Assembly: GCF_026625885.1 (NCBI RefSeq)
Contig: NZ_CP113068.1
Span: forward strand, 806,001-870,000
DNA: 64,000 nt
Source: Roseateles sp. SL47
GTDB lineage: Bacteria; Pseudomonadota; Gammaproteobacteria; Burkholderiales; Burkholderiaceae_C
Direction: 5' to 3'
The notes below the pieces were generated by a model. The model was not told where the DNA came from. It saw only the letters and a program-made list of their open reading frames with translations, and searched no databases. Within the stretch, counting starts at the first letter, position 1; each line of letters begins with the position of its first letter. The translations under genes were made by a program, and so were the position numbers. This document shows, piece by piece, positions 1 to 64,000 of the stretch.

Positions 1-2
1 CG

Positions 3-1946
3 CTGGGCAAGAACGAAACGGTGCGCTTCTGCGCGACCACCACGGCTGCGGCGCCGGCGCCCTCTCCGGCACCCGCTCCTTCTCCAGCTCCGGCACCGGC
101 GCCCACCCCTGCACCTGCGCCGACGCCTGCACCGGCGCCCGCCCCTGCACCTGCGCCGACGCCTGCACCGGCGCCCGCCCCTGCAGCGCCCGTCGTGGAC
201 GCCGGCACCACCCTGACCAACTGGTACACCGGCACACCAACGGCCCCCACCGTCACGCCCGGCACCTGGCGCGCGGGTGGCCCCAATCCGGAACAAGCCG
301 CTTTCAAGCTGGTGAAGGAAAGCGCGCACTTTGCGTTCTATTCGGACGAAGCCATTTCCGACGCCGACCTGACCCTGGCCGTCAACACACTGGAAACCAC
401 GGTGTGGAGTTCGCTGTTCGGGTCGGGGCTGTACATGCCGGAGCCCTTCTACAACAAGGCCGACAAGATCAAGCCGGCGATTCACATCCATTCCGGCTGG
501 GGCCTGACCGGTGGCGCCTGGGTGGACAGCGCTCGCAATCTGCACATGGGCATGTGGATTGCGCCAGATGCCCTTCGCGACCACTGGGGTCTGACGCATG
601 AGTTCACTCACGGATGGCAATCGTGGGCGGCGAACAACGGCGGCCTCGTCTGCAACGCGTCCAATACCTGCGGCTGGGTCTTCGAAAGCCATGCCAACTT
701 CACCCCGCATCAATTGCCGGAATACAAGAGCGACGTGCATTGCTCCGAGATGCTGCCCAACGCGCCGCATCTCTACCTGGGGTCCACCCGCGACCGCTAT
801 TGCAACTGGCAGTTCATGGAATACCTCAAGGACCGTTATGGGCCCGAGGCGGTGACGCAGATCTGGACCACCTCCGGGGCGGATCCGTTCACCAACATCC
901 AGAAGGCGCGGGGCTGGACGGTGTCGCAGCTGAATGACTTCTTCGGCGAATGGGCCATGCACAACGTGACCTGGGACTACAAGGCCACGCCGGATGCCTT
1001 CCGCAACAGCTACGGCAACATCGCGCTGACCGACAAGGCCGAGCGGATGCGCCGCCTGATGCCGCTGGAAGCGCTGGACACCAGTTGGGCCGCCAACCGC
1101 CGCTTTGTGTCGCCCTACTACGGCTCGCCGCAGCGCTTCGGCTACAACGTGGTGCGGCTGTATCCGGAAGCCGGTGCCACCACCGTGACGGTGAAGTTCC
1201 GCGGCATCGACCAGACCGGTGCCAATGCCGACTTCCGCTGGGGCCTGGTGGCCACCAACTCGCAGTTCACCTCGTCGCGTTACAGCGGCTTGCAGAAGGG
1301 GCTGGACGGTGAGCTGACCTTCAAGGTGAACACGGGCGAGCCCCTGTTCCTCGTGGTGACGGCGACGCCGACAGTCTTCAAGAGCATCACCTGGGACCAG
1401 GCCTATGGGTCGATCAACCGTTACCGCTACATGGTGGAACTGGCCGGCGCCTGGCCGCAAGGCTTCCAGGGCGGTCAACGGGATCTCTGCCCCACCGGCA
1501 CCGTCCGCCACAGCAACGGCGGTGGCTGCGCACCGACCACCACACCGACCACGGTGTATGTCGGCCCTTACGCCACCATCCTGCCGAACGGACGCGCCAA
1601 CGGCAACGCCCGCATCGAAGACCAGGCCATCGTGGTGAACGGAACGGTCTCGGACAGCGCCGTCGTGGGCGGCCTGAGCATCGTGGGCATGAGCGGCAGC
1701 CCCTGGGGGAACAACACCTTCAACGTGAGCGGGTCCGCGCAGGTGCGCACCACCTTCTACCCGCTGGGCTTCTTCGAGGCCAGCCAGGGAGCGTCCGGCA
1801 CGCTCAACCTGCACGGGGATGTGGAATACCGCGGCGTGGGCTTGAACCTGAGCAGTGGTTATCGGTCCGGCTTTGTGGACGCGACCTCCACCGTAGGGCT
1901 CTCCACCGACGTGAATCCGAAAACGGCGCCCGTGTGGCGGCCGTGA
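3..1946 (+). CDS. Secreted HExxH zinc metallopeptidase, 5' truncated by window edge
   Basis: The frame is already open at base 3 and the first possible start (GTG at 21) sits inside a coherent sequence, so the N-terminus, including any signal peptide, probably lies outside the window. Visible order: an Ala-Pro-rich linker (bases 46-190), then a catalytic region. The zinc motif HEFTH is at about 597-611 and a Glu in WVFESHAN about 25 residues later could be the third ligand, as in gluzincin-type peptidases. The layout resembles DUF6055-type or other poorly characterised extracellular peptidases; this assignment is from memory. The C-terminal part is rich in Gly, Thr and Val and is probably a beta-rich accessory domain. 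The next gene has the same linker and is also a peptidase, so the missing N-terminus may carry the same crystallin-like domain. A terminator follows directly. Confidence 0.8.
   Translation: MGKNETVRFCATTTAAAPAPSPAPAPSPAPAPAPTPAPAPTPAPAPAPAPAPTPAPAPAPAAPVVDAGTTLTNWYTGTPTAPTVTPGTWRAGGPNPEQAAFKLVKESAHFAFYSDEAISDADLTLAVNTLETTVWSSLFGSGLYMPEPFYNKADKIKPAIHIHSGWGLTGGAWVDSARNLHMGMWIAPDALRDHWGLTHEFTHGWQSWAANNGGLVCNASNTCGWVFESHANFTPHQLPEYKSDVHCSEMLPNAPHLYLGSTRDRYCNWQFMEYLKDRYGPEAVTQIWTTSGADPFTNIQKARGWTVSQLNDFFGEWAMHNVTWDYKATPDAFRNSYGNIALTDKAERMRRLMPLEALDTSWAANRRFVSPYYGSPQRFGYNVVRLYPEAGATTVTVKFRGIDQTGANADFRWGLVATNSQFTSSRYSGLQKGLDGELTFKVNTGEPLFLVVTATPTVFKSITWDQAYGSINRYRYMVELAGAWPQGFQGGQRDLCPTGTVRHSNGGGCAPTTTPTTVYVGPYATILPNGRANGNARIEDQAIVVNGTVSDSAVVGGLSIVGMSGSPWGNNTFNVSGSAQVRTTFYPLGFFEASQGASGTLNLHGDVEYRGVGLNLSSGYRSGFVDATSTVGLSTDVNPKTAPVWRP
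46..190 (+). repeat. Ala-Pro codon repeat (linker)
   Basis: Imperfect tandem gcNccN codon pairs encode an (Ala-Pro)n linker with Ser and Thr interruptions. A shorter version lies at about 2817-2890 in the next gene. Such tracts can change length by slippage without breaking frame. Confidence 0.8.
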
Positions 1947-1964
1947 TCCACGGTTGAGCGACTG

Positions 1965-1989
1965 AAGGGGAGCAACGCTCCCCTTTTTT
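1965..1989 (+). terminator. Rho-independent terminator
   Basis: A 9-bp perfect stem (AAGGGGAGC with GCTCCCCTT) with a 3-base loop runs into a T tract, 19 bases after the stop codon of the first peptidase gene. Confidence 0.85.
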
Positions 1990-2395
1990 CATGGCGGCTC
2001 TCGCATCGCGGGTCCCAGGAAGCCGCGACAGCCCGGATGCAAGCTGTTTGTCGTGGCTGACACCCGCAGCAATCAAGAAGCAACACACCGTTAACAGCGT
2101 GTCGCACCCGCGCTGGAGGCACGGCGCCCCCGCCGATTCATCTCTAGTCGGCTGCGCCGCCCACGCCTCCCTGGAGCGCGGGGCCTTCAGCGCCCTGAAC
2201 CACCAGCGGATCACCGCTGTTCAAGGGGATGAAACCGCTTTCCTGCGCTTACGAATCTGCAAGTCGTGTTGCACCGTTCTTGGGCGTCCGCTCCGAATAA
2301 TCGCGCCTCGCCCGGCCATGGCGGCTGCCGCCCCTTGTGTTCGGACACGGCCTCGCCCACGCCTCTGGGGCGACACAACATTGCAAGGACTTTCC

Positions 2396-4471
2396 ATGAC
2401 TGTGTCTTCCACGCGCGCCTCCGGCGCGACCAGCACGCTGCGGCTGCATCCTCTCTCTCTGTCCCTGGCGGTTGCCGGCCTGCTGGTCGGTTGCGGCGGC
2501 GGCAGTGAACCGAATGCGCAGGAAGCCCGCCTGGGTGCTTCCGGCAGCACCGCCTCGGCCACGGCATCGCAGGTCTGCCTGTTCGAGCACGTGAACTATG
2601 TGGGCGCCAGCCTCTGCCTGACCAGCAGCTCCAGCTGGATCGGCCGCACCTGGAATGACCGGGCGTCCTCGCTGAAGGTGCCGACGGGCTACAAGGTGGA
2701 GCTGTTCTCCGACATCAACTATGGCGGCCGGGTGCTGACCGTGACGGCGAATACGCCGTCGCTGGTGCCGTCTCGTTTCAACGATGTGGTGTCGTCGGTC
2801 CGCATCACCGCACCGACCGCGCCCCCGCCCGCTCCGGCGCCTGCCCCGGCCCCCGCTCCTTCTCCGGCCCCTGCGCCTGCCCCGACCCCCAGCAACCTGA
2901 CGCTGGCCTCGGTGCAGTTTGCCCAGTCCATGCTGTATGGCAGCAATGACGACCAGCTGGTCCTGGTGGCCGGCAAACCGGCGCTGCTGAAGGTGAATGT
3001 GACGACGCCGGCATCGCCCGCCACCATGCCCACCGCCACGGTGAAGGTGGAGAACACCGTGGACGGCACCAGCCGCGACCTGACGCTGGCCGCCCCGCGC
3101 CGGGGTCTGCCAACGACCGTCTCGGCCGTTCCGTCCTTTGACGATGCCTACACCGTGACGGTGCCGGCCGAGCTGGTCAAGGCCGGCCTGAAGGTGACGG
3201 TGAATGTGGCCGGTGTGGCGGCGCAAAGTTTCACGCCGCGTGTGGGCGGCGGCACCGCCATGCGCTTCATCCCGATCGCGGTGAAGATCGCCAGCACCAC
3301 CGGCCAACTCCCGGCGGACCAGAGCGCTCACCTGCGCGCGCTGTTCCCGGTATCAACGGTCACGGCGCAGACGCATCCGACCTATGTGTCCACCCGTGTG
3401 ACGACCCTGCCGACCACGGACGACCAATGGAGCGACGCCTTCGGCAAGATCCTGGGTGAACTCTCCGACCTGCATGCGCTGGAACGCGCAGCCCGCCAGG
3501 ACTACTACTTCGGCTTCATCCCCAAACGCACCTGGGGCCTGGCCGGCCTGGGCTACATGCCGGGCAACTCGGCGGTGAGTTTTGACATGCCGAGTGCGCC
3601 GGACACGGTGCGCGACGTGGTGGCGCACGAGCTGGGCCACAACTTCTCGCTGCCGCATGCGGCCTGCGGCGGCGCTGGTGAACCGGACCCCAACTATCCG
3701 TACCCGGACGCCAACCTGGGCAAGCCGGGACGCTACATCTGGAGCTTCCTGTCCGACACCAACACCTTCTATGACCCGCGCCCGACGGACCGTCACGACA
3801 TCATGAGCTACTGCGGTGGTGTGGTCTTCTCGGACTACAACTACCGCCTGATGCAGACCTTCCTGACGCCGGCCGACGGCCCCACCACCAAGGCGGCCTC
3901 GGTGAATGCAGCGCCGGACCAGGACGTGCTGCTGATCAGCGGCAGCATCCGCGGCAAGCAGATCGAGATCAATCCGGTGAAGACGCTGGTGTCCAAGCCT
4001 GAAACCAGCAGCGGCCCGTATGTGCTGCGCCTGCAGACCTCGGCCGGCCAGATCGTGGATTACGCCTTCACGCCGCAAGCGCTGGACCATGAGGGTGAAC
4101 TGCTGCACTTCCGCGTGCTGGTGCCGAAGCTGGACAACATCGCCAGCATCAGTGTGCTGCGTGATGGCAGCACGCTCACGCAAGTGGCGGCCCGCGCCAC
4201 CAATGCCCGTCAGCGCTCTCTGGCGGCAGGCACCAGCAAGGCGCTGGTGCAGGTGCAGGAGACCCGTGGCCAGGCGGTGTTCCGCTGGGATGCCGAAGCC
4301 ACGCCTTTCCTGAGCGTGACCTGGACAGACGGCACCCGCCGGCTGAACCTGGCGCAGGACCTGAAGAATGGTCAGGCGACGCTGGACACGAGCGCCCTGC
4401 CGGCCGGCGGGAAGTTCGAGCTGGTGGTGTCGGACGGCCTGAATGCGCAGCGTGTGGAGCAGGCGCGTTGA
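2396..4471 (+). CDS. Metzincin-type metalloprotease lipoprotein with crystallin-like domain
   Basis: 691 residues. The start at 2396 was chosen over an upstream-open frame because GCAAGGAC lies just before it and a lipoprotein signal follows (hydrophobic stretch ending LLVGC, then Gly-rich). Domain order: lipobox; a beta/gamma-crystallin-like module (roughly residues 55-140, starting CLFEHVNYVG); an Ala-Pro linker; a beta-rich region; then a metzincin catalytic domain with HELGHNFSLPH (3626-3658) and a Met-turn HDIMSYCG (near 3794). The HExxHxxxxxH motif plus Met-turn is the metzincin signature. It is probably tethered to the outer membrane or released as an extracellular protease. The exact peptidase family is uncertain. 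It is preceded by a paralog-like peptidase gene but separated from it by a terminator and about 400 bases, so it is likely transcribed alone. Confidence 0.88.
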   Translation: MTVSSTRASGATSTLRLHPLSLSLAVAGLLVGCGGGSEPNAQEARLGASGSTASATASQVCLFEHVNYVGASLCLTSSSSWIGRTWNDRASSLKVPTGYKVELFSDINYGGRVLTVTANTPSLVPSRFNDVVSSVRITAPTAPPPAPAPAPAPAPSPAPAPAPTPSNLTLASVQFAQSMLYGSNDDQLVLVAGKPALLKVNVTTPASPATMPTATVKVENTVDGTSRDLTLAAPRRGLPTTVSAVPSFDDAYTVTVPAELVKAGLKVTVNVAGVAAQSFTPRVGGGTAMRFIPIAVKIASTTGQLPADQSAHLRALFPVSTVTAQTHPTYVSTRVTTLPTTDDQWSDAFGKILGELSDLHALERAARQDYYFGFIPKRTWGLAGLGYMPGNSAVSFDMPSAPDTVRDVVAHELGHNFSLPHAACGGAGEPDPNYPYPDANLGKPGRYIWSFLSDTNTFYDPRPTDRHDIMSYCGGVVFSDYNYRLMQTFLTPADGPTTKAASVNAAPDQDVLLISGSIRGKQIEINPVKTLVSKPETSSGPYVLRLQTSAGQIVDYAFTPQALDHEGELLHFRVLVPKLDNIASISVLRDGSTLTQVAARATNARQRSLAAGTSKALVQVQETRGQAVFRWDAEATPFLSVTWTDGTRRLNLAQDLKNGQATLDTSALPAGGKFELVVSDGLNAQRVEQAR

Positions 4472-4536
4472 TGCGCGGCGGCTGAGCGCGCAAGCCGCCG
4501 GCTGAACGCTGGCGGCTGATGTGGCAACCGGAAGAA

Positions 4537-4586
4537 AGCCATCCCCAAGCAGCTCCGATCAGGGGCTGCGGGGATGGCTTCGGTGT
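4537..4586. terminator. Shared terminator between convergent genes
   Basis: AGCCATCCCC (4537-4546) pairs with GGGGATGGCT (4570-4579), with an inner stem GCAGCTCC/GGGGCTGC. A short T-rich stretch follows on the plus strand and A residues precede it, so it could serve both the protease gene and the convergent PEP-CTERM gene. Confidence 0.65.
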
Positions 4587-4623
4587 TTTGGGGCCCGCCG
4601 GGGAATGACGGCGGCTGTGCGGA

Positions 4624-5466
4624 TCAGTGGCCGGCCATCACCTTTTGGGACGGACGCCGGCGACGGATGCACAAGCCCAGAAGACCCAGGCCGGAGGCCA
4701 TCATGGCGTAGGAGGCGGGTTCCGGTACAACACTGGCCGAGAACTGGGTGATGACACCTGAGTAGTCGACGGAGTGCGAGACGGCACCCGTGCTGGTCAC
4801 CCACTGCAGGCTGACCGTATTCGTGCAGGCGGCACACCAAAAGTCGTCCCTCAGCAAGGCGGTAAACGACTGGGCGGACATGAGTGGGTTCTGATCGAGA
4901 GTGTTTGCCGCCACCTGTTCCGAGCGGGAGATGAGGAGCGATGCCCAATACTGTGAGCCGCCTTCCACCCAGCTCAGGCTCTGCTGAATCGAGAGCTGGC
5001 GGTAGCCTTGGCCCTGGCTGTCTGGGGCCGACCACCAAATGCCCCGATCCACGGTGGCGCCGACGGACCCGCTGACCGCAGCATCCACAGGTACCGTGAT
5101 TCCGAACGGCTGAAGCATGCCCATGGCCTTCGTGAGATCGGCAGGGTGGCTCAGCGGCTGCGAGGCCATGGTCTGCAGCGTCCCCTGGTAACGCGACTGG
5201 TCGGCACCGCTGAAGTCGAATGCGAAGAGGTCCGGGCTCCCTCCGACGCCAAGGTCCACGGACAGAGACTGGCCCCATTGCTGCGGCGTCAAAGCCACGG
5301 TGGAGGTGGAAGGCACACACCCCGGCGCCTCCCACAGGCAACTCACCGTGTTGGTGGTCCCCGTCAGGGTCGCTGAAACATTCAGATCGAGTTGTTGTGC
5401 TTGCGCGCTCAGGCTCAAGCTTGCAATGAGCGCGCCAATCGCGGCGGCGCGGTGGTGGTCGGTCAA
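4624..5466 (-). CDS. PEP-CTERM sorting domain protein
   Basis: About 280 residues from a TTG start at 5466, preferred because GGAGCGGAG lies directly upstream and a signal peptide (IGALIASLSLSAQA) follows; the open frame extends to 5538. The C-terminus is a textbook PEP-CTERM tripartite signal: VPEP, a hydrophobic helix, then RRRRP. Proteins with this tail are exported and then processed by an exosortase/EpsH-type enzyme, usually with extracellular polysaccharide. The middle (Cys pairs in WCAAC and SCLWEAPGC) has no domain I recognise. No exosortase gene is present in the window, so the enzyme must be encoded elsewhere. Confidence 0.85.
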   Translation of the reverse strand: MTDHHRAAAIGALIASLSLSAQAQQLDLNVSATLTGTTNTVSCLWEAPGCVPSTSTVALTPQQWGQSLSVDLGVGGSPDLFAFDFSGADQSRYQGTLQTMASQPLSHPADLTKAMGMLQPFGITVPVDAAVSGSVGATVDRGIWWSAPDSQGQGYRQLSIQQSLSWVEGGSQYWASLLISRSEQVAANTLDQNPLMSAQSFTALLRDDFWCAACTNTVSLQWVTSTGAVSHSVDYSGVITQFSASVVPEPASYAMMASGLGLLGLCIRRRRPSQKVMAGH

Positions 5467-5629
5467 GCTCCGCTCCCGATGGAGGATATTCGCCGGGCAC
5501 ACCGGGCTGTTCTCGAAAACAGTCCGGCGTGTCGGCAATATTTCGTTTTGTTAAGGGCGCGGATGTTAACGGAGCCGACGGGGTGGAGACGCCGCAGGGG
5601 ACGTCCGGATCGGGGGGATCACGCCATGC

Positions 5630-6592
5630 TCAGCCCTTGCTGAGCGATTCCACAACGGGGCGCAAGCGCTGGGAGAGGTGCCCACGGTCCCATCCCGCCA
5701 TCTCTTGCAGGGGCGTCCGTTGGCCCAGTTGCTGCGCGGCCAGTAGGCCGACGTAGTAGCCAACGCGAGGGGGCCAGGCGCCGCGATAACCCGTGTCCAG
5801 AAAAGGTATCGATGCCGCCGGGTCCTGGCTCTCCCACACATCGAGCATGGCCCGCGCGGCCCGTTGCAACACGGCAGGAGGTGTGGCGGTTAGTGCCGCG
5901 TCGTCCAGCAGCACCTGCGTCAGGGTGGCATTTGGATGGAGTTGCTGGCTTGCGTAGGTGGCCAAGCCCTCGACCCACAAAGCCTCGTGCACACGCGGCG
6001 CCGGATCCAGGCTGATCAGCGGTGCGCGCTGCGCGTGATAGCAGTGGAACCACTCGTGGGCAAACAACACGGCAGGGTCCGCATCAACACCGTGAAAGCG
6101 CAGGATGCCATCCGGGGCGAAGAACAGCGGCAAGGGTTGACCGGGGCCCTGGGGCTCCAGATGCGCGTCGAACGTGAACAGAGACGGCATCAGCCAGACC
6201 GGGGAGACCTTGACTTGAAAGTCAGGCAAGGCCTGTGTGAAATGGGCCTGCTGGGTTTCGTACATGGCCGCAAAGGCACGATGCAAGCGTCGGGCGGCGT
6301 CGGCCATGCCGTCGAACTTGGGAAGCCAGGCCCGCACCCGCGGCGAGGTCACAGTGAGGCCTGCCAGCCGGTATGCGGCAGCGTTGGGCTCGAAAAACTC
6401 GGCCATCAGTCGTTCGACACGCCGGAGCGGGTCGAACGCCCGGCCTTGGTCATAAGGCTTCCAGAATGCTGGCATCAGATCCGTGAACCCCGCTGGCGGG
6501 CGCGTCGCCAGAGCCGCTGCGGGGCCCGCGAGACTGCTTGTGGGACCCAGCGTCCAGGCCGCAGTGAGCTGGAGCATGAATCGGCGGTGCAT
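5630..6592 (-). CDS. Putative exported zinc-dependent protease (HExxH)
   Basis: About 320 residues. The start at 6592 (MHRRFMLQL) gives a plausible signal peptide; 6607 or 6667 are alternatives and none has a clear ribosome binding site. The zinc motif HEWFHCYH is followed about 25 residues later by WVEGLATYAS, where the Glu is a likely third ligand. This is the arrangement of DUF2268-like and related putative gluzincins. The substrate is unknown. It lies on the opposite strand to its flanks and is probably monocistronic. Confidence 0.72.
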   Translation of the reverse strand: MHRRFMLQLTAAWTLGPTSSLAGPAAALATRPPAGFTDLMPAFWKPYDQGRAFDPLRRVERLMAEFFEPNAAAYRLAGLTVTSPRVRAWLPKFDGMADAARRLHRAFAAMYETQQAHFTQALPDFQVKVSPVWLMPSLFTFDAHLEPQGPGQPLPLFFAPDGILRFHGVDADPAVLFAHEWFHCYHAQRAPLISLDPAPRVHEALWVEGLATYASQQLHPNATLTQVLLDDAALTATPPAVLQRAARAMLDVWESQDPAASIPFLDTGYRGAWPPRVGYYVGLLAAQQLGQRTPLQEMAGWDRGHLSQRLRPVVESLSKG

Positions 6593-6607
6593 GGGGAGTG
6601 GTCGCAT

Positions 6608-7009
6608 CGGGTGGATTGTGCAGTGGCACGAGGCAAGGAGAGGTATCCGCAAGAGCACGTTTGCCACGGGTGGGCGCTTGCCTCCGTAGTTGCGCCCCCC
6701 TAGCGCGTCGGCCTGGACAGAACCGAGAGATACCGCGAGGGGAGCGAGTCGAAGTCCACGGGACGGTGCCGTCCAGTCGCGCCCTGAAGAAGTCGTCCGT
6801 GGCCATCAACTCGCCTCCCAAAACTCCCAGCAATCGCTGCGGATTGAATAGCTTCCTAGGAGTTCTGACCATCGACATTCACCCCAAAAACCTAGTGTTC
6901 ATGAGGGTTGGCGGGGTTCTGCAGGGCCGACCAATGAAGATCTTTGGAGTGAACAACAGCACTTCGCGCGGTAGCAGGCCTTGCTGCCGGGCAAGCCCGG
7001 GCGTGGCTC
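6608..7009. other. Intergenic, start of accessory region
   Basis: No convincing gene. Open frames here overlap the upstream region of the protease gene and the IS1595 remnant without coherent codon use. The stretch marks the passage from ordinary sequence into the mobile-element region. Confidence 0.5.
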
Positions 7010-7465
7010 GGAGAACAAATCGCCGTTCGTGGCGGCCGTGTCGCTCAACGACAAGGGGCGTCCGCAATTCCTCAAGCTCAACCGCATCAGCGGCTTCACG
7101 GCCGAGGCGATCAAGGCCTGGCGCCAGGCTCGCTGATCGTCAGCGACGGGCTGGGCTGCTTCGCGGCAGTGACGACGGCGGGTTGCACGCACAAGCCCGT
7201 CGTCGTGGGCGACCGCAAGCCGCGCGACCTGCCGCAGTTCCAGTGGGTCAACACGATCCTGGGCAACCTTAAAACCACGCTGCACGGCGCATTCCACTCG
7301 TTGAGCTGGCCCCAGCACGCCGACAGCCATCTCGCCGCATTCGCCTATCGCTTCAATCACCGTTTCGATCTGCGCGACTTGCTCGCACGGCTGATCGTGG
7401 ACGTCGCTCGCTGTCCGGCTCGCCCTATCCTGGCTATCAGAGGCGGGTCTGAGGCACATTACTAA
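7010..7465 (+). pseudogene. IS1595-family transposase remnant (ISXO2-like domain)
   Basis: Two frames together read as the DDE/ISXO2-like transposase core: first VAAVSLNDKGRPQFLKL up to WRQAR and a stop near 7137, then, after a frameshift near 7130, IVSDGLGCFAAV, HKPVVVG, FQWVNTILGNLK and AFAYRFNHRFDL to the stop at 7463-7465. The motifs are those of IS1595-family transposases. The N-terminal zinc-ribbon half is missing and the frame is broken, so it cannot be active. Confidence 0.75.
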
Positions 7466-7518
7466 TCAGGTCGCGCTATGTGTGGTGAAGCCTCTGCGGC
7501 AAGGATTGAATCAGCCCC

Positions 7519-7761
7519 ATGAGTTATCAATTTGAACTGCTTCCGCCGCCGCCTCGCAAAGAGCGCGGTTTGCGTACCTTGACGCTGTACTACCCGTGGT
7601 CGCAGACGACCGTGCTCTATAAGCTAGACGAGTTGGGCCTGCGCGCGTTACGCATCCTCGGGCCTGTCGATTACAGGATGCCCATCAAGCCGCGATCCCG
7701 CTGCGCCGCGCTGCAGCCCCAGGACCAAGCTAGTGCGGGAAACAAGGGCAAGGTGGGCTGA
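7519..7761 (+). CDS. Small hypothetical ORF, possibly a gene fragment
   Basis: An 80-residue frame starting MSYQFELLPPPPRKERG. The first 55 residues look protein-like but the end (after DYRMP) looks like read-through into unrelated sequence. It resembles no family I know. It lies just after the IS1595 remnant and may be the N-terminal stub of a gene cut by an insertion or deletion. Confidence 0.3.
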   Translation: MSYQFELLPPPPRKERGLRTLTLYYPWSQTTVLYKLDELGLRALRILGPVDYRMPIKPRSRCAALQPQDQASAGNKGKVG

Positions 7762-8142
7762 ATCCTTGCCCGACCAAGCTATCCCGACAACTGGGCTGAG
7801 CGACTTCATCGCAGCCTCGGCCGCGGAACATGGTGCGGTCTACGAGCCCACGGGTCTCTAAGGCTCATCGTCAGCGTCAACGTCTGTTCGCGTTCTCCGG
7901 CGAAACGGACGCGACGACTTCGCGGAACGCGCCGCCGTTCACGCTCTCGTAGAACGACGCAATCCACCGCTGGCTATCAGGCGCCCATTCCAGCAGGTTG
8001 TACGAAAGAGGCGAGCCCTCAGCGCCGAGCGAGCTCCCTCTTCCCTGAACCGAGGACTGACCCGGCTCACAGCGCGTGAAAGGGATGGCTGGAGCAGATC
8101 AGTGATCTCCCAATTTTCAAGTGATGGTTGGAACGCGATAGC
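7762..8142. other. Gap with a possible minus-strand gene remnant
   Basis: No intact gene. On the minus strand, bases about 7881-8080 read without a stop and include WAPDSQRWIASFYESVNGG, which looks like real protein, but there is no start codon and a stop lies just upstream. It may be the C-terminal end of a lost gene; the family was not recognised. Confidence 0.35.
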
Positions 8143-8610
8143 ATGAACTTTTCGAACGTTACGGAACTCCTGGGCACCTTTTATCCTGAAACGCAACTAA
8201 AGCAGTTTTTGGATGCGTTGGGGTTCCATGGAAAGCCCCGGCTGCCAAGAGACTCAACCAACGCACACTTGCTGCGGCACGATCTTGGGATCGAAATCAT
8301 CTTCACCGGCGAGCGCTATTTGGATCAGCCCATGCGAGAGTATCCGGAAGGCGCACTTGTGTTTGAGTGCATCAGCTTCTATGGTGCAAAGGACTCAGAT
8401 TTTTCGCGATTTGACGGGCCATTGCCGCATGCGCTTGAATTTGGCTTGACATTGAAGCAGCTGTCATCCGTATTCGGACAGCCAGCCTTCTTTGACGAGG
8501 AATTGGCGCTGGCTCGCTGGGACCTCCCGCAGCACGCCGTCTTCGCAAACTTCGATCGTGAGGGATGCTCGGACGTCTACAGCTTCCAGACGCCAGTGAC
8601 CGACGCCTAA
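8143..8610 (+). CDS. Hypothetical protein, immunity-protein-like
   Basis: 155 residues from ATG 8143; an upstream in-frame ATG at 8128 is possible. It is acidic with no signal peptide or membrane segment, so it is cytoplasmic. The pattern of an N-terminal helix, a short beta-rich centre and a late motif FGLTLKQLSSVFGQPA recalls small proteins found near polymorphic toxins and bacteriocins, some of which are immunity proteins. That is inference from appearance, not a domain match. It lies about 200 bases upstream of the double-glycine peptide gene on the same strand. Its GC content is below that of the core genes. Confidence 0.6.
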   Translation: MNFSNVTELLGTFYPETQLKQFLDALGFHGKPRLPRDSTNAHLLRHDLGIEIIFTGERYLDQPMREYPEGALVFECISFYGAKDSDFSRFDGPLPHALEFGLTLKQLSSVFGQPAFFDEELALARWDLPQHAVFANFDREGCSDVYSFQTPVTDA

Positions 8611-8812
8611 GTGGCAGCGCCAACCGACGTCCGCATCCTCTCGCCTCACTTGAACACAATCTAAGCGTGCATTTCCACGATAGATGGGTTCGGCGTAAGC
8701 TAGCTTAAATCAGCTAAGGACATATCCCACAAGACATGCCATCAAGTTCGGTTCTACATTGACTCCAGCGAAAAGGCCTGGTCGCTTCCGTTTTTAAAAC
8801 AGGAGGAACTAA

Positions 8813-9007
8813 GTGACCCATGATGCAGAAAGCATGACCGAATTGACTGTTGAGCAATGTGAACTCGTTTGCGGCGGACTAAAAATCGAAGGGTCGCGCC
8901 TCAGCGAGAACTTGGTTGATATGCGCTCATGCACTCCATTTGACGTGTATATCAATCCAGGAAGCGGAATTCCTGGTTCCTGCGACAACCCACGGTTTAG
9001 AAACTAA
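8813..9007 (+). CDS. Small peptide with double-glycine-type leader (bacteriocin/RiPP-like)
   Basis: 64 residues from a GTG start at 8813, decided by a perfect AGGAGG seven bases upstream. An in-frame ATG at residue 7 would give MTELTVEQCELVCGG. That segment matches a double-glycine leader: hydrophobic -12 (Leu), Thr at -11, Val at -4, Gly-Gly at -2/-1. Positions -8 and -7 differ from the usual Glu-Leu. Cleavage after GG would release a mature peptide of about 42 residues with two Cys (SCTPFD and GSCDNP) that could form a disulfide. Such leaders are normally cut by a peptidase-containing ABC transporter; none lies in the window. A secreted-protein gene starts 9 bases downstream, which suggests co-transcription. 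Function unproven. Confidence 0.6.
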   Translation: MTHDAESMTELTVEQCELVCGGLKIEGSRLSENLVDMRSCTPFDVYINPGSGIPGSCDNPRFRN

Positions 9008-9016
9008 GGAGCATCG

Positions 9017-9511
9017 ATGGCCAACTTCCCTCCCATTCGCAGATGGCTGCGCCAGTTGGCCATTTCCGTTTTAAGTGCTGCCGTTGTTCCAGCAATCGCG
9101 GCAGCGCTCCCGCAAGCGCCCTCTCTGCCTGAGCCCCTGCTGCACGCTCGCTTCTACGCCTGGGGCTGGGTGGGCACCCCCGCCGAGCAATCACCCGAAG
9201 AACGCGCAGCACGCAAACTGGCAAAGGCCTGGCCCGCCCAGCAACTCGTCCAGGCCCTTCCGCAGGCCAATGCCGAAGGCAAGCTCTACATCCTGTGCAT
9301 CATCCGGCGCCTGCACCCTTCGCAGTATTCGAGCGCCTTGCGTGAGGCCGGCTTGGCACCGGATGCCACCGTGTCCGTGTTTGCAGGCTCGGTCCTGCAG
9401 ACCCTGCCCGCCCGCCAGTTGGTCGATCAACTGGAGCGCAGTCGGTGCGAGCCCCTGACATGGCCGGACTCCGGCCCGCCATCAGCCTCAGCGGCTCGAC
9501 CCTCCCGCTGA
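9017..9511 (+). CDS. Hypothetical exported protein downstream of the peptide gene
   Basis: 164 residues. A Sec-type signal (WLRQLAISVLSAAVVPAIAAA) precedes an Ala/Leu/Gln-rich helical domain with no family I recognise. The start ATG at 9017 has AAGGAG upstream and lies 9 bases after the peptide gene, so the two are probably one operon. Its position suggests a role tied to the peptide, for example processing, binding or protection in the periplasm. The last 20 residues are low-complexity. Confidence 0.6.
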   Translation: MANFPPIRRWLRQLAISVLSAAVVPAIAAALPQAPSLPEPLLHARFYAWGWVGTPAEQSPEERAARKLAKAWPAQQLVQALPQANAEGKLYILCIIRRLHPSQYSSALREAGLAPDATVSVFAGSVLQTLPARQLVDQLERSRCEPLTWPDSGPPSASAARPSR

Positions 9512-9538
9512 GATTCACGCCGGGGTCCGCCCCCGCAC

Positions 9539-9729
9539 TCAGCCCAAGAAGTTGTCTTTCCAGGCATCAAACGGGGCTTGCCACCGCTCCTGTGCGGCCT
9601 TCACCACCAGATCCGGATCCTTGACGGCCTCCAGTCCAAACGTGGTGTGCAGCCATTTCCGATAGACATGGAGAGCGTCGCTGCCGTCGTCCTGGTCTTC
9701 GTCATCATCGTCGTCTCCGACGTAGAAGT
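9539..9729 (-). pseudogene. C-terminal stub of an acidic protein cut by IS66
   Basis: The minus-strand frame reads FYVGDDDDDEDQDD, then HVYRKWLHTTFGLE, to a stop at 9539-9541. It loses any coherent upstream sequence exactly where the IS66 left end begins (9730). The tail looks like genuine protein. The rest of the gene is not found elsewhere in the window. Confidence 0.55.
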
Positions 9730-9808
9730 GTGAGCGTCCAGCCACCCCATCTTGAACCCCGGGCCGAAGCCTAGGAGCCTCGTGTCCACCATAACTCTTG
9801 GTGGACAC

Positions 9809-10210
9809 GTGACTACTATTCTTAACAATCAGGCCGGTCCACGCCGGCGGCGGCGTGTGCATAGCGACGAATTCAAGGCGCGCGCGGTGGCCAGTTGCAT
9901 GCAACCCGGCATGTCGGTGGCGGCCGTGGCGATGGCGCACGGCGTCAACGCCAATCTGCTGCGTCGCTGGGTGCGCGAGGCCGAGATGAAGCCGCCGGCG
10001 CGCGACCTCGCCCAGGTTGCTGAACAACCGGTGCAGGCGACTCGGCGCGAGACTCTGTTCGTGCCGGTGAACCTGCCGCCGCCCGCCGCTCCCACTGCGC
10101 AAGTCGACATCCGCATTGAGCTGCAGCGCGGCGCGGCGGCCGTCACGGTGACGTGGCCGGTCAGTGCGGCGGCTGAGTGCGCGACCTGGATGCGCGAGCT
10201 GCTTCGATGA
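9809..10210 (+). CDS. tnpA: IS66 accessory protein TnpA
   Basis: 133 residues from a GTG at 9809; an upstream GTG at 9782 is also possible. It has an N-terminal helix-turn-helix (RRVHSDEFKARAVASC and NANLLRRWVREAE) typical of the Tnp_8/OrfA domain. In IS66 elements TnpA is needed for transposition together with TnpB and TnpC. The stop overlaps the tnpB start (ATGA), consistent with translational coupling. Confidence 0.88.
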   Translation: MTTILNNQAGPRRRRRVHSDEFKARAVASCMQPGMSVAAVAMAHGVNANLLRRWVREAEMKPPARDLAQVAEQPVQATRRETLFVPVNLPPPAAPTAQVDIRIELQRGAAAVTVTWPVSAAAECATWMRELLR

Positions 10211-10539
10211 TCCGCATTGATGCCATGTGGCTATCGGCCGAGCCCATCGACATGCGTGCAGGCACCGAGCGGCTGCTCGCTCGCGTGGTCCAGGTGTTCG
10301 GCGTCGCCCAGGCCCACCACGGCTACCTCTTCGCCAACGCGCGTGGCACGCGCATCAAGTTGCTCGTGCACGACGGCTTCGGCGTGTGGTGCGCCGCCCG
10401 ACGGCTGAACGTCGGGCGCTTTGTCTGGGCGGCGGGCTCCACGCCATCCCTGGCGCTCACCGCTGCGCAGTTCGACGCGCTGGTGTTGGGCCTGCCGTGG
10501 CAGCGCCTGCCCGAGCACAGCAGCATCACGCGGGCTTGA
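10207..10539 (+). CDS. tnpB: IS66 accessory protein TnpB (Orf2 family)
   Basis: 110 residues. Motifs PIDMRAGTERLL, HGYLFANARGTRIKLLVHD and RFVW are the hallmark of the IS66 Orf2 family. The start at 10207 overlaps tnpA by four bases. The function is accessory; the biochemical role is not established. Confidence 0.92.
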   Translation: MIRIDAMWLSAEPIDMRAGTERLLARVVQVFGVAQAHHGYLFANARGTRIKLLVHDGFGVWCAARRLNVGRFVWAAGSTPSLALTAAQFDALVLGLPWQRLPEHSSITRA

Positions 10540-10612
10540 GCGTGGCGGGCGCGTCCCGTGAATCGGTTGACAGTGCATCTGCCGATAGGCCTCATGGGCC
10601 AGCCCTGGCACG

Positions 10613-12060
10613 ATGCCACGCATGCTTGGCATACCTGGTCTTCCCCCCGTTGAACCACAGGGCCTCTCGCCCGAGGTCGCTGCGCTGATCGCCCAACTGC
10701 GCCAACAGGTGCAGGAGCAGACGCAGCAGCTCGCCCAGCGTGACCAAGCGCTGGCCGAGCGCGACGCGCAGCTGCAGCGCAAGGACCGCGAGATCGCCTT
10801 GCGCGAGGCCAAGATCGAGAAGATCAACTTCGAGCTCGCGCGCCTGAAGCGCTGGACGTACGGGTCCAAGTCCGAGGCCATGAACGCCGACCAGCGGCGC
10901 CTGTTCGAGGAGACGCTGGCCGAGGACGAGGCCGCGCTGCAGGCTCAGCTGGAGCGGCTGCGCCGCGAAGCCGAGGCAGCCGCAGCGGCCGCCGGCACCA
11001 AGCCCAAGGCGGCGCCGCGCAAGCCCCGTCGCAACGCCTTGCCCGAGCACCTGCGCCGCGTGGAGCATCGCCATGAGCCCGACAGCACCGACTGCCAGGA
11101 GCCTGGCTGCGGACGCGCCATGAAGCGCATCGGCGAAGACGTCACCGAGCGGCTGGACATCGTGCCGGCGGAGTTCTTCGTGCATCGCCACATCTACGGC
11201 AAGTGGGCATGCCGGCACTGCCAGGTGCTCAAGCAGGCGCCCAGCGTGCCGGAGATCGTCGAGGGCGGCATCGCCGCCAGCGGGTTCCTCGCGCACACCG
11301 CCATCAGCCGCTTCGTGGACCACCTGCCGTACTACCGGCAGGAGAGCATCAACGCCCGTTCACGCGTGCACACCCCGCGCTCGACCTTGGCGGCCGGCGC
11401 GGGCCAGGTCGGCGCAGCGCTGGAACCGTTGTACGAGCTGCACAAGCACTTCGTCCTGGACTGCCCGGTGCTGCATGCGGACGAGACGTCGGTGGCCCTG
11501 CTGGACCCCGGAGCGGGCAAGACCCGCAAGGCCTACATGTGGGCCTACGCGCGAAGTTGGCACGACGCGATGCCGGGTGTCGTCTACGAATTCTGCCGAG
11601 GCCGCGGGGCGCAGTACCCCGTGGCATTCCTGGGCGGCGACGACAGGCTCGGCTTGCGACGATGGACCGGGACACTGCTCACCGACCGCTACGGCGCCTA
11701 CGACACCGTGGTCGACCCGCAGCGTTACCCCGGTCGCATCAGCGCTGCCTGCGCGGCGCATGCACGCCGCAACTTCGAAGAACTGACCAAGGTCGGCACC
11801 AGTCCCGTCGGGCTGGATGCGCTGCGGCGCTTCGCTCGCATCTACGAAGTCGAGGGTGAACTCAAGGGCCTCGATGACGAACAACGAAGAGCTCAGCGGC
11901 AACGACTGGCCAAGCCGCTGTGGGAGGAGCTACATCATTGGCTGAGTCTGGAGCGGCGCCTCGTTGCCGATGGCGGCGCCACGGCCAAGGCCATCGACTA
12001 CAGCCTCCACCGCTGGGCAGCGCTCACGCGCTACCTGGACGACCCGGCTCTGCCCATCGG
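10613..12060 (+). pseudogene. tnpC: IS66 transposase TnpC, C-terminus lost
   Basis: Reads as a normal IS66 transposase: an N-terminal coiled coil (LRQQVQEQTQQLAQRDQ region), a zinc-binding segment (CQEPGCG and CRHC), then the DDE catalytic domain (HADETSVALLD; GRGAQYP; LLTDRYGAYD; CAAHARRNFEEL). The final family segment (LPIDNNAAEN type, carrying the catalytic Glu) is missing. After codon LPI-G at 12059 the frame runs into antisense intron sequence and stops at 12286. It is therefore inactive. Confidence 0.85.
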
Positions 12061-13566
<1,506 letters not shown>

Positions 13567-14093
13567 ATCTGCTTTCGCGGCCATCTTTTCAAAGGCGACG
13601 GCAGCATTCTTTACAGCTAGAAGGGCAAGTTCCGGTTGCCCTAGCTTTAGATGCCAGAGCCTCAGCATCTCTGCCGCGTCGGTTGCCCAGTGCGGGTCGT
13701 ATTCGCGTGGATTGGCTTCGTCGGAATGCCGCCTGAGGGCTTCGTTTAGCCACCCAAGGAGTTCATCGGTTTGCGCTTGCGAGAGGCTCAACCCCTTAAC
13801 CCCCCACACCATTCCATGAAGGTTCCACCAGTGACTGGCCTTGGGCAGCCTTGCTTCTTTGCGGGCGAAGACAAAGGCTGCTTCAAGTGCGGTCGCAATT
13901 CGCGTGGAATCTTTGACGAGGATGGCAAGTTCAAGGGCACGATCAAGTTGCCGCCATGCATGGTGATCATCGGCGCACAGACCCAACTCAACCGAAGAGA
14001 TGTAGGCATCGACGGCCTGCTCAACCAGGGCTTTTGATCGGGGAATTCGTTCGTTCGGGTGCTTCTTGTTCCAAAGGTTGCCAATCTCCAGCG
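13567..14093 (-). pseudogene. Second segment of the DUF7380-like host gene
   Basis: It continues the gene beginning at 16068 after removal of IS1380. The minus-strand frame reads ALEIGNLWNKKHP, then AVDAYISSVELGLCADD, then WWNLHGMVWG, and runs into the reverse transcriptase. The helical repeats with Trp/His resemble the middle of proteins that carry a DUF7380-type N-terminus, often ahead of DUF4209; this family call is from memory. The 3' end of the gene is lost at the intron junction. Confidence 0.6.
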
Positions 14094-14097
14094 CTAG
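14094..14097. repeat. Left target-site duplication CTAG of IS1380
   Basis: CTAG directly abuts the IS1380 left inverted repeat; the same four bases follow the right end at 15699-15702. A 4-bp duplication is normal for the IS1380 family. Confidence 0.88.
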
Positions 14098-15698
14098 CCC
14101 GGATATTTCATGAGCATCAGGTCGGCAGCCTCGTGCCGAGGCGCGTTTTCATAGGTATCTCACCCCCTATGGAAACCGAGGACTGCCGATGCCAAAGTGT
14201 ACCGATGCGACCGTTGAATTCGGACGGGTTGGAAGGCGTGTAGTCCAGGCCGCCTTCGATGGTGGTGACATCGTCAGTGACGGCGGCGTGCTGTTGCTCA
14301 AGCGGGTCGATGAGCGCCTTGGTCTGACCCGCGCGGCTGCCCTGGCGCTGGGCGACGGGCGTCGCCTCGCCAGTGTCCAGCACGACCTGCGCAGCCTGCT
14401 GGCGCAGCGCATCTACGGTCTGTGTCTGGGCTGGTCGGACGTGTGCGACCACAACGTGTTGCGCAGCGATCTGGTGATGCAAACGGCCGTGGGTCGTGCC
14501 GAGCCGCTGGCCAGCGCGCCCACGCTCAGCCGCCTGGAGACGGCGGCCACGGCCGAACATGCGGCGGTGCTGCACGACGTGCTGATGCAGCAGTTCATCG
14601 CCAGCCACGCCAAGGCGCCCAAGGAGCTGGTGCTCGATGTCGATGCCACCCATGTGCCGCTGCACGGCCAGCAAGAGCGCGGCCACTTCCACGCCTACTA
14701 CGACAACTACTGCTACTTGCCGCTGTACGTCTTCGCCGGGCAGGACCTGCTGGCCTGCGTGCTGCGCCCCAGCGACCGGGACCCGGCCAGCGTTGTCAGT
14801 GCGCTGATCAAGCGCTTGCTGGTGCCGCTGCGCCGCGCGTGGCCGAAGACCAAGATCATCGTGCGGGCGGACTCGGGGTTTTGCCGCCCGCGCGTGCTGC
14901 AGCGCCTGGAGCGCTGGCGCGTGAGCTACATCATCGGGCTGCAGAAGAACTCGCGTCTGAACGATCAGGTAGCACTGGCAGAACTGGCGCTGGCCGAGCA
15001 GTTCTCTGCCAGGCGCAGCAAGCAACGGATGTTCGGCGAGTTCCAGTACGCGGCCCACACCTGGGACAAGGAGCGTCGCGTCATCGCGCGGCTGGAGCAT
15101 GGCGAGCAAGGTGTCAACCCACGCTTCATCGTCACCGACCTGCCGGGATCGCCCAAGGCTCTGTACGAGCGCCGGTACTGCGCCCGTGGCGAAGCCGAGA
15201 ACCGCATCAAGGAAGCGCAACTCGATCTGTTTGGCCGGCGTGCGAGTTGCCACCGCTTCCGGGCCAACCAGCTGCGGCTGCTGCTGGCGGCGCTGGCGTA
15301 CACCTTGATGATCAACCTGCGCCGACTGGCGCTGCAAGGCACCGAGCTGGCCCAGGCCTGCACCGCCACCATCCGCACCAGGCTGCTGAAGATTGGCGCG
15401 GCCGTGCTGCGCAACACCCGCCGCGTGCGGGTCCTGCTGGCATCGGCTCACCCGATGAAGCATGTCTTCCTGGCCGCTGCTGGCGCCCTCAGCCCCTAGC
15501 AACTCATCCAGTGCCTGGCCCGCGCGTTGACACCAAACCGGCCCGCAACCCAAGCCGGGGAAGGGGTAATCGCGCCTGGGTGTGTGTCATCAACCAAGCT
15601 CAACGCAGCAAACGGCCACGACGCGCCTCAAATCGTCGTTCGGACAAGCAAATCAGCGCCGCGAACCCATCCAGTACGCTACTCGTGAAAGATCCGGG
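14098..15698 (+). mobile_element. Complete IS1380-family insertion sequence
   Basis: 1601 bp. The left end CCCGGATATTTCATGAG and the reverse complement of the right end CCCGGATCTTTCACGAG match at 15 of 17 positions. The element is flanked by CTAG on both sides and carries one intact transposase gene. Removing it and one CTAG joins SDLA to LEIGN in the interrupted host gene without a frame change, so the insertion is probably recent. Confidence 0.92.
14189..15499 (+). CDS. IS1380-family transposase
   Basis: 436 residues, full length for the family. The start ATG at 14189 (MPKCTDATVEFG) is the usual IS1380 N-terminus. The DDE catalytic core is visible: LVLDVDATHVPLHG (first Asp), IIVRADSGF (second Asp) and CARGEAENRIKE (Glu). 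No frameshift or internal stop, so probably active. Confidence 0.93.
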   Translation: MPKCTDATVEFGRVGRRVVQAAFDGGDIVSDGGVLLLKRVDERLGLTRAAALALGDGRRLASVQHDLRSLLAQRIYGLCLGWSDVCDHNVLRSDLVMQTAVGRAEPLASAPTLSRLETAATAEHAAVLHDVLMQQFIASHAKAPKELVLDVDATHVPLHGQQERGHFHAYYDNYCYLPLYVFAGQDLLACVLRPSDRDPASVVSALIKRLLVPLRRAWPKTKIIVRADSGFCRPRVLQRLERWRVSYIIGLQKNSRLNDQVALAELALAEQFSARRSKQRMFGEFQYAAHTWDKERRVIARLEHGEQGVNPRFIVTDLPGSPKALYERRYCARGEAENRIKEAQLDLFGRRASCHRFRANQLRLLLAALAYTLMINLRRLALQGTELAQACTATIRTRLLKIGAAVLRNTRRVRVLLASAHPMKHVFLAAAGALSP

Positions 15699-15702
15699 CT
15701 AG
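15699..15702. repeat. Right target-site duplication CTAG of IS1380
   Basis: Matches 14094-14097 and marks the right boundary of the insertion. Confidence 0.88.
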
Positions 15703-16068
15703 GTCGCTGAAGCGGGCCTTTATCAAAGGGTGTTTACTGTCTAGAGCTCTAGCCGTCCAGTGCTCAATGACAGACTTTGGGATAGCTTCTGCATCCGGGT
15801 TGTGAAACTGCTGGCCATCAGCGGTCGTGCCCGAAAAGATTGGCCCGAAATAGATGTCCCACGGGTCTCGCCGATTCGCTCGTATTGGCACGAAGCGCCA
15901 CGCAACTACTTCGGCAAAGCAACCAAGCTTCTCGCTCTCAGAAAGTTGTGAGACATCCGGCACAAGCTGGTCAAGCTCTGTGGCAAGACTCATGTCTTGA
16001 AACGACTGCTGGCAGCTCTCTAGGTGAGCAAGCCGTGACCCCAATGCTGTGTGTACAGGCAAGGTCAT
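15699..16068 (-). pseudogene. First segment of a DUF7380-like host gene interrupted by IS1380
   Basis: The start ATG at 16068 (MTLPVHTALG) is supported by GAGGGGGA upstream. The segment encodes about 123 residues, including DPWDIYFGPIFSG, IEHWTARALDSKHPL and IKARFSDLA, then breaks at the IS1380 right end. The pattern (FGP-F, W..RA...HP.LKAR..DL) is what I remember for the DUF7380 region found in front of DUF4209 in some large proteins. The function is unknown. The gene continues at 14093 and is cut again by the intron junction, so no full-length product is possible. Confidence 0.62.
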
Positions 16069-16261
16069 CGCGTCCCCCTCTGTGGCTTCGGCCCCTTTGG
16101 CCGAAAGTGTGGCACAAGTGGCTGGTCGAGCGTGCCCGTGTTCTCTTGGTACCTGAACCGCCCCGGCTTCCGCGGAGGCCATTTGGTTTAAGTCAGGCGG
16201 TCGCGGCCCGACCAGCGCGTTGTCGATGATAGTTGGCCTCGAATTCGGCCGGTGGTAGGTA

Positions 16262-17782
16262 GTCGGCCCTGAAAAACTTCGCCAACCCGCATGAATGCTG
16301 GGGTTTCGGGGTGAATGCCGATGGTGTGATTTGCAGGATTCAGGTCGAATCGATATCAATTCCTTGCAAACTGCATTGAGGTGTTGATGGGTCCCAAGCC
16401 TGCCGACGAACGCGCCGATCACGATTTGTTCCGCACTGAGCTGTTGAACCTGATCAATCAGCGTCACGAGCTGGTTCGCTTGGCCGGCCTGATCGACTGG
16501 CAGGCCTTCGAAGCCGAGTGGAGCCCCCAATTCGCTTCAACCACGGGGCGGCCTGCTCTTCCCACGCGGCTGATGGCAGCGCTGCTGTACCTCAAGCACG
16601 TGTATGCGCTCAGCGACGAGGACGTGTGTGAGGGCTGGCGCGAGAACCCGTATTGGCAGCACTTCAGCGGCGAGCGGTACTTCCAGCATGAGTTGCCGTG
16701 CGATCCGTCCAGCTTGGTGCGCTGGCGCCAGCGCATCGGGGAAGCCGGCTGCGAGTGGTTGCTGGCGCATTCCATCGAAGCTGCGCGCAAGGGCGGTTTG
16801 ATCAAGCGCCAAAGCCTGGATCATGTGGTGCTGGACACCACGGTACAGCCCAAGGCCATTGCGCATCCAACCGACAGCCGGCTGCTCAACCGGGCGCGGG
16901 AACAGCTTGTGGATGCTGCGCAACGCGAGGGGATCGAATTGCGCCAGAGCTACGCCCGAGTCGGCCAGGCTGCCGAGCATCAGGCGGGTCGATACGCCCA
17001 TGCCAAGCAATACCGGCGAATGCATCGCGAGATCAGGAAGCTCAGAACCTGGCTGGGCCGGGTCATCCGAGACGTGCAGCGCAAGGCCAACGGGGTCGGG
17101 CCCGAACTCAAAGCCAAGTTGGACATCGCCACTCGGCTTCACGCGCAAAAGCGTGGCGACAAAAACAAGCTGTATGCGCTGCATGCGCCCGAGGCGGAGT
17201 GCATTGCCAAAGGCAAGGCCAGAACGCCCTACGAGTTCGGTGTGAAGGTGTCCATCGCTGTGACGGCCAAGGAAGGCCTGGTCGTTGGCATGCGATCCAT
17301 GCCGGGCAATCCGTATGACGGGCACACCGTGGGCAGTCAGTTGGAACAGGTGGCAATCCTCACGGGGCAGGTGCCCAAGATCGTGCTGGCGGACCGGGGC
17401 TATCGCGGCGCACAAACCCCAGAAGGCACGCGGCTGCTGATCAGCCACACGCGGCGGCTGCCCAATCGGCTCAAGAAGCTGCTCAAGCGCAGACAGGTCG
17501 TGGAACCCATGATCGGGCACATGAAATCAGACGGGTTGCTGGCCAAGAACTGGCTCAAGGGCGCGACCGGAGATGCGTTGCACGCGATTCTGTGCGGCGC
17601 AGGACACAACCTGAGGATGATCCTGGCGCACCTGAGGGTGCTTTATTGCGCCGTGTGGGGACTGATGGCCCTGGCCGCCTCGCTGGAATGGCCAATGAAG
17701 GCGCAAACGTCAGCGCTCCCATCCTTGATGGCGCGCCGCGTCCTGCTCGCTCGGGACTGAAAACGAGTTGTTCAGGGGCGAC
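16262..17782 (+). mobile_element. IS5/IS1182-type insertion sequence nested in IS3 orfB
   Basis: 1521 bp. The left end GTCGGCCCTGAAAAACT and the reverse complement of the right end GTCGCCCCTGAACAACT match at 15 of 17 positions. TAGGTA flanks both sides (16256-16261 and 17783-17788); the undisturbed orfB reads TACCTA at this point, so this is a true 6-bp duplication. One intact transposase gene inside. Confidence 0.85.
16387..17760 (+). CDS. IS5-like (DDE_Tnp_1) transposase
   Basis: 457 residues from ATG 16387; a GTG at 16381 is possible. The N-terminal domain (GRPALPTRLMAALLYLKHV) is followed by the DDE domain: VVLDTTVQPKAI (first Asp), IVLADRGYRG (second Asp) and RRQVVEPMIGHMKSD (Glu). Between the first two Asp residues is a long Arg/Lys-rich insert. 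Databases commonly label such proteins IS5 family; the 6-bp duplication is longer than usual for classical IS5, so IS1182 is an alternative. No defects are visible. Confidence 0.88.
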   Translation: MGPKPADERADHDLFRTELLNLINQRHELVRLAGLIDWQAFEAEWSPQFASTTGRPALPTRLMAALLYLKHVYALSDEDVCEGWRENPYWQHFSGERYFQHELPCDPSSLVRWRQRIGEAGCEWLLAHSIEAARKGGLIKRQSLDHVVLDTTVQPKAIAHPTDSRLLNRAREQLVDAAQREGIELRQSYARVGQAAEHQAGRYAHAKQYRRMHREIRKLRTWLGRVIRDVQRKANGVGPELKAKLDIATRLHAQKRGDKNKLYALHAPEAECIAKGKARTPYEFGVKVSIAVTAKEGLVVGMRSMPGNPYDGHTVGSQLEQVAILTGQVPKIVLADRGYRGAQTPEGTRLLISHTRRLPNRLKKLLKRRQVVEPMIGHMKSDGLLAKNWLKGATGDALHAILCGAGHNLRMILAHLRVLYCAVWGLMALAASLEWPMKAQTSALPSLMARRVLLARD

Positions 17783-18622
17783 TAGGTAACCCAGTGGCTC
17801 CATCAATCGGTGGTGATTGAACCAAGCCACCCATTCCAGTGTCGCCAGTTCCACTGCCTGCTTGGTCTTCCAAGGCCCGCGCCGGTGGATCACCTCGGCC
17901 TTGTAGAGCCCGTTAATGGTCTCGGCCAGGGCATTGTCATAGCTGTCGCCCTTGGAGCCCACGGACGGCTCGATGCCCGCCTCGGCCAGCCGCTCGCTGT
18001 AGCGAATGGACAGGTATTGCGAACCCCTGTCGGAGTGGTGGGTCAGGCTACCATCGTCAGATGGTTTGCGGTCATACAGGGCCTGCTCCAGCGCATCGAG
18101 CACGAACTCGGTGTGCATCGAACTGCTCTGGCGCCAGCCCACGATGCGCCGGCTGAACACGTCCACGACGAACGCCACGTAGACCCACCCCTGCCAGGTC
18201 GAGACGTACGTGAAGTCCGAGACCCACAGCTGGTTGGGCCCCTCAGCGCGGAACTGCCGGTTGACCCGGTCCAGCGGGCACGGCGCCTTGGGGTCCAGGG
18301 ACCGTGGTGCGCACCGCCTTGCCTCGGCGCACGCCCTGCAGCCCCTCCTGGCGCATCAACCGCTCGACGGTGCAGCGCGCCACCACCACGCCTTCGCGGT
18401 TGAGCTGACGCCAGACCTTGTCGGCGCCATAGACCTGGAGGTTGGCTTGCCACACGCGTTGGACCTGGGGCACCAGGCTGGCATCGCGCTTCGCGCGACG
18501 CGAGCACAGCGCCGGGTTGCGCTGGCGAGCAGCATGCCGCCAATACGCCGACGGGGCGATCTGCAAGACGCGGCAGAGCGACTCGACCCCGAACTGCTGG
18601 CGATGCTGGTCGGCGAAGTCCT

Positions 18623-18946
18623 TCAGGACTTGAAGCGGCGGTCGAGCTCCGCCTGGGCGAAAAACGCGCTGGCCAGCTTCAGGATCTCGTTGGCCTTGCG
18701 CAGCTCGCGCACCTCGCGTTCGAGTTCCTTCACGCGCTGGGCCTCGCTGGTCGTCACGCCCTCGCGCACGCCGGTATCGACCTCTGCGCGCTTAACCCAT
18801 TCGTTCAGCGTCTGCGGCACGCAGCCGATCTTGGGCGCGATGGACTCGATGGCCGCCCACAGCGACGGATACTCCCCTCGGTGCTCCTGCACCATCCTCA
18901 CCGCGCGCTCACGCACCTCGGGCGAGAACTTTTTCGATTTGCTCAT
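18623..18946 (-). CDS. IS3 OrfA (helix-turn-helix protein)
   Basis: 107 residues, [18 protein letters not shown] to [12 protein letters not shown]. It has an N-terminal HTH_Tnp_1 and a leucine-zipper-like helix ([19 protein letters not shown]), which is the typical IS3 OrfA structure. It binds the element ends and is normally joined to OrfB by programmed -1 frameshifting. It is intact, although orfB is not. Confidence 0.92.
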
Positions 18947-18999
18947 GGCTCAATCCTCTCAGAGTGTTGGGCCTCCTCAAAATCCGGGGCGGTTCAACC

Positions 19000-19278
19000 C
19001 GACGAGGCCGACTATCGCACGTCTCTAATCGGGGCGTTGGTTACTCAATTGGCATCAACTCCGTCACATTGATGACCAAATGACCAAGGTCAGAATTGAA
19101 CAAGACACAGTAATAAGAGCGAGACAAGAACATGTAAGGCTTAACAGTTGCCCTTCGCTTTCGGACATATTATTAGCACTTCGGAAATTCCGAAATTGCG
19201 TGCCGAATAAAAAGAAAACTTGCAGAAGATACACGGCAACATAATGACCGTCACAGAGCTGAAAGCAATCCGACGTTC
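19000..19278. other. AT-rich intergenic leader
   Basis: Clearly lower GC than the surroundings and without an ORF on the gene strand. It probably carries the promoter of the two genes that follow, and the composition suggests transferred DNA. No specific site was identified. Confidence 0.4.
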
Positions 19279-20061
19279 GTGAAAAAGAATTCTGCCTTTG
19301 CATTGATCGGCATTACCCTTGCCGTCGCTGGCGCCTATTTAATTTGGGAAAGAGCGCCAAGCGAGGTCTCCGTTGCGAGTGCCTCGGGCAAGTCCTCATT
19401 TGGACCGGTGCAACAAGTGGCGTCCGAACCGCGCGAAGCCATTACTTCCACGAGTGCACCAACGCCTTTGCTCAAGGATCGCGTTGAGGCGCTCCTGAAG
19501 GAAGGTACACCGACCTCCAAGCTCGATGCTCACAACATCGTCGCCAATTGCGCCAGAAAAATCTATATCGCTCGCCGGTTCTCCGGGCAGGCGGCCGATC
19601 AGGAATGCGTCGAGCTAGCGGGCATTTACGGCAGCCAATACATGCATTGGCTTCAGGCAGCCATCGACGCCAAAGTGCCCGGCGCAGCTCATGCGTTCCT
19701 CAGCGCAGGCCCATTCGGAGATTTGACCAATCTGGACACTAGGTTCCACGATCCCCTGGTGGAGGAATGGAAGCAACAGGTCATTTCCCTCCTTGAAGGA
19801 GATGCCAAAGCTGGGGACCTCCAGGCTTTACAGGCCCTCAACGACCAATACCGGGACGGTGCTTTGGTTGATGTCGATATCCCAAAAGCCTTCGGCGCTT
19901 TGGTGGTCGCGCGCGAAAAATTACTCGCATCCGGCGAAACCAAGCTCAGCGCTGCGTCCTTAAAGGAGTTGAACGCTCTGAGTAAAAGGTTAAATCAGGA
20001 GCAGATGAACCAAGCATATAGCTACGCAGATTATCTGAAAGGAAAAGGGAGTAACCGATGA
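19279..20061 (+). CDS. Hypothetical exported or membrane-anchored protein
   Basis: 260 residues from a GTG start at 19279. The N-terminal segment KKNSAFALIGITLAVAGAYLIW is an uncleaved anchor or signal. The rest is helical and periplasmic. The segment ALVDVDIPKAFGALVVAREKL faintly resembles Sel1/TPR-like repeats, but no family is assigned. The composition is AT-richer than the core genome. The stop overlaps the next gene's start by four bases, which implies translational coupling. Confidence 0.7.
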   Translation: MKKNSAFALIGITLAVAGAYLIWERAPSEVSVASASGKSSFGPVQQVASEPREAITSTSAPTPLLKDRVEALLKEGTPTSKLDAHNIVANCARKIYIARRFSGQAADQECVELAGIYGSQYMHWLQAAIDAKVPGAAHAFLSAGPFGDLTNLDTRFHDPLVEEWKQQVISLLEGDAKAGDLQALQALNDQYRDGALVDVDIPKAFGALVVAREKLLASGETKLSAASLKELNALSKRLNQEQMNQAYSYADYLKGKGSNR

Positions 20062-20579
20062 TGTCAAAGAAAATCTTTAGCAAGAAAGGCAAGCTCGCGA
20101 TAGGAGCACTGTTGGCAATATCAACAGCAGTCGCCGTAGCGGTTAGCTACGGAAAGTGGAAGTGCGACGACTGCACGATCTACAAGAACACCACCGATAA
20201 AACGCTGGCCAGCCAGATAGCCGATGTCTATAGCTTCCTCAAATCGGAGGTGAACTCGAAGGTCAAACAGTGGAAGCCCGCCGACACCGTCTCCATCTGC
20301 GATGGAAGCCTGTGTCTGCTCTTAACCTATAACGCCAGCGGTCAGCATTACGTTACTGGTGGCCCCACTACGGACACGGGAGGCCCCTACAAGAACAGCG
20401 ACTCCTATGCCGAGGCCTCCGAGATCGACACCACCGGCTCAGAAAGCGGGACTGGGGCGTGCTACGCCATCACCGAAACGACGTGGATCAACTGGAGCGC
20501 ATGCTCCGCTGGCAGCGAATGCGAATCTGGTTCGACCTACGTTGGAACCGAAATCGTAGGCACCGAAGGCGACTGCTGA
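20058..20579 (+). CDS. Hypothetical secreted Cys-rich protein
   Basis: 173 residues. A signal peptide (KLAIGALLAISTAVAVAVSYG) is followed by a Cys-rich, Ser/Thr/Gly-rich secreted domain: CDDC, ICDGSLCLLL, GACYA, ACSAGSEC, GDC. The even spacing suggests several disulfides. There is no recognisable family. It is translationally coupled to the upstream gene, so the two probably act together at the cell surface or outside the cell. Low GC relative to neighbours points to horizontal origin. Confidence 0.7.
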   Translation: MMSKKIFSKKGKLAIGALLAISTAVAVAVSYGKWKCDDCTIYKNTTDKTLASQIADVYSFLKSEVNSKVKQWKPADTVSICDGSLCLLLTYNASGQHYVTGGPTTDTGGPYKNSDSYAEASEIDTTGSESGTGACYAITETTWINWSACSAGSECESGSTYVGTEIVGTEGDC

Positions 20580-21030
20580 ACAAGGGACTTGATCGCGGCA
20601 GGCGATCCGTGCACCAGCGGGCCTGCGCCACGCTTGCATACTTTGTGGACATCGAAGAGCGCCGCCTCCTCTTCAGCGCAGAAGGGCAGCGGCGGGTCCA
20701 GTTGCTCCGTGACATCATGCAGCAGAGCGCTCCGACGGCAGACTGTGATGTCTATCGATCTCGAAAGCAGGAAAACGTCGGCGGCGCGACGGTGACGCAA
20801 GAGAAGTAGCGAGTTTCGAGAGATGGCGTGACGCCCGCGCGGTCGGTCGACGATCCGAACGGCGCTCACCACTTCCCCCTCCGAGCGTCACCCCCACCGA
20901 GCCACCAAAGGACGCGGACCGTGTTGGCGGAGGTGGGTGCCCCCACTGGTGCCACCCCCTCATCGGGATCGCCTCAACGCCGCCGTTCCCACAGACTGAG
21001 CACCCACCTCACAAGGCCTCGGTGCTCCCC
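20580..21030. other. Gap between accessory region and core genes
   Basis: Open frames exist on both strands but none has coherent codon use, a ribosome binding site or a recognisable product. It is likely the junction of the accessory region plus the promoter of comM. Confidence 0.4.
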
Positions 21031-22545
21031 ATGTCCCTCTCCGTCACCCACAGCCGCTCCCTCACCGGCCTTACGGCCGCTGCGGTGGACGTTGAAGTCC
21101 ATCTCGCCAACGGCCTTCCCAGCTTCACCCTGGTTGGCCTTGCCGACACGGAAGTGAAGGAATCCCGCGAACGCGTCCGCGCCGCGCTGCACAGCAGTGG
21201 GCTCGAGTTCCCCTCCAACAAGCGCATCACCGTCAATCTCTCGCCTGCGGATCTCCCCAAGGAAGGCGCTCGATTCGATCTGCCGATTGCACTGGGTCTT
21301 CTCGCCGCCAGTGGCCAGGTGGATGCCCAGCGCCTGCCAGGGATCGAATGTGCGGGAGAACTGGCCCTCTCCGGCGAACTTCGCCCGGTGCGTGGCGCCC
21401 TCGCCATGGCACTGGCCTTACGCGCCAGCGGGCTGGCGCGCGAGTTGCTGCTGCCTCGCGGCAGTGCCGCCGAAGCTGCTTTGATGCAGGGCCTTGTCGT
21501 GCGCGAGGCCGGCCACCTGCTGGACATCGTCCAGGCCCTGCAAGCTCATGGCGACTCACCCTTGGTGCGCGTGCAAGGCATGCCCCCCAAGAGTCCCGAA
21601 GAGCCCCATGACCTTCGCGACGTCAAAGGCCAGACCGGCCCCAAACGTGCATTGGAAGTGGCAGCCGCTGGCGGCCTGGGTCTGCTGTTGGTCGGCCCAC
21701 CCGGCACCGGCAAATCCATGCTGGCCCGTCGTCTCCCCAGTCTGCTCCCGCCGTTGCAAGAGGCCGAGGCGCTAGCGTCTGCTTCACTGCTCAGCGTCAA
21801 TGGGCAATTCAAGCCAGAGCATTGGGGCCAGCGACCGTTTCGCTCCCCTCACCACAGCGCATCCGCAGCCGCGCTGATTGGCGGCGGCTCCCCCCCACGC
21901 CCCGGCGAAATCACACTCGCGCATCATGGCGTTCTTTTCCTCGATGAATTGCCGGAATTCAGCCGCCCAGCACTGGAAGCCCTGCGCGAGCCCTTGGAGA
22001 CCGGCCGTGTTCACATCGCCCGGTCCTGCCATCAGGCGGAGTTTCCCGCGCAGTTCCAGTTGATTGCCGCCATGAATCCCTGCCCCTGTGGCCACCTGGG
22101 CCATCCCACCAAAGTCTGCCGATGCACACCGGAACAAGTGGCCCGTTATCAGGGGCGCATCTCCGGTCCGCTGCTGGACCGCATCGATCTGATGGTGGAG
22201 GTGCCGATGCTGCCCCCACGGGTGTTGGCTGCAGCCGCAGAGGGCGAGCCCAGCCGTGACATCGCCCGGCGCGTGGCGGTGGCACGGCAGCGTGCGCGGG
22301 CGCGGCAGGGTTGCATCAATGCGCTACTGCCTTCCACGCAACTGGAAGCGCATTTGAGCCTGACGGCCGAGGCCGATGGATTGCTGCACAAGGCCGCAAC
22401 ACGCCTATCTTGGTCGGGACGCAGTTATCACCGGGTGCTCCGCATTGCCAGAACCGTCGCGGATCTGGCTGGCAGCCACGAGATCCTTCCGCTGCATGTG
22501 TCGGAATCCATTCAATGGTGCAGAGCGTTGCCGGGAAGCAATTGA
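21031..22545 (+). CDS. comM: YifB/ComM family AAA+ ATPase (Mg-chelatase-like)
   Basis: 504 residues from ATG 21031 (MSLSVTHSRSLTGL), the conserved start of this family. Domain order: an N-terminal ChlI/Lon-like domain (VEVHLANGLPSFTLVGL; NLSPADLPKEGARFDLPIALG), an AAA+ domain with Walker A GPPGTGKS at about 221 and Walker B GVLFLDELPEF, a Cys cluster (MNPCPCGHLGHP, CRCTP), and a C-terminal helical lid. ComM is a hexameric helicase known to extend branch migration during natural transformation. Full length with no defects. Confidence 0.95.
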   Translation: MSLSVTHSRSLTGLTAAAVDVEVHLANGLPSFTLVGLADTEVKESRERVRAALHSSGLEFPSNKRITVNLSPADLPKEGARFDLPIALGLLAASGQVDAQRLPGIECAGELALSGELRPVRGALAMALALRASGLARELLLPRGSAAEAALMQGLVVREAGHLLDIVQALQAHGDSPLVRVQGMPPKSPEEPHDLRDVKGQTGPKRALEVAAAGGLGLLLVGPPGTGKSMLARRLPSLLPPLQEAEALASASLLSVNGQFKPEHWGQRPFRSPHHSASAAALIGGGSPPRPGEITLAHHGVLFLDELPEFSRPALEALREPLETGRVHIARSCHQAEFPAQFQLIAAMNPCPCGHLGHPTKVCRCTPEQVARYQGRISGPLLDRIDLMVEVPMLPPRVLAAAAEGEPSRDIARRVAVARQRARARQGCINALLPSTQLEAHLSLTAEADGLLHKAATRLSWSGRSYHRVLRIARTVADLAGSHEILPLHVSESIQWCRALPGSN

Positions 22546-22579
22546 AGCTGCAGCTCAATGGCCGCACGCATGGGTCGTT

Positions 22580-24055
22580 TCAGAACAACGCATTCAGCAT
22601 CGCCTTCCCAGGCGACCTGGACTGCACGGAAATCGGCGGCATCTGGCGCGGCACTTCTTGCCCCACCCCGATCGGCCCATCCACCGGGGACACCTCCAGC
22701 GCCATCTCCAGCCCGTGCCCGGTATTGCGCGGAGTCAGCCGCCAACGGTGCGCCGTCGCAATCTCGCTGCAAATGGACAAGCCCAGCCCCGCGCCGTCTT
22801 CACGCCGGTCCGGCCCCCGCCAGAACCGATCGAACAAGCGCGGCAGGTGCTCGTCCGGCACACCCGGCCCCTGGTCCCGCACCACCAGCCCGCCCGGCTG
22901 CACCGCCAGCACCACCACCGCCCCTGCCGGGCTGTGCTGGATGGCGTTCTCCAGCAGGTTCTTCAGCAGCGTGAACAAGGCCCCACGGTCGGCTTGCCAT
23001 TGCCGCAGATCGTCCGCCATCCGCAGGCCCAGCAGCACACCATGCCGTTCCGCCACGCGCCCCATGTAGTCAAAGACTTCCTGCACCGTTCCCCGCGGGT
23101 CGATCGATTCGATCCGGTAGTTCTGCGGTTCACTCACCTCCGCCAGCATCAGCAGTTGCTGCACCTGTCGCGCCATGCGGTCCACATCTTCCAGCAGGAA
23201 CCGTCGCCGTTCATCGTCCGGCCCCAGCTCCACCTGCGCACGGATCAGCGCCAGGGGCGTCTTCAGCTCATGCGCCGCACTGGAGAGAAATTCCTGTTGC
23301 GTGCGGAACCCGTTCTGCAAACGGTCCAGCGTCTGGTTAAACGCCTGCACCAGCGGTTGGATCTCCCGAGGGTGCGTATCCGCCGACAAGCGTTGATCCA
23401 GTGTCCTCGGTGTGATGCGCCGCGCTTCGGCGGACGCTTCCCGCAACGGCTCCAAGGCTTTGCGCAAGGTCAGTTGCACCGTCACGAAGAACAGCAGCAG
23501 GAACGCGGCGCAAGTGCCCATCACCCCCTTCATCAGGGCCGGCATGCCAAAGGTGGAGCGCATGCGCAGCACGATGCGGTCGCTGATCCCCAGCTGAAAC
23601 CACCAATCGCCGCTTGCATGCTCCACCTTGGTGGTGGCGCCATGCATGGCAACGCCGTCCCGCACGAAGGTGAACACCTTGCGCGATGGATCAAAGGCCG
23701 CGCCCTCCGGCACCAGCGCCTGATTGCCCACCCCGGGCTCCGAACTGAAAACGACCTGGCCCTGCCCGTCCACAATGCGCAGCGTCGCTTCCTCCGAGAG
23801 GCTTCTGAAAAGCCACGGTTCGATGTGCTGGTCGTCCATGCCGACCGGACGGCCCTGCGCATCCAGCTTCACATGCTCGGTGATCTCCGAGGCCCAGTGC
23901 TGAATGCCTGCATTCAGCAGATGCTGGCTGAACGGCCGGGCCAACAGCGCCATCACCAGCGCCAACAGAGCCACGCTGACCAGCATGCCGCCGGCAAACA
24001 TGGCCATCAGCCGGGCCCTCAAGCTACAGGGTCGGACCATCTTCTCGGAGCGCAT
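22580..24055 (-). CDS. Two-component sensor histidine kinase
   Basis: 491 residues (start 24055, or 24040 at MVRPCSLR). A first membrane helix (MFAGGMLVSVALLALVMALL), a periplasmic sensor loop of about 140 residues, a second helix (GTCAAFLLLFFVTV), a HAMP-like linker, the H-box SSAAHELKTPLAL, an N-box KNLLENAIQHSP, and G boxes VRDQGPGVP and GAGLGLSI. It phosphorylates the adjacent regulator. The start overlaps the regulator's stop, so the two are coupled. A QseC/TctE-like sensor; the signal is unknown. Confidence 0.92.
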   Translation of the reverse strand: MRSEKMVRPCSLRARLMAMFAGGMLVSVALLALVMALLARPFSQHLLNAGIQHWASEITEHVKLDAQGRPVGMDDQHIEPWLFRSLSEEATLRIVDGQGQVVFSSEPGVGNQALVPEGAAFDPSRKVFTFVRDGVAMHGATTKVEHASGDWWFQLGISDRIVLRMRSTFGMPALMKGVMGTCAAFLLLFFVTVQLTLRKALEPLREASAEARRITPRTLDQRLSADTHPREIQPLVQAFNQTLDRLQNGFRTQQEFLSSAAHELKTPLALIRAQVELGPDDERRRFLLEDVDRMARQVQQLLMLAEVSEPQNYRIESIDPRGTVQEVFDYMGRVAERHGVLLGLRMADDLRQWQADRGALFTLLKNLLENAIQHSPAGAVVVLAVQPGGLVVRDQGPGVPDEHLPRLFDRFWRGPDRREDGAGLGLSICSEIATAHRWRLTPRNTGHGLEMALEVSPVDGPIGVGQEVPRQMPPISVQSRSPGKAMLNALF

Positions 24056-24710
24056 ATCCCTGGTTCCTGATGTTCACGATCTGCAGGCGTGACCCCACAC
24101 CCAGCAGCTTGCGCCGCAGGCGATGCAGCGCCACATCCAGCGCATTGGGCGTCACGGCTTCGGACAAGCCCCAGGCCGCCGCCTCCAGCGTGCCACGGCG
24201 CACGGTGCGTCCCTCCTGCCGCACCAGGGACAACAGAATCTGCTGCTCGCTGGGCGAGAGCGTGATGGACTCGTCCCCACACCCCAGCCGCCCTTCTTCC
24301 ATCAGCAGATGGATGTCGCCAAAGGCCGGCAGGGCCGACCGCAATGTGGCCGGCCGACGCAGCAGCGCCCGCACTCGCGCCACCAGCTCTTCCATCGGGA
24401 AAGGCTTGGTCAGATAGTCGTCGGCCCCCGATTCAAGGCCCTCCACCCGGTCATGCAAGGCATCCCGGGCAGTGAGCATGAGGCAAGGCGTGGCCGTGCC
24501 CGCCGCCCGCAGGCGCTTGACCAGGGTCAGGCCGTCACCATCCGGCAAGCCCCGGTCCACCACCAGGGCACCGTAGTCGATCGACTGCACGCCCCGCCAG
24601 GCAGCCTCCAGCGACGGAAACACGTCGGTGGGGATGCCAGCGGCCTGCAGCGCCTGTCGCACCAGATCCGCCAGGCGGGCATGGTCTTCGACAAGAGCGA
24701 TACGGTTCAT
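24024..24710 (-). CDS. OmpR/PhoB-family response regulator
   Basis: 228 residues. The receiver domain has the acidic pair ED at 8-9, phospho-acceptor Asp52 (VVDRGLPD), Thr in MLTARD and Lys in LTKPF; the C-terminal winged helix has NALDVALHRLRRKL and IRNQGYAL. A transcription factor for an unknown regulon. It lies 10 bases downstream of the MipA gene and overlaps the kinase gene, so all three are one operon. The outer-membrane gene is probably also a target. Confidence 0.93.
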   Translation of the reverse strand: MNRIALVEDHARLADLVRQALQAAGIPTDVFPSLEAAWRGVQSIDYGALVVDRGLPDGDGLTLVKRLRAAGTATPCLMLTARDALHDRVEGLESGADDYLTKPFPMEELVARVRALLRRPATLRSALPAFGDIHLLMEEGRLGCGDESITLSPSEQQILLSLVRQEGRTVRRGTLEAAAWGLSEAVTPNALDVALHRLRRKLLGVGSRLQIVNIRNQGYALREDGPTL

Positions 24711-24720
24711 GCCCTCAGTC

Positions 24721-25695
24721 TCAGAAGCGGTAGAGGTAACCCACCGCCGCGCGCGGCAGATTGCTGCGATCCACGATGGGGCTGTTGGTGGCTTCCTTGG
24801 GCAGATGGGTCACGCCCAGATCCAGAAAGATCACATGCTGCTTCTGGATGGCGTAATCCACACGGACACCCGCTTCCAGGGCCACCCCCGCGTCAGCCTG
24901 ATAGGCCGCACGGTTGACGGTCGCTTCTGAAGCACGGACGCCGTAGTAGTAGTCCACCCATTTGCGGTCCATCCATTGCGCCCCCAGGCGCGGCGTGATG
25001 CTGGCAACACCGAATTGGAAACGGCGGTCCGCCTGCACCTGCAGTCGCTGGCCCTTGCTGTGGTCGGACAGGTCGGTGGTCCATTCCATGCTGAGCTTCG
25101 CAATCGGGTTGTGCCAGGTCAGCCCAGCACCGCCCATCAGCCCGCCCTTGCGCTCGGCCATGCCGGCGAGGGCCGACGAATCACTCGCTTTGTAGCCGTC
25201 CCCCACGTATTTCAGCAGCAGCCCGCCGGTGACACGCTGGTTGGAGGTGAACGCATGATTCAGCAGCTTGGCTTCTGCGGTGGTGCCGGCCACACGGACC
25301 CAGGTGTTCTCATAGAAGATCAGTGGCAAGCCACTGACTTTGCGGTCCGCGCCGAGATAGGCCCGCTCGCTGACGCCGACACCGACCCCCAGACCCCATT
25401 GGGACGAGGAGGACGAGGCGCTGCCCTGTCCTTCCTGTGCGGCGGATGCCGTCGCCGACTGGGCCTGGGCCCAGGCAGAAGGCGCTGCCACCGCCAGCAC
25501 GCCGGCCGCCAGAGCGCCAGCCACGGTGGCCAGGGTCGCAGGAAGGGGGGCGCGGCGGTGCGCGCGCAGGGAATGCGGCGGCGCCCCATGGGCGGGCCCC
25601 GATGCTGCTTGAGCGCTGGCCGTGGGGCCAGTCTGGTGGTGGGTCGTGAGGAGGGGTGCAGTCACGGTGGGGGGCTCGGAGTCAAAGGAGGTCAA
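24721..25695 (-). CDS. MipA/OmpV-family outer-membrane protein
   Basis: 324 residues from a TTG at 25695; the N-terminus before the signal is unusually long (about 55 residues), so the real start may lie downstream, but no clear ribosome binding site decides it. The signal ends PSAWAQ. The mature part is a beta-barrel with the family's repeated strands (ERAYLGADRKVSGLPLIFYE, TGGLLLKYVGDGY, SVIDRSNLPRAAVGYLYRF type ending in Phe). MipA/OmpV proteins scaffold murein enzymes in E. coli or act as stress-induced porins elsewhere. First gene of the operon with the two-component pair. Confidence 0.82.
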   Translation of the reverse strand: MTSFDSEPPTVTAPLLTTHHQTGPTASAQAASGPAHGAPPHSLRAHRRAPLPATLATVAGALAAGVLAVAAPSAWAQAQSATASAAQEGQGSASSSSSQWGLGVGVGVSERAYLGADRKVSGLPLIFYENTWVRVAGTTAEAKLLNHAFTSNQRVTGGLLLKYVGDGYKASDSSALAGMAERKGGLMGGAGLTWHNPIAKLSMEWTTDLSDHSKGQRLQVQADRRFQFGVASITPRLGAQWMDRKWVDYYYGVRASEATVNRAAYQADAGVALEAGVRVDYAIQKQHVIFLDLGVTHLPKEATNSPIVDRSNLPRAAVGYLYRF

Positions 25696-25772
25696 ATGTT
25701 CGTCGCCGCCGTCTTACCAACGACTTACCAACGACCGAGGAACAAGCCGGCAACAATCGCTCAACGCCGCAA

Positions 25773-26192
25773 TCAAGTCTCGAAGACCCCCGCCATCGCG
25801 GCGAATCCCTTCACCTCGATGGGGTTGCCCGACGGATCGAGGAAGAACATGGTCGCCTGCTCGCCGGGTTGTCCGGCAAAGCGGATCTGCGGTTTCAGCA
25901 CAAAGGCCTGCCCCTGCGATTCCAGCCGGTCGGCCAGGGTGCGCCAGGCCGGCATCGGCAGCACGAGGCCCAAATGAGGCATGGGCACCAGGTGGTCACC
26001 CACCTTGCCGGTGTTGGTGGTCTTGAACGGTTCGCCCAGATGCAGCGAGATCTGGTGGCCAAAGAAGTCGAAGTCCACCCAGGTGTCGGTGCTGCGGCCT
26101 TCGGCGCACCCCAGCACACCCGCGTAGAACGCCCGTGCGGCGTCCAGATCATGGACGTGATAGGCCAGATGAAAAAGCGCGGGAACTTGCAT
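25773..26192 (-). CDS. VOC (glyoxalase/bleomycin-resistance) superfamily protein
   Basis: 139 residues. The start ATG at 26192 follows CCAGGAGTT; the frame is open much further upstream but that part is not protein-like. The VOC fold begins FHLAYHVHDLDAARAFY with metal ligands in the expected places: His near residue 8, His in GHQISLHL, and Glu in NPIEVKGF. This subgroup is usually annotated glyoxalase or extradiol dioxygenase. The substrate is unknown. Divergent from the glycosyltransferase gene. Confidence 0.88.
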   Translation of the reverse strand: MQVPALFHLAYHVHDLDAARAFYAGVLGCAEGRSTDTWVDFDFFGHQISLHLGEPFKTTNTGKVGDHLVPMPHLGLVLPMPAWRTLADRLESQGQAFVLKPQIRFAGQPGEQATMFFLDPSGNPIEVKGFAAMAGVFET

Positions 26193-26321
26193 GGGAACTC
26201 CTGGGGCCGGGGGTGGTCGCTGTCCTGATGGTAGCGAATGCCGCCCGGCCGCGATGGGCGCCAGGCCCGCAGCGTGGCCAGCGGTGGTTACCATGGGCCT
26301 GTCGCGACGCCCTGACCCACC

Positions 26322-28541
26322 ATGACCCTGCCCACCTCCAGTCGCGCCCAGGCGGCGCTGAAAAAAGCGTCCAGTGCCTTCCAGCGCCAGCAATGGGCGG
26401 CCGCCGTCCAGGGGTTCCAGGAGGTGTTGCGGTCCGATCCGAACTATGCCGAGGCCTACCCCTTGCTGGCGTCTGCGCTGGAGCGATCCGGCCAGCCCCA
26501 GCAGGCGGCCGACCTGTTGCTGTCCGCCACCCAGCGCTTCCCGCAGGACGCGACGCTTTATCTGCGGCTGGGCAACCTGGTGGCGGGGGCTGGCAACTGG
26601 GCCGGTGCCAGCAGTTGTTTCCAGGCGGCCAGCCAGTTGGCGCCGCAGGATGCGAAGGCGGCCTACAACTGGGGTGTCTCCCTGCAGGAACTCGGCCGCC
26701 CGGCGGAAGCCATTGCAGCGTTCGAACGCGCCATCACTGCGGACGCGACCTACACCGCCGCCTATGTGGCGTTGGGCCTGGCCTACCGCGCCAGCGGCGC
26801 TGCGGATGCCGCCCTGATGGCCTTCAGCTGCGCCATGGACACCGCCCCCACCGAACCTCGCGCCCCCATCGAGCACGCCCGTTTGCTGCTCGCACTGGGC
26901 CGTCTGCCTGAAGTGCTGGAGGCCACGACCGCCCTGGCCACACGTTTTCCCAAAGAAGCGGAAATCCACAACCTGCGCGGCATCGCCTTGAAGCAATCCG
27001 GCCGGCCTGACGAAGCGCTGGCCGCCTTCAACACCGCCCTGCAAAAGCAACCGCAGGCCGTTGAACCCCTGCACAACCGGGCCAACCTGCAACTGCTGGC
27101 CCGGCACTTCTCGGCCGCCCTGGCGGACTTTGACCGACTCGCCACCCTCAAGCCGGATCTGGACTGGCTACCCGGCCTCCATCTCTACACGGCGATGCAT
27201 CTCTACGACTGGCGCCACTTCGATCAACGCCTGGCGGCGCTGCTGCAAGGCCTGGCGCAACAGCAGAAGGTGGTGCAGCCGCTGATCCTGCAAAACCTGG
27301 TGGACGACCCCGCCGCTCACCAGCAGGCCGCGCGGCTGTGGATGCAGGCCTCGGTGCCAACACCGTCCGCGCCTCTACCGCTGATCACCGCCCATCAAGG
27401 CCCAGGCCACGGCGGCCACAAACTGCGCGTGGCCTACATCTCCCGCGACTTCCGGACCCATCCGGTGGCCTTCCTGATCGCCGAGGTGCTGGAGCTTCAT
27501 GACCGGGAGCGTTTCGAGATTCTCGCCATCAACTACGGCCCGTCGCGCGACGACCCGATGCAGCAGCGGCTGCGTGCGGCGGTGGATGGTTTCGTGGATG
27601 TCGCCCATCTCTCCGACGCGCAGATTGCCGACGCCTGCCGCGAACTGCGCGTGGATGTGGCGGTGGATCTGACCGGCTTCACCGATGGCGCCCGCAGCGG
27701 CATCTTTGCCCAACGTGCAGCGCCGGTACAGGTGCTGTACCTGGGCTATATCGGCACCTCCGGCACCACCCTGTATGACTACCTGCTGGCCGACCCGGTA
27801 CTGGTGACGCCGGACACCCGAGCCCATCACGATGAGCACCTGATGGTGCTGCCGTCCTACCAGGCCAACGACCGCCAACGCCCGCGCCCGCCCCTGCACA
27901 CCAGCCGTTCCCAGCTGGGTCTGCCGGACGATGCCTTTGTCTTCTGCTGCTTCAACAACCCCAGCAAGATCACCCCGGCCATGTTCCAGCGGTGGGCCGG
28001 CATCCTGGCGCGGGTGCCGGGGGCGGTGCTGTGGCTGCTGGAGGAAGATCCCGACGCTGCGGCCCACCTGCGCCGCCAGGCGGATGCCTGCGGCATTGGC
28101 GCGCATCGACTGGTGTTTGCAGGCCGTGTGGCCCGGGAGCGCTATCTGGAGCGCCTGCAGATGGCCGACCTTTTCCTGGACACCCTGCCCTACAACGCCG
28201 GCACCACCGCCAGCGATGCCTTGTGGATGGGGCTGCCAGTGCTGACCCAGAAGGGGCAGTCGTTCTGCAGCCGCATGGCTGCCAGCTTGCTCACCGCCGC
28301 CGGGCTGCCAGAACTGATTGCCGGTGATGCCCAGACCTATGTGGACACCGCCGTGCGTCTGGCCCTGGAGCCGTCCGCCCTGGCCGCGCTACGCCAGCAA
28401 CTGGAGGCGAAACGGCTGACGATGCCGCTGTTTGACTCGCCCCGCTTCACCCGCCACCTGGAACGGGCGTTTGGGGAAGCTCACCGGCTGCGCAGCAGCG
28501 GCGAGCCCTTGCGGGACATCCACATCACGGACGCCCCATAA
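26322..28541 (+). CDS. TPR-repeat GT41-type glycosyltransferase (bacterial OGT-like)
   Basis: 739 residues. The N-terminal half (about 1-300) is a series of TPR units (for example AQAALKKASSAFQ, DAKAAYNWGVSLQELGR, FPKEAEIHNLRGIALKQSGR). The C-terminal half is the GT41/O-GlcNAc-transferase (SPINDLY) catalytic region: RVAYISRDFRTHPVAFLI with the catalytic-type His, VDLTGFTDGAR, QVLYLGYIGTSG, FCCFNNPSKITPAMF, DTLPYNAGTTASDALWMGLP. Such enzymes transfer sugars from UDP donors to protein Ser/Thr, or in some bacteria take part in surface glycan synthesis. The target is unknown. Cytoplasmic; no partner gene is adjacent. Confidence 0.9.
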   Translation: MTLPTSSRAQAALKKASSAFQRQQWAAAVQGFQEVLRSDPNYAEAYPLLASALERSGQPQQAADLLLSATQRFPQDATLYLRLGNLVAGAGNWAGASSCFQAASQLAPQDAKAAYNWGVSLQELGRPAEAIAAFERAITADATYTAAYVALGLAYRASGAADAALMAFSCAMDTAPTEPRAPIEHARLLLALGRLPEVLEATTALATRFPKEAEIHNLRGIALKQSGRPDEALAAFNTALQKQPQAVEPLHNRANLQLLARHFSAALADFDRLATLKPDLDWLPGLHLYTAMHLYDWRHFDQRLAALLQGLAQQQKVVQPLILQNLVDDPAAHQQAARLWMQASVPTPSAPLPLITAHQGPGHGGHKLRVAYISRDFRTHPVAFLIAEVLELHDRERFEILAINYGPSRDDPMQQRLRAAVDGFVDVAHLSDAQIADACRELRVDVAVDLTGFTDGARSGIFAQRAAPVQVLYLGYIGTSGTTLYDYLLADPVLVTPDTRAHHDEHLMVLPSYQANDRQRPRPPLHTSRSQLGLPDDAFVFCCFNNPSKITPAMFQRWAGILARVPGAVLWLLEEDPDAAAHLRRQADACGIGAHRLVFAGRVARERYLERLQMADLFLDTLPYNAGTTASDALWMGLPVLTQKGQSFCSRMAASLLTAAGLPELIAGDAQTYVDTAVRLALEPSALAALRQQLEAKRLTMPLFDSPRFTRHLERAFGEAHRLRSSGEPLRDIHITDAP

Positions 28542-28559
28542 GCAGACCCGCGTGCGGGC

Positions 28560-29177
28560 TTACTGGCGAACCAGCTGGCCGTTGCTGACCTTCACCACGT
28601 CGCCGTTCTGCACGGCCGGATCGTGGCTGAATTCCATGGTGCGGACGGTCTGATCCGCATTGCGCATCTTCACCACCCACACGGTCGAGGCGCGGGTGCG
28701 CTTCTCGATTTCGTTACCCGCAAAACCACCGGCCACAGCGCCACCCACCGTGGCCACCTTCTTGCCGGTACCGCCGCCCAGCTGGTTGCCCAGCAGGCCG
28801 CCGACCACGGCACCCCCCACGGCGCCGATGCCGGTGCCCTTGCCTTCACGGTTTTCTGAACGCACCGACAGCACGGTGGCGCATTCCGAGCACAGGCGGG
28901 GCTGTTCCTGGGCGACGGCATTGTTGTTGCCATTGCCAGCGTAGCCGCCGTTGTCCCCGCTGTTGGAGCGCTGGTTGTTCTTGGGGGCCACGGTCTCATT
29001 GGCCGCCGTCTTCGCGGCACGAGCCTCATCGGCAGCGTTGGCACCGGAGGTCACGGCGGGCGTGTCCGGTTGCTGCGGGGCGGCGGCCCGATGGCTGCCG
29101 GCCACGTAGGCGGCGGCCACCAGCACTGCGGCACCGGCAGCGCCGGCGATCATCTTCATGTTGCTACTCATCGCCAT
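28560..29177 (-). CDS. Glycine-zipper 2TM-domain envelope protein (SlyB-like)
   Basis: 205 residues. The ATG at 29177 has AGAGG upstream. The N-terminal membrane anchor (MIAGAAGAAVLVAAAYVAG) is followed by a Gln/Asn-rich linker and a glycine-zipper 2TM domain (GIGAVGGAVVGGLLGNQLGGG, GGAVAGGFAGNEIE) in which glycine-rich helices pack together. The C-terminal beta part ends VVKVSNGQLVRQ. Related proteins (SlyB, YmgG) are envelope-stress outer-membrane proteins. Convergent with the glycosyltransferase gene. Confidence 0.85.
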   Translation of the reverse strand: MAMSSNMKMIAGAAGAAVLVAAAYVAGSHRAAAPQQPDTPAVTSGANAADEARAAKTAANETVAPKNNQRSNSGDNGGYAGNGNNNAVAQEQPRLCSECATVLSVRSENREGKGTGIGAVGGAVVGGLLGNQLGGGTGKKVATVGGAVAGGFAGNEIEKRTRASTVWVVKMRNADQTVRTMEFSHDPAVQNGDVVKVSNGQLVRQ

Positions 29178-29482
29178 GATTACCTCTTATGGTTGTTGCC
29201 CGGGAAGCGCTCGCTTCCGTTTTTGGGTATGTGCGAAGGATGCCACGCTGTTACAGATGGGGCTGATTCCAGATCGGCGGCTTTGTAAAGGCCTGAAACC
29301 GCTCCGGACGCCTCCGCTGCGGACCCCCCGGCAACTTTCGCTCCCGGCTTGCGACTGGCATCTTTCACAAACAGGAAACGTGACAGGCCACCGCCCGGTG
29401 GACGGCCGTCACGCCCTGAAACAACGCTTGCAAGCTGGAGCGACTGGCGCACCCCGCGCCACCCGTCCGATGGAGGCGGCGT
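29178..29482. other. Intergenic between metH and the glycine-zipper gene
   Basis: Contains a short hairpin GGAAGCG/CGCTTCC followed by TTTTT on the plus strand (about 29199-29222), but no plus-strand gene needs a terminator here. It more likely contains the promoter of the glycine-zipper gene and the 3' end of metH. No ORF. Confidence 0.4.
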
Positions 29483-32272
<2,790 letters not shown>

Positions 32273-32339
32273 GGCGGCCTCAGAAAACTAGGACAACACC
32301 TGGGGCCGCGCAACTCACCGCCACCCCTGGAAAGACATG

Positions 32340-32446
32340 GGTCGGTGAGCGTCGTTGTTGCACGGCCGGGAGTGAAGCCGGGCCGCCCGTCCGAGCCTGG
32401 TGAGCCCCTCGGGTCTGGGCCCATCGCAACGCTCCTCGGAACGGCG
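32340..32446 (-). promoter_or_regulatory. SAH (S-adenosylhomocysteine) riboswitch
   Basis: On the minus strand the leader contains TTCCGAGGAGCGTTGCGA, then CCAGGCTCGGA, then AACGACGCTCACC. These match the conserved parts of the SAH riboswitch as I remember it (CCGAGGAGCG..GC, CCAGGCUCGG pairing back, and a 3' GCUCA pairing with the early GAGCG). It is found upstream of metH and ahcY in betaproteobacteria and turns expression on when SAH accumulates. It ends about 70 bases before the metH start. Confidence 0.88.
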
Positions 32447-32615
32447 TGCATTCTACCGGTCCGGGGCCTGTTTCAGGGGGGTTGGGGCCTTCCCGGGCTT
32501 CAGGGTCGGCGTATGCTGGCCGACAACTTCACCATAACGACAACTTTGGCACGAAGGTGACACCTCCGGGCAGAGGGAGCCCGACGGAGCGTCACCGGCA
32601 TGTGCCCGCACCGCC

Positions 32616-33824
32616 TTGGAACTCATCCAACTACCTCCTCACAGCTTGCGAGTGGGGCAGATGCTGTCCTTCTCCTTGCGAGACGCGTCCGGCCAGTTGC
32701 TCTTTGCCGCCGGCCAACCGTTGCCTGACACGCCGCAGGTGCGGGATCTGATCGCGCGCGGCCCGTTTGTGCAGGCGCATGAGACCCGTGAATATCAGCG
32801 AGCCCTGGCTCACAAGCTGGACACGATGATGCTGCAGGGGGCGCCGATTGCCGCCCTGGCCAAGGCCCAGACCGATTTCCATGCCGACCTGCGGCCGGAG
32901 CGGCCGGCCCGCACCGGCCCGGTCAGCGAGACTGCGGCCTGGAGCGACCTCCAGTCCCAGACGCAGCAGTTGCTGCGCGACCCGGAACGCGCGGACTTCC
33001 TGGTGCGCCTGTCTCAATTGCTGGACCGGGTGCTGGCCCGGCTGCATCCGCAGCCCGACCCGTCGCTGGCCCTGCTGATCCATGACGCCGGGCAGGAGCC
33101 GCTGGATTACAGCGCCCGCCATGCCCTGCTGACCCTGGTGATGGCCGAGATGACCGCCCGGCAACTCGGCTGGGGCGAAGCCCGCCGCCGTGTGCTGACG
33201 CTGGCCGCCTTGACCATGAACCTGAGCATCAGCCGGGACCAGGACCAATGGGCGCTGCGGACCAGCGTGCTGGCCACCAGCGAGCGGGAGGCCCTGGCGG
33301 GTCATGGGGACCAGTCCGCCGCGCTGCTGCAGGCCATGGGTGTGGATGATGACGCCTGGCTGGCGGCGGTGCGGCTGCATCATGATGCCGGTCCAGGCCC
33401 GCTGTCAGGCCGGTCGGACGGTGAGCTGATGGCGCGGCTGCTGCGCCGCATCGATGTCTACGGCGCCCGCATCAGCCCGCGCCGCAGCCGCCGTCCGCTG
33501 TCGGCGGCGCAGGCGGCTCGGGCGGTTTATCTGGACGAGCACCAGGCGCCCGACGAGGCCGGCGCAGCCCTGATCAAGGCCATCGGCCTCTATCCGCCCG
33601 GGTCGCTGGTGCGGCTGGCCAGTGGTGAAGAGGCGATGGTGCTCAAGCGCGGCCACTCCGCCAATGAGCCGACCGTCGCCGCCCTGGTGGGCCGCAGCGG
33701 TTCGCCGCTGACGTCACCCGTGATCCGGGACACCCGGTTGCCGGCCAACGCGATCAGCGCCAGTCTGGCGCCGCATGAGATGCGCTTGCGCGTCAACATG
33801 GACGCGCTGCAAAAGCTTTACTGA
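32616..33824 (+). CDS. Degenerate HD-GYP-domain protein
   Basis: 402 residues from a TTG start at 32616. The N-terminal part (SLRVGQMLSFSLRDASGQLLFAAGQ) resembles the DUF3391-type domain that precedes HD-GYP phosphodiesterases. The C-terminal part follows the HD-GYP helical plan, but the catalytic signatures are missing: LTLAALTMNLSI stands where an HD pair is expected, and VRLHHDAGPGPLSG stands where HHExxDGxGYP should be. It is thus unlikely to cleave c-di-GMP and may bind it or act as a scaffold. It sits between the two metH genes on the opposite strand. Confidence 0.7.
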   Translation: MELIQLPPHSLRVGQMLSFSLRDASGQLLFAAGQPLPDTPQVRDLIARGPFVQAHETREYQRALAHKLDTMMLQGAPIAALAKAQTDFHADLRPERPARTGPVSETAAWSDLQSQTQQLLRDPERADFLVRLSQLLDRVLARLHPQPDPSLALLIHDAGQEPLDYSARHALLTLVMAEMTARQLGWGEARRRVLTLAALTMNLSISRDQDQWALRTSVLATSEREALAGHGDQSAALLQAMGVDDDAWLAAVRLHHDAGPGPLSGRSDGELMARLLRRIDVYGARISPRRSRRPLSAAQAARAVYLDEHQAPDEAGAALIKAIGLYPPGSLVRLASGEEAMVLKRGHSANEPTVAALVGRSGSPLTSPVIRDTRLPANAISASLAPHEMRLRVNMDALQKLY

Positions 33825-33843
33825 CGAGGGCGGCGTGGGCCGC

Positions 33844-34914
33844 TCATTCCTCGTTGACCAGATCGGTGCCCAGATCGGTGAACAGCTTGGAACCCCAGGG
33901 GCGCGGCTGATAGGCCGACACCTTCTGCGCAATCGCCCGGATGTGGTCCGGCGTGGTGCCGCAGCACCCTCCTGCGATGTTCAGGAAGCCCGCGCTGGCA
34001 AATTCCCCCACCAGCCGGCCGGTGACCTCCGGCGTTTCGTCGAAGCCGGTGTCGCTCATCGGATTGGGCAGGCCGGCGTTGGGGTAGCAGGAGATCGGCG
34101 TGTCGTTCGCAGCCTTGGACAGCTCTTCGATGTAAGGCCGCATCAGCGCGGCGCCCAGCGCGCAGTTCAGCCCGATCGCCAGGGGGCGGGCATGCCGCAC
34201 CGAGTGCCAGAACGCCGTCACCGTCTGGCCGGAGAGGATGCGGCCCGAGGCATCCGTCACCGTGCCGGAGATGATCACCGGCAGACGTTCGCCGGTGTCT
34301 TCCATCAGCTCGTCCAGCGCGAAGATGGCGGCCTTGGCATTGAGCGTGTCGAAGATGGTTTCGACCAGGAACAGGTCCACGCCGCCCTCCAGCAAGCCCT
34401 TGGCCTGCTCATAGTAGGCGGCACGCAGGGTGTCGAAGTTGACGTTGCGGGCGCCGGGATCATTCACGTCCGGGCTGATGGACGCGGTGCGCGGCGTGGG
34501 GCCCAGGGCCCCTGCGGCGAAGCGGGGTTTGTCCGGCGTGCTGAAGGCATCACAGGCTTCACGCGCCAATCGGGCGGCGGCCACGTTCATCTCGTAGGCC
34601 AGATGCTCCAGGCCGTAGTCTTCCTGCGCCACCGAGGTGGTGCCGAAGGTATTGGTCTCGATGATGTCGGCACCGGCCTCCAGATATTGCCGGTGGATCT
34701 CGGAGATGACCTCGGGCTTGGTGAGCACCAGCAGGTCGTTGTTGCCCTTGAGGTCCTTGGGATGGTCCACCAGCCGGGTGCCCCGGAAGTCGGCTTCCGT
34801 CAGCTTGTAGCGCTGGATCATCGTGCCCATGGCGCCATCCAGCACGGCAATGCGCTGTTGGAGGATGGCGGGCAAGGCCGCGCCGCGGGTGTAGCAAACG
34901 GAAGGGGCAGTCAT
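33844..34914 (-). CDS. metH: Methionine synthase homocysteine-binding part (split MetH)
   Basis: 356 residues from ATG 34914 ([11 protein letters not shown]); the frame is open to 34980 but the upstream part is not conserved-looking. This is the Zn-dependent homocysteine S-methyltransferase module: [21 protein letters not shown], and zinc ligands in GLNCALG and GGCCGTTP. It supplies homocysteine to the cobalamin half encoded at 29483-32272. Splitting of MetH into two genes is known in Burkholderiales. No riboswitch is visible directly upstream of this half. Confidence 0.93.
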
Positions 34915-35006
34915 GGGCCTATTGTAGAAAGGCCGGCACGTCCTGGGCAGTGACGGGGCTTGCGCGGCCTTCGCCAGCACCCGGGCCAGCCTTCGTCAGG
35001 TTCAGC

Positions 35007-35696
35007 TCAGCCGAACACCTTCTTGAGAATGGCACTGCCGGTGCCGATCGGGTCCTGGCGGATCTTTTTCTCTTCCTGGCCGATCATGTAATAAAGACCA
35101 TCCAGCGCCTTGTCGGTGACATAGGACTGCAGATTGGCGTCTTCCTTGCGGACCAGGCCGAAAGCCGCCGCCTTGCCTGCCACGGCGTTGTACTTGTCGG
35201 CCAGCGACTGGCGTTCGGTTGCCTTGGTGACGATGGGCAGGAAGCGGTCCATCAGGGGATTTCGGGTCTTCTCTTCGAAGAAGCTGGTGACGGCGTTGTC
35301 GCCCCCACGCACGATGCGCACGGCATCTTCCACCGAGATATTGCGCACGGTGCTCACCAGCAGCTGGCGGGCCTCCGGCATGGCCTGCTCGGCCGCGCGG
35401 TTCATGGCGGTCACCAGGTCGTCCAGGCGCTTGCCTTGGCCCGTGCTGCGGAGCAGCCGGGCGGCATCTTTCAGGTTGCCGGGCAGCTCGATGCGGACTT
35501 GCGGGTTGCCCAGAAAGCCGTCGGTACGGCCCAGATTGGTCAGGGCCGCCTGCGCGCCACGTTCCAGCGCCGCCCGTACACCGGAGGCCGCATCCCCTTC
35601 AGTCAGGTTGAAGGCCCAGGCGGGGGTGGACAGGGCCGCCGTCAGCGGGGCCAGCACGCCGGTGCCCAGCCAGGCACACAGTTCACGTCGTTGCAT
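35007..35696 (-). CDS. DUF4197 family protein
   Basis: 229 residues from ATG 35696 (MQRRELCAWLGTG), chosen because AAGGAG lies 9 bases upstream; an upstream in-frame ATG at 35711 lacks this. The N-terminal signal ends TPAWA. The mature protein is helical (GVRAALERGAQAAL, VSTVRNISVEDAVRIVRGGDNAVTSFF broken by loops) and matches the DUF4197 pattern, including TDKALDGLYYMIGQEEKKIR. The function is unknown; exported. It overlaps the end of the FAH gene, so it is probably co-transcribed. Confidence 0.85.
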   Translation of the reverse strand: MQRRELCAWLGTGVLAPLTAALSTPAWAFNLTEGDAASGVRAALERGAQAALTNLGRTDGFLGNPQVRIELPGNLKDAARLLRSTGQGKRLDDLVTAMNRAAEQAMPEARQLLVSTVRNISVEDAVRIVRGGDNAVTSFFEEKTRNPLMDRFLPIVTKATERQSLADKYNAVAGKAAAFGLVRKEDANLQSYVTDKALDGLYYMIGQEEKKIRQDPIGTGSAILKKVFG

Positions 35697-36729
35697 CAGG
35701 GTCTCCTTCATCGGCGTCGGAAGCGGCTTCCGGGGCGGCCGGGTCACTGCGGGTTGAGGGGCCTTCGGTGGGGGCGGGGTCCGTGGGTTCGGTCCGCTCC
35801 TCGTCATCGGTGTTGATCGGCGCGGATTGGGGTTCTGCCAGGTCCATGTCGATCGGGCCGAACGGGCTGCCGCCATCGGCCAGCTTGAAGTCGATGCGCA
35901 GGCTGTCTCCCTCCTTCAGGGCCAGCACCGCACCCCCCCCGGGCATGCCGGCCCCCACCACGGTGCCAGCCCGCAGCGGGCGGCGCCGAGCGGCTTCCGA
36001 CACCAGATCCCCAAAACTCCAGGTCATGCCTTCCTTCGCATCCAGCAGCGGCTGCTTGCGGCCATTGCGCTGCATCAGCAGTTGCAAGGCCGCGCGGCCG
36101 AGGTACCAGGTACCGGGCAGTTCGTCCGGCGTGATGGCCACCGGCGCAAACTGCAAGGCCGGCCGGCTGTGCAACGGCGGCCAGCCCTGCGCCAGTTCCT
36201 CCTGCTGAACGGGCCGCAGCACCCAGGCGTTGACCACCATCAGCAGGCGCACCGCTTCCAGGGCCTGCGACGGCACGGCGTCAGCCCCCAGATCACCGAC
36301 CACCACCGCCAGTTGCGGCTCGGGCTCCAGCCCCGCAGCGCCACGGAGGGCCGGGGTTTCATGCGGCCCCAGCAGCGCCTCGGCACCGCCCACGCGGATC
36401 AGCGGACCACTCAGCCGCTCCGGCCAGTGAAGCCCGCGCTCCCGCAGCGCCGCCCCATGGGCCAGATAGGCCTCTCCCGCCAGCCAGGCCGTCGGCCGTG
36501 GCAAGGGCGCCAGGCACTGCTTGCTGTCAAACGCAAAGGCATGGCGCGCCCGCCCTTGGTTGAGGGATTGATACAGCGCTTCCAGCTGAGGCGCCATGAA
36601 ATTCCAGTCGTCCAGCACCTGCTGCAGCCGGGTGGCAATGCCGGTGGCGAAGCAGGCGTGGCTCAGATCACGCGAGACGACCACCAGTTGGCCATCTCTC
36701 GACCCATCGCGGTAGGTGGCGAGTTTCAT
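35683..36729 (-). CDS. Fumarylacetoacetate hydrolase (FAH) family protein
   Basis: 348 residues from ATG 36729 (MKLATYRDGSRDGQL), the usual FAH-like N-terminus. The C-terminal half has the FAH fold (VVVGDLGADAV, LPGTWYLGRAALQLL, GMTWSFGDLVSEAARRRPLRAGTVVG, LKEGDSLRIDF). The usual metal ligands (Glu-x-Glu and Asp) can be seen only in part. The last 45 residues are an acidic, Pro-rich tail not found in typical members. The substrate is unknown; such proteins often act on acylpyruvates or catabolic intermediates. The stop overlaps the next gene by 14 bases. Confidence 0.82.
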   Translation of the reverse strand: MKLATYRDGSRDGQLVVVSRDLSHACFATGIATRLQQVLDDWNFMAPQLEALYQSLNQGRARHAFAFDSKQCLAPLPRPTAWLAGEAYLAHGAALRERGLHWPERLSGPLIRVGGAEALLGPHETPALRGAAGLEPEPQLAVVVGDLGADAVPSQALEAVRLLMVVNAWVLRPVQQEELAQGWPPLHSRPALQFAPVAITPDELPGTWYLGRAALQLLMQRNGRKQPLLDAKEGMTWSFGDLVSEAARRRPLRAGTVVGAGMPGGGAVLALKEGDSLRIDFKLADGGSPFGPIDMDLAEPQSAPINTDDEERTEPTDPAPTEGPSTRSDPAAPEAASDADEGDPDATT

Positions 36730-37122
36730 CGGGAGGGAGTTGTTGTGCAGTCGCAATCCACCGGGCATTGTCACCCGGGATCATGGCCGCCTTCGGCCTT
36801 GGCACGCGCCGCTGCGTGCGCTGCTGCCTGGACTGCCCACACGCTGCCCACGCACTGCCCACGCGCCACCGTCGGGGCTGCCCCCCGCTTTCCGCGCTTG
36901 CCCCTGTTTCCCCGCAATGCAACAACCGGAAACACTCTCCTTGTGGGCGCTCCGCTTGCTAGCAGCACTGAGATCACCCATTCCACGGATGAAGCGTGAA
37001 CTTTCCCCCTTGATGTACGGTTGGCATCACAAATGCTTGGGATGGGAAGCAGAAGTTCTGCGACCATGGGTCATGGCCTGGTTGGGAGCGACGGGGTCTT
37101 GAAACCGGCGCGTCGGGCCATA
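36730..37122. other. Intergenic region upstream of the DUF3567 gene
   Basis: About 400 bases without a gene. It contains three near-repeats of CTGCCCAC (about 36832-36862) and a CATGGGTCATGG stretch near 37063. It should hold the divergent promoters of the FAH and DUF3567 genes; no clear -35/-10 was assigned. Confidence 0.4.
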
Positions 37123-37141
37123 ACTCCTACAACGAAGGAGT
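37123..37141 (+). promoter_or_regulatory. Hairpin covering the ribosome binding site of the DUF3567 gene
   Basis: ACTCCT (37123-37128) pairs with AGGAGT (37136-37141) across a 7-base loop. The 3' arm contains the AAGGAG ribosome binding site, 5 bases before the ATG at 37146. The hairpin could limit translation unless opened. Confidence 0.5.
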
Positions 37142-37145
37142 ACTT

Positions 37146-37433
37146 ATGCACATGCTCTACGACTCACCCAGCTACATCGTGGTTCAGTTCGATGTACCGG
37201 TCTCGCTGTCGCTGAGCGACAAGCCGCATCCCGATCACCCGCCGCTGCAGCGCGACGGCTTCGAGATCGTCGACAAGTTCACCCGCAAGGAAATCTTCAT
37301 TGAGGGTGCGCTGGCGCAACAATTCCAGGAGGGCGTGGAAGCCCTGATCGAGCAAGGTCCCGATGTGGACGACCTCGACGCCTTCATTTCCCAATATGCC
37401 AACCTGGGTCAGCAGCCGGTGGTCATGCATTGA
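37146..37433 (+). CDS. DUF3567 family protein
   Basis: 95 residues, MHMLYDSPSYIVVQF to QPVVMH. A small cytoplasmic alpha/beta protein of a family largely restricted to Burkholderiales, with the conserved GFEIVDKFTRKEIFIEG and a helical C-terminus. The function is unknown. Its strong AAGGAG lies inside a hairpin. Single gene; the next gene starts 180 bases later. Confidence 0.9.
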   Translation: MHMLYDSPSYIVVQFDVPVSLSLSDKPHPDHPPLQRDGFEIVDKFTRKEIFIEGALAQQFQEGVEALIEQGPDVDDLDAFISQYANLGQQPVVMH

Positions 37434-37611
37434 CCCTGCACTGAGGCACTGACCGCCCCCTCGGTTCCGCGTCCTCCAACAGGGGGACGTGGGGCCTGCG
37501 CCCCTGCGGAGCCCCTCCCGCGCGGGGCTTGCCTCTGTGTCCGGCCTGGGCCAATATCCAGCGGCGCCCGGGTCACGGGGCAGTTCAAAGGGGCCGTCTG
37601 GTCTGCTGCTG

Positions 37612-39912
37612 ATGGGTAAGCGCGCGTCAACACCGCTGGTCTCGCCTGGCTTTCACAGCAGCCCGGTGCTGGACCGCATGTGCGCCCATCTGGTGCTCAC
37701 GCTCACCGTCCGCCATGCCAGCCGCTTCAATGCGCGGCGGGACCTCTCCGGCCTGTTCTCGCTCACCGCCCGTCATCTGGCGTGGCCTCCCCCGGTCCTG
37801 GCGCGGCTGCGCGCCTACCTGGCGCGTCGATGCCAGGGGCATGCGCCCTGGGCGGGGCATGAAGCGCTGGCGGACACCGCCTTCCTGGCTCGGCATGGTG
37901 TCTGGCGAGGTCCGTTTGCTGAAGCCACGCTGTTTTTCTACCTCGATGAATACATCAAGGACGCCCCCAAAGACCTGCTGACGCTCCTGGCCTGCACCTG
38001 CGACGCACTGGAGCAGCAGTTGCGCAGCGAATCCACGCTGGTGCAGCGGAACATCGCCGCGCTGGGGCATCTGCTGCAGCTCAACGCGGCCGAGCGGGCG
38101 CTGCTGCTGTATGGCACGCTCGCAAGATATCAACGCGAACTGCGCGGCGCCTTGGTGGAGTTCAAGGTCAACACCGCGCAGGAGGCGTTCTCCGCCATTG
38201 CCGATGTCGCCGGTGTGGATGCGCGCGAAGTGGCCGAGGCCTTGCGGGTGGGATCGCGCCTGGAACGGGTGGGCATGGTGGAGAACCTGATCGCCGAGCA
38301 CAACATCACCGACCTTTCCGACCTGATGAAGGTCAGCGATCAATTGCCGCCGGTGTTGATGCGCGAATACCGCGACCCGCAGGACCTGATGGCCGTTTTC
38401 ACCCGGCCGGTGACCCACAGCCCCTTGCAGCGGCACGATTTCGATTTCATCGCGGAAGAGCTGGAGGTGTTGGGCACCCTGCTGCGCAATGCGGTGGCCC
38501 AGCGGCAGGCGGGCGTGAACATCCTGATCTACGGCCCGCCAGGCACCGGCAAAACCGAACTGGCCAAGGTGGCCGCGCGTGAGGCCGGCCTGAGCCTGTA
38601 TGAGGTGGAATACGCCGACCGCGACGGCAATGCGCTGGGCGGGAGAGACCGCTACCGCTCATTGCAGATCAGCCAGGTCTTCCTCAAGGCCAGCAGCGAT
38701 GTGGCCCTGCTGTTCGACGAAGTGGAGGACGTCTTTCCGCACCTCAGCGGCGACACCGCCCACCTGATGGCACGGCTGGATGCCGCGCTGGACACGCCGC
38801 CGCCGATGGCAGTGAATGGCAAGGCTTGGGTGAACCAGATCCTGGAGAGCAACCCGGTACCGGTGCTCTGGATCACCAACCGCATCGAACACATCGACCC
38901 CGCCTTTCGTCGTCGTTTTCAATATCACCTGGAACTCAAGAGCCCACCGCCCGGCGCGCGGCTGGGCCTGGTGCGCAAGGCGCTGGCCGAACTGCCGGTG
39001 TCGGAGGGCTTTGCCGAGCGGCTGTCCGAACGCAACGGGCTGACCCCGGCGCAGGTGCGTACCGCCGTCCGCTTTGCGCGGCTGGCGGGCAGCGGGACGT
39101 CGGCCGACCGCAACGAGGCGCTCATCCAGCGCCAGCTGGCCCATGCGGACAAGGCGCTGGGCCATGGTGAGCCGTCGCATCTGCAACGCCCGCGCCCGGC
39201 CCATTACGCGCTGGACCTGATCCACTATGAAGCCCGTTTCGAGCTGCAACGTCTGGTGGAAGCGCTGCGACGTCGTGGCATGGGCAGTCTGTGCTTCTTC
39301 GGCCCGCCGGGCAGTGGCAAAACGGCCCTGGCCGAGCATCTGGCCGCTGAATTGCAGCGGCCGCTGATGGTGCGCCTGGCCAGTGACCTGATGAGCAAAT
39401 ACGTGGGCGAGACCGAGCAGAACATGGCCCGCATGTTTGAAGCCGCCGCCCAGGAGAATGCGGTGCTGCTGCTGGATGAGGCCGACAGCTTTCTGCGCAG
39501 CCGGCGCCGCGCCGAGCGTCACTATGAGGTGAGCGAAGTGAATGAAATGCTGGCGGGCATGGAGCGCCATGCCGGCATCTTCATCTGCACGACCAATGCG
39601 TTTGATGACCTGGACGAAGCGGCCTTGCGCCGGTTCAGCTTCAAGATCCGGTTCCTGCCACTGCGGCCGGAGCAGCGCCTGCGGCTGTTCGAGCTGGAGG
39701 CCGGGCACACGGCGCAGGCCGATCAGCGGGAGCGGCTGGCCGCGTTGGATCAACTGACACTGGGCGACTTTGCAGCGGTCCGGCAGCAGGCCGAGATTCT
39801 GGGCACGCCGCTGCTGCCCGATGAGCTGCTGCAACTGCTGGAGGCGGAGCACCGGGTCAAACCGGATGTGCGGCAGCGCCGCGCGATGGGGTTCCGGTCG
39901 GCGCAGGGCTGA
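37612..39912 (+). CDS. Double AAA-domain ATPase
   Basis: 766 residues from ATG 37612 (MGKRASTPL); 37678 is an alternative and neither has a strong ribosome binding site. An N-terminal helical region of about 290 residues is unfamiliar. The first AAA domain has Walker A GPPGTGKT and Walker B ALLFDEVED. The second has Walker A GPPGSGKT, Walker B VLLLDEADS and a sensor region ICTTNAFDDLDEAALRRF with two Arg. Two AAA modules in one chain are typical of unfolding machines such as Cdc48-like proteins, but the N-terminus does not match those. Some AAA pairs act in stress or phage response. The role is unknown. Confidence 0.82.
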   Translation: MGKRASTPLVSPGFHSSPVLDRMCAHLVLTLTVRHASRFNARRDLSGLFSLTARHLAWPPPVLARLRAYLARRCQGHAPWAGHEALADTAFLARHGVWRGPFAEATLFFYLDEYIKDAPKDLLTLLACTCDALEQQLRSESTLVQRNIAALGHLLQLNAAERALLLYGTLARYQRELRGALVEFKVNTAQEAFSAIADVAGVDAREVAEALRVGSRLERVGMVENLIAEHNITDLSDLMKVSDQLPPVLMREYRDPQDLMAVFTRPVTHSPLQRHDFDFIAEELEVLGTLLRNAVAQRQAGVNILIYGPPGTGKTELAKVAAREAGLSLYEVEYADRDGNALGGRDRYRSLQISQVFLKASSDVALLFDEVEDVFPHLSGDTAHLMARLDAALDTPPPMAVNGKAWVNQILESNPVPVLWITNRIEHIDPAFRRRFQYHLELKSPPPGARLGLVRKALAELPVSEGFAERLSERNGLTPAQVRTAVRFARLAGSGTSADRNEALIQRQLAHADKALGHGEPSHLQRPRPAHYALDLIHYEARFELQRLVEALRRRGMGSLCFFGPPGSGKTALAEHLAAELQRPLMVRLASDLMSKYVGETEQNMARMFEAAAQENAVLLLDEADSFLRSRRRAERHYEVSEVNEMLAGMERHAGIFICTTNAFDDLDEAALRRFSFKIRFLPLRPEQRLRLFELEAGHTAQADQRERLAALDQLTLGDFAAVRQQAEILGTPLLPDELLQLLEAEHRVKPDVRQRRAMGFRSAQG

Positions 39913-40002
39913 GGCGCGGCGAGGTAGATTGAGGCTTGGAGAGAGGGGCCAAGCCTTGCAGGTGGTTGGTGGTTGGCCCAGGCCGCGGGCGACGGGCTGC
40001 GG

Positions 40003-40052
40003 CAAGCGGCAGGCGGCAGGCGGCAGGCGGCAGGCGGCAGGCGGCAGGCGGT
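40003..40052. repeat. Tandem 7-bp repeat (GGCAGGC)n
   Basis: About seven near-perfect copies of a 7-base unit between the AAA ATPase gene and the TraB/GumN gene. The unit length is not a multiple of three and the tract is intergenic, so copy-number change would alter spacing upstream of the TraB/GumN gene rather than a reading frame. Confidence 0.9.
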
Positions 40053-40107
40053 TTGTAGCCGATTGGATTCAGGCTGAACGGGCGCAGATTCTGTGGCATC
40101 GTCCAGG

Positions 40108-41427
40108 CCCATGCCGCTCGCGAAACTCCCAACCACCCTTGCCGATCCGCCCCTTCTGCGCCAGCCCGTGCGCCAGCGCAGGCGGCTCCTGTGCTCGGCT
40201 GTTCGCCCCGCTCTCCCACATCCCTCACCGTGGCGAAGTTCAGGAGTCGCCAGAATCGCCGGATTCGCCCGAATAGTGCCCGTGCTGCTGAGCAGCCTGA
40301 TGGCCGCCACGACGTGGGCCGCCGCCCCGTTCTCCCCATCCTCCCCGTCCGCCGCGCCCACCACGCTGACGACACCAGCCACATCTGCCCAGGCCACCAC
40401 CTCCGCGTCTGCCACTCGATCCACGCCCGATCAAGCGCCCGCAGCGGGGCCAGCAGCCGGTCCAGCAATGGCGCCCGCAGCAGCGTCGGGAAAGACGCCC
40501 GCAAAGCCGCCCGCCACATCAGCCGCCACGGCCCAGGCGGCAGCGTCGGCCACAGCCCCCGCCGCCTGCCCGACCGAACCGGCCCCCATACCGCAGGATC
40601 AGGCCGAGGCCCAAGCCAAGGATCGCGGCATCCTCTGGACCCTGACCCGCGACGGCCACACCTCCTACCTGCACGCCAGCCTGCACCTGGGCCGTCCTGC
40701 GTGGACCGCCCCCGGTCCGAAGCTGAGGCAGGCCCTCAACCAGGTGGACGCGGTTGCCCTGGAGCTGGACCCGCTGGACGCCGCCTCCTGGGTGATGCCG
40801 ACCATCCCTGAACTCACCATCGACCCGGCGCTCCAGAAACGGCTGGCCGCCCAGGCCCGCAGCGTCTGCCTGCCGGCCCAGGCCGTGGCCGCCATGCATC
40901 CGCTGCTGCAGCTCAGCACCATCACCTTGATGCAGGCGCGCGGGCTGGGCCTCGATGTGCGGTATGGGCAGGAGATGCTGCTCAGCCGATGGGCACGAGA
41001 CCGGCATCTGCCGGTGATTGCGCTGGAAACGCTGCAGGGGCAGCTGTCCGCGCTGCTGCCCGAGGACGCCGACCAGGCCCGGCATGAGCTGCGCTCCGGC
41101 CTGCAGCAGCTGGAGCGGCCAGCCGCCCTGCAGCGCATGCTCAAGGACCTGGTCGGCACCTGGGAACGCGGCGACCTGCGCCGCCTGGCCCGCTACGAGG
41201 ATTGGTGTGACTGCATCCGCGACGCCCGTGACCGCGAGGCCCTCGCCCGCGAGAACGATGGCCGCAATCCCAACCTGGCCGACCGCATTTCGGAACTGCA
41301 TCAACGGGGTCAGTCCTTGCTGGTGGCGGTGGGCGCCTTGCACATGACCGGGCCCCAGGCCCTGCCAACTTTGTTGCGGGAGAAGGGATTCGAGGTGACC
41401 CAGGTCCATCCCGGAGCCGCCAAGTGA
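40108..41427 (+). CDS. TraB/GumN family protein
   Basis: 439 residues from ATG 40108; a GTG at 40093 is possible. A hydrophobic stretch (VPVLLSSLMAATTWAAA) lies about 50 residues in, so the true start may be further downstream. A long Ala/Pro/Thr-rich linker follows. The TraB/GumN core has RGILWTLTRDGHTSYLHASLHLG, DAVALELDPLD, LPVIALETLQGQL and VAVGALHMTGPQALPTLL, including the two GxxH-like motifs thought to bind metal (Tiki-like protease fold). The role in bacteria is uncertain. Exported or membrane-anchored. Confidence 0.85.
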   Translation, partial: PMPLAKLPTTLADPPLLRQPVRQRRRLLCSAVRPALPHPSPWRSSGVARIAGFARIVPVLLSSLMAATTWAAAPFSPSSPSAAPTTLTTPATSAQATTSASATRSTPDQAPAAGPAAGPAMAPAAASGKTPAKPPATSAATAQAAASATAPAACPTEPAPIPQDQAEAQAKDRGILWTLTRDGHTSYLHASLHLGRPAWTAPGPKLRQALNQVDAVALELDPLDAASWVMPTIPELTIDPALQKRLAAQARSVCLPAQAVAAMHPLLQLSTITLMQARGLGLDVRYGQEMLLSRWARDRHLPVIALETLQGQLSALLPEDADQARHELRSGLQQLERPAALQRMLKDLVGTWERGDLRRLARYEDWCDCIRDARDREALARENDGRNPNLADRISELHQRGQSLLVAVGALHMTGPQALPTLLREKGFEVTQVHPGAAK

Positions 41428-41491
41428 ACGACTTGCGGCACACTGGCTGGCTGTCTGCCTTCATTGATCTTTTCTGATTCCGGAGCTCCGC

Positions 41492-42166
41492 TTGGCCTCC
41501 CTGCCCTCGATTCTTCAGGCCCTTTTTCTGGTGCCGCTGACCCTGTTGCCCATCATCAACCCGGTGGGCGTGGCGCCCATCGTCATCGACGCCGCAGGTG
41601 GCGACGACCGGGTACTCAAGCGCCTGTCCCGCCAGGTGGCCATCAACGGCTGGGTGGTGATCATGGCGTCCATGCTGGTGGGCACCTATGTGCTGGACCT
41701 GTTCGGCATCTCCCTGCCGGTGGTGCGGGTGGCCGGCGGCATGCTGGTGGCCTACAGCGCCTGGGTGATGCTCACCCGGCATGAAGAGGCCGACGAGGTG
41801 CACACCGCCATTGCCGAAGATGCCAGTGCGGACCTGTCGGAAGCGGAAATCGTGCGCCGCAGCTTCTTCCCCATCACCTTTCCGCTGACCACCGGGCCCG
41901 GTTGCATCGCCGCCGCGATTGCCCTGGGCGCGCAGTTCCCCCGCCAGCCGCTGCCCTATGTGATGGGCGCCGGCATCGCCGCCATTGGCGCGGCCATCAC
42001 CGCCGCCATCATCTACCTGACCTTCCGCAACGGCGGGCGTCTGCTGATGCGCCTGGGCGAAGTGGGCACCACGGTGATGATGCGGCTGATGGCCTTCGTG
42101 CTGCTGTGCATCGGCATCCAGATTCTCTGGACCGGCTGGGCCGACCTGAACCGCATGGCGGTCTGA
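41492..42166 (+). CDS. MarC-family integral membrane protein
   Basis: 224 residues from a TTG start (GGAG six bases upstream). Six hydrophobic helices with the family motif PIINPVGVAPI near the start and FFPITFPLTTGPG in the middle. MarC/SnatA proteins are inner-membrane proteins; some export amino acids. The substrate here is unknown. Confidence 0.9.
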   Translation: MASLPSILQALFLVPLTLLPIINPVGVAPIVIDAAGGDDRVLKRLSRQVAINGWVVIMASMLVGTYVLDLFGISLPVVRVAGGMLVAYSAWVMLTRHEEADEVHTAIAEDASADLSEAEIVRRSFFPITFPLTTGPGCIAAAIALGAQFPRQPLPYVMGAGIAAIGAAITAAIIYLTFRNGGRLLMRLGEVGTTVMMRLMAFVLLCIGIQILWTGWADLNRMAV

Positions 42167-42248
42167 TGGGCGGCGGCGGCGCGCCGTCCCCAGCCCCACC
42201 TCCGGGAGGACGTAGGATGGGCCACGCACCAGCAGAACGAGGTCAAGC

Positions 42249-43997
42249 ATGTCTGACAGCAGCTTCGGGGCCTTTGTGCCCGGTTTCGACTTTCTCCAGG
42301 GCCTGGTCAAGAACGCCGGCGCCGCCATCCCAGGCTTCAACCAATGGGTGGCCCCCACACTGAATCCGCAGGAACTGGAGAAACGCATCCAGGAGCTGCG
42401 GGCGGTGCAGTTCTGGCTGGAACAGAACGCCCGCATGCTGGCCACCACCGTGCAGGCGCTGGAGGTCCAGAAGATGACGCTCTCCACCCTGAGCGCCATG
42501 AATGTGCCGATGGCTGACCTCAAACAGGCGCTGAAGATGCCGCCGATGCCGGACTTCGGCGCCGCCATGAATGCCATGCGCCAGGCCGCCGCCGGCACTG
42601 GCGGGGCCAGCGGGAGCGGCACCGACACAGGCGCAGGAACATCACCAGGCGCAACGTTCTCGGCGTCGGCGGGCCGTTCGGCCGGATCATCAGCGGCGTC
42701 CTCATCGGCGTGGTCGGCGGCACCTGGGCCATCGGGGTCGGCGGGGTCGGCATCCCCCTCCTCTTCATCGGCGGGTGCCTCGTGGCCTGTCAACTTTCCC
42801 TTCAACACCAGCCGCAGCGCGACACCGCCACCGGACTCGTCCGCCGCGCATCGCGTCTCCGGAGGGCAGTCCGACGACGGCGACCCGCAGGATGCCGATG
42901 ACCCAAGGGATGCCCCTGACCCGCAGGACGCCGACGACCCGATGGACGCCGCTGACAGCGAGGCATTGGACACTGCTGAGCTGGACGGAGACGGTCAGGG
43001 CCAAGACACCGCCAAGGGCCCCGGTGGCAGCGATCCTTCCACCGGCAAGGCGCCCAAGGCGGCCCCCTTGGGCGTGGACCCGATGCAGTGGTGGAATGCG
43101 CTCACACAGCAATTCACCCAAATCGCCACCCAGGCGATGAAGGACACCCACCTGGTCAAACAGGGGCTGGATGCGGCGGGTGAAAGCCTGCGCAAGGCCG
43201 CCGCCATGCCGGGAGAAATGATGAGCCAGGCGGCCACGGTGGCGAAGGCCGCCACGGCCGCCGCTGCTGCCACGGTAGGCCAGACGGGGAAGGCGGGCAA
43301 GGGCTTGGCCGGGTCGAGGCCGTCGGCCGCTACCCAAGGCGGCGGGGCGGGTGCAGTTGCTGGAACAAGGTCCCCCCGGGCTTTGAAGGGCCGTGACCAG
43401 GGCGGCAAGCAGGGTGCTCACGCCGGTCAGGACGCCCCCGCTTCAACTACATCCCGGGGCCGAACCGCCTCGGGCCGAGCGCCATCTGCGCCATCTGCAC
43501 CGTCCGGGTCATCCAAGTCATCCAACTCATCCGAGTCGTCCAAGCAGTCCAAGCGGTCCAAGTCATCCCAGCAGTCCCAACCCTCTGGCGTGCCAGGCAG
43601 CAAGACCACCGCCAAAGCCAAGGCGCTGCCCGGCCCCCTGGCTTCCGGCGCCCGACCCCGTGCGCCAGGGTCCGCAACGTCCGCCCGCCAGTCCAGCGCG
43701 GGGCCGGTCGGCGTTCGAGCGTCAGGCGCCAAGGCTCCCGCCAATCCTCCGGCCCAAACGCCCACCACCGCATCTGCCAAAGCAAATGCGAAGGCACCTG
43801 CCAATGCGCCCGCTGCAGCCTCCACCAGAGCGCCTGCCATCGCTTCAACCACAGCCTCCACAAAAGCACCTGCACAAGCACCTGCAAAAGCACCCGCAAA
43901 AGCATCTGCCAAAGCCCCCACCAAAGCACCCGTCACATCGCCCACCAAGACCCCTGCCGCAGCCCGGTCACCCGGGACCGGACGCCGCAGCCCCTGA
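42249..43997 (+). CDS. phaM: PhaM-like PHA granule regulatory protein with extended tail
   Basis: 582 residues. The N-terminus (FVPGFDFLQGLVKNAG, PTLNPQELEKRIQELRAVQFWLEQN, MLATTVQALEVQKMTL) is the conserved PhaM helical region, and a second conserved block (GVDPMQWWNALTQQFTQIATQAMKD) appears at about 277-300. PhaM links PHA granules to DNA and activates PHA synthase. PhaM proteins are usually about half this length. Here both a Ser/Asp-rich spacer and a long Ala/Pro/Lys/Thr-rich tail (from about 360) have been added; the last 100 residues resemble histone H1-like AKAP repeats and are probably the DNA-binding part. Confidence 0.85.
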   Translation: MSDSSFGAFVPGFDFLQGLVKNAGAAIPGFNQWVAPTLNPQELEKRIQELRAVQFWLEQNARMLATTVQALEVQKMTLSTLSAMNVPMADLKQALKMPPMPDFGAAMNAMRQAAAGTGGASGSGTDTGAGTSPGATFSASAGRSAGSSAASSSAWSAAPGPSGSAGSASPSSSSAGASWPVNFPFNTSRSATPPPDSSAAHRVSGGQSDDGDPQDADDPRDAPDPQDADDPMDAADSEALDTAELDGDGQGQDTAKGPGGSDPSTGKAPKAAPLGVDPMQWWNALTQQFTQIATQAMKDTHLVKQGLDAAGESLRKAAAMPGEMMSQAATVAKAATAAAAATVGQTGKAGKGLAGSRPSAATQGGGAGAVAGTRSPRALKGRDQGGKQGAHAGQDAPASTTSRGRTASGRAPSAPSAPSGSSKSSNSSESSKQSKRSKSSQQSQPSGVPGSKTTAKAKALPGPLASGARPRAPGSATSARQSSAGPVGVRASGAKAPANPPAQTPTTASAKANAKAPANAPAAASTRAPAIASTTASTKAPAQAPAKAPAKASAKAPTKAPVTSPTKTPAAARSPGTGRRSP

Positions 43998-44043
43998 CCG
44001 TGCTCGGCGTACAGTTGTAGACCGCCTACCCCGAGGGCCGTAC

Positions 44044-45183
44044 ATGCCTCGTTTTTTCCAGGCCCATGCCACCCACCCCGACGCGCACATGGCCATGGCG
44101 CTTGCCGCCGCCCAGATCGACGGGCAGCGCGGCGACCTGACGCCAACGCTCGGTTTTCTCTATTTCACCGAGGACTATCTCCCCCAGGCCGAAGCGCTGC
44201 TGGAGGATGCCCGTCAGCGCTGGCCCGGGTGCGGATGGGTCGGTGCCTCCGCCCTGGCCGTCTGCGCGGGCGGTGCCGAATATTTCGCCGAACCCGCCCT
44301 GGCGCTGATGATGTGCGACCTGCCGCCGGACCAGTGGCAGATCTTCTCTGGCCGCCACCCCCTGCCGCAGGACTGCAAGGCCCGCAGCCTATTGCTGCAT
44401 GCCGACAGCAACACCCCGGACCTGCAGGAGCTGATTGCCGAACTCGCCGAGCGATGTAGCAGCGGTTATGTGTTTGGCGGCGTGGTGAGTGCGCGCCGGC
44501 AGGCCCTCCAGATCGCCGACGGCGTCGTGGAGGGGGGGCTGTCCGGCCTGGCCCTGCGCTCCGGCGTGCGCTGGATTTCCCGGGTCAGCCAGGGTTGCCA
44601 GCCACTGGGGCGCGAGCGCCGGGTGACCGGCAGCGACGGCACCCTGGCCACCGAGCTGGACGGCCGCCCGGCCCTGGATGCCCTGCTGGAAGACCTGAAA
44701 CTGCCCGCCTTCACCGGCGAGACCACCCCCCTTCGCCAGGCCATGCCATTGTTCCGCCGCACCCTGGTGGGGCTGAGCGATGCGCCCGGGGCCCGCAAGG
44801 ACTACGGCCCGGAGGTGCGGGTGCGCCATCTGATCGGCCTGGACCCGGCACGCCGGGGTGTCGCGGTGGCCGAACAGCTGCGGGAAGGCGAACTGCTGAG
44901 CTTTTGCGAACGCAATCCGGAAGCCGCCCGGCGGGATCTGGTGCGCATCTGCACCGAAATCCGCGCGGATGCCGAGGAAATGGGCGCCGGCATGGCCGGC
45001 GCGCTCTACATCAGCTGCACCGGTCGGGGCGGTCCCCATTTCGGGGCGCCATCGGCCGAGCTGCAATGGGTGCAGCATGCGCTGGGGGACGTCCCGCTGG
45101 TGGGCTGCTTTGCCAACGGTGAGATCGCCCATGCGCGTCTGCATGGCTACACCGGAGTGCTGACGGTATTTCTGGATGGCTGA
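44044..45183 (+). CDS. FIST domain signal-transduction protein
   Basis: 379 residues from ATG 44044. FIST N-terminal domain (GFLYFTEDY, WVGASALAVCAGG) and FIST C-terminal domain (LLEDLKLPAF near the join, MAGALYISCTGRGGPHFGAPSAELQ, PLVGCFANGEIAHARLHGYTGVLTVF). FIST is a sensory module thought to bind small ligands, often amino acids. It stands alone here without an attached output domain. A strong hairpin terminator follows the stop. Confidence 0.87.
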   Translation: MPRFFQAHATHPDAHMAMALAAAQIDGQRGDLTPTLGFLYFTEDYLPQAEALLEDARQRWPGCGWVGASALAVCAGGAEYFAEPALALMMCDLPPDQWQIFSGRHPLPQDCKARSLLLHADSNTPDLQELIAELAERCSSGYVFGGVVSARRQALQIADGVVEGGLSGLALRSGVRWISRVSQGCQPLGRERRVTGSDGTLATELDGRPALDALLEDLKLPAFTGETTPLRQAMPLFRRTLVGLSDAPGARKDYGPEVRVRHLIGLDPARRGVAVAEQLREGELLSFCERNPEAARRDLVRICTEIRADAEEMGAGMAGALYISCTGRGGPHFGAPSAELQWVQHALGDVPLVGCFANGEIAHARLHGYTGVLTVFLDG

Positions 45184-45230
45184 GGCGTCGGCAGCGTGGT
45201 TGGCGCAAGCCGACGCCTCACCGCGTTTTC
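45181..45230 (+). terminator. Hairpin terminator after the FIST gene
   Basis: TGAGGCGTCGGC (starting at the stop codon) pairs perfectly with GCCGACGCCTCA over 12 bp, with a 16-base loop and a weak TTTT tail at 45226. Confidence 0.6.
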
Positions 45231-45270
45231 CTTGCACCCGGGCGGTGCGCCGCCCGGTACAGTTCCACCC

Positions 45271-46764
45271 ATGAATGCGCCTTTGCCTGTGACCATTGCC
45301 GAGCGCGCCGCACGCCAGGCCGAGGTGGTGCGGGCGTTGTCGGCCGTGCTGCCCGCCCATGCCCTGCTGTGGAACGACGAACAGACCCAGCCGTATGAAT
45401 GCGACGGCCTCACCGCCTACCGGGAGCGACCGCTGGTGGTGGCCCTGCCGGAAGACGAGGTTCAGGTGGCGGCGGTCCTGCGCGTGTGCCATGCGCTGAA
45501 GGTGCCAGTGGTGGCCCGGGGAGCCGGTACCGGCCTGTCGGGCGGTGCCATGCCGCATCCGCTGGGCATCACACTGGGCCTGGCCCGCTTCAACCGCATC
45601 CTGGCGGTGGACCCGCTGGCGCGGACCGCGCGCGTGCAGTGTGGTGTGCGCAATCTGGCGATCTCCGAGGCGGCCGCGCCCCACGGCCTTTATTACGCAC
45701 CGGACCCCAGCAGCCAGATCGCCTGCACCATTGGCGGCAATGTGGCCGAGAACTCGGGCGGTGTGCACTGCCTCAAATACGGGCTCACGCTCCACAACGT
45801 GCTGCACGTGCGTGGCTTCACCGTGGAGGGCGAGCCTGTGGCCTTTGGCTCCGAGGCGCTCGACGTGCCCGGCCTGGACCTGCTGGCCGTGCTGGTGGGC
45901 AGTGAAGGCATGTTGGCGGTGGTGACCGAGGTCACCGTGCGCCTCACGCCAAAGCCGCAACTGGCCCGCTGCATCATGGCCAGCTTTGACGACCTGCGCC
46001 GCGCCGGAGATGCCGTGGCGGCCCTGATCGCCGGCGGCATCATCCCGGCGGGGCTGGAGATGATGGACAAGCCGATGACCGCTGCGGTCGAGGACTTTGT
46101 CCATGCCGGTTATGACCTTCAGGCCGAGGCCATCCTGCTGTGTGAAAGCGACGGCACGCCGGAAGAGGTGGCCGAAGAGATCGACCGGATGATCGCCGTG
46201 CTGCGCGCGAGTGGCGCGACTGGCATTGAAGTCAGCGAGACCGAAGCCCAGCGGCTGCGCTTCTGGAGCGGGCGCAAGAATGCATTCCCGGCGTCCGGGC
46301 GCATCAGCCCTGACTACATGTGCATGGACTCCACCATTCCACGCAAGCGCCTGGCCGATGTGCTGCTGGCCATCCAGGCGATGGAGCAGAAATACGGGCT
46401 GCGCTGCGCCAACGTCTTTCATGCGGGCGACGGCAATCTGCACCCGCTGATCCTGTTTGATGCCAACGACCCGGACCAGCTCGCCCGCTGTGAGCAGTTC
46501 GGCGCCGACATCCTGGAAACCAGCGTGGCCATGGGGGGCACGGTGACGGGCGAGCACGGCGTGGGCGTGGAAAAACTCAACAGCATGTGCGTGCAGTTCT
46601 CCCCGGAGGAGCGTGAACAGATGCTGGCCCTCAAACGGGCCTTTGACCCCCAGGGCTTGCTCAACCCTGGCAAGGTGATTCCCACGCTGCAGCGCTGTGC
46701 CGAATATGGCCGCATGCATGTGAAGCGGGGTTTGCTGTCCTTCCCCGAGCTGGAGCGATTTTGA
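45271..46764 (+). CDS. glcD: Glycolate oxidase subunit GlcD (FAD)
   Basis: 497 residues from ATG 45271; the open frame extends upstream across the terminator but without a better start. The FAD-binding_4 domain has VVARGAGTGLSGGA and the segment IGGNVAENSGGVHCLKYG; the FAD-oxidase C domain has the metal-binding HAGDGNLHPL and EHGVGVEK. It oxidises glycolate (or D-lactate) to glyoxylate in a complex with GlcE and GlcF. First gene of glcDEF; the stop overlaps glcE by one base. Confidence 0.95.
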   Translation: MNAPLPVTIAERAARQAEVVRALSAVLPAHALLWNDEQTQPYECDGLTAYRERPLVVALPEDEVQVAAVLRVCHALKVPVVARGAGTGLSGGAMPHPLGITLGLARFNRILAVDPLARTARVQCGVRNLAISEAAAPHGLYYAPDPSSQIACTIGGNVAENSGGVHCLKYGLTLHNVLHVRGFTVEGEPVAFGSEALDVPGLDLLAVLVGSEGMLAVVTEVTVRLTPKPQLARCIMASFDDLRRAGDAVAALIAGGIIPAGLEMMDKPMTAAVEDFVHAGYDLQAEAILLCESDGTPEEVAEEIDRMIAVLRASGATGIEVSETEAQRLRFWSGRKNAFPASGRISPDYMCMDSTIPRKRLADVLLAIQAMEQKYGLRCANVFHAGDGNLHPLILFDANDPDQLARCEQFGADILETSVAMGGTVTGEHGVGVEKLNSMCVQFSPEEREQMLALKRAFDPQGLLNPGKVIPTLQRCAEYGRMHVKRGLLSFPELERF

Positions 46765-47906
46765 TGAGCGCATCCGTGGACCTGGACCTTCCCGCCACTG
46801 CCGCCCCCACACCCGCCGTGCTGACCGAGGCCGTGCAGGCGCTGCAGGCCCGCATCCGCCAGGGCGGGCCGCTGCGCATCGAAGGCCATGGCAGCAAGCA
46901 TTTTTATGGCGGGGAATTGCGCGGCGACGTGCTGTCCACCCGGGCGCTCAACGGTGTGCTGGCCTACGAGCCCAGCGAGCTGTATGTGACGGCAGCCGCC
47001 GGCACCCCACTGACGGATCTGGAAGCCCGCCTGGCGGCGCAAGGCCAGCATCTGGCCTTTGAACCGCCGCGCTTCTCGGATGGGGGCCTGGGGACTGGCA
47101 CCGTGGGTGGCATGGTCGCGGCCGGTCTCTCCGGCCCGGCGCGCAGCAGCGCAGGTGCCGTGCGGGACCATGTCCTGGGGCTGACGCTGATCAACGGGCG
47201 CGGCGAGCTGCTGCACTTCGGCGGCACCGTCATGAAGAATGTGGCCGGTTACGACGTGTCTCGCCTGATGGCCGGCGCGCTGGGCGTGCTGGGCCTCATC
47301 GCCCAGGTGACGCTGAAAGTGCTGCCCGTGCCGGTGGCCAGCGCCACGCTGCGCTTTGAATTGCCGCAGGACCAGGCGCTGCTGCAAATGAACCGCTGGG
47401 GCGGGCAACCCCTGCCGATCAGCGCCACCGCCTGGTGGGATGGCGCCCTGGTGGTGCGGCTGTCGGGTGCGGAAGCGGCCGTACGTGCCGCCATGCAGCG
47501 GCTGGGCGGCGATGTGATCCCGCCCGCCATGGCCGAGCCGTTCTGGCGCGGCCTGCGGGACCATGACGACGAGTTCTTCATCGGCGCCCGACGTGCGGTG
47601 CAGGGCGGTGCGGCTTTGTGGCGCATCAGCGTGCCTGCAACGGCCCCGGCCATGGCGCTGCATGGGGAGCAGCTGATCGAATGGGGGGGTGCGCAGCGCT
47701 GGGTGGTCACGCCAATGGCGCCCTCCCAGCTCCGGGAGACGATTGCAGCGGTGGGTGGCCATGCGGTGCTGTTCCGCGCGCGGGACAAATCCGTCGGCGC
47801 ATTGACCCCGCTGTCGGCGCCGCTGGCGCGCATTCATCGGCAGCTGAAAGCCGAGTTCGATCCCCACGGGTGCTTCAACCCGGGGCGGCTTTATCCGGAT
47901 TTCTGA
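46764..47906 (+). CDS. glcE: Glycolate oxidase subunit GlcE
   Basis: 380 residues from ATG 46764 (TGATG overlap with glcD). FAD-binding domain with IEGHGSKHFYGG, ARSSAGAVRDHVLGLTLINGRG and VMKNVAGYDVSRLMAGALG, typical of GlcE. It works with GlcD and GlcF as the membrane-associated complex. Ends HGCFNPGRLYPDF, the usual C-terminus. Confidence 0.94.
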   Translation: MSASVDLDLPATAAPTPAVLTEAVQALQARIRQGGPLRIEGHGSKHFYGGELRGDVLSTRALNGVLAYEPSELYVTAAAGTPLTDLEARLAAQGQHLAFEPPRFSDGGLGTGTVGGMVAAGLSGPARSSAGAVRDHVLGLTLINGRGELLHFGGTVMKNVAGYDVSRLMAGALGVLGLIAQVTLKVLPVPVASATLRFELPQDQALLQMNRWGGQPLPISATAWWDGALVVRLSGAEAAVRAAMQRLGGDVIPPAMAEPFWRGLRDHDDEFFIGARRAVQGGAALWRISVPATAPAMALHGEQLIEWGGAQRWVVTPMAPSQLRETIAAVGGHAVLFRARDKSVGALTPLSAPLARIHRQLKAEFDPHGCFNPGRLYPDF

Positions 47907-47981
47907 GCCGTGTCCCTGGCCCCTCCCCCTCCCTGAGACCTCGCCCTGAGCTCCAGCACTTAGACCTCGGACCCTTCGTCG

Positions 47982-49226
47982 ATGCAGACTCATCTCGCCC
48001 CCGAATTCCAGGACACCCCGGAAGGGCAGGCCGCCGAGGCCATCCTGCGGCGGTGCGTGCACTGCGGTTTTTGCACCGCCACCTGCCCCACTTACCAACT
48101 GCTGGGCGATGAGCTGGACGGCCCGCGCGGCCGCATCTACCTGATCAAGCAGGTCCTGGAAGGCGGCACTCCCACGGTGACCACCCAGCAGCATCTGGAC
48201 CGCTGCCTGACCTGCCGAAACTGCGAAAGCACCTGCCCCTCCGGCGTCCAATACGGCCAGCTGGTGGAGATCGGCCGACGGGTGGTGGATGCCAAGGTGG
48301 GGCGCCCCCGCCAGGAGCGGCTGCGGCGCTGGCTGCTGAAGGAAGGGCTGACCTCCTCGCTGTTCAAGCCAGCGTTGCGCTTGGGCCAGGCCTTCCGGCC
48401 GTTTGTGCCGGCGTCCCTGCGGGACAAGGTGCCGGCCCGCGCCCCCGCCCGTGCGCATCACTGGCCGCAACGCAGCCATCCGCGCAAGGTGCTGATGCTG
48501 CTGGGCTGCGTGCAGCCGGCCATGCATCCCAATATCAATGCCGCAACCGCCCGGGTGCTGGATGCGGCGGGCATCCAGACGCTGGTGGCCGACGAAGCCG
48601 GCTGTTGCGGCGCCTTGCGCGCGCACCTGGATGACCATCACGGCGGGCTCGACGACGCGCGCCGCAACATCGACGCCTGGTGGCCGATGGTGGAGGGGCA
48701 CAACCAGCCGGTGGAGGCGATTGTGATGAACGCCTCCGGCTGCGGCGTTCAGGTGAAGGACTACGGGCGACTGCTGGCCCATGACGCGGCCTATGCGGAG
48801 CGTGCCGCCAAGGTGTCCGCCATGACCCGGGACCTGTGCGAGCTGCTGCCTTCGCTGGCCCCGGCGATCGCCCGGCGTCTGCGCCCGGGTGGCAAGCGGC
48901 CCCGGCTGGCCTACCACCCGCCCTGCACGCTGCAACACGGGCAGCAGATACGCGGCAGTGTGGAGAGTCTGCTGCGAGAGCTGGGTTTCGAGATTTCCGT
49001 GGCGCCGATGGACAGCCACCTGTGCTGCGGCTCGGCGGGCACCTATTCCGTGCTGCAACCCCTGCTGTCCAAGCAATTGCGGGAGCGCAAGCTGCAAGCC
49101 CTGGCCCCCTTGGCGGCGGACACCATCGTCTCCAGCAACGTCGGCTGCATCCAGCATCTGCAGTCGGGCACTGACACCCCGGTCCGCCACTGGATCGAGG
49201 TGTTGGATGATGCGTTGATACCCTGA
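47982..49226 (+). CDS. glcF: Glycolate oxidase iron-sulfur subunit GlcF
   Basis: 414 residues. Two 4Fe-4S motifs (CVHCGFCTATCPTY and CLTCRNCESTCPSG) near the N-terminus, then two CCG domains (AGCCGALRAH and HLCCGSAGTYS). It passes electrons from GlcD/GlcE to the quinone pool. It lies 75 bases after glcE, in the same operon. No glcC regulator or glcG lies next to it. Confidence 0.95.
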   Translation: MQTHLAPEFQDTPEGQAAEAILRRCVHCGFCTATCPTYQLLGDELDGPRGRIYLIKQVLEGGTPTVTTQQHLDRCLTCRNCESTCPSGVQYGQLVEIGRRVVDAKVGRPRQERLRRWLLKEGLTSSLFKPALRLGQAFRPFVPASLRDKVPARAPARAHHWPQRSHPRKVLMLLGCVQPAMHPNINAATARVLDAAGIQTLVADEAGCCGALRAHLDDHHGGLDDARRNIDAWWPMVEGHNQPVEAIVMNASGCGVQVKDYGRLLAHDAAYAERAAKVSAMTRDLCELLPSLAPAIARRLRPGGKRPRLAYHPPCTLQHGQQIRGSVESLLRELGFEISVAPMDSHLCCGSAGTYSVLQPLLSKQLRERKLQALAPLAADTIVSSNVGCIQHLQSGTDTPVRHWIEVLDDALIP

Positions 49227-49431
49227 GCGCGCCCCCCGGGAGCTGCGGAACCAGCATCATTCGTCGCTTTCTCGCCGCATCTCGACCGCAATCCACGTCA
49301 ATTCGAGAAAGAAGTCGCAAGCCGCATGCGGACCTGCGGGCAAACCCGGGCATAGCCCTTGCCCGGCGCCCGCACAATCTTGGTTAATAACAGGAGGGGA
49401 GCGCGCAAGCGATCCAATCAGAAAACGGAAC
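49227..49431. other. Intergenic region after glcF
   Basis: No ORF of interest; it leads into the terminator hairpin at 49432. No site recognised. Confidence 0.4.
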
Positions 49432-49466
49432 GGGCCGGTCACCCTATATGGGGACCGGCCCTTTTC
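49432..49466 (+). terminator. Rho-independent terminator
   Basis: GGGCCGGTC pairs with GACCGGCCC (9 bp) with a 12-base loop, followed by TTTTCCTTT. It probably ends the glcDEF transcript, although it lies 200 bases after glcF and only 85 bases before the next start, so it could also be an attenuator. Confidence 0.75.
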
Positions 49467-49549
49467 CTTTCCGGGCTGGCGGTTCAAGCAGCGCCCGTCC
49501 GAACGGGCGGGGGCGCGGCACCGGGGCCCGATCGGGCCATACTTCGGCC

Positions 49550-51289
49550 ATGACTCACACCCGCCGAACCTGGCTGCTGCGGCCCCTGCTGGCCGCCCTG
49601 GCCACCCTGGCCGCCTGCAGCGGCCCGTCTGCCCCGGACACCTCCCGCGCAGCCGCTGCCACGCCCTCGTCGGCCAGCAACAGCGCCAGCACACGCCCCT
49701 CTGCCGGTAGCCCCCGGCCGCCCAGACTGGTGGTGTTCATGGCGGTGGACGGCCTGCCCCTGCGTCAGGTGCTGGGCTACCGGGACCAGCTCCAGCCGGA
49801 CGGCTTCCGGCGGTTTCTGGACCAGGGCGCCTGGTTCTCAAACGCCTATTACGGCCACGGCTACACCGTGACGGCGGCGGGCCACTCCATCATGCTCAGC
49901 GGAGCCTATCCGCAGCGCAGCGGCATCATCGGCAACGAGTGGCGTAACCCGAAGACCGGCGAGGTGGTCTACAACACCGAAGACACGCGCTATCACTACA
50001 TCGACCACGCCACCGACCCGCATGCCGGCACCAGCCCCAGCAACTACAAGGCGGAGACGGTGGGTGATGTGCTGAGAACGGCGCAACCGGCGTCCAAGGT
50101 GATTGGCATCTCCGGCAAGGACCGCGGCGCCATCCTGCCGGCCGGCCACAAGGGCACGGCCTACATGTACATGAGCAGCGATGGCCAATTCGCCTCCACC
50201 ACCTATTACATGAGCAGCCATCCGGCGTGGGTGCAGGCCTTCAACCAGGCGCGTCCCGCCGATCAGTTCTTCCACAAGTCGTGGTCCTTGCTGCTGCCGG
50301 AAGCCGCTTATGCCCGCAGCGCGCCGGACGGCCAACCCTGGCAGAGCGATGCGGGCAACGGCAATCGCCTGCCCGCCGTGATGGGGGAGAAGCTGGACAA
50401 GCCCGGCCCCAAATACTATGCCGGGCTGCTGCCGTCGCCATTCGGCGATGAGCTGACACTGGCATTTGCCCGTGCCGCCATCGAAGGTGAACAACTGGGC
50501 GCGGACGACCAGACCGACATCCTGACGGTCAGCCTCTCCAGCCATGACTATGTGAACCATGCCTTCGGACCGGAATCGCGGCTGTCGCAGGACCATTTGC
50601 TGCATCTGGACCGCTATCTGCAGAGCTTCTTCCAGTATCTGGACGCCCGCGTCGGCCGTGACAACTATGTGCTGATGCTCACCGCCGACCATGGCTTCAT
50701 GGACACGCCCGAATGGGCCCGGCGCCAGGGCCGCGACGCGGGCCGCGTGGCGCCTGCGCAGGTGATCGCAACCCTCAACAGGGGCTTGTCGGAACGTTTT
50801 GGCGATGGCCGCTGGGTCACCCACTTCTCTGCCACCGGGCTGCTGTTTGACGAGAAGCTGATCCAGTCCAAGGGCCTGAAGAGCGACGACGTGTATGCCG
50901 CCGCCAAGGCCCTGGCCGAGCAGATTCCCGGCATCCAGGCGGCCTTCACCCGCGCCCAGCTGGCAGGAGACGACACCGCCACGCCCTATCTGGCGCAGAT
51001 GCGCCGCTCCTGGCATCCGGACGTGGCGGCGCCGCTGCAACTGGTGCCCAGACAGGGCTACATGTTCTCCAGCCGTCCCACCGGCACCACCCACGGCTCG
51101 CCGTATGAATACGATAGCCATGTGCCCCTGCTGACCTGGGGCCCGACCTGGGTGGGCCAGGGCGAAGTGAAGGCCCGCGTGGAGATGGTGGACGTGGCGC
51201 CGACGCTCTCGCGCCTGCTGGGCATTGCGACGCCTGCGCAGTCGCAGGGTCAATGGCTGCCACTGCCGGTCAAAGCCGCCCCGCAATAA
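49550..51289 (+). CDS. Alkaline-phosphatase-superfamily lipoprotein
   Basis: 579 residues from ATG 49550. Lipoprotein signal with lipobox LAACSG. AlkP/type I phosphodiesterase fold: AVDGLPLRQVLGYR with the first metal Asp, the nucleophile Thr in TVTAAGHSIMLSGAYP, HDYVNHAFGPES, and the metal ligands TADHGFMDTPEW and DSHVPLL. It closely resembles PafA-type phosphate-insensitive phosphatases and related phosphodiesterases. It would hydrolyse phosphate esters in the periplasm. No PHO-box was identified. Confidence 0.9.
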   Translation: MTHTRRTWLLRPLLAALATLAACSGPSAPDTSRAAAATPSSASNSASTRPSAGSPRPPRLVVFMAVDGLPLRQVLGYRDQLQPDGFRRFLDQGAWFSNAYYGHGYTVTAAGHSIMLSGAYPQRSGIIGNEWRNPKTGEVVYNTEDTRYHYIDHATDPHAGTSPSNYKAETVGDVLRTAQPASKVIGISGKDRGAILPAGHKGTAYMYMSSDGQFASTTYYMSSHPAWVQAFNQARPADQFFHKSWSLLLPEAAYARSAPDGQPWQSDAGNGNRLPAVMGEKLDKPGPKYYAGLLPSPFGDELTLAFARAAIEGEQLGADDQTDILTVSLSSHDYVNHAFGPESRLSQDHLLHLDRYLQSFFQYLDARVGRDNYVLMLTADHGFMDTPEWARRQGRDAGRVAPAQVIATLNRGLSERFGDGRWVTHFSATGLLFDEKLIQSKGLKSDDVYAAAKALAEQIPGIQAAFTRAQLAGDDTATPYLAQMRRSWHPDVAAPLQLVPRQGYMFSSRPTGTTHGSPYEYDSHVPLLTWGPTWVGQGEVKARVEMVDVAPTLSRLLGIATPAQSQGQWLPLPVKAAPQ

Positions 51290-51443
51290 GGTCAGGAACT
51301 GGCCAACGTCCAACACAACCGTTGCGCTTGGAGTTTCAAGCGCGGGCGCAGACTGTTTCTCCACCGGCCCCCTTCATCAGAAGGGCCTCGCCGGGAATGA
51401 TCACCGGGTACGCCGTGATGGCACGGTGTCTGGAGATGTTTGC

Positions 51444-52373
51444 ATGACCGTTCATGACCGCCGCACCTGGCTCAACAGGTTGGCTGGCTTCGCAGGATTT
51501 GCGGGATTGGGCGCGGGATGGGGAGCCGCCCCCGCCCTGATCGCCAGCAAGTCGGCCCTGGCTCAGACGCCGCGGCGCAGCATCCGGCTGGGCGTGATTG
51601 ACCTGAGCTTTCACCATGCCACCGCCGCCGTGGTCGCCGCCCTGCTGCAGCGGTTGGGGCACCCCGTCGAGCGCACTTTTGCGCTTCACGAAGCATGCTT
51701 CGAGCACTTGCGGCAGGGGGAAGTCGACATGGTCGCCTCGGCCTGGCTGCATTCGAGCCATGGGGTGTACCGGGCTCGCGTGGAGGAGGTGGTCTCCACC
51801 ACCGCCCTGGGGCTGCACTACACCCCTTACGCGCTCTGGGGCGTGCCGGACTATGTGCCGGCCTCGGCCGTGGCCAGCGTGCCGGATCTGCTGCGTCCGG
51901 AAGTCCGGGCGCGTATGAACCCGCTGATCCAGGGCATCGGCCCCGGGGCCGGCATCACCCGTTTCTCCATCCGCATGATGGAGGCCTACGGCCTCACCGA
52001 AGCCGGTTACCACTTCCAGACCGGCACCCCGGACGACTGCTTCAATGCATTCGAAACCGCCGTCGCCCGGCAGCAGTGGGTGGTGGTGCCGCTGTGGCAT
52101 CCGCAGTTTCTGCATGCCCGGCACCGCATCCGCGATCTTCAAGACCCCAAGCAGTTGCTTGGTGGCGTGGACCATGCCGTGCTGCTGGCGCGTGACGATC
52201 GGCTGAAGACGCTGCCGGCCGACACGGTCCGGGCGCTGGAGCGGGTGCGGCTGTCCAACGCGGTGGTGGCGCAATTGGATCACGCCATCAACCGGGAGGG
52301 TCTCACCGCCGACCAGGCCGCAGCCCGCTGGCTGGCCGACCATCGCGACTTCGCCCCCCCAGGGGCGAGCTGA
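51444..52373 (+). CDS. Glycine-betaine/choline-type ABC transporter substrate-binding protein
   Basis: 309 residues from ATG 51444. Signal sequence with a Tat-like RRTWLNRLAG motif, ending SALAQ. OpuAC-type binding domain: VIDLSFHHATAAVVAALLQRLGHPVE, VDMVASAWLHSSHG, GLHYTPYALWGVPDYV, GPGAGITRFSIRM. It would bind betaine, choline or a related compound, but the permease and ATPase are not adjacent, so it may be an orphan. The next gene is an ABC exporter of another type. Confidence 0.85.
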   Translation: MTVHDRRTWLNRLAGFAGFAGLGAGWGAAPALIASKSALAQTPRRSIRLGVIDLSFHHATAAVVAALLQRLGHPVERTFALHEACFEHLRQGEVDMVASAWLHSSHGVYRARVEEVVSTTALGLHYTPYALWGVPDYVPASAVASVPDLLRPEVRARMNPLIQGIGPGAGITRFSIRMMEAYGLTEAGYHFQTGTPDDCFNAFETAVARQQWVVVPLWHPQFLHARHRIRDLQDPKQLLGGVDHAVLLARDDRLKTLPADTVRALERVRLSNAVVAQLDHAINREGLTADQAAARWLADHRDFAPPGAS

Positions 52374-52383
52374 TCGGTTTGCG

Positions 52384-52435
52384 CCCATCCACCGTCCCCA
52401 TCCACCGTCCCCATCCACCGTCCCCATCCGCCATC
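52384..52435. repeat. Tandem 13-bp repeat
   Basis: About four copies of CCCATCCACCGTC, the last one imperfect, begin 10 bases after the stop of the binding-protein gene. Confidence 0.85.
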
Positions 52436-52587
52436 CAGACACGCCCACGGCCACTGATCGCAGGGAGATGCCCAGGCGTCACCGAGCTCCTGTAGGCTTG
52501 CCAGTCTTTGCCAACACTGTGCCGATCGGCGTCGTCCGCGCCGCCGATCCGCTGGCATTTCTGCATCTGATCCGGGAGACGGCCGTG

Positions 52588-54504
52588 ATGGGCTGGTTCG
52601 AAAAACTTGTAGACCCTTTCCCCAGCAGCCCGGCGCCGCAGCCGCCGAAGGGCTTCTTTCCCTTCGTCTGGGCGGCGACGGCGGGCATCCGCGGCCTGCT
52701 GCTGATCCTGATCCTGCTCACCGCCGGCATCGGCGCCTTTGAGGCGCTGCTGTTCTCGATGCTGGGTTCGGTGGTGGACTGGCTCAGCCAGGTGGCACCC
52801 GCGCAATGGTGGGCCACCCAGCGGCATCACCTGCTGCTGCTGGGCGGCATTCTGCTGGCCAGCCCGGTGCTGATCGCCTTGCAGGCATTGGTGAAATACC
52901 AAGGCATTGCCAGCAACTTCCCGATGCGCTTGCGCTGGAACTTCCACCGCCACCTCCTGGCCCAGAGCATGAGCTTCTACCAGGATGAATTCGCCGGCCG
53001 GGTGTCGGCCAAGCTGATGCAGACGGCGCTGGCAGTGCGCGAGTGCGTGATGATCGTGACCGACATCCTGGTCTTCATCAGCATCTACTTCGTCACCATG
53101 CTCAGCGTGGTGGGTGGCTTCGACCTGCTGCTGCTGGCGCCGTTCCTGGGCTGGCTGGCCTGTTATGTGCTGGCGCTCATCTACTTTGTGCCACGTCTGG
53201 GGAAGGCGGCGGCAGCCCAGGCCGATGCCCGCAGCCTGATGACCGGGCGCGTCACCGACGCCTACACCAACATCAGCACCGTCAAGCTGTTCTCCCACAG
53301 CCAGCGCGAAGCCGGCTTTGCCCGCAGTGCGATGCTGGATTTCCTGAGCACCGCCTACCGGCAGATGCGCCTGATCAGTGGCTTCGAGGTGGTGAATCAC
53401 GCCCTCTCCATGGGCCTGATTGCCGCCACCGCCGGCATGACCCTGTGGCTGTGGACCCAGGGCCAGGTGGGTGTGGGGGCCGTGGCCGCCGCCACTGCCA
53501 TGGCGCTGCGGCTCAATGGCATCTCCCACTGGATCATGTGGGAGATGGCCAGCCTGTTCGAGAACATCGGCACGGTGCAGGACGGCATCACCACCCTCTC
53601 CCGCCCGATTGCCATCACCGATGCCACGGAGGCCCGTCCGCTGCAGGTGAGCCAGGGCGAGGTGGTGTTTGATCGGGTGGACTTCAGCTACGGTGGCAAG
53701 AAGCCGGTGCTGCAGGCCTTGACGCTGCACATCCGCCCCGGCGAGAAGATCGGGGTGGTCGGGCGTTCCGGTGCCGGCAAATCGACGCTGCTGAACCTGC
53801 TGCTGCGGTTTTATGACGTGGACCGAGGCCGTGTGCTGATCGACGGGCAGGACATCGCCCACGTCACCCAGGACAGCCTGCGGGCCCAGGTGGGCATGGT
53901 CACCCAGGACACCAGCCTGCTGCACCGCTCGGTGCGGGACAACCTGCTGTATGGACGGCCGGACGCCACCGACGACGCCATGCGTGCTGCGGCCGCCCGG
54001 GCTGAAGCCGAGCACTTCATCGACGGGTTGACCGACCCCAAGGGCCGCAAGGGCTATGACGCGCATGTGGGCGAGCGTGGCGTGAAACTCTCCGGCGGCC
54101 AGCGCCAGCGGGTGGCGATTGCCCGGGTGATGCTCAAGGACGCGCCCATCCTGCTACTGGACGAAGCCACCAGCGCCCTGGATTCGGAGGTGGAAGCCGC
54201 CATCCAGCGCAGCCTCTACCGGCTGATGGAGGGCAAGACGGTGGTGGCCATTGCCCACCGCCTCTCCACCATTGCCGCCATGGACCGCCTGATCGTGATG
54301 GACCAGGGCCGGATCGTCGAGCAGGGCGACCATGCCAGCCTGCTGGCGGCCGGCGGCCTGTATGCCAAGCTCTGGGCTCATCAGAGCGGCGGTTTCCTGG
54401 TGGAGGACGGGCTGCAGGACAGCGTGCAGGCGGGGGGCGACCCTGCAGTGGCCCGCGCCACCCCCAGCGCGGATCAGGATTGTGTGGAGGACGCCGCAGA
54501 CTGA
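52588..54504 (+). CDS. ABC exporter (fused membrane and ATPase domains)
   Basis: 638 residues from ATG 52588 (MGWFEKLVDPF), chosen because GGGAGA lies about 12 bases upstream; the longer frame from 52468 is not signal-like. Six membrane helices in the first 350 residues, then the ATPase: Walker A GRSGAGKS, Q-loop VTQDTSLL, signature LSGGQRQR, Walker B ILLLDEATS and the H-loop AHRLSTI. A homodimeric multidrug/lipid-type exporter (MsbA-like family). The substrate is unknown. It could export peptides or lipids, but it has no N-terminal peptidase domain. Confidence 0.93.
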   Translation: MGWFEKLVDPFPSSPAPQPPKGFFPFVWAATAGIRGLLLILILLTAGIGAFEALLFSMLGSVVDWLSQVAPAQWWATQRHHLLLLGGILLASPVLIALQALVKYQGIASNFPMRLRWNFHRHLLAQSMSFYQDEFAGRVSAKLMQTALAVRECVMIVTDILVFISIYFVTMLSVVGGFDLLLLAPFLGWLACYVLALIYFVPRLGKAAAAQADARSLMTGRVTDAYTNISTVKLFSHSQREAGFARSAMLDFLSTAYRQMRLISGFEVVNHALSMGLIAATAGMTLWLWTQGQVGVGAVAAATAMALRLNGISHWIMWEMASLFENIGTVQDGITTLSRPIAITDATEARPLQVSQGEVVFDRVDFSYGGKKPVLQALTLHIRPGEKIGVVGRSGAGKSTLLNLLLRFYDVDRGRVLIDGQDIAHVTQDSLRAQVGMVTQDTSLLHRSVRDNLLYGRPDATDDAMRAAAARAEAEHFIDGLTDPKGRKGYDAHVGERGVKLSGGQRQRVAIARVMLKDAPILLLDEATSALDSEVEAAIQRSLYRLMEGKTVVAIAHRLSTIAAMDRLIVMDQGRIVEQGDHASLLAAGGLYAKLWAHQSGGFLVEDGLQDSVQAGGDPAVARATPSADQDCVEDAAD

Positions 54505-54588
54505 CGCCGGCCCCTACGCGTTCACACGGATGCCGGTCGGCGAGGGTCCGCTGAAGATCAAGCGCGGACATCGTGGGGACAAGATCCG

Positions 54589-55050
54589 GTGAAACTCGAT
54601 ATTCACGCCTTTGTGCAAGGTCCATTTCAGGCGCACGGGCAGATCGAGATGTGGCGCGAAGGTCCGGTGGTGCGCTTGCGCGCCCAGGGCCCCTTCAACC
54701 GTGAGGCGGTGCTGGCGCTGGGCCGGGCCATGAGCGACCTTCTGGCCGCCGACCCGCCGCCAGAGCGCTTCGGCGACATTCTCGAACTGAGCGTGAGCAT
54801 GGTCACCTCGCCTGAATCCATGGAGGAGCTGGAGCGCTTCCTGGAACAGATGGGAACCCGGCACCTCCCGCCCGTCGCCGTGGCCTATGTGGCGGGGCTT
54901 GAGGTGGAGGGGCGCGATTTCATGATGCCCCTGTTCGAGGCGCTGTACCTGCGGCAGGGCCGTCGTTTTGGTGCATTCGAGACGCTCGACGCCGCACGGA
55001 CCTGGATGCTTCAACAGCTCGCCTACGAACCGCAGGCCAATAGCCGGTGA
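54589..55050 (+). CDS. Hypothetical protein, SpoIIAA/STAS-like
   Basis: 153 residues from a GTG at 54589. Alternating beta/alpha pattern (VRLRAQGPFNREAVLALGRAM, GDILELSVSMVTSPESMEELERFL, PPVAVAYVAGLEVEG) like the small STAS/SpoIIAA-like fold, without a clear family. Cytoplasmic. It lies 85 bases after the ABC gene on the same strand. After its stop come two hairpins (55157-55174 and 55188-55202) without a strong T run. Confidence 0.65.
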   Translation: MKLDIHAFVQGPFQAHGQIEMWREGPVVRLRAQGPFNREAVLALGRAMSDLLAADPPPERFGDILELSVSMVTSPESMEELERFLEQMGTRHLPPVAVAYVAGLEVEGRDFMMPLFEALYLRQGRRFGAFETLDAARTWMLQQLAYEPQANSR

Positions 55051-55223
55051 GCAAGTGCAAACTTATCCTCACAATCAAGGACAGGGGATGCCACCCGTTC
55101 AAGGGGTCCATCGGCTTGGCGATGGCGTGCCTTGTATGAAACACTTCCATTGCAGCCCGGTCCTTGCCGGGCGGCATGAGCATCCGCCCAATTTTTGGGC
55201 ACATGCACACGAAAGCTTAGCTT

Positions 55224-55889
55224 ATGGATCACCACAGCGACTCACAACAGCCATCGGCCCCGGCTCCGAACGCGGGCCCCGTGGTGTCGTCGCGCCGCCG
55301 CCGCTTTTTGCAGGCGGGTGTGCCTGTGGGCCTGACCCTGGCCAGCCGCCCTGTCATGGCCTGGCATTGCAACACCACCTCGGCCTGGGGCTCGGCGGTG
55401 CTGCGCAATGGCGGCGCCAGCGTCCAGGCCCGTGCTGCAGCAGCGGTGCTCACCAACACGGAATGCTGGACCATCAGCAACTGGGTGAACAACACCGCGC
55501 GCTCGGCGGTGTCGACCTCGCCCCCGTGGAGCTTCATTGCGGCGTATTGGTACTCCGGCCGCTCGGTCAGCTACTGCAAGAGCAACCTGACGGTCGCCAA
55601 GGTCTACCCGGGCGGCCTGAAAAACGTGTCGTCCTCCGCCAAGGTGGCCGACCTGTTTGCCGCCAATGCTGGCAGCTACGCCACCATGATGCTGGTGGCG
55701 CGCCTGAACACGCTGTTTGCCGGCCATAACGTCGCGCAGTGCGTGGTCTCCTCCACCGGCGAAGACATGCTGGTGAAGATGGCGTCGGTCGGCCCGAACA
55801 GCTTCAAGCCGAACAACGCCGGCAGCACGGCGGCCTGGACGGAAAGCGACTTCCGCAGCTACCTCTACAGCAATTACCTTGTGAGCTGA
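55224..55889 (+). CDS. Tat-signal protein of an HPr-rel-A type cassette
   Basis: 221 residues from ATG 55224. Twin-arginine motif SRRRRFLQAGV followed by a hydrophobic core and a signal cleavage region at VMA. The mature protein (from WHCNTTSAW) has four Cys and an Asn/Ser-rich body with SNWVNNTARSAVST and FIAAYWYSGRS. There is no family I recognise. Its stop overlaps the start of the PqqD-like gene by one base (TGATG), so it is translated with the modification genes. This makes it the most likely target or partner of the cassette. Function unknown. Confidence 0.75.
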   Translation: MDHHSDSQQPSAPAPNAGPVVSSRRRRFLQAGVPVGLTLASRPVMAWHCNTTSAWGSAVLRNGGASVQARAAAAVLTNTECWTISNWVNNTARSAVSTSPPWSFIAAYWYSGRSVSYCKSNLTVAKVYPGGLKNVSSSAKVADLFAANAGSYATMMLVARLNTLFAGHNVAQCVVSSTGEDMLVKMASVGPNSFKPNNAGSTAAWTESDFRSYLYSNYLVS

Positions 55890-56197
55890 TGGCGCTCACG
55901 GCGACGTGGCGCTGCGCACATCGATTGAATGAGGTGCTGCGCGCCTGGGAGGGCGAGCAGCATGCGGTGTTTTTCAACCCCGCCAGCGGGGACACCCACC
56001 TGGTGGCTGCCCTCGGTGCCCAACTCGCCGAGTGGCTCAGCGCGGCCCCGTTGACCCGCACACAGTTGCTGCATCGACTGACCCATGAGGTGGATTGGGA
56101 CGAACAACCGGACCCGGATGCCCTGGCCGACCTGCTGGACCTGCATCTGCGCCGTCTGGTCGACATCGAGCTGCTGCTGGAGGAGCCTGCGGCGTGA
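55889..56197 (+). CDS. PqqD-like protein (HPr-rel-A system)
   Basis: 102 residues. PqqD fold with HLVAALGAQLAEWLSAAPLTRTQLL and DALADLLDLHLRRLVDIELL. PqqD-type proteins bind precursor peptides and hand them to modifying enzymes. As I recall, this subtype is named HPr-rel-A system PqqD family in curated models and is always next to an HprK-like kinase. It overlaps the Tat gene and the kinase gene. No radical-SAM enzyme is present. Confidence 0.85.
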   Translation: MALTATWRCAHRLNEVLRAWEGEQHAVFFNPASGDTHLVAALGAQLAEWLSAAPLTRTQLLHRLTHEVDWDEQPDPDALADLLDLHLRRLVDIELLLEEPAA

Positions 56198-57108
56198 AAC
56201 TCGCCGAGCTGTCACGGGACGATCTTCGCCGGCATCTGCGGGGTGACGGCCTGGCCCTGCGCCTGGCGCCCTTCACGGTGAAGGTGCGTTCGGACCTGCC
56301 GCATCTGGCCGACGACCTCGCGCAGATGTACGACCGCTTCGAGCTGGTACCACCGCAGGACTTCATCGACTTCCATGTGGCCGTGCTGCGCAGCCCGCAC
56401 TGGCGCTCCCGGCTGATGGGCCGCGCCGAATTCTGGTTCGACGGCCAGCGGTCCTTCACCCCGCTGCCCGGCGCCCAGGCGCTTGCCATGCTGGAGTGGG
56501 GCATCAACTGGTGCATTGCCGCCCATGCCCATCAATACCTGCTGATCCATGCGGCGGTGCTTGAACGGGGCGGCCGTGCCCTGGTGATGCCAGCCCCCCC
56601 CGGCTCCGGCAAAAGTACCTTGTGTGCGGCCCTGGCGCACCGCGGCTGGCGGCTGCTCTCGGACGAGCTCGGCTTGCTGGACCTGCGCACCGGTCAACTG
56701 CACGGCATGGCCCGGCCGATCAACCTCAAGAACGCCTCCATCCACCTGCTCAAGGACTTTGCGCCCCATGCTCGCTTCAGCGCCTCCATGCCCAACACCA
56801 GCAAGGGCACGGTGGCCCTGGTGCGCGCCCCCGAGGAGGCCATCGCCCGCCGCCAGGTTCCGGCCCTACCGGCCTGGGTGGTGCTGCCCGCCTGGGTGCC
56901 CCAGAGCAGCGCACGGCTGGAGCCGATTGAGCGGGCCCGGGCCTTCATGACCCTGGCGGAACAAAGCTTCAACTACGACCTGCATGGCCAGATCGGCTTC
57001 CATGCACTGGGCCAGTTGGTGGACCGATGCGAGTGCTACCGCTTTGAATACAGTGCGCTGGACGAGGCCATCCGGCATTTCGACTCGCTGGCGGAGGGGG
57101 CGGAATGA
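56194..57108 (+). CDS. HprK-related kinase A (HPr-rel-A system)
   Basis: 304 residues from a GTG at 56194 that overlaps the previous stop by four bases. Kinase core resembling the HPr kinase C-terminal domain: AHAHQYLLIHAAVLE, Walker A PPGSGKST at 135-142 and the acidic LLSDELGLLD at 154-163. HPr kinase phosphorylates a Ser on HPr; these relatives lack the HPr partner nearby and probably phosphorylate another protein or peptide. Proposed member of the HPr-rel-A cassette, translationally coupled to its neighbours. Confidence 0.87.
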   Translation: MKLAELSRDDLRRHLRGDGLALRLAPFTVKVRSDLPHLADDLAQMYDRFELVPPQDFIDFHVAVLRSPHWRSRLMGRAEFWFDGQRSFTPLPGAQALAMLEWGINWCIAAHAHQYLLIHAAVLERGGRALVMPAPPGSGKSTLCAALAHRGWRLLSDELGLLDLRTGQLHGMARPINLKNASIHLLKDFAPHARFSASMPNTSKGTVALVRAPEEAIARRQVPALPAWVVLPAWVPQSSARLEPIERARAFMTLAEQSFNYDLHGQIGFHALGQLVDRCECYRFEYSALDEAIRHFDSLAEGAE

Positions 57109-58271
57109 GCGCACGCCTGCAGGCCGGCGCTCTGCCCGCACCGCAACACTCCCCGGCGCCCGACCGACCTTTGCTGGTGCGGGTGCTGCTGGCACCAGCG
57201 CTGGGGCCAGGCTTGTCACTGACCGAATGGGATCTGCTGCTGCGGCAGGCCCGCCGGGCCAACCTGGCCGGCAAGCTTGCGCATCTGGCGCAGTCAGGCG
57301 GCTGGCTGGACGAGCTGCCCGCCCCCGTGCAAGCTCACCTGCGCTCAGCGCTGCTGCTGTCTGAACGACAGGCGCAGATGCTGGCCCGGGAGGCTCGTTT
57401 TCTGGCGCAGGCCCTGGCCGAGCTGGCCGGGCCGGTGATTCTGCTCAAGGGTGCGGCCTATGCGCTGGGCGGCCATGCGCCGGCCCCGGGGCGGATGTTC
57501 ACCGACATCGACCTGCTGCTGCGCGCCGACCAACTGCCCCGTGCCGAGATCGCCTTGATGGTGCATGGGTGGGACTTCGATCCCCTGGACGATTACGACC
57601 AGCGCTACTACCGCGAGTGGATGCATGAACTGCCGCCGCTGCATCACCGCCGCCGCGGGACCTCACTGGATGTGCATCACAGCCTGCTGCCGCCGACCGC
57701 GCGAACCCCGTTGAACACCACTGCATTGTTCGACCATCCGCGTGCCCTGCCCGGCCATCCGGGCCTGTCGGTGCTGCCGCCGGAGGACATGCTGCTGCAC
57801 AGCGCGGCTCACCTGTTCCATGAAGGCGAGTTGCCCAATGGCTTGCGGGATCTGTTCGACCTGGATGCCCTGATCCGCGAGTTCAGCGTCATGGAGGGCT
57901 TCTGGCCGCGCTTGCTGGGGCGTGCAGCCCACATCGGGCTGCAGCATCCGCTGGCCCTGGCGCTGCGCTACGCCCAGCGCTGGCTGGACACACCGGTGCC
58001 GGTGGAGGCCACTGCAGCGCTGGCGGATCAGGTGCGGGGCTGGCATCAGCCGCTGCTGGACGCCGCCTACCGCCGGGCGCTACGGCCACCGCATGACAGC
58101 TGCCGACTTCCGGGGCAGGCGCTGGCTGAACTGGCGCTGTATGTCCGAGCCCACTGGCTGCGCATGCCCGCGCCGCTGCTGGCCCGGCACCTGGTGCGCA
58201 AGGCCTGGGGTCGCCTCACCGCCGCCCCGCAGACCGTCAACGACGGTCCACGCCCGGGCGACGGCGCCTGA
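57105..58271 (+). CDS. Nucleotidyltransferase-fold protein (PF14907-type), HPr-rel-A cassette
   Basis: 388 residues from ATG 57105 (ATGA overlap with the kinase). Nucleotidyltransferase-like domain: VILLKGAAYALGG at 111-123 and the catalytic-type MFTDIDLLL at 131-139, then LDVHHSLLPP. The PF14907 family (NTP_transf_5) commonly accompanies HprK-like and PqqD-like proteins in peptide-modification clusters. The predicted role is nucleotidyl transfer to a protein or peptide. Last gene of the cassette; convergent with an S41 protease gene only 3 bases away. Confidence 0.87.
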   Translation: MSARLQAGALPAPQHSPAPDRPLLVRVLLAPALGPGLSLTEWDLLLRQARRANLAGKLAHLAQSGGWLDELPAPVQAHLRSALLLSERQAQMLAREARFLAQALAELAGPVILLKGAAYALGGHAPAPGRMFTDIDLLLRADQLPRAEIALMVHGWDFDPLDDYDQRYYREWMHELPPLHHRRRGTSLDVHHSLLPPTARTPLNTTALFDHPRALPGHPGLSVLPPEDMLLHSAAHLFHEGELPNGLRDLFDLDALIREFSVMEGFWPRLLGRAAHIGLQHPLALALRYAQRWLDTPVPVEATAALADQVRGWHQPLLDAAYRRALRPPHDSCRLPGQALAELALYVRAHWLRMPAPLLARHLVRKAWGRLTAAPQTVNDGPRPGDGA

Positions 58272-58274
58272 GCC

Positions 58275-59834
58275 TCACTGCACACGCGAGCGCCCGGTGC
58301 TCAGATCCAGCGGCGCCGTCCGAGTCGTGAGCGGACGCAGGGTCTGGGTCGCACCGGAGCGCGCACCACCCGCCTGCGCGGTCGCTATCGGACATTGGCC
58401 GGAGGATCGGAACGACAGCGCTGTGGCCAGCATCTGTTCCTCCGGATCGCCGAGCGCATGGGTGAGGTCGTCCTGTGCGTTGCACCCGGGCAGCCCCGTC
58501 GGCCCGGTGCCGCCGGGCTGGAAGCCATCGACGTAATCCCCAAAGCCCTTGGCATTGGTGGCCTGCATCTCGATGGCGAAGGTGGTGACACCGCAGTTAC
58601 TGGCCCCTTCATACCCGTAGGGCTTGCCACAGGTGCCGCTGCCCACCTGGATCACTTCGATGTCGACGCCACGCAGACCATTGATCAGCAGCTCGCTGGC
58701 GGAACAGGTGTTGGGGCCGGTGAGGACAAAGACCCGCCGAAGGTTCAGCGTTGGCAGGGGCTCGCCGGGTTGGCAGCGGTCGTCGCCGTCCAGGCAGGTC
58801 GTGGCGATGAAGGGCATGTCGCTGGCTTGCCCTGCAGCGGTTCGACGCGCGTTCATCCGTACCCGGTTGAACACCCGGTTCGGTGTGGCCTGCCCGGCCA
58901 CCATGTAGGCCAGCTGGCTGGCGATGAACCCCTGCCCACCGCCGTTGTAGCGCAGGTCGAGAACAAGGTCCCGCACTTGAGCGGCCGCCAACTGGGTGAA
59001 GGCGACTTTCAGCGCCTGCTGGGCGGGCTGAGTGAACTCATTGAAGAGCAGATATCCCACCGGCCCGGGCGCACCGTCGGCGGTGGGCAGCACCTTCACC
59101 TGGGGCACGGCCAGCGACTGGAAGGCCTGGGCCACCACGGTCTGGCTGAACTCTGTGGTGCCCCCGCGCCGCCAGACCCAGCGTGCGGAGGTGCCGGAGG
59201 GCGCCGACAGCAGCCGGTCGTCCAGTTGCGCACGCTGCGCGGCATCCTCCACGGAGACGGCCACGCCATCCAGGGAGACGACTTCGTCCCCTCGCTGCAT
59301 GCCTGCCTGAGCGGCCGGACCAAGCGGATCGATCCAGGTGATCGCGATGCGCCGTGGGTGCTCCGTCACGGCGGCCAACTGCACGCCCCACCCGGCCACC
59401 GTTCCCGTGTCAGCCGCGTCTTTTTCCGCCGTGTTGATCCGGTAGCTGAAACGATCCCGGCTGGTGTCGCCATGCGGGCGCACCAGATCGTCCAGCCAGC
59501 GGTTGAGCGCCGTGACATGGTCCACCGGTTGGCCGGGTGCCCCCTGGTAGACCGGTGCGCTCATGTTGAGCGACGGCAGGTCTTCGTTCCAGAGATAGCG
59601 CTCCTGCAGCATGGCCCGCAGCCAGGCCATTTCGGTACGGCGGCTGCCGCTGCGTTGCGACGGGTCGGCATCCGGATTGTCCGGGGCGCATTGATTGGCA
59701 TAGGCGGCGCTGGGCAGGGACAAGGTTGCAGTCGCCGCCGGGTCGGAGGCCTGCCCACCCTCACCACAACCGGTCAGGGCCACCACCGTCAGGCCGGCGA
59801 GCCACGCGGCGTGCGTTCGCTTCCATGGGCGCAT
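58275..59834 (-). CDS. S41-family serine protease lipoprotein (paralog 1)
   Basis: 519 residues. Lipoprotein signal ending VVALTGCGEG. A PDZ-like segment (ITWIDPLGPAAQAGMQRGDEVVSLDG), then the tail-specific protease core: VRDLVLDLRYNGGGQG, the nucleophile Ser in NTCSASELLINGLRG and Lys in GTCGKPYGY. The C-terminal sequence resembles that of the protease at 61345, so the two are paralogs. It probably acts in the periplasm or at the outer membrane. It ends 3 bases before the convergent nucleotidyltransferase gene. Confidence 0.9.
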   Translation of the reverse strand: MRPWKRTHAAWLAGLTVVALTGCGEGGQASDPAATATLSLPSAAYANQCAPDNPDADPSQRSGSRRTEMAWLRAMLQERYLWNEDLPSLNMSAPVYQGAPGQPVDHVTALNRWLDDLVRPHGDTSRDRFSYRINTAEKDAADTGTVAGWGVQLAAVTEHPRRIAITWIDPLGPAAQAGMQRGDEVVSLDGVAVSVEDAAQRAQLDDRLLSAPSGTSARWVWRRGGTTEFSQTVVAQAFQSLAVPQVKVLPTADGAPGPVGYLLFNEFTQPAQQALKVAFTQLAAAQVRDLVLDLRYNGGGQGFIASQLAYMVAGQATPNRVFNRVRMNARRTAAGQASDMPFIATTCLDGDDRCQPGEPLPTLNLRRVFVLTGPNTCSASELLINGLRGVDIEVIQVGSGTCGKPYGYEGASNCGVTTFAIEMQATNAKGFGDYVDGFQPGGTGPTGLPGCNAQDDLTHALGDPEEQMLATALSFRSSGQCPIATAQAGGARSGATQTLRPLTTRTAPLDLSTGRSRVQ

Positions 59835-60045
59835 GGGAAGTCTCCTTCATCGTCTTGAGGTCGATGCGGACTAGTCGCTGCGGGGAGGTGCCGGGTTCAC
59901 GTGGCGATGCAATATAAGGGTTCGACGCATCCAGCCAGGGCGAGTGAGGCTGCTGTCTGTCGGTGTGAGCCGCCCGAGACCGGTGCCAGTGCGGCGGGCG
60001 CGGACTTTGCCGCGAGGGGGCAAGACCTTCGCTTATGCTCGCATC

Positions 60046-60663
60046 ATGAACAGACCCAAGCCTTTTTCGATGATCCGCGAGTTCCATCTCGCCGACTGGT
60101 TTACGCTGGGAAATGCTTTCTGCGGCGTCGGCGCCCTGTTCTCGGTGATGACCTATCTCCAGAACCGCGAGCTGCTGCACCTCTTCTACGCCTGCGGACT
60201 GATTCCGGCGGCCCTGGTGTTTGACGTGCTGGACGGGCGCATCGCGCGCTGGCGTCAGAAAAGCTCGGCCATGGGCCGGGAGCTGGATTCGCTGGCCGAC
60301 GTGATCTCGTTCGGCGTGGCGCCGGCGATGATTGCCTACGGTTGTGGCATGCAGGGTCTGTGGGACCGCATCATCCTGGGCTTTTTTGTGGCTGCGGGTG
60401 TGTCGCGGCTGGCCCGCTATAACATCACGGCAGAAACGCTCAGCGCCGATACCGGCAAGGTGACGTACTTCGAGGGCACACCGATTCCCACGTCACTGCT
60501 GCTGGTGATCGTGATGTGGGTGGCCGCCGCGCAGGGCGCCACCGGCGATGCGCTGTGGTTTGGGGAATGGAAGCTGGCGGGCTTCGTGCTGCATCCGCTG
60601 GTGCTGATGTTTGCGGTGTCGGGCTCGCTGATGATCAGCCGGATTCGGATTCCCAAGTTCTGA
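60046..60663 (+). CDS. pssA: CDP-diacylglycerol--serine O-phosphatidyltransferase
   Basis: 205 residues from ATG 60046 (MNRPKPFSMIREF). CDP-alcohol phosphatidyltransferase motif DVLDGRIAR...GRELDSLADVISFG (the D-G..A-R......G...D...D signature at about 66-88) and multiple membrane helices. It makes phosphatidylserine, the precursor of phosphatidylethanolamine. The partner psd is not nearby. The length is typical of the shorter PssA type. Confidence 0.92.
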   Translation: MNRPKPFSMIREFHLADWFTLGNAFCGVGALFSVMTYLQNRELLHLFYACGLIPAALVFDVLDGRIARWRQKSSAMGRELDSLADVISFGVAPAMIAYGCGMQGLWDRIILGFFVAAGVSRLARYNITAETLSADTGKVTYFEGTPIPTSLLLVIVMWVAAAQGATGDALWFGEWKLAGFVLHPLVLMFAVSGSLMISRIRIPKF

Positions 60664-60673
60664 GTACGGCGCC

Positions 60674-61198
60674 ATGCCCCAGCACCTTGTGGAACTGCAG
60701 CCCTGGTCCGACCTTTCCGAACGACTGCGCAGCGAGGTGCGATCTCTCGTCATCTCGCCGCAGCAGATCGAGTACGCGGGCTCGGGGGACGCGCAGATTC
60801 GAAGGGTCGAGACGGCATCGGGCAACAACCTGGTGGGGCTGGCCATCGTTCATGGTGACGAAGCCGTGGGCTTTCTTGTCCTCAAACGCGGCAGCGAAGC
60901 GCCGGATTGGGCGGAGCCAGAGGCTGCCGTCATCAGCGGCATGCGACTCGGGGCGGCGCATCAAGGCAAAGGGCTGGGCCGCACGGCCCTTCTGGCACTG
61001 CCGGCATGGCTGTGCAAGCACTGGCCAGCGTGTAGCTCGATCACCTTGTCTGTGGACGAAGACAACGTCGCTGGCATCAAGGCCTATGCGGCTGCAGGCT
61101 TTGTGGACCTTGGCCAGCGAGTTCAAGGCCGGATCGGTTGGGTCCGGTACATGAGCCGACCGCTGGAGGGGCGATGGTCGGCGCAACGCATGGCTTGA
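60674..61198 (+). CDS. GNAT-family N-acetyltransferase
   Basis: 174 residues. The GNAT acetyl-CoA loop is visible as GMRLGAAHQGKGLGRTAL (Q/RxxGxG/A type), with IVHGDEAVGFLVLKRG before it and LSVDEDNVAGIKAYAAAGF after it. Substrate unknown. Begins 10 bases after pssA, so probably co-transcribed with it. Confidence 0.88.
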   Translation: MPQHLVELQPWSDLSERLRSEVRSLVISPQQIEYAGSGDAQIRRVETASGNNLVGLAIVHGDEAVGFLVLKRGSEAPDWAEPEAAVISGMRLGAAHQGKGLGRTALLALPAWLCKHWPACSSITLSVDEDNVAGIKAYAAAGFVDLGQRVQGRIGWVRYMSRPLEGRWSAQRMA

Positions 61199-61314
61199 GG
61201 ACCCGAAGCCCATTGCGTTGCTCGGCCTGGTACAACAAAGGGCGCCCCTTCTGAAGGCCCCTCCAGAGCTTGGACGGGTGTCCGACTTCCGGGGTGCCAT
61301 TCATTCAGAGCGCC

Positions 61315-61345
61315 CTTGGGGGAGGGATTCGAACCCTCAACCGAT
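61315..61345 (-). other. tRNA-like 3' fragment
   Basis: On the minus strand a perfect 17-nt T-arm (GAGGGTTCGAATCCCTC, 61322-61338) is followed by acceptor-like CCCCAAG. No anticodon arm, D-arm or 5' acceptor is found upstream, where a protease gene ends. It looks like the 3' end of a tRNA gene, as left by integration of an element. Confidence 0.45.
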
Positions 61346-62928
61346 TACGGACGGCCCCCCGCAATGCGGTTGCTACGAGCCGCCAGGCGCTGAAGGCTGA
61401 TGGCCACGGCATCTGACGACGACGCGGCCGACAGTGCCGATACACGCCCGCTGGCGCCGACCGGCTTGGCCGGGCAGGTGCCATTGCTGCGGTATTGCAG
61501 TGCCGCAGCCAGCATGCTTTCCGAGGTATCACCCAGTTGACGCGACAGATCGTCCGTCATCGAGCACCCCGGCACGCCCGTCGCACCGCTGCCAGCCGCC
61601 ACAAAGCCATCGGCATAGTCGCCGAAGCCCTTGTTGTTGGTGCCGACAAACTCGATCGGGAAGTAGCTGTAGCCGCAATTGTCCTTGCCGGTGAAGCCAT
61701 AGGGCTTGCCGCAGGTCGTGCCGCCAATCAGCACCACCTGCACATCCACGCCGCGCAGGCCGTTGATGATGGCTTCGCTGGCCGAGCACGTCCCTTCCTG
61801 AGCCAGCACAAATACGCGGCGCAGATTCAGCGTGGGCAGCGGCTTCTCGTTGGTGCACTTGCCGTTGGAGAGGATGCAGGACGTGTCATAGAACGGCGTG
61901 CGAGAGTCGCTGCTGTTGGTGTCGGCATTGCGCTGGCTGTTGTAGCGCAGTTGCTCAAACACCTTGCCGCTGGTCGGGGTGGCGCCGGCAATCATGTAGG
62001 CCAGTTCGCTGGCGATGAACAGATAACCGCCGCCGTTGTAGCGAATGTCCAGCACCAGGTCCGACACGTTCTGGCTCTTGAAGTCCTCCACCGCAGCAAT
62101 CAACTGCGCTTCGGACGTGGCCACGTGGTCGTTGAAGACCATGTAGCCCACCTTCGCTCCGTCCCCGGCGGTGATCACCTGGCGCTTGAGCACCGGCGTC
62201 TTGGTCACATTGCTGGCCACCAGAGTGACATCACGTGTGCCCCCGCCGTTGGGCGTCAGCACAAAACGGTGGCTGATGGTCGCACGCGACGGGAACAGCG
62301 CTTCATTCAGCACGTCCACACCTGCGGCGGTGCTGTCATCGGCCCCCGTGCCGTCGGCAGTGACCAGCGTGTCACCCCGCTGCACGCCTGCGGCGGCGGC
62401 CGGGCTGTTGGGCTCCACATAGGCGACACGGATCTTGCGCGGCGGCGTGGCCGAGGCCAGATGCCATTCCATGCCGTACCCCAGCACCACGCCGGAATCC
62501 GACAGCGCATTCCACTCGCGGGTGGACATCACAAAGCTGAACTGGTCCTTGTGCTTGCCACTGCTGGTGATGGCGGGCGTCAGGAGCGCGGTGAAGTAGG
62601 CATTCAGGGCGGCCCCCACATCGCTGCCACTGTATTCGGAAGCGCTGGCGTTGACGCTCGGGACTTCATCGCGCCAGAGGTACGCTTCATTCATGTAGGC
62701 GCGCACCCAGTTCTTCTCAGTCGTCAGGCTGGCAGTGCGCAGGCTGGACGCTGCTTCCACGTTGTTGGCGGCGCATTGCTGGGCGTAGCTGCTGCTACCC
62801 GTCGGCGGCGCGGAGCCGCCGCTGTCGCCATCGGAACCACCCCCACCGCCACAGGCTTGCAGAACCAGAATCGCTACGGCGCTGGCCACGGCCAGGCGCG
62901 CGCGCCGCAGAGTTGCGGGCATCGTCAT
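61345..62928 (-). CDS. S41-family serine protease lipoprotein (paralog 2)
   Basis: 527 residues from ATG 62928 (MTMPATLRR), chosen because GGGAGGAAA lies 7 bases upstream; the frame is open to 62979. Lipobox AILVLQACGG with a long Gly-rich linker. A PDZ-like region (RVAYVEPNSPAAAAGVQRGDTLVTADG), the S41 core (VSDLVLDIRYNGGGYLF), Ser in GTCSASEAIINGLRG and Lys in TTCGKPYGF. Clearly a paralog of 58275-59834. The final codons run into a tRNA-like sequence, so the present C-terminus (ARSNRIAGGRP) may not be ancestral. Confidence 0.9.
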   Translation of the reverse strand: MTMPATLRRARLAVASAVAILVLQACGGGGGSDGDSGGSAPPTGSSSYAQQCAANNVEAASSLRTASLTTEKNWVRAYMNEAYLWRDEVPSVNASASEYSGSDVGAALNAYFTALLTPAITSSGKHKDQFSFVMSTREWNALSDSGVVLGYGMEWHLASATPPRKIRVAYVEPNSPAAAAGVQRGDTLVTADGTGADDSTAAGVDVLNEALFPSRATISHRFVLTPNGGGTRDVTLVASNVTKTPVLKRQVITAGDGAKVGYMVFNDHVATSEAQLIAAVEDFKSQNVSDLVLDIRYNGGGYLFIASELAYMIAGATPTSGKVFEQLRYNSQRNADTNSSDSRTPFYDTSCILSNGKCTNEKPLPTLNLRRVFVLAQEGTCSASEAIINGLRGVDVQVVLIGGTTCGKPYGFTGKDNCGYSYFPIEFVGTNNKGFGDYADGFVAAGSGATGVPGCSMTDDLSRQLGDTSESMLAAALQYRSNGTCPAKPVGASGRVSALSAASSSDAVAISLQRLAARSNRIAGGRP

Positions 62929-63294
62929 CGAGCTTTCCTCCCTAGGGATGTGAAGCCCGCTTTTTATCGACTTGCCCACATCCGTTAACCAACTTGAAAT
63001 ACTTCGAGCGCGATTTATAGCCCCAAATCGAGGCCAGACAACGACTTAAACAATTGGTTCCAACTTTAGGGTGATCTGCAGATCGCCCACACCGCTGGCG
63101 ATCAGCCGCAGACGGCGCAGACGCAGCCGGTGGAACTGCGGCGTGAGGTCCAGGCTGGCGCCGGGCTGTAGCGGGAGATCCTTCGGCCAGACGGACCGGG
63201 TGATCCAGACCTGACCCTCGTGGGCTTAAAAGCGGGTGAGGCTGCAAGCCTGCGCCTGCGTCGTCCCGTCCCGTCCCGGCCCGCGCGTGCCGAC
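62929..63294. other. Intergenic region with a possible DUF2917-like remnant
   Basis: The minus-strand frame 63046-63229 reads GQVWITRSVWPKD and QITLKLEP to a stop, which looks like a DUF2917-type C-terminus. It begins directly after a TAA and lacks a start codon, so it appears to be a broken gene. The promoter of the protease gene should lie at 62929-63040. Confidence 0.4.
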
Positions 63295-64000
63295 CTACCC
63301 CTGCTGCCAGCTATCGCCGCGCGCCAGACCTTGCGGCTTCTTGAGCCGTTCCGCCGCTGCGACGTCCTCCAGCAGCCAGGCGCGCCACCAGTCGGTGGTG
63401 ACACTTTTGATCACGGCTGAGTGATGGTCGGCCAGGGTCTGCGCCTCGGCAGGCCGACCGCGCCCCATCAGACGCTGGGCACGGCCTGCGCCAGGATCCC
63501 CGCTGCCGCCGAAGGTCTTGTGGTCCGCCCCCTCCAGCCAGAGCTGTGCCTTGGCGCCGGCTGGCAGATGATCGTAGACGGCGCGTCGGTATTCGCCGGA
63601 GCGTTCTTCCCCGAGTGGGTCGCCGTCCAGGCTACCGGTCATGCAAAGCATCGGGCGGGTGATGGTGCGCAGCCCGTCCGGATGGGTGCCCGCCGCCGGA
63701 CTGAAGGCGGCAAACGCCTTGAACCGGGGCTCGGCCAGCTCGTCCCCCAGGCGAGCGGGAAAGGCGCGCCCGGCCACGGCCAGAGTGGTGTGGGCGCCGA
63801 ATGAATGGCCGGACATGCCCAGGGCGTCCGGCCGAATGCGTGCCCAGCCGGGCGCGCCAGATTGCTGCAGTTGCAGCAGCTGGGCCACGGCAAAACGCAC
63901 ATCACGGCAGCGCGCGACCAGTTGCTCCACCGTGGCCGCCGCCTTGACGGCGCGAAGCCCACCGGACCAGATCGCCCGGTCGCTCCCGGGATGCTGGATG
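63295..64000 (-). CDS. Alpha/beta hydrolase (dienelactone/PAF-acetylhydrolase-like), N-terminus outside the window
   Basis: The frame is open to the window end, so the N-terminus lies beyond 64000. The nucleophile elbow is GMSGHSFGAHT. Later elements are FKAFAAFSPAAG, MLCMTGSLDGDPLGE (Asp of the triad) and LEGADHKTFGG (His of the triad). This pattern fits the platelet-activating-factor-acetylhydrolase-like or dienelactone-hydrolase-like group. The substrate is unknown. Confidence 0.82.
   Translation of the reverse strand, partial: IQHPGSDRAIWSGGLRAVKAAATVEQLVARCRDVRFAVAQLLQLQQSGAPGWARIRPDALGMSGHSFGAHTTLAVAGRAFPARLGDELAEPRFKAFAAFSPAAGTHPDGLRTITRPMLCMTGSLDGDPLGEERSGEYRRAVYDHLPAGAKAQLWLEGADHKTFGGSGDPGAGRAQRLMGRGRPAEAQTLADHHSAVIKSVTTDWWRAWLLEDVAAAERLKKPQGLARGDSWQQG

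Follow-up and report, generated by a model that had tools for sequence, protein, structure and literature searches.

Which protein is acted upon by the products of a compact four-gene cassette in the window (the whole analyzed stretch of 64,000 nucleotides from Roseateles sp. SL47), and with what does the resulting product work? The sequence-only reading had described overlapping genes for a Tat-exported protein, a PqqD-like protein, an HprK-like kinase and a PF14907 protein, and had taken the exported protein as the likely target of an unusual modification pathway.

Layout of the cassette

The translated open reading frames bear out this arrangement: all four genes lie on the plus strand, the gene of the RR-leader protein sharing one base with the PqqD-like frame, which overlaps the kinase gene by four bases, as the kinase gene does the PF14907 gene (Table 1). 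The trio that follows the RR-leader protein is indeed the HPr-rel-A pair plus PF14907, with matches to TIGR04353, TIGR04352 and PF14907 all above the cut-offs. Radical SAM and cyclodehydratase enzymes, already reported as missing, are absent from the four flanking proteins scanned (NCBIfam, Pfam); the same scan found no lasso enzymes, neither the B2 protease nor the C cyclase. The order of the genes is more than chance because it recurs in other genomes, and we infer that the exported protein of the window is modified.

Table 1. Features of the cassette, in positions of the window.
Feature	Position	Strand	Basis
RR-leader (Tat-like) protein, proposed substrate, 221 aa	55224..55889	+	70 homologue matches
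Leader, residues 24-46 (RRRRFLQAGVPVGLTLASRPVMA)	55293..55361	+	alignment of window protein family
Motif WHCNTTSAWGSA, residues 47-58, candidate modification site	55362..55397	+	S53 and S57 first candidates
Folded, mostly helical domain (predicted), residues 81-221	55464..55886	+	model block means 77-96 from residue 81
PqqD-like protein (TIGR04353), RRE fold, 102 aa	55889..56197	+	47.8 bits, cut-off 35
HprK-related kinase A (TIGR04352), 304 aa, GTG start	56194..57108	+	394.1 bits, cut-off 200
PF14907 nucleotidyltransferase-fold protein, 388 aa	57105..58271	+	187.3 bits, gathering cut-off 31.2

Recurrence of the cassette in other genomes

With genes called by a custom gene finder, 538 genomes yielded 98 kinase loci, of which 96 are readable (L134 and L154, being contig ends, were left out). 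An RR-leader protein is encoded upstream of the kinase in 88 of these 96 loci; the control gave 83 of 748 genes, the two rates not being strictly comparable because any plus-strand frame was considered in the cassette loci and one called frame in the control. The 88 precursors comprise 86 automatic candidates, minus L069 and L153, plus L081, L089, L121 and L142 added by eye: L121 is a 46-residue remnant, the RR position was corrected in L077 and L135, and in L144 a gap of 755 bases separates the end of the RR-leader gene from the kinase match. When the window's own protein family is taken as the starting point, the trio comes next in 19/19 loci. Together, these counts uphold the exported protein as the most likely target and contradict the prospect that the trio never accompanies it. 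The question whether this Tat protein always precedes the trio receives a divided answer: an RR-leader protein usually does, but only 7 of the 88 belong to the window's subfamily. Since the usual partner is an RR-leader protein of another sequence group (23 groups among 86 precursors by BLAST linkage, without L121 and L117), the recurring part is the leader plus a short motif, and leader and short Cys/Ser motifs are indeed what the precursors have in common. Other lineages carry a C[WFY]xS[FLI] motif near the precursor C-terminus, a pattern written, like the other precursor motifs, after viewing the sequences of loci that are related and not independent. Precursor type agrees with the kinase in 69/71 cases, an agreement that inheritance together in a single operon would likewise produce.

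The unit varies. Eight of the 96 readable loci have no RR-leader protein (L069, L111, L113, L114, L120, L128, L138, L153), six of these also being without a PqqD match, and PF14907 was not found in 13/98 loci, some of which are contig ends; both observations count against the reading that we favor below. In some lineages a TPR-sulfotransferase stands beside or in place of PF14907, and a sulfotransferase lies in the operon in 11/98 loci.

Two kinds of neighbor were considered as further parts of the cassette and rejected as local synteny. S41 peptidases lie downstream (58275-59834 and 61345-62979). Twelve of the 19 window-family loci have a relative after the cassette, the sequence retrieved for the remaining seven shows none, and an S41 peptidase cluster occurs in 4/98 kinase loci. 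An MsbA-like ABC transporter (52468-54504), separated from the cassette by one gene, is found upstream in 12/19 window-family relatives and was not seen in the other seven. Among the kinase loci compared, neither an SpI-like leader peptidase nor an MsbA-like transporter recurs in the conserved unit.

Leader and motif of the proposed substrate

The RR-leader protein of the window has one match in its own genome and, at E ≤ 1, none among the families of NCBIfam and Pfam. In its family alignment (the window protein plus 68 of 70 search matches, with P0005 and P0074 left out), mean column identity is 0.84 for leader residues 31-46 and 0.97 for motif residues 47-58 versus 0.54 for residues 81-221, values that are inflated for leader and motif because the matches were gathered by words identical to those of the query, and CN[TS]TSAWG was the pattern of the locus scan. 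In the window's group as found through the kinase, SAWGS is present in 7/7 members and the Cys in 6/7, locus L058 having the motif without Cys and with SAWGS kept. The motif falls into a low-confidence part of the predicted structure. This model has no fold match in the PDB, a result that does not establish the fold as new, and a sequence search of the PDB with the alignment gave no match up to E 5. The C-terminal Ser of the window's protein was rejected as acceptor because it is not conserved: many homologues, among the matches listed, end otherwise.

The earlier assignment to Tat export stands in part. The pattern RRRRFLQAG...PVMA comprises a twin-arginine n-region, a hydrophobic stretch and an AxA-like end, and this RR-hydrophobic-AxA pattern is the basis of the label, but the generic models PF10518, TIGR01409 and TIGR02811 do not match the window's protein at E ≤ 0.1. 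At the same threshold they match 2, 1 and 6 (TIGR02811, 'formate_TAT'), respectively, of the 85 precursors scanned out of 88 (without L081, L121 and L142), a scarcity that we count against our reading. No NCBIfam match points to a PEP-CTERM signal in the window's protein, nor does PEP-CTERM figure among the listed families that the 85 precursors match at E ≤ 0.1.

The leader might itself be the site of modification, its phosphorylation delaying export until the protein is folded, with the mark absent from the final product. T38 and S41, both at 1.00 in the window-family alignment, fit this idea. Against it stand PF14907 and the sulfotransferase variant, which suggest that the decoration persists, and the position of conserved Ser motifs beyond the leader; we consider it very unlikely.

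The PqqD-like protein, the kinase and the PF14907 enzyme

The predicted model of the PqqD-like protein (pLDDT 91) displays the strands plus three helices of an RRE fold, and its top PDB matches are the lasso-peptide B1 proteins 5v1v and 5v1u. In the kinase, N105, H119, G137, G139, K140, T142, D157, E158, G205, P232 and N260 are invariant in 96/96 loci; H119, K140, D157 and E158 can be set beside the His-Lys-Asp-Asp motif of lasso kinases by description, not by alignment with a lasso kinase. In a sequence search of the PDB, guanylate and cytidylate kinases were the only matches, all at E ≥ 0.21. In the PF14907 protein, K115, G116, R130, D134, D136, H174, D189, H191 and others are invariant in 81/81 loci. 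These include an acidic D-x-D plus a third Asp (D134, D136, D189), a putative catalytic triad; the PDB sequence search gave one doubtful match at 0.021. The invariant positions of both enzymes are putative catalytic residues.

Comparison with known pathways

The adjacent genes matching TIGR04352 and TIGR04353 above the cut-offs place the cassette with the HPr-rel-A system of NCBIfam, for which no paper carrying the searched names was found and nothing beyond the two model names. According to excerpts of PMC9266682, an HprK-like kinase and a nucleotidyltransferase-like enzyme act on the precursors of the lasso peptides paeninodin and pseudomycoidin. The cassette shares this enzyme pair and the RRE (B1) fold with phosphorylated or glycosylated lasso peptides, but it has no adjoining B2 protease or cyclase, its product is larger, and its acceptor is not a conserved C-terminal Ser.

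A second parallel is provided by the linear polyphosphorylated peptides (LPP), a Bacillota family in which, according to excerpts of its description (Popov et al. 2026, PMC13381572), a kinase phosphorylates a core Ser: LppK accepts Ser and not Thr or Tyr, deletion of lppN has no visible effect, and the clusters sit in capsular polysaccharide loci. As far as these excerpts go, the likeness extends to a discrete RRE, an HprK-like kinase, an NTP transferase, a precursor conserved at its N-terminus and variable at its C-terminus, leader removal by a signal peptidase I homologue, polysaccharide loci and no need for a lasso cyclase; that the set of RRE, kinase, NTP transferase and precursor is present here rests on family names and not on the LPP sequences themselves. 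LPP differ in being described as restricted to Bacillota and in possessing the dedicated peptidase LppS and an MsbA-like transporter, whereas the cassette has an RR leader, a predicted folded product and a conserved unit without such a peptidase or transporter. The epithet "unusual" loses force with this Bacillota parallel, in which RRE, HprK-like kinase and NTP transferase serve a linear precursor and which appeared in print in 2026 (PMC13381572, excerpts). Lasso and LPP precursors have the leader motif [Y/W]xxPx[LVIFA], which 0/88 leaders here contain; YxxP was thus rejected as a feature of RR leaders, and the count weighs against our reading.

Could the cassette be an LPP-like peptide pathway proper, whose cleaved phosphorylated peptide or protein acts as a signal or in bacterial conflicts, the exopolysaccharide link described below being co-regulation? 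The RRE fold and the motif adjoining the leader in the window's type would agree with this, as would LPP precursors of 35-200 aa with much the same conserved N-terminus and variable C-terminus (PMC13381572, excerpts). We nevertheless regard it as distinctly unlikely: the window's protein keeps a confidently folded (predicted) part of about 140 residues, the conserved unit includes no peptidase or transporter, and other lineages bear the motif near the C-terminus.

Association with exopolysaccharide genes

XrtA/PEP-CTERM exopolysaccharide (EPS) systems serve floc building in environmental bacteria; in Aquincola, mutants of prsT and epsB2 no longer form flocs (PMC9850573). A link of the cassette to XrtA-type EPS genes, absent from the sequence-only reading, emerges from the phylum sample: TIGR03087 occurs in 58/61 kinase genomes versus 10/337 others, in a sample rich in genomes of genera g233 and g240 and with Fisher values that ignore relatedness. 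Of the loci in this association, 43 rest on clustering, in which each cluster was identified through a single representative. We rejected exosortase sorting as the principal link because 30 of the 38 kinase genomes without XrtA over the cut-off have no exosortase match (PF09721), while TIGR03087 is nearly always present; PF09721 is likewise unmatched in 15 of the 20 XrtA-less kinase genomes with completeness of 90% or more and contamination of no more than 5%. Absences in these profile searches are soft because the best few candidates per genome were scored (four for TIGR03087). The cassette resembles the XrtA/PEP-CTERM exosortase system with its EPS cluster in genome co-occurrence and neighborhood, but differs in that its RR-leader protein has no PEP-CTERM match and that it also occurs in genomes without an exosortase match. 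In the window's genome, cassette (0.86 Mb) and XrtA genes (5.40 Mb) are unlinked on the 6.39 Mb contig; this, and the disregard of relatedness in the association tests, we count against our reading. Overall, the data link the cassette to sugar-coat genes in related bacteria and point to a hitherto unstudied route to coat proteins. Additionally, sigma-54 sites upstream of precursor genes, with a best score of at least 9 of 10 in 16/86 versus 18/585 control genes (a count inflated by related loci, the window not being among the 16), hint at PrsR control.

The association with EPS genes, like the kinase's relation to HprK by name, would also suit a scheme in which kinase and PF14907 enzyme regulate EPS synthesis through a small molecule or a different cytoplasmic protein, and in which the RR-leader protein is a matrix protein that is co-expressed and stays unmodified. 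Such regulation leaves the RRE without an obvious role, and it is at odds with precursors that differ yet keep the leader and short Ser motifs, with the sulfotransferase-containing operons and with the LPP precedent (PMC13381572, excerpts). We judge it unlikely.

Proposed pathway and its meaning

In our best reading, the cassette would be a protein-modification unit that resembles in design the Bacillota LPP clusters and the part of a phosphorylated lasso peptide pathway that does the tailoring. It probably performs RRE-guided phosphorylation, followed by a PF14907 step, on an exported protein that works with exopolysaccharide. Gene order, recurrence of the RR leader, the predicted RRE fold, invariant putative catalytic residues and co-occurrence with EPS genes support it. 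In the cytoplasm, the PqqD-like RRE would bind the precursor's RR leader, whereupon the HprK-like kinase would phosphorylate a Ser of the short conserved motif, presumably S53 or S57 of CNTTSAWGS in the window and the Ser of C[WFY]xS[FLI] in other lineages. The PF14907 enzyme may then add a sugar or nucleotide to the phosphate, as suggested by PsmN; this step is weaker because loss of LppN had no visible effect (PMC13381572, excerpts), and in some lineages the TPR-sulfotransferase would join or replace the enzyme. The folded, modified protein would be exported, probably by Tat, with signal peptidase removing leader and signal together, and would work outside the cell with the exopolysaccharide of the XrtA-type cluster, a step that the co-occurrence supports.

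The polysaccharide neighborhood of both LPP (PMC13381572, excerpts) and the cassette suggests a shared role. A bolder version, which we hold only tentatively and as rather unlikely, is that the Tat-type signal peptide also serves as a RiPP leader gripped by the RRE, that a Ser-linked phosphosugar or nucleotide is installed before export, and that the protein is an anchor or primer of XrtA-type exopolysaccharide; if so, kinase/NTP-transferase tailoring would, together with LPP, be a general means of joining proteins to surface polysaccharides in two phyla. If our best reading is true, RRE-guided phosphorylation, shown for a Bacillota LPP peptide (PMC13381572, excerpts), would extend to larger exported proteins of a second bacterial group. 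For the uncharacterized HPr-rel-A genes, the analysis supplies a likely target, residues that are candidates for modification and a proposed pathway.

A Four-Gene Cassette That Recurs as a Unit

The genes for a twin-arginine (RR) leader protein, the precursor and proposed substrate, and for a trio of PqqD-like protein, HprK-related kinase and PF14907 enzyme succeed each other with overlaps of 1, 4 and 4 bases (see table). The sequence-only reading was correct in describing a four-gene cassette with 1–4 base overlaps, and its trio corresponds to TIGR04353, TIGR04352 and PF14907. Profile searches of the window's genome returned a single match each for the kinase and the RR-leader protein.

Features of the cassette and its surroundings (window positions)
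Feature	Position	Strand	Family match
MsbA-like ABC transporter	52468-54504	+	
RR-leader protein gene	55224-55889	+	no NCBIfam or Pfam family at E ≤ 1
PqqD-like gene	55889-56197	+	TIGR04353, 47.8 bits (cut-off 35)
HprK-related kinase gene, GTG start	56194-57108	+	TIGR04352, 394.1 bits (cut-off 200)
PF14907 gene	57105-58271	+	PF14907, 187.3 bits
S41-type peptidase, PDZ domain	58275-59834	-	
S41-type peptidase, PDZ domain	61345-62979	-	

Recurrence was assessed in a family sample of 150 genomes, drawn from the window's family (kinase above cut-off in 37, with 40 matches), and a phylum sample of 398, drawn from its phylum (kinase above cut-off in 61), together 538 distinct genomes. All matches above the cut-off outside the window amount to 97 kinase loci, hence 98 with the window, of which two stop at a contig edge just ahead of the kinase and 96 are readable. 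An upstream protein with an RR and hydrophobic leader, partly curated by eye, is present in 88 of these 96, compared with 83 of 748 other genes that satisfy a comparable loose test. PF14907 is present in 85/98 loci and PqqD, searched with a home-made profile, in 80/98; the RR-leader protein accompanies 78 of these 80 and 10 of the 18 loci without a PqqD match, two of the eight remaining being contig ends. Conversely, scanning GTDB genomes for the window's RR-leader family (pattern CN[TS]TSAWG) retrieved 19 loci, all with PqqD, kinase and PF14907 downstream, from Roseateles, Mitsuaria, Rubrivivax, Paucibacter, Pelomonas, Rhodoferax, Scleromatobacter and two records labelled just Burkholderiales or Burkholderiaceae. 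On the question raised from the sequence alone, whether the Tat protein always precedes the trio: the trio follows this protein in all 19 loci of its own family, and 8 of the 96 readable kinase loci have no RR-leader protein upstream.

Several loci depart from this layout. L078 carries tandem RR-leader proteins ahead of one trio (5973-6560 and an ORF ending ~700 bases earlier). In L111 and L114, with a kinase above cut-off near exopolysaccharide (EPS) genes, PqqD, PF14907 and RR-leader protein were not found in the fetched stretch; these are either orphan kinases or assembly gaps. A TPR-sulfotransferase gene (PF13469 confirmed on one member) directly follows the kinase in 11/98 loci, e.g., L129:3179-4831, and the stretch fetched for five of these (L123, L124, L129, L130, L131) yielded no PF14907 gene, as if it had been replaced. 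In 13/98 loci, including L062, L063, L064, L075, L090 and L096, a gene for a trypsin-like protease (PF13365 in the one member checked) lies no more than a few genes from the cassette. The window's two related S41-type peptidases are convergent with the cassette, and a relative lies downstream in 12 of the 19 loci of its RR-leader family.

Conserved Features of the Precursors

In an alignment of 69 sequences, whose conservation values are inflated by the way the sequences were collected, mean column identity is 0.84 for leader residues 31–46, 0.97 for the motif WHCNTTSAWGSA, 0.54 for the folded part (81–221) and 0.41 for the N-terminal extension. The L058 precursor has Gly in place of the motif Cys and retains SAWGS, which suggests that this Cys is dispensable in one case. 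Two patterns, both picked post hoc, recur in kinase-derived sets: C-x(2,3)-[ST]-[GSA]-x(2,3)-S within residues 20–75 from the RR in 34/49 precursors of one set (shuffled expectation 1.2), and C-[WFY]-x-S-[FLIV] within the last 35 residues in 37/39 of the other (0.1). Confidence in the AF2 model of the window's protein is high from about residue 81 on and low in the residues before it, among them the motif; compared with the PDB, the model gave no structural match. Of the proposed Tat-exported protein, the RR and hydrophobic leader stands; generic Tat signal models matched few precursor leaders, and the Tat route is one that we infer. Sigma-54-like sites are enriched upstream of precursor genes (16/86 vs 18/585 controls; e.g., L097, L125, L072, L073), which hints at possible PrsR control; among the 86 precursors compared, the window's shows no such upstream site.

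BLAST linkage, at a threshold of our own choice, divides 86 precursors into 23 groups (27, 11, 9, 9, 7, 3, 3, 2 and 15 singletons), the window's having seven members. For 69 of the 71 members of groups with at least two members, the nearest kinase comes with a precursor of the same group. Three genomes (G144, G116, G084) each hold a pair of cassettes whose precursors differ; in all three, one or both of the kinases are closest to another genome's kinase with the same precursor group (pairs L071-L085, L088-L093 and L081-window). Such agreement would also be expected from co-inheritance in a single operon.

Association with Exopolysaccharide Genes

Of the 98 kinase loci, 43 have a neighbour no more than 7 kb away that falls into a cluster represented by an EPS or Prs protein of the XrtA/PEP-CTERM system (TIGR03088, TIGR03108, TIGR03087, TIGR02915, TIGR02916, TIGR02917, TIGR03013). 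The exosortase XrtA (TIGR03109) is above cut-off in 39/150 family-sample genomes, namely in 35/37 with the kinase vs 4/113 others (Fisher 2.7e-27, kinship ignored); the two exceptions are G040 (74% complete, PF09721 match) and G067 (no PF09721). The phylum sample has XrtA in 25/61 kinase genomes vs 10/337 others (Fisher 2.0e-15, kinship ignored). Across both samples, 8 of the 38 kinase genomes without XrtA above cut-off have a PF09721 exosortase. TIGR03087, a glycosyltransferase of the XrtA-type EPS cluster, is above cut-off in 58/61 phylum-sample kinase genomes vs 10/337 others (2.9e-55, kinship ignored), and 33 of the 34 genomes with TIGR03087 and without XrtA have the kinase. The cassette therefore tracks EPS genes more tightly than protein sorting. 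The two are unlinked in the window's genome, the cassette lying at 0.86 Mb and the XrtA-type EPS genes at 5.40 Mb of a contig of 6.39 Mb. A study on Aquincola reports that floc formation requires prsT and epsB2 (PMC9850573).

The searched literature yielded no publication naming HPr-rel-A, HprK-related kinase, PqqD family peptide chaperone, TIGR04352, TIGR04353 or PF14907; among the matches listed, we recognised no paper describing the cassette, and 'HprK-like kinase' returned PMC13381572 alone. The main text of the paper defining PEP-CTERM/EpsH contains neither 'HprK' nor 'PqqD' (PMC1569441), and a screen for exopolysaccharide in Sphingomonas mentions neither 'HPr' nor 'PqqD' in its main text (PMC11340318). 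Because most subscription papers and the NCBIfam curator comments lie beyond this search, others may already have noticed the EPS link.

Parallels to Lasso Peptides and Polyphosphorylated Peptides

In lasso peptides, such kinases phosphorylate the C-terminal Ser of the precursor, and PsmN puts a hexose onto the phosphorylated Ser, nucleotidylation still being possible (PMC9266682). For the linear polyphosphorylated peptides (LPP) of Bacillota, the published account describes a kinase, LppK, that adds one to four phosphates to core Ser3 and does not accept Thr or Tyr substitutes, and an NTP transferase, LppN, whose loss causes no visible change (PMC13381572). Because of this LPP analogy, Ser53 or Ser57, just behind the leader, would be the best candidate sites in the window's protein. 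While lasso and LPP precursors have the leader motif [Y/W]xxPx[LVIFA], it is absent from 88/88 RR leaders, and the conserved unit of the 98 kinase loci includes neither peptidase nor transporter; the likeness to LPP is judged from their published description. Separated from the window's cassette by one gene lies the MsbA-like transporter, seen upstream in 12 of 19 relatives and not in the other 7; since LPP clusters contain such a transporter, a link is possible.

By analogy, the cassette may best be read as a variant of a kind of modification already known from lasso peptides and LPP. In our best reading, a RiPP recognition element would guide phosphorylation of the exported protein, at a presumed site; the PF14907 enzyme would then perform a further step; and the modified protein would belong to XrtA-type exopolysaccharide biology, with a putative role outside the cell.
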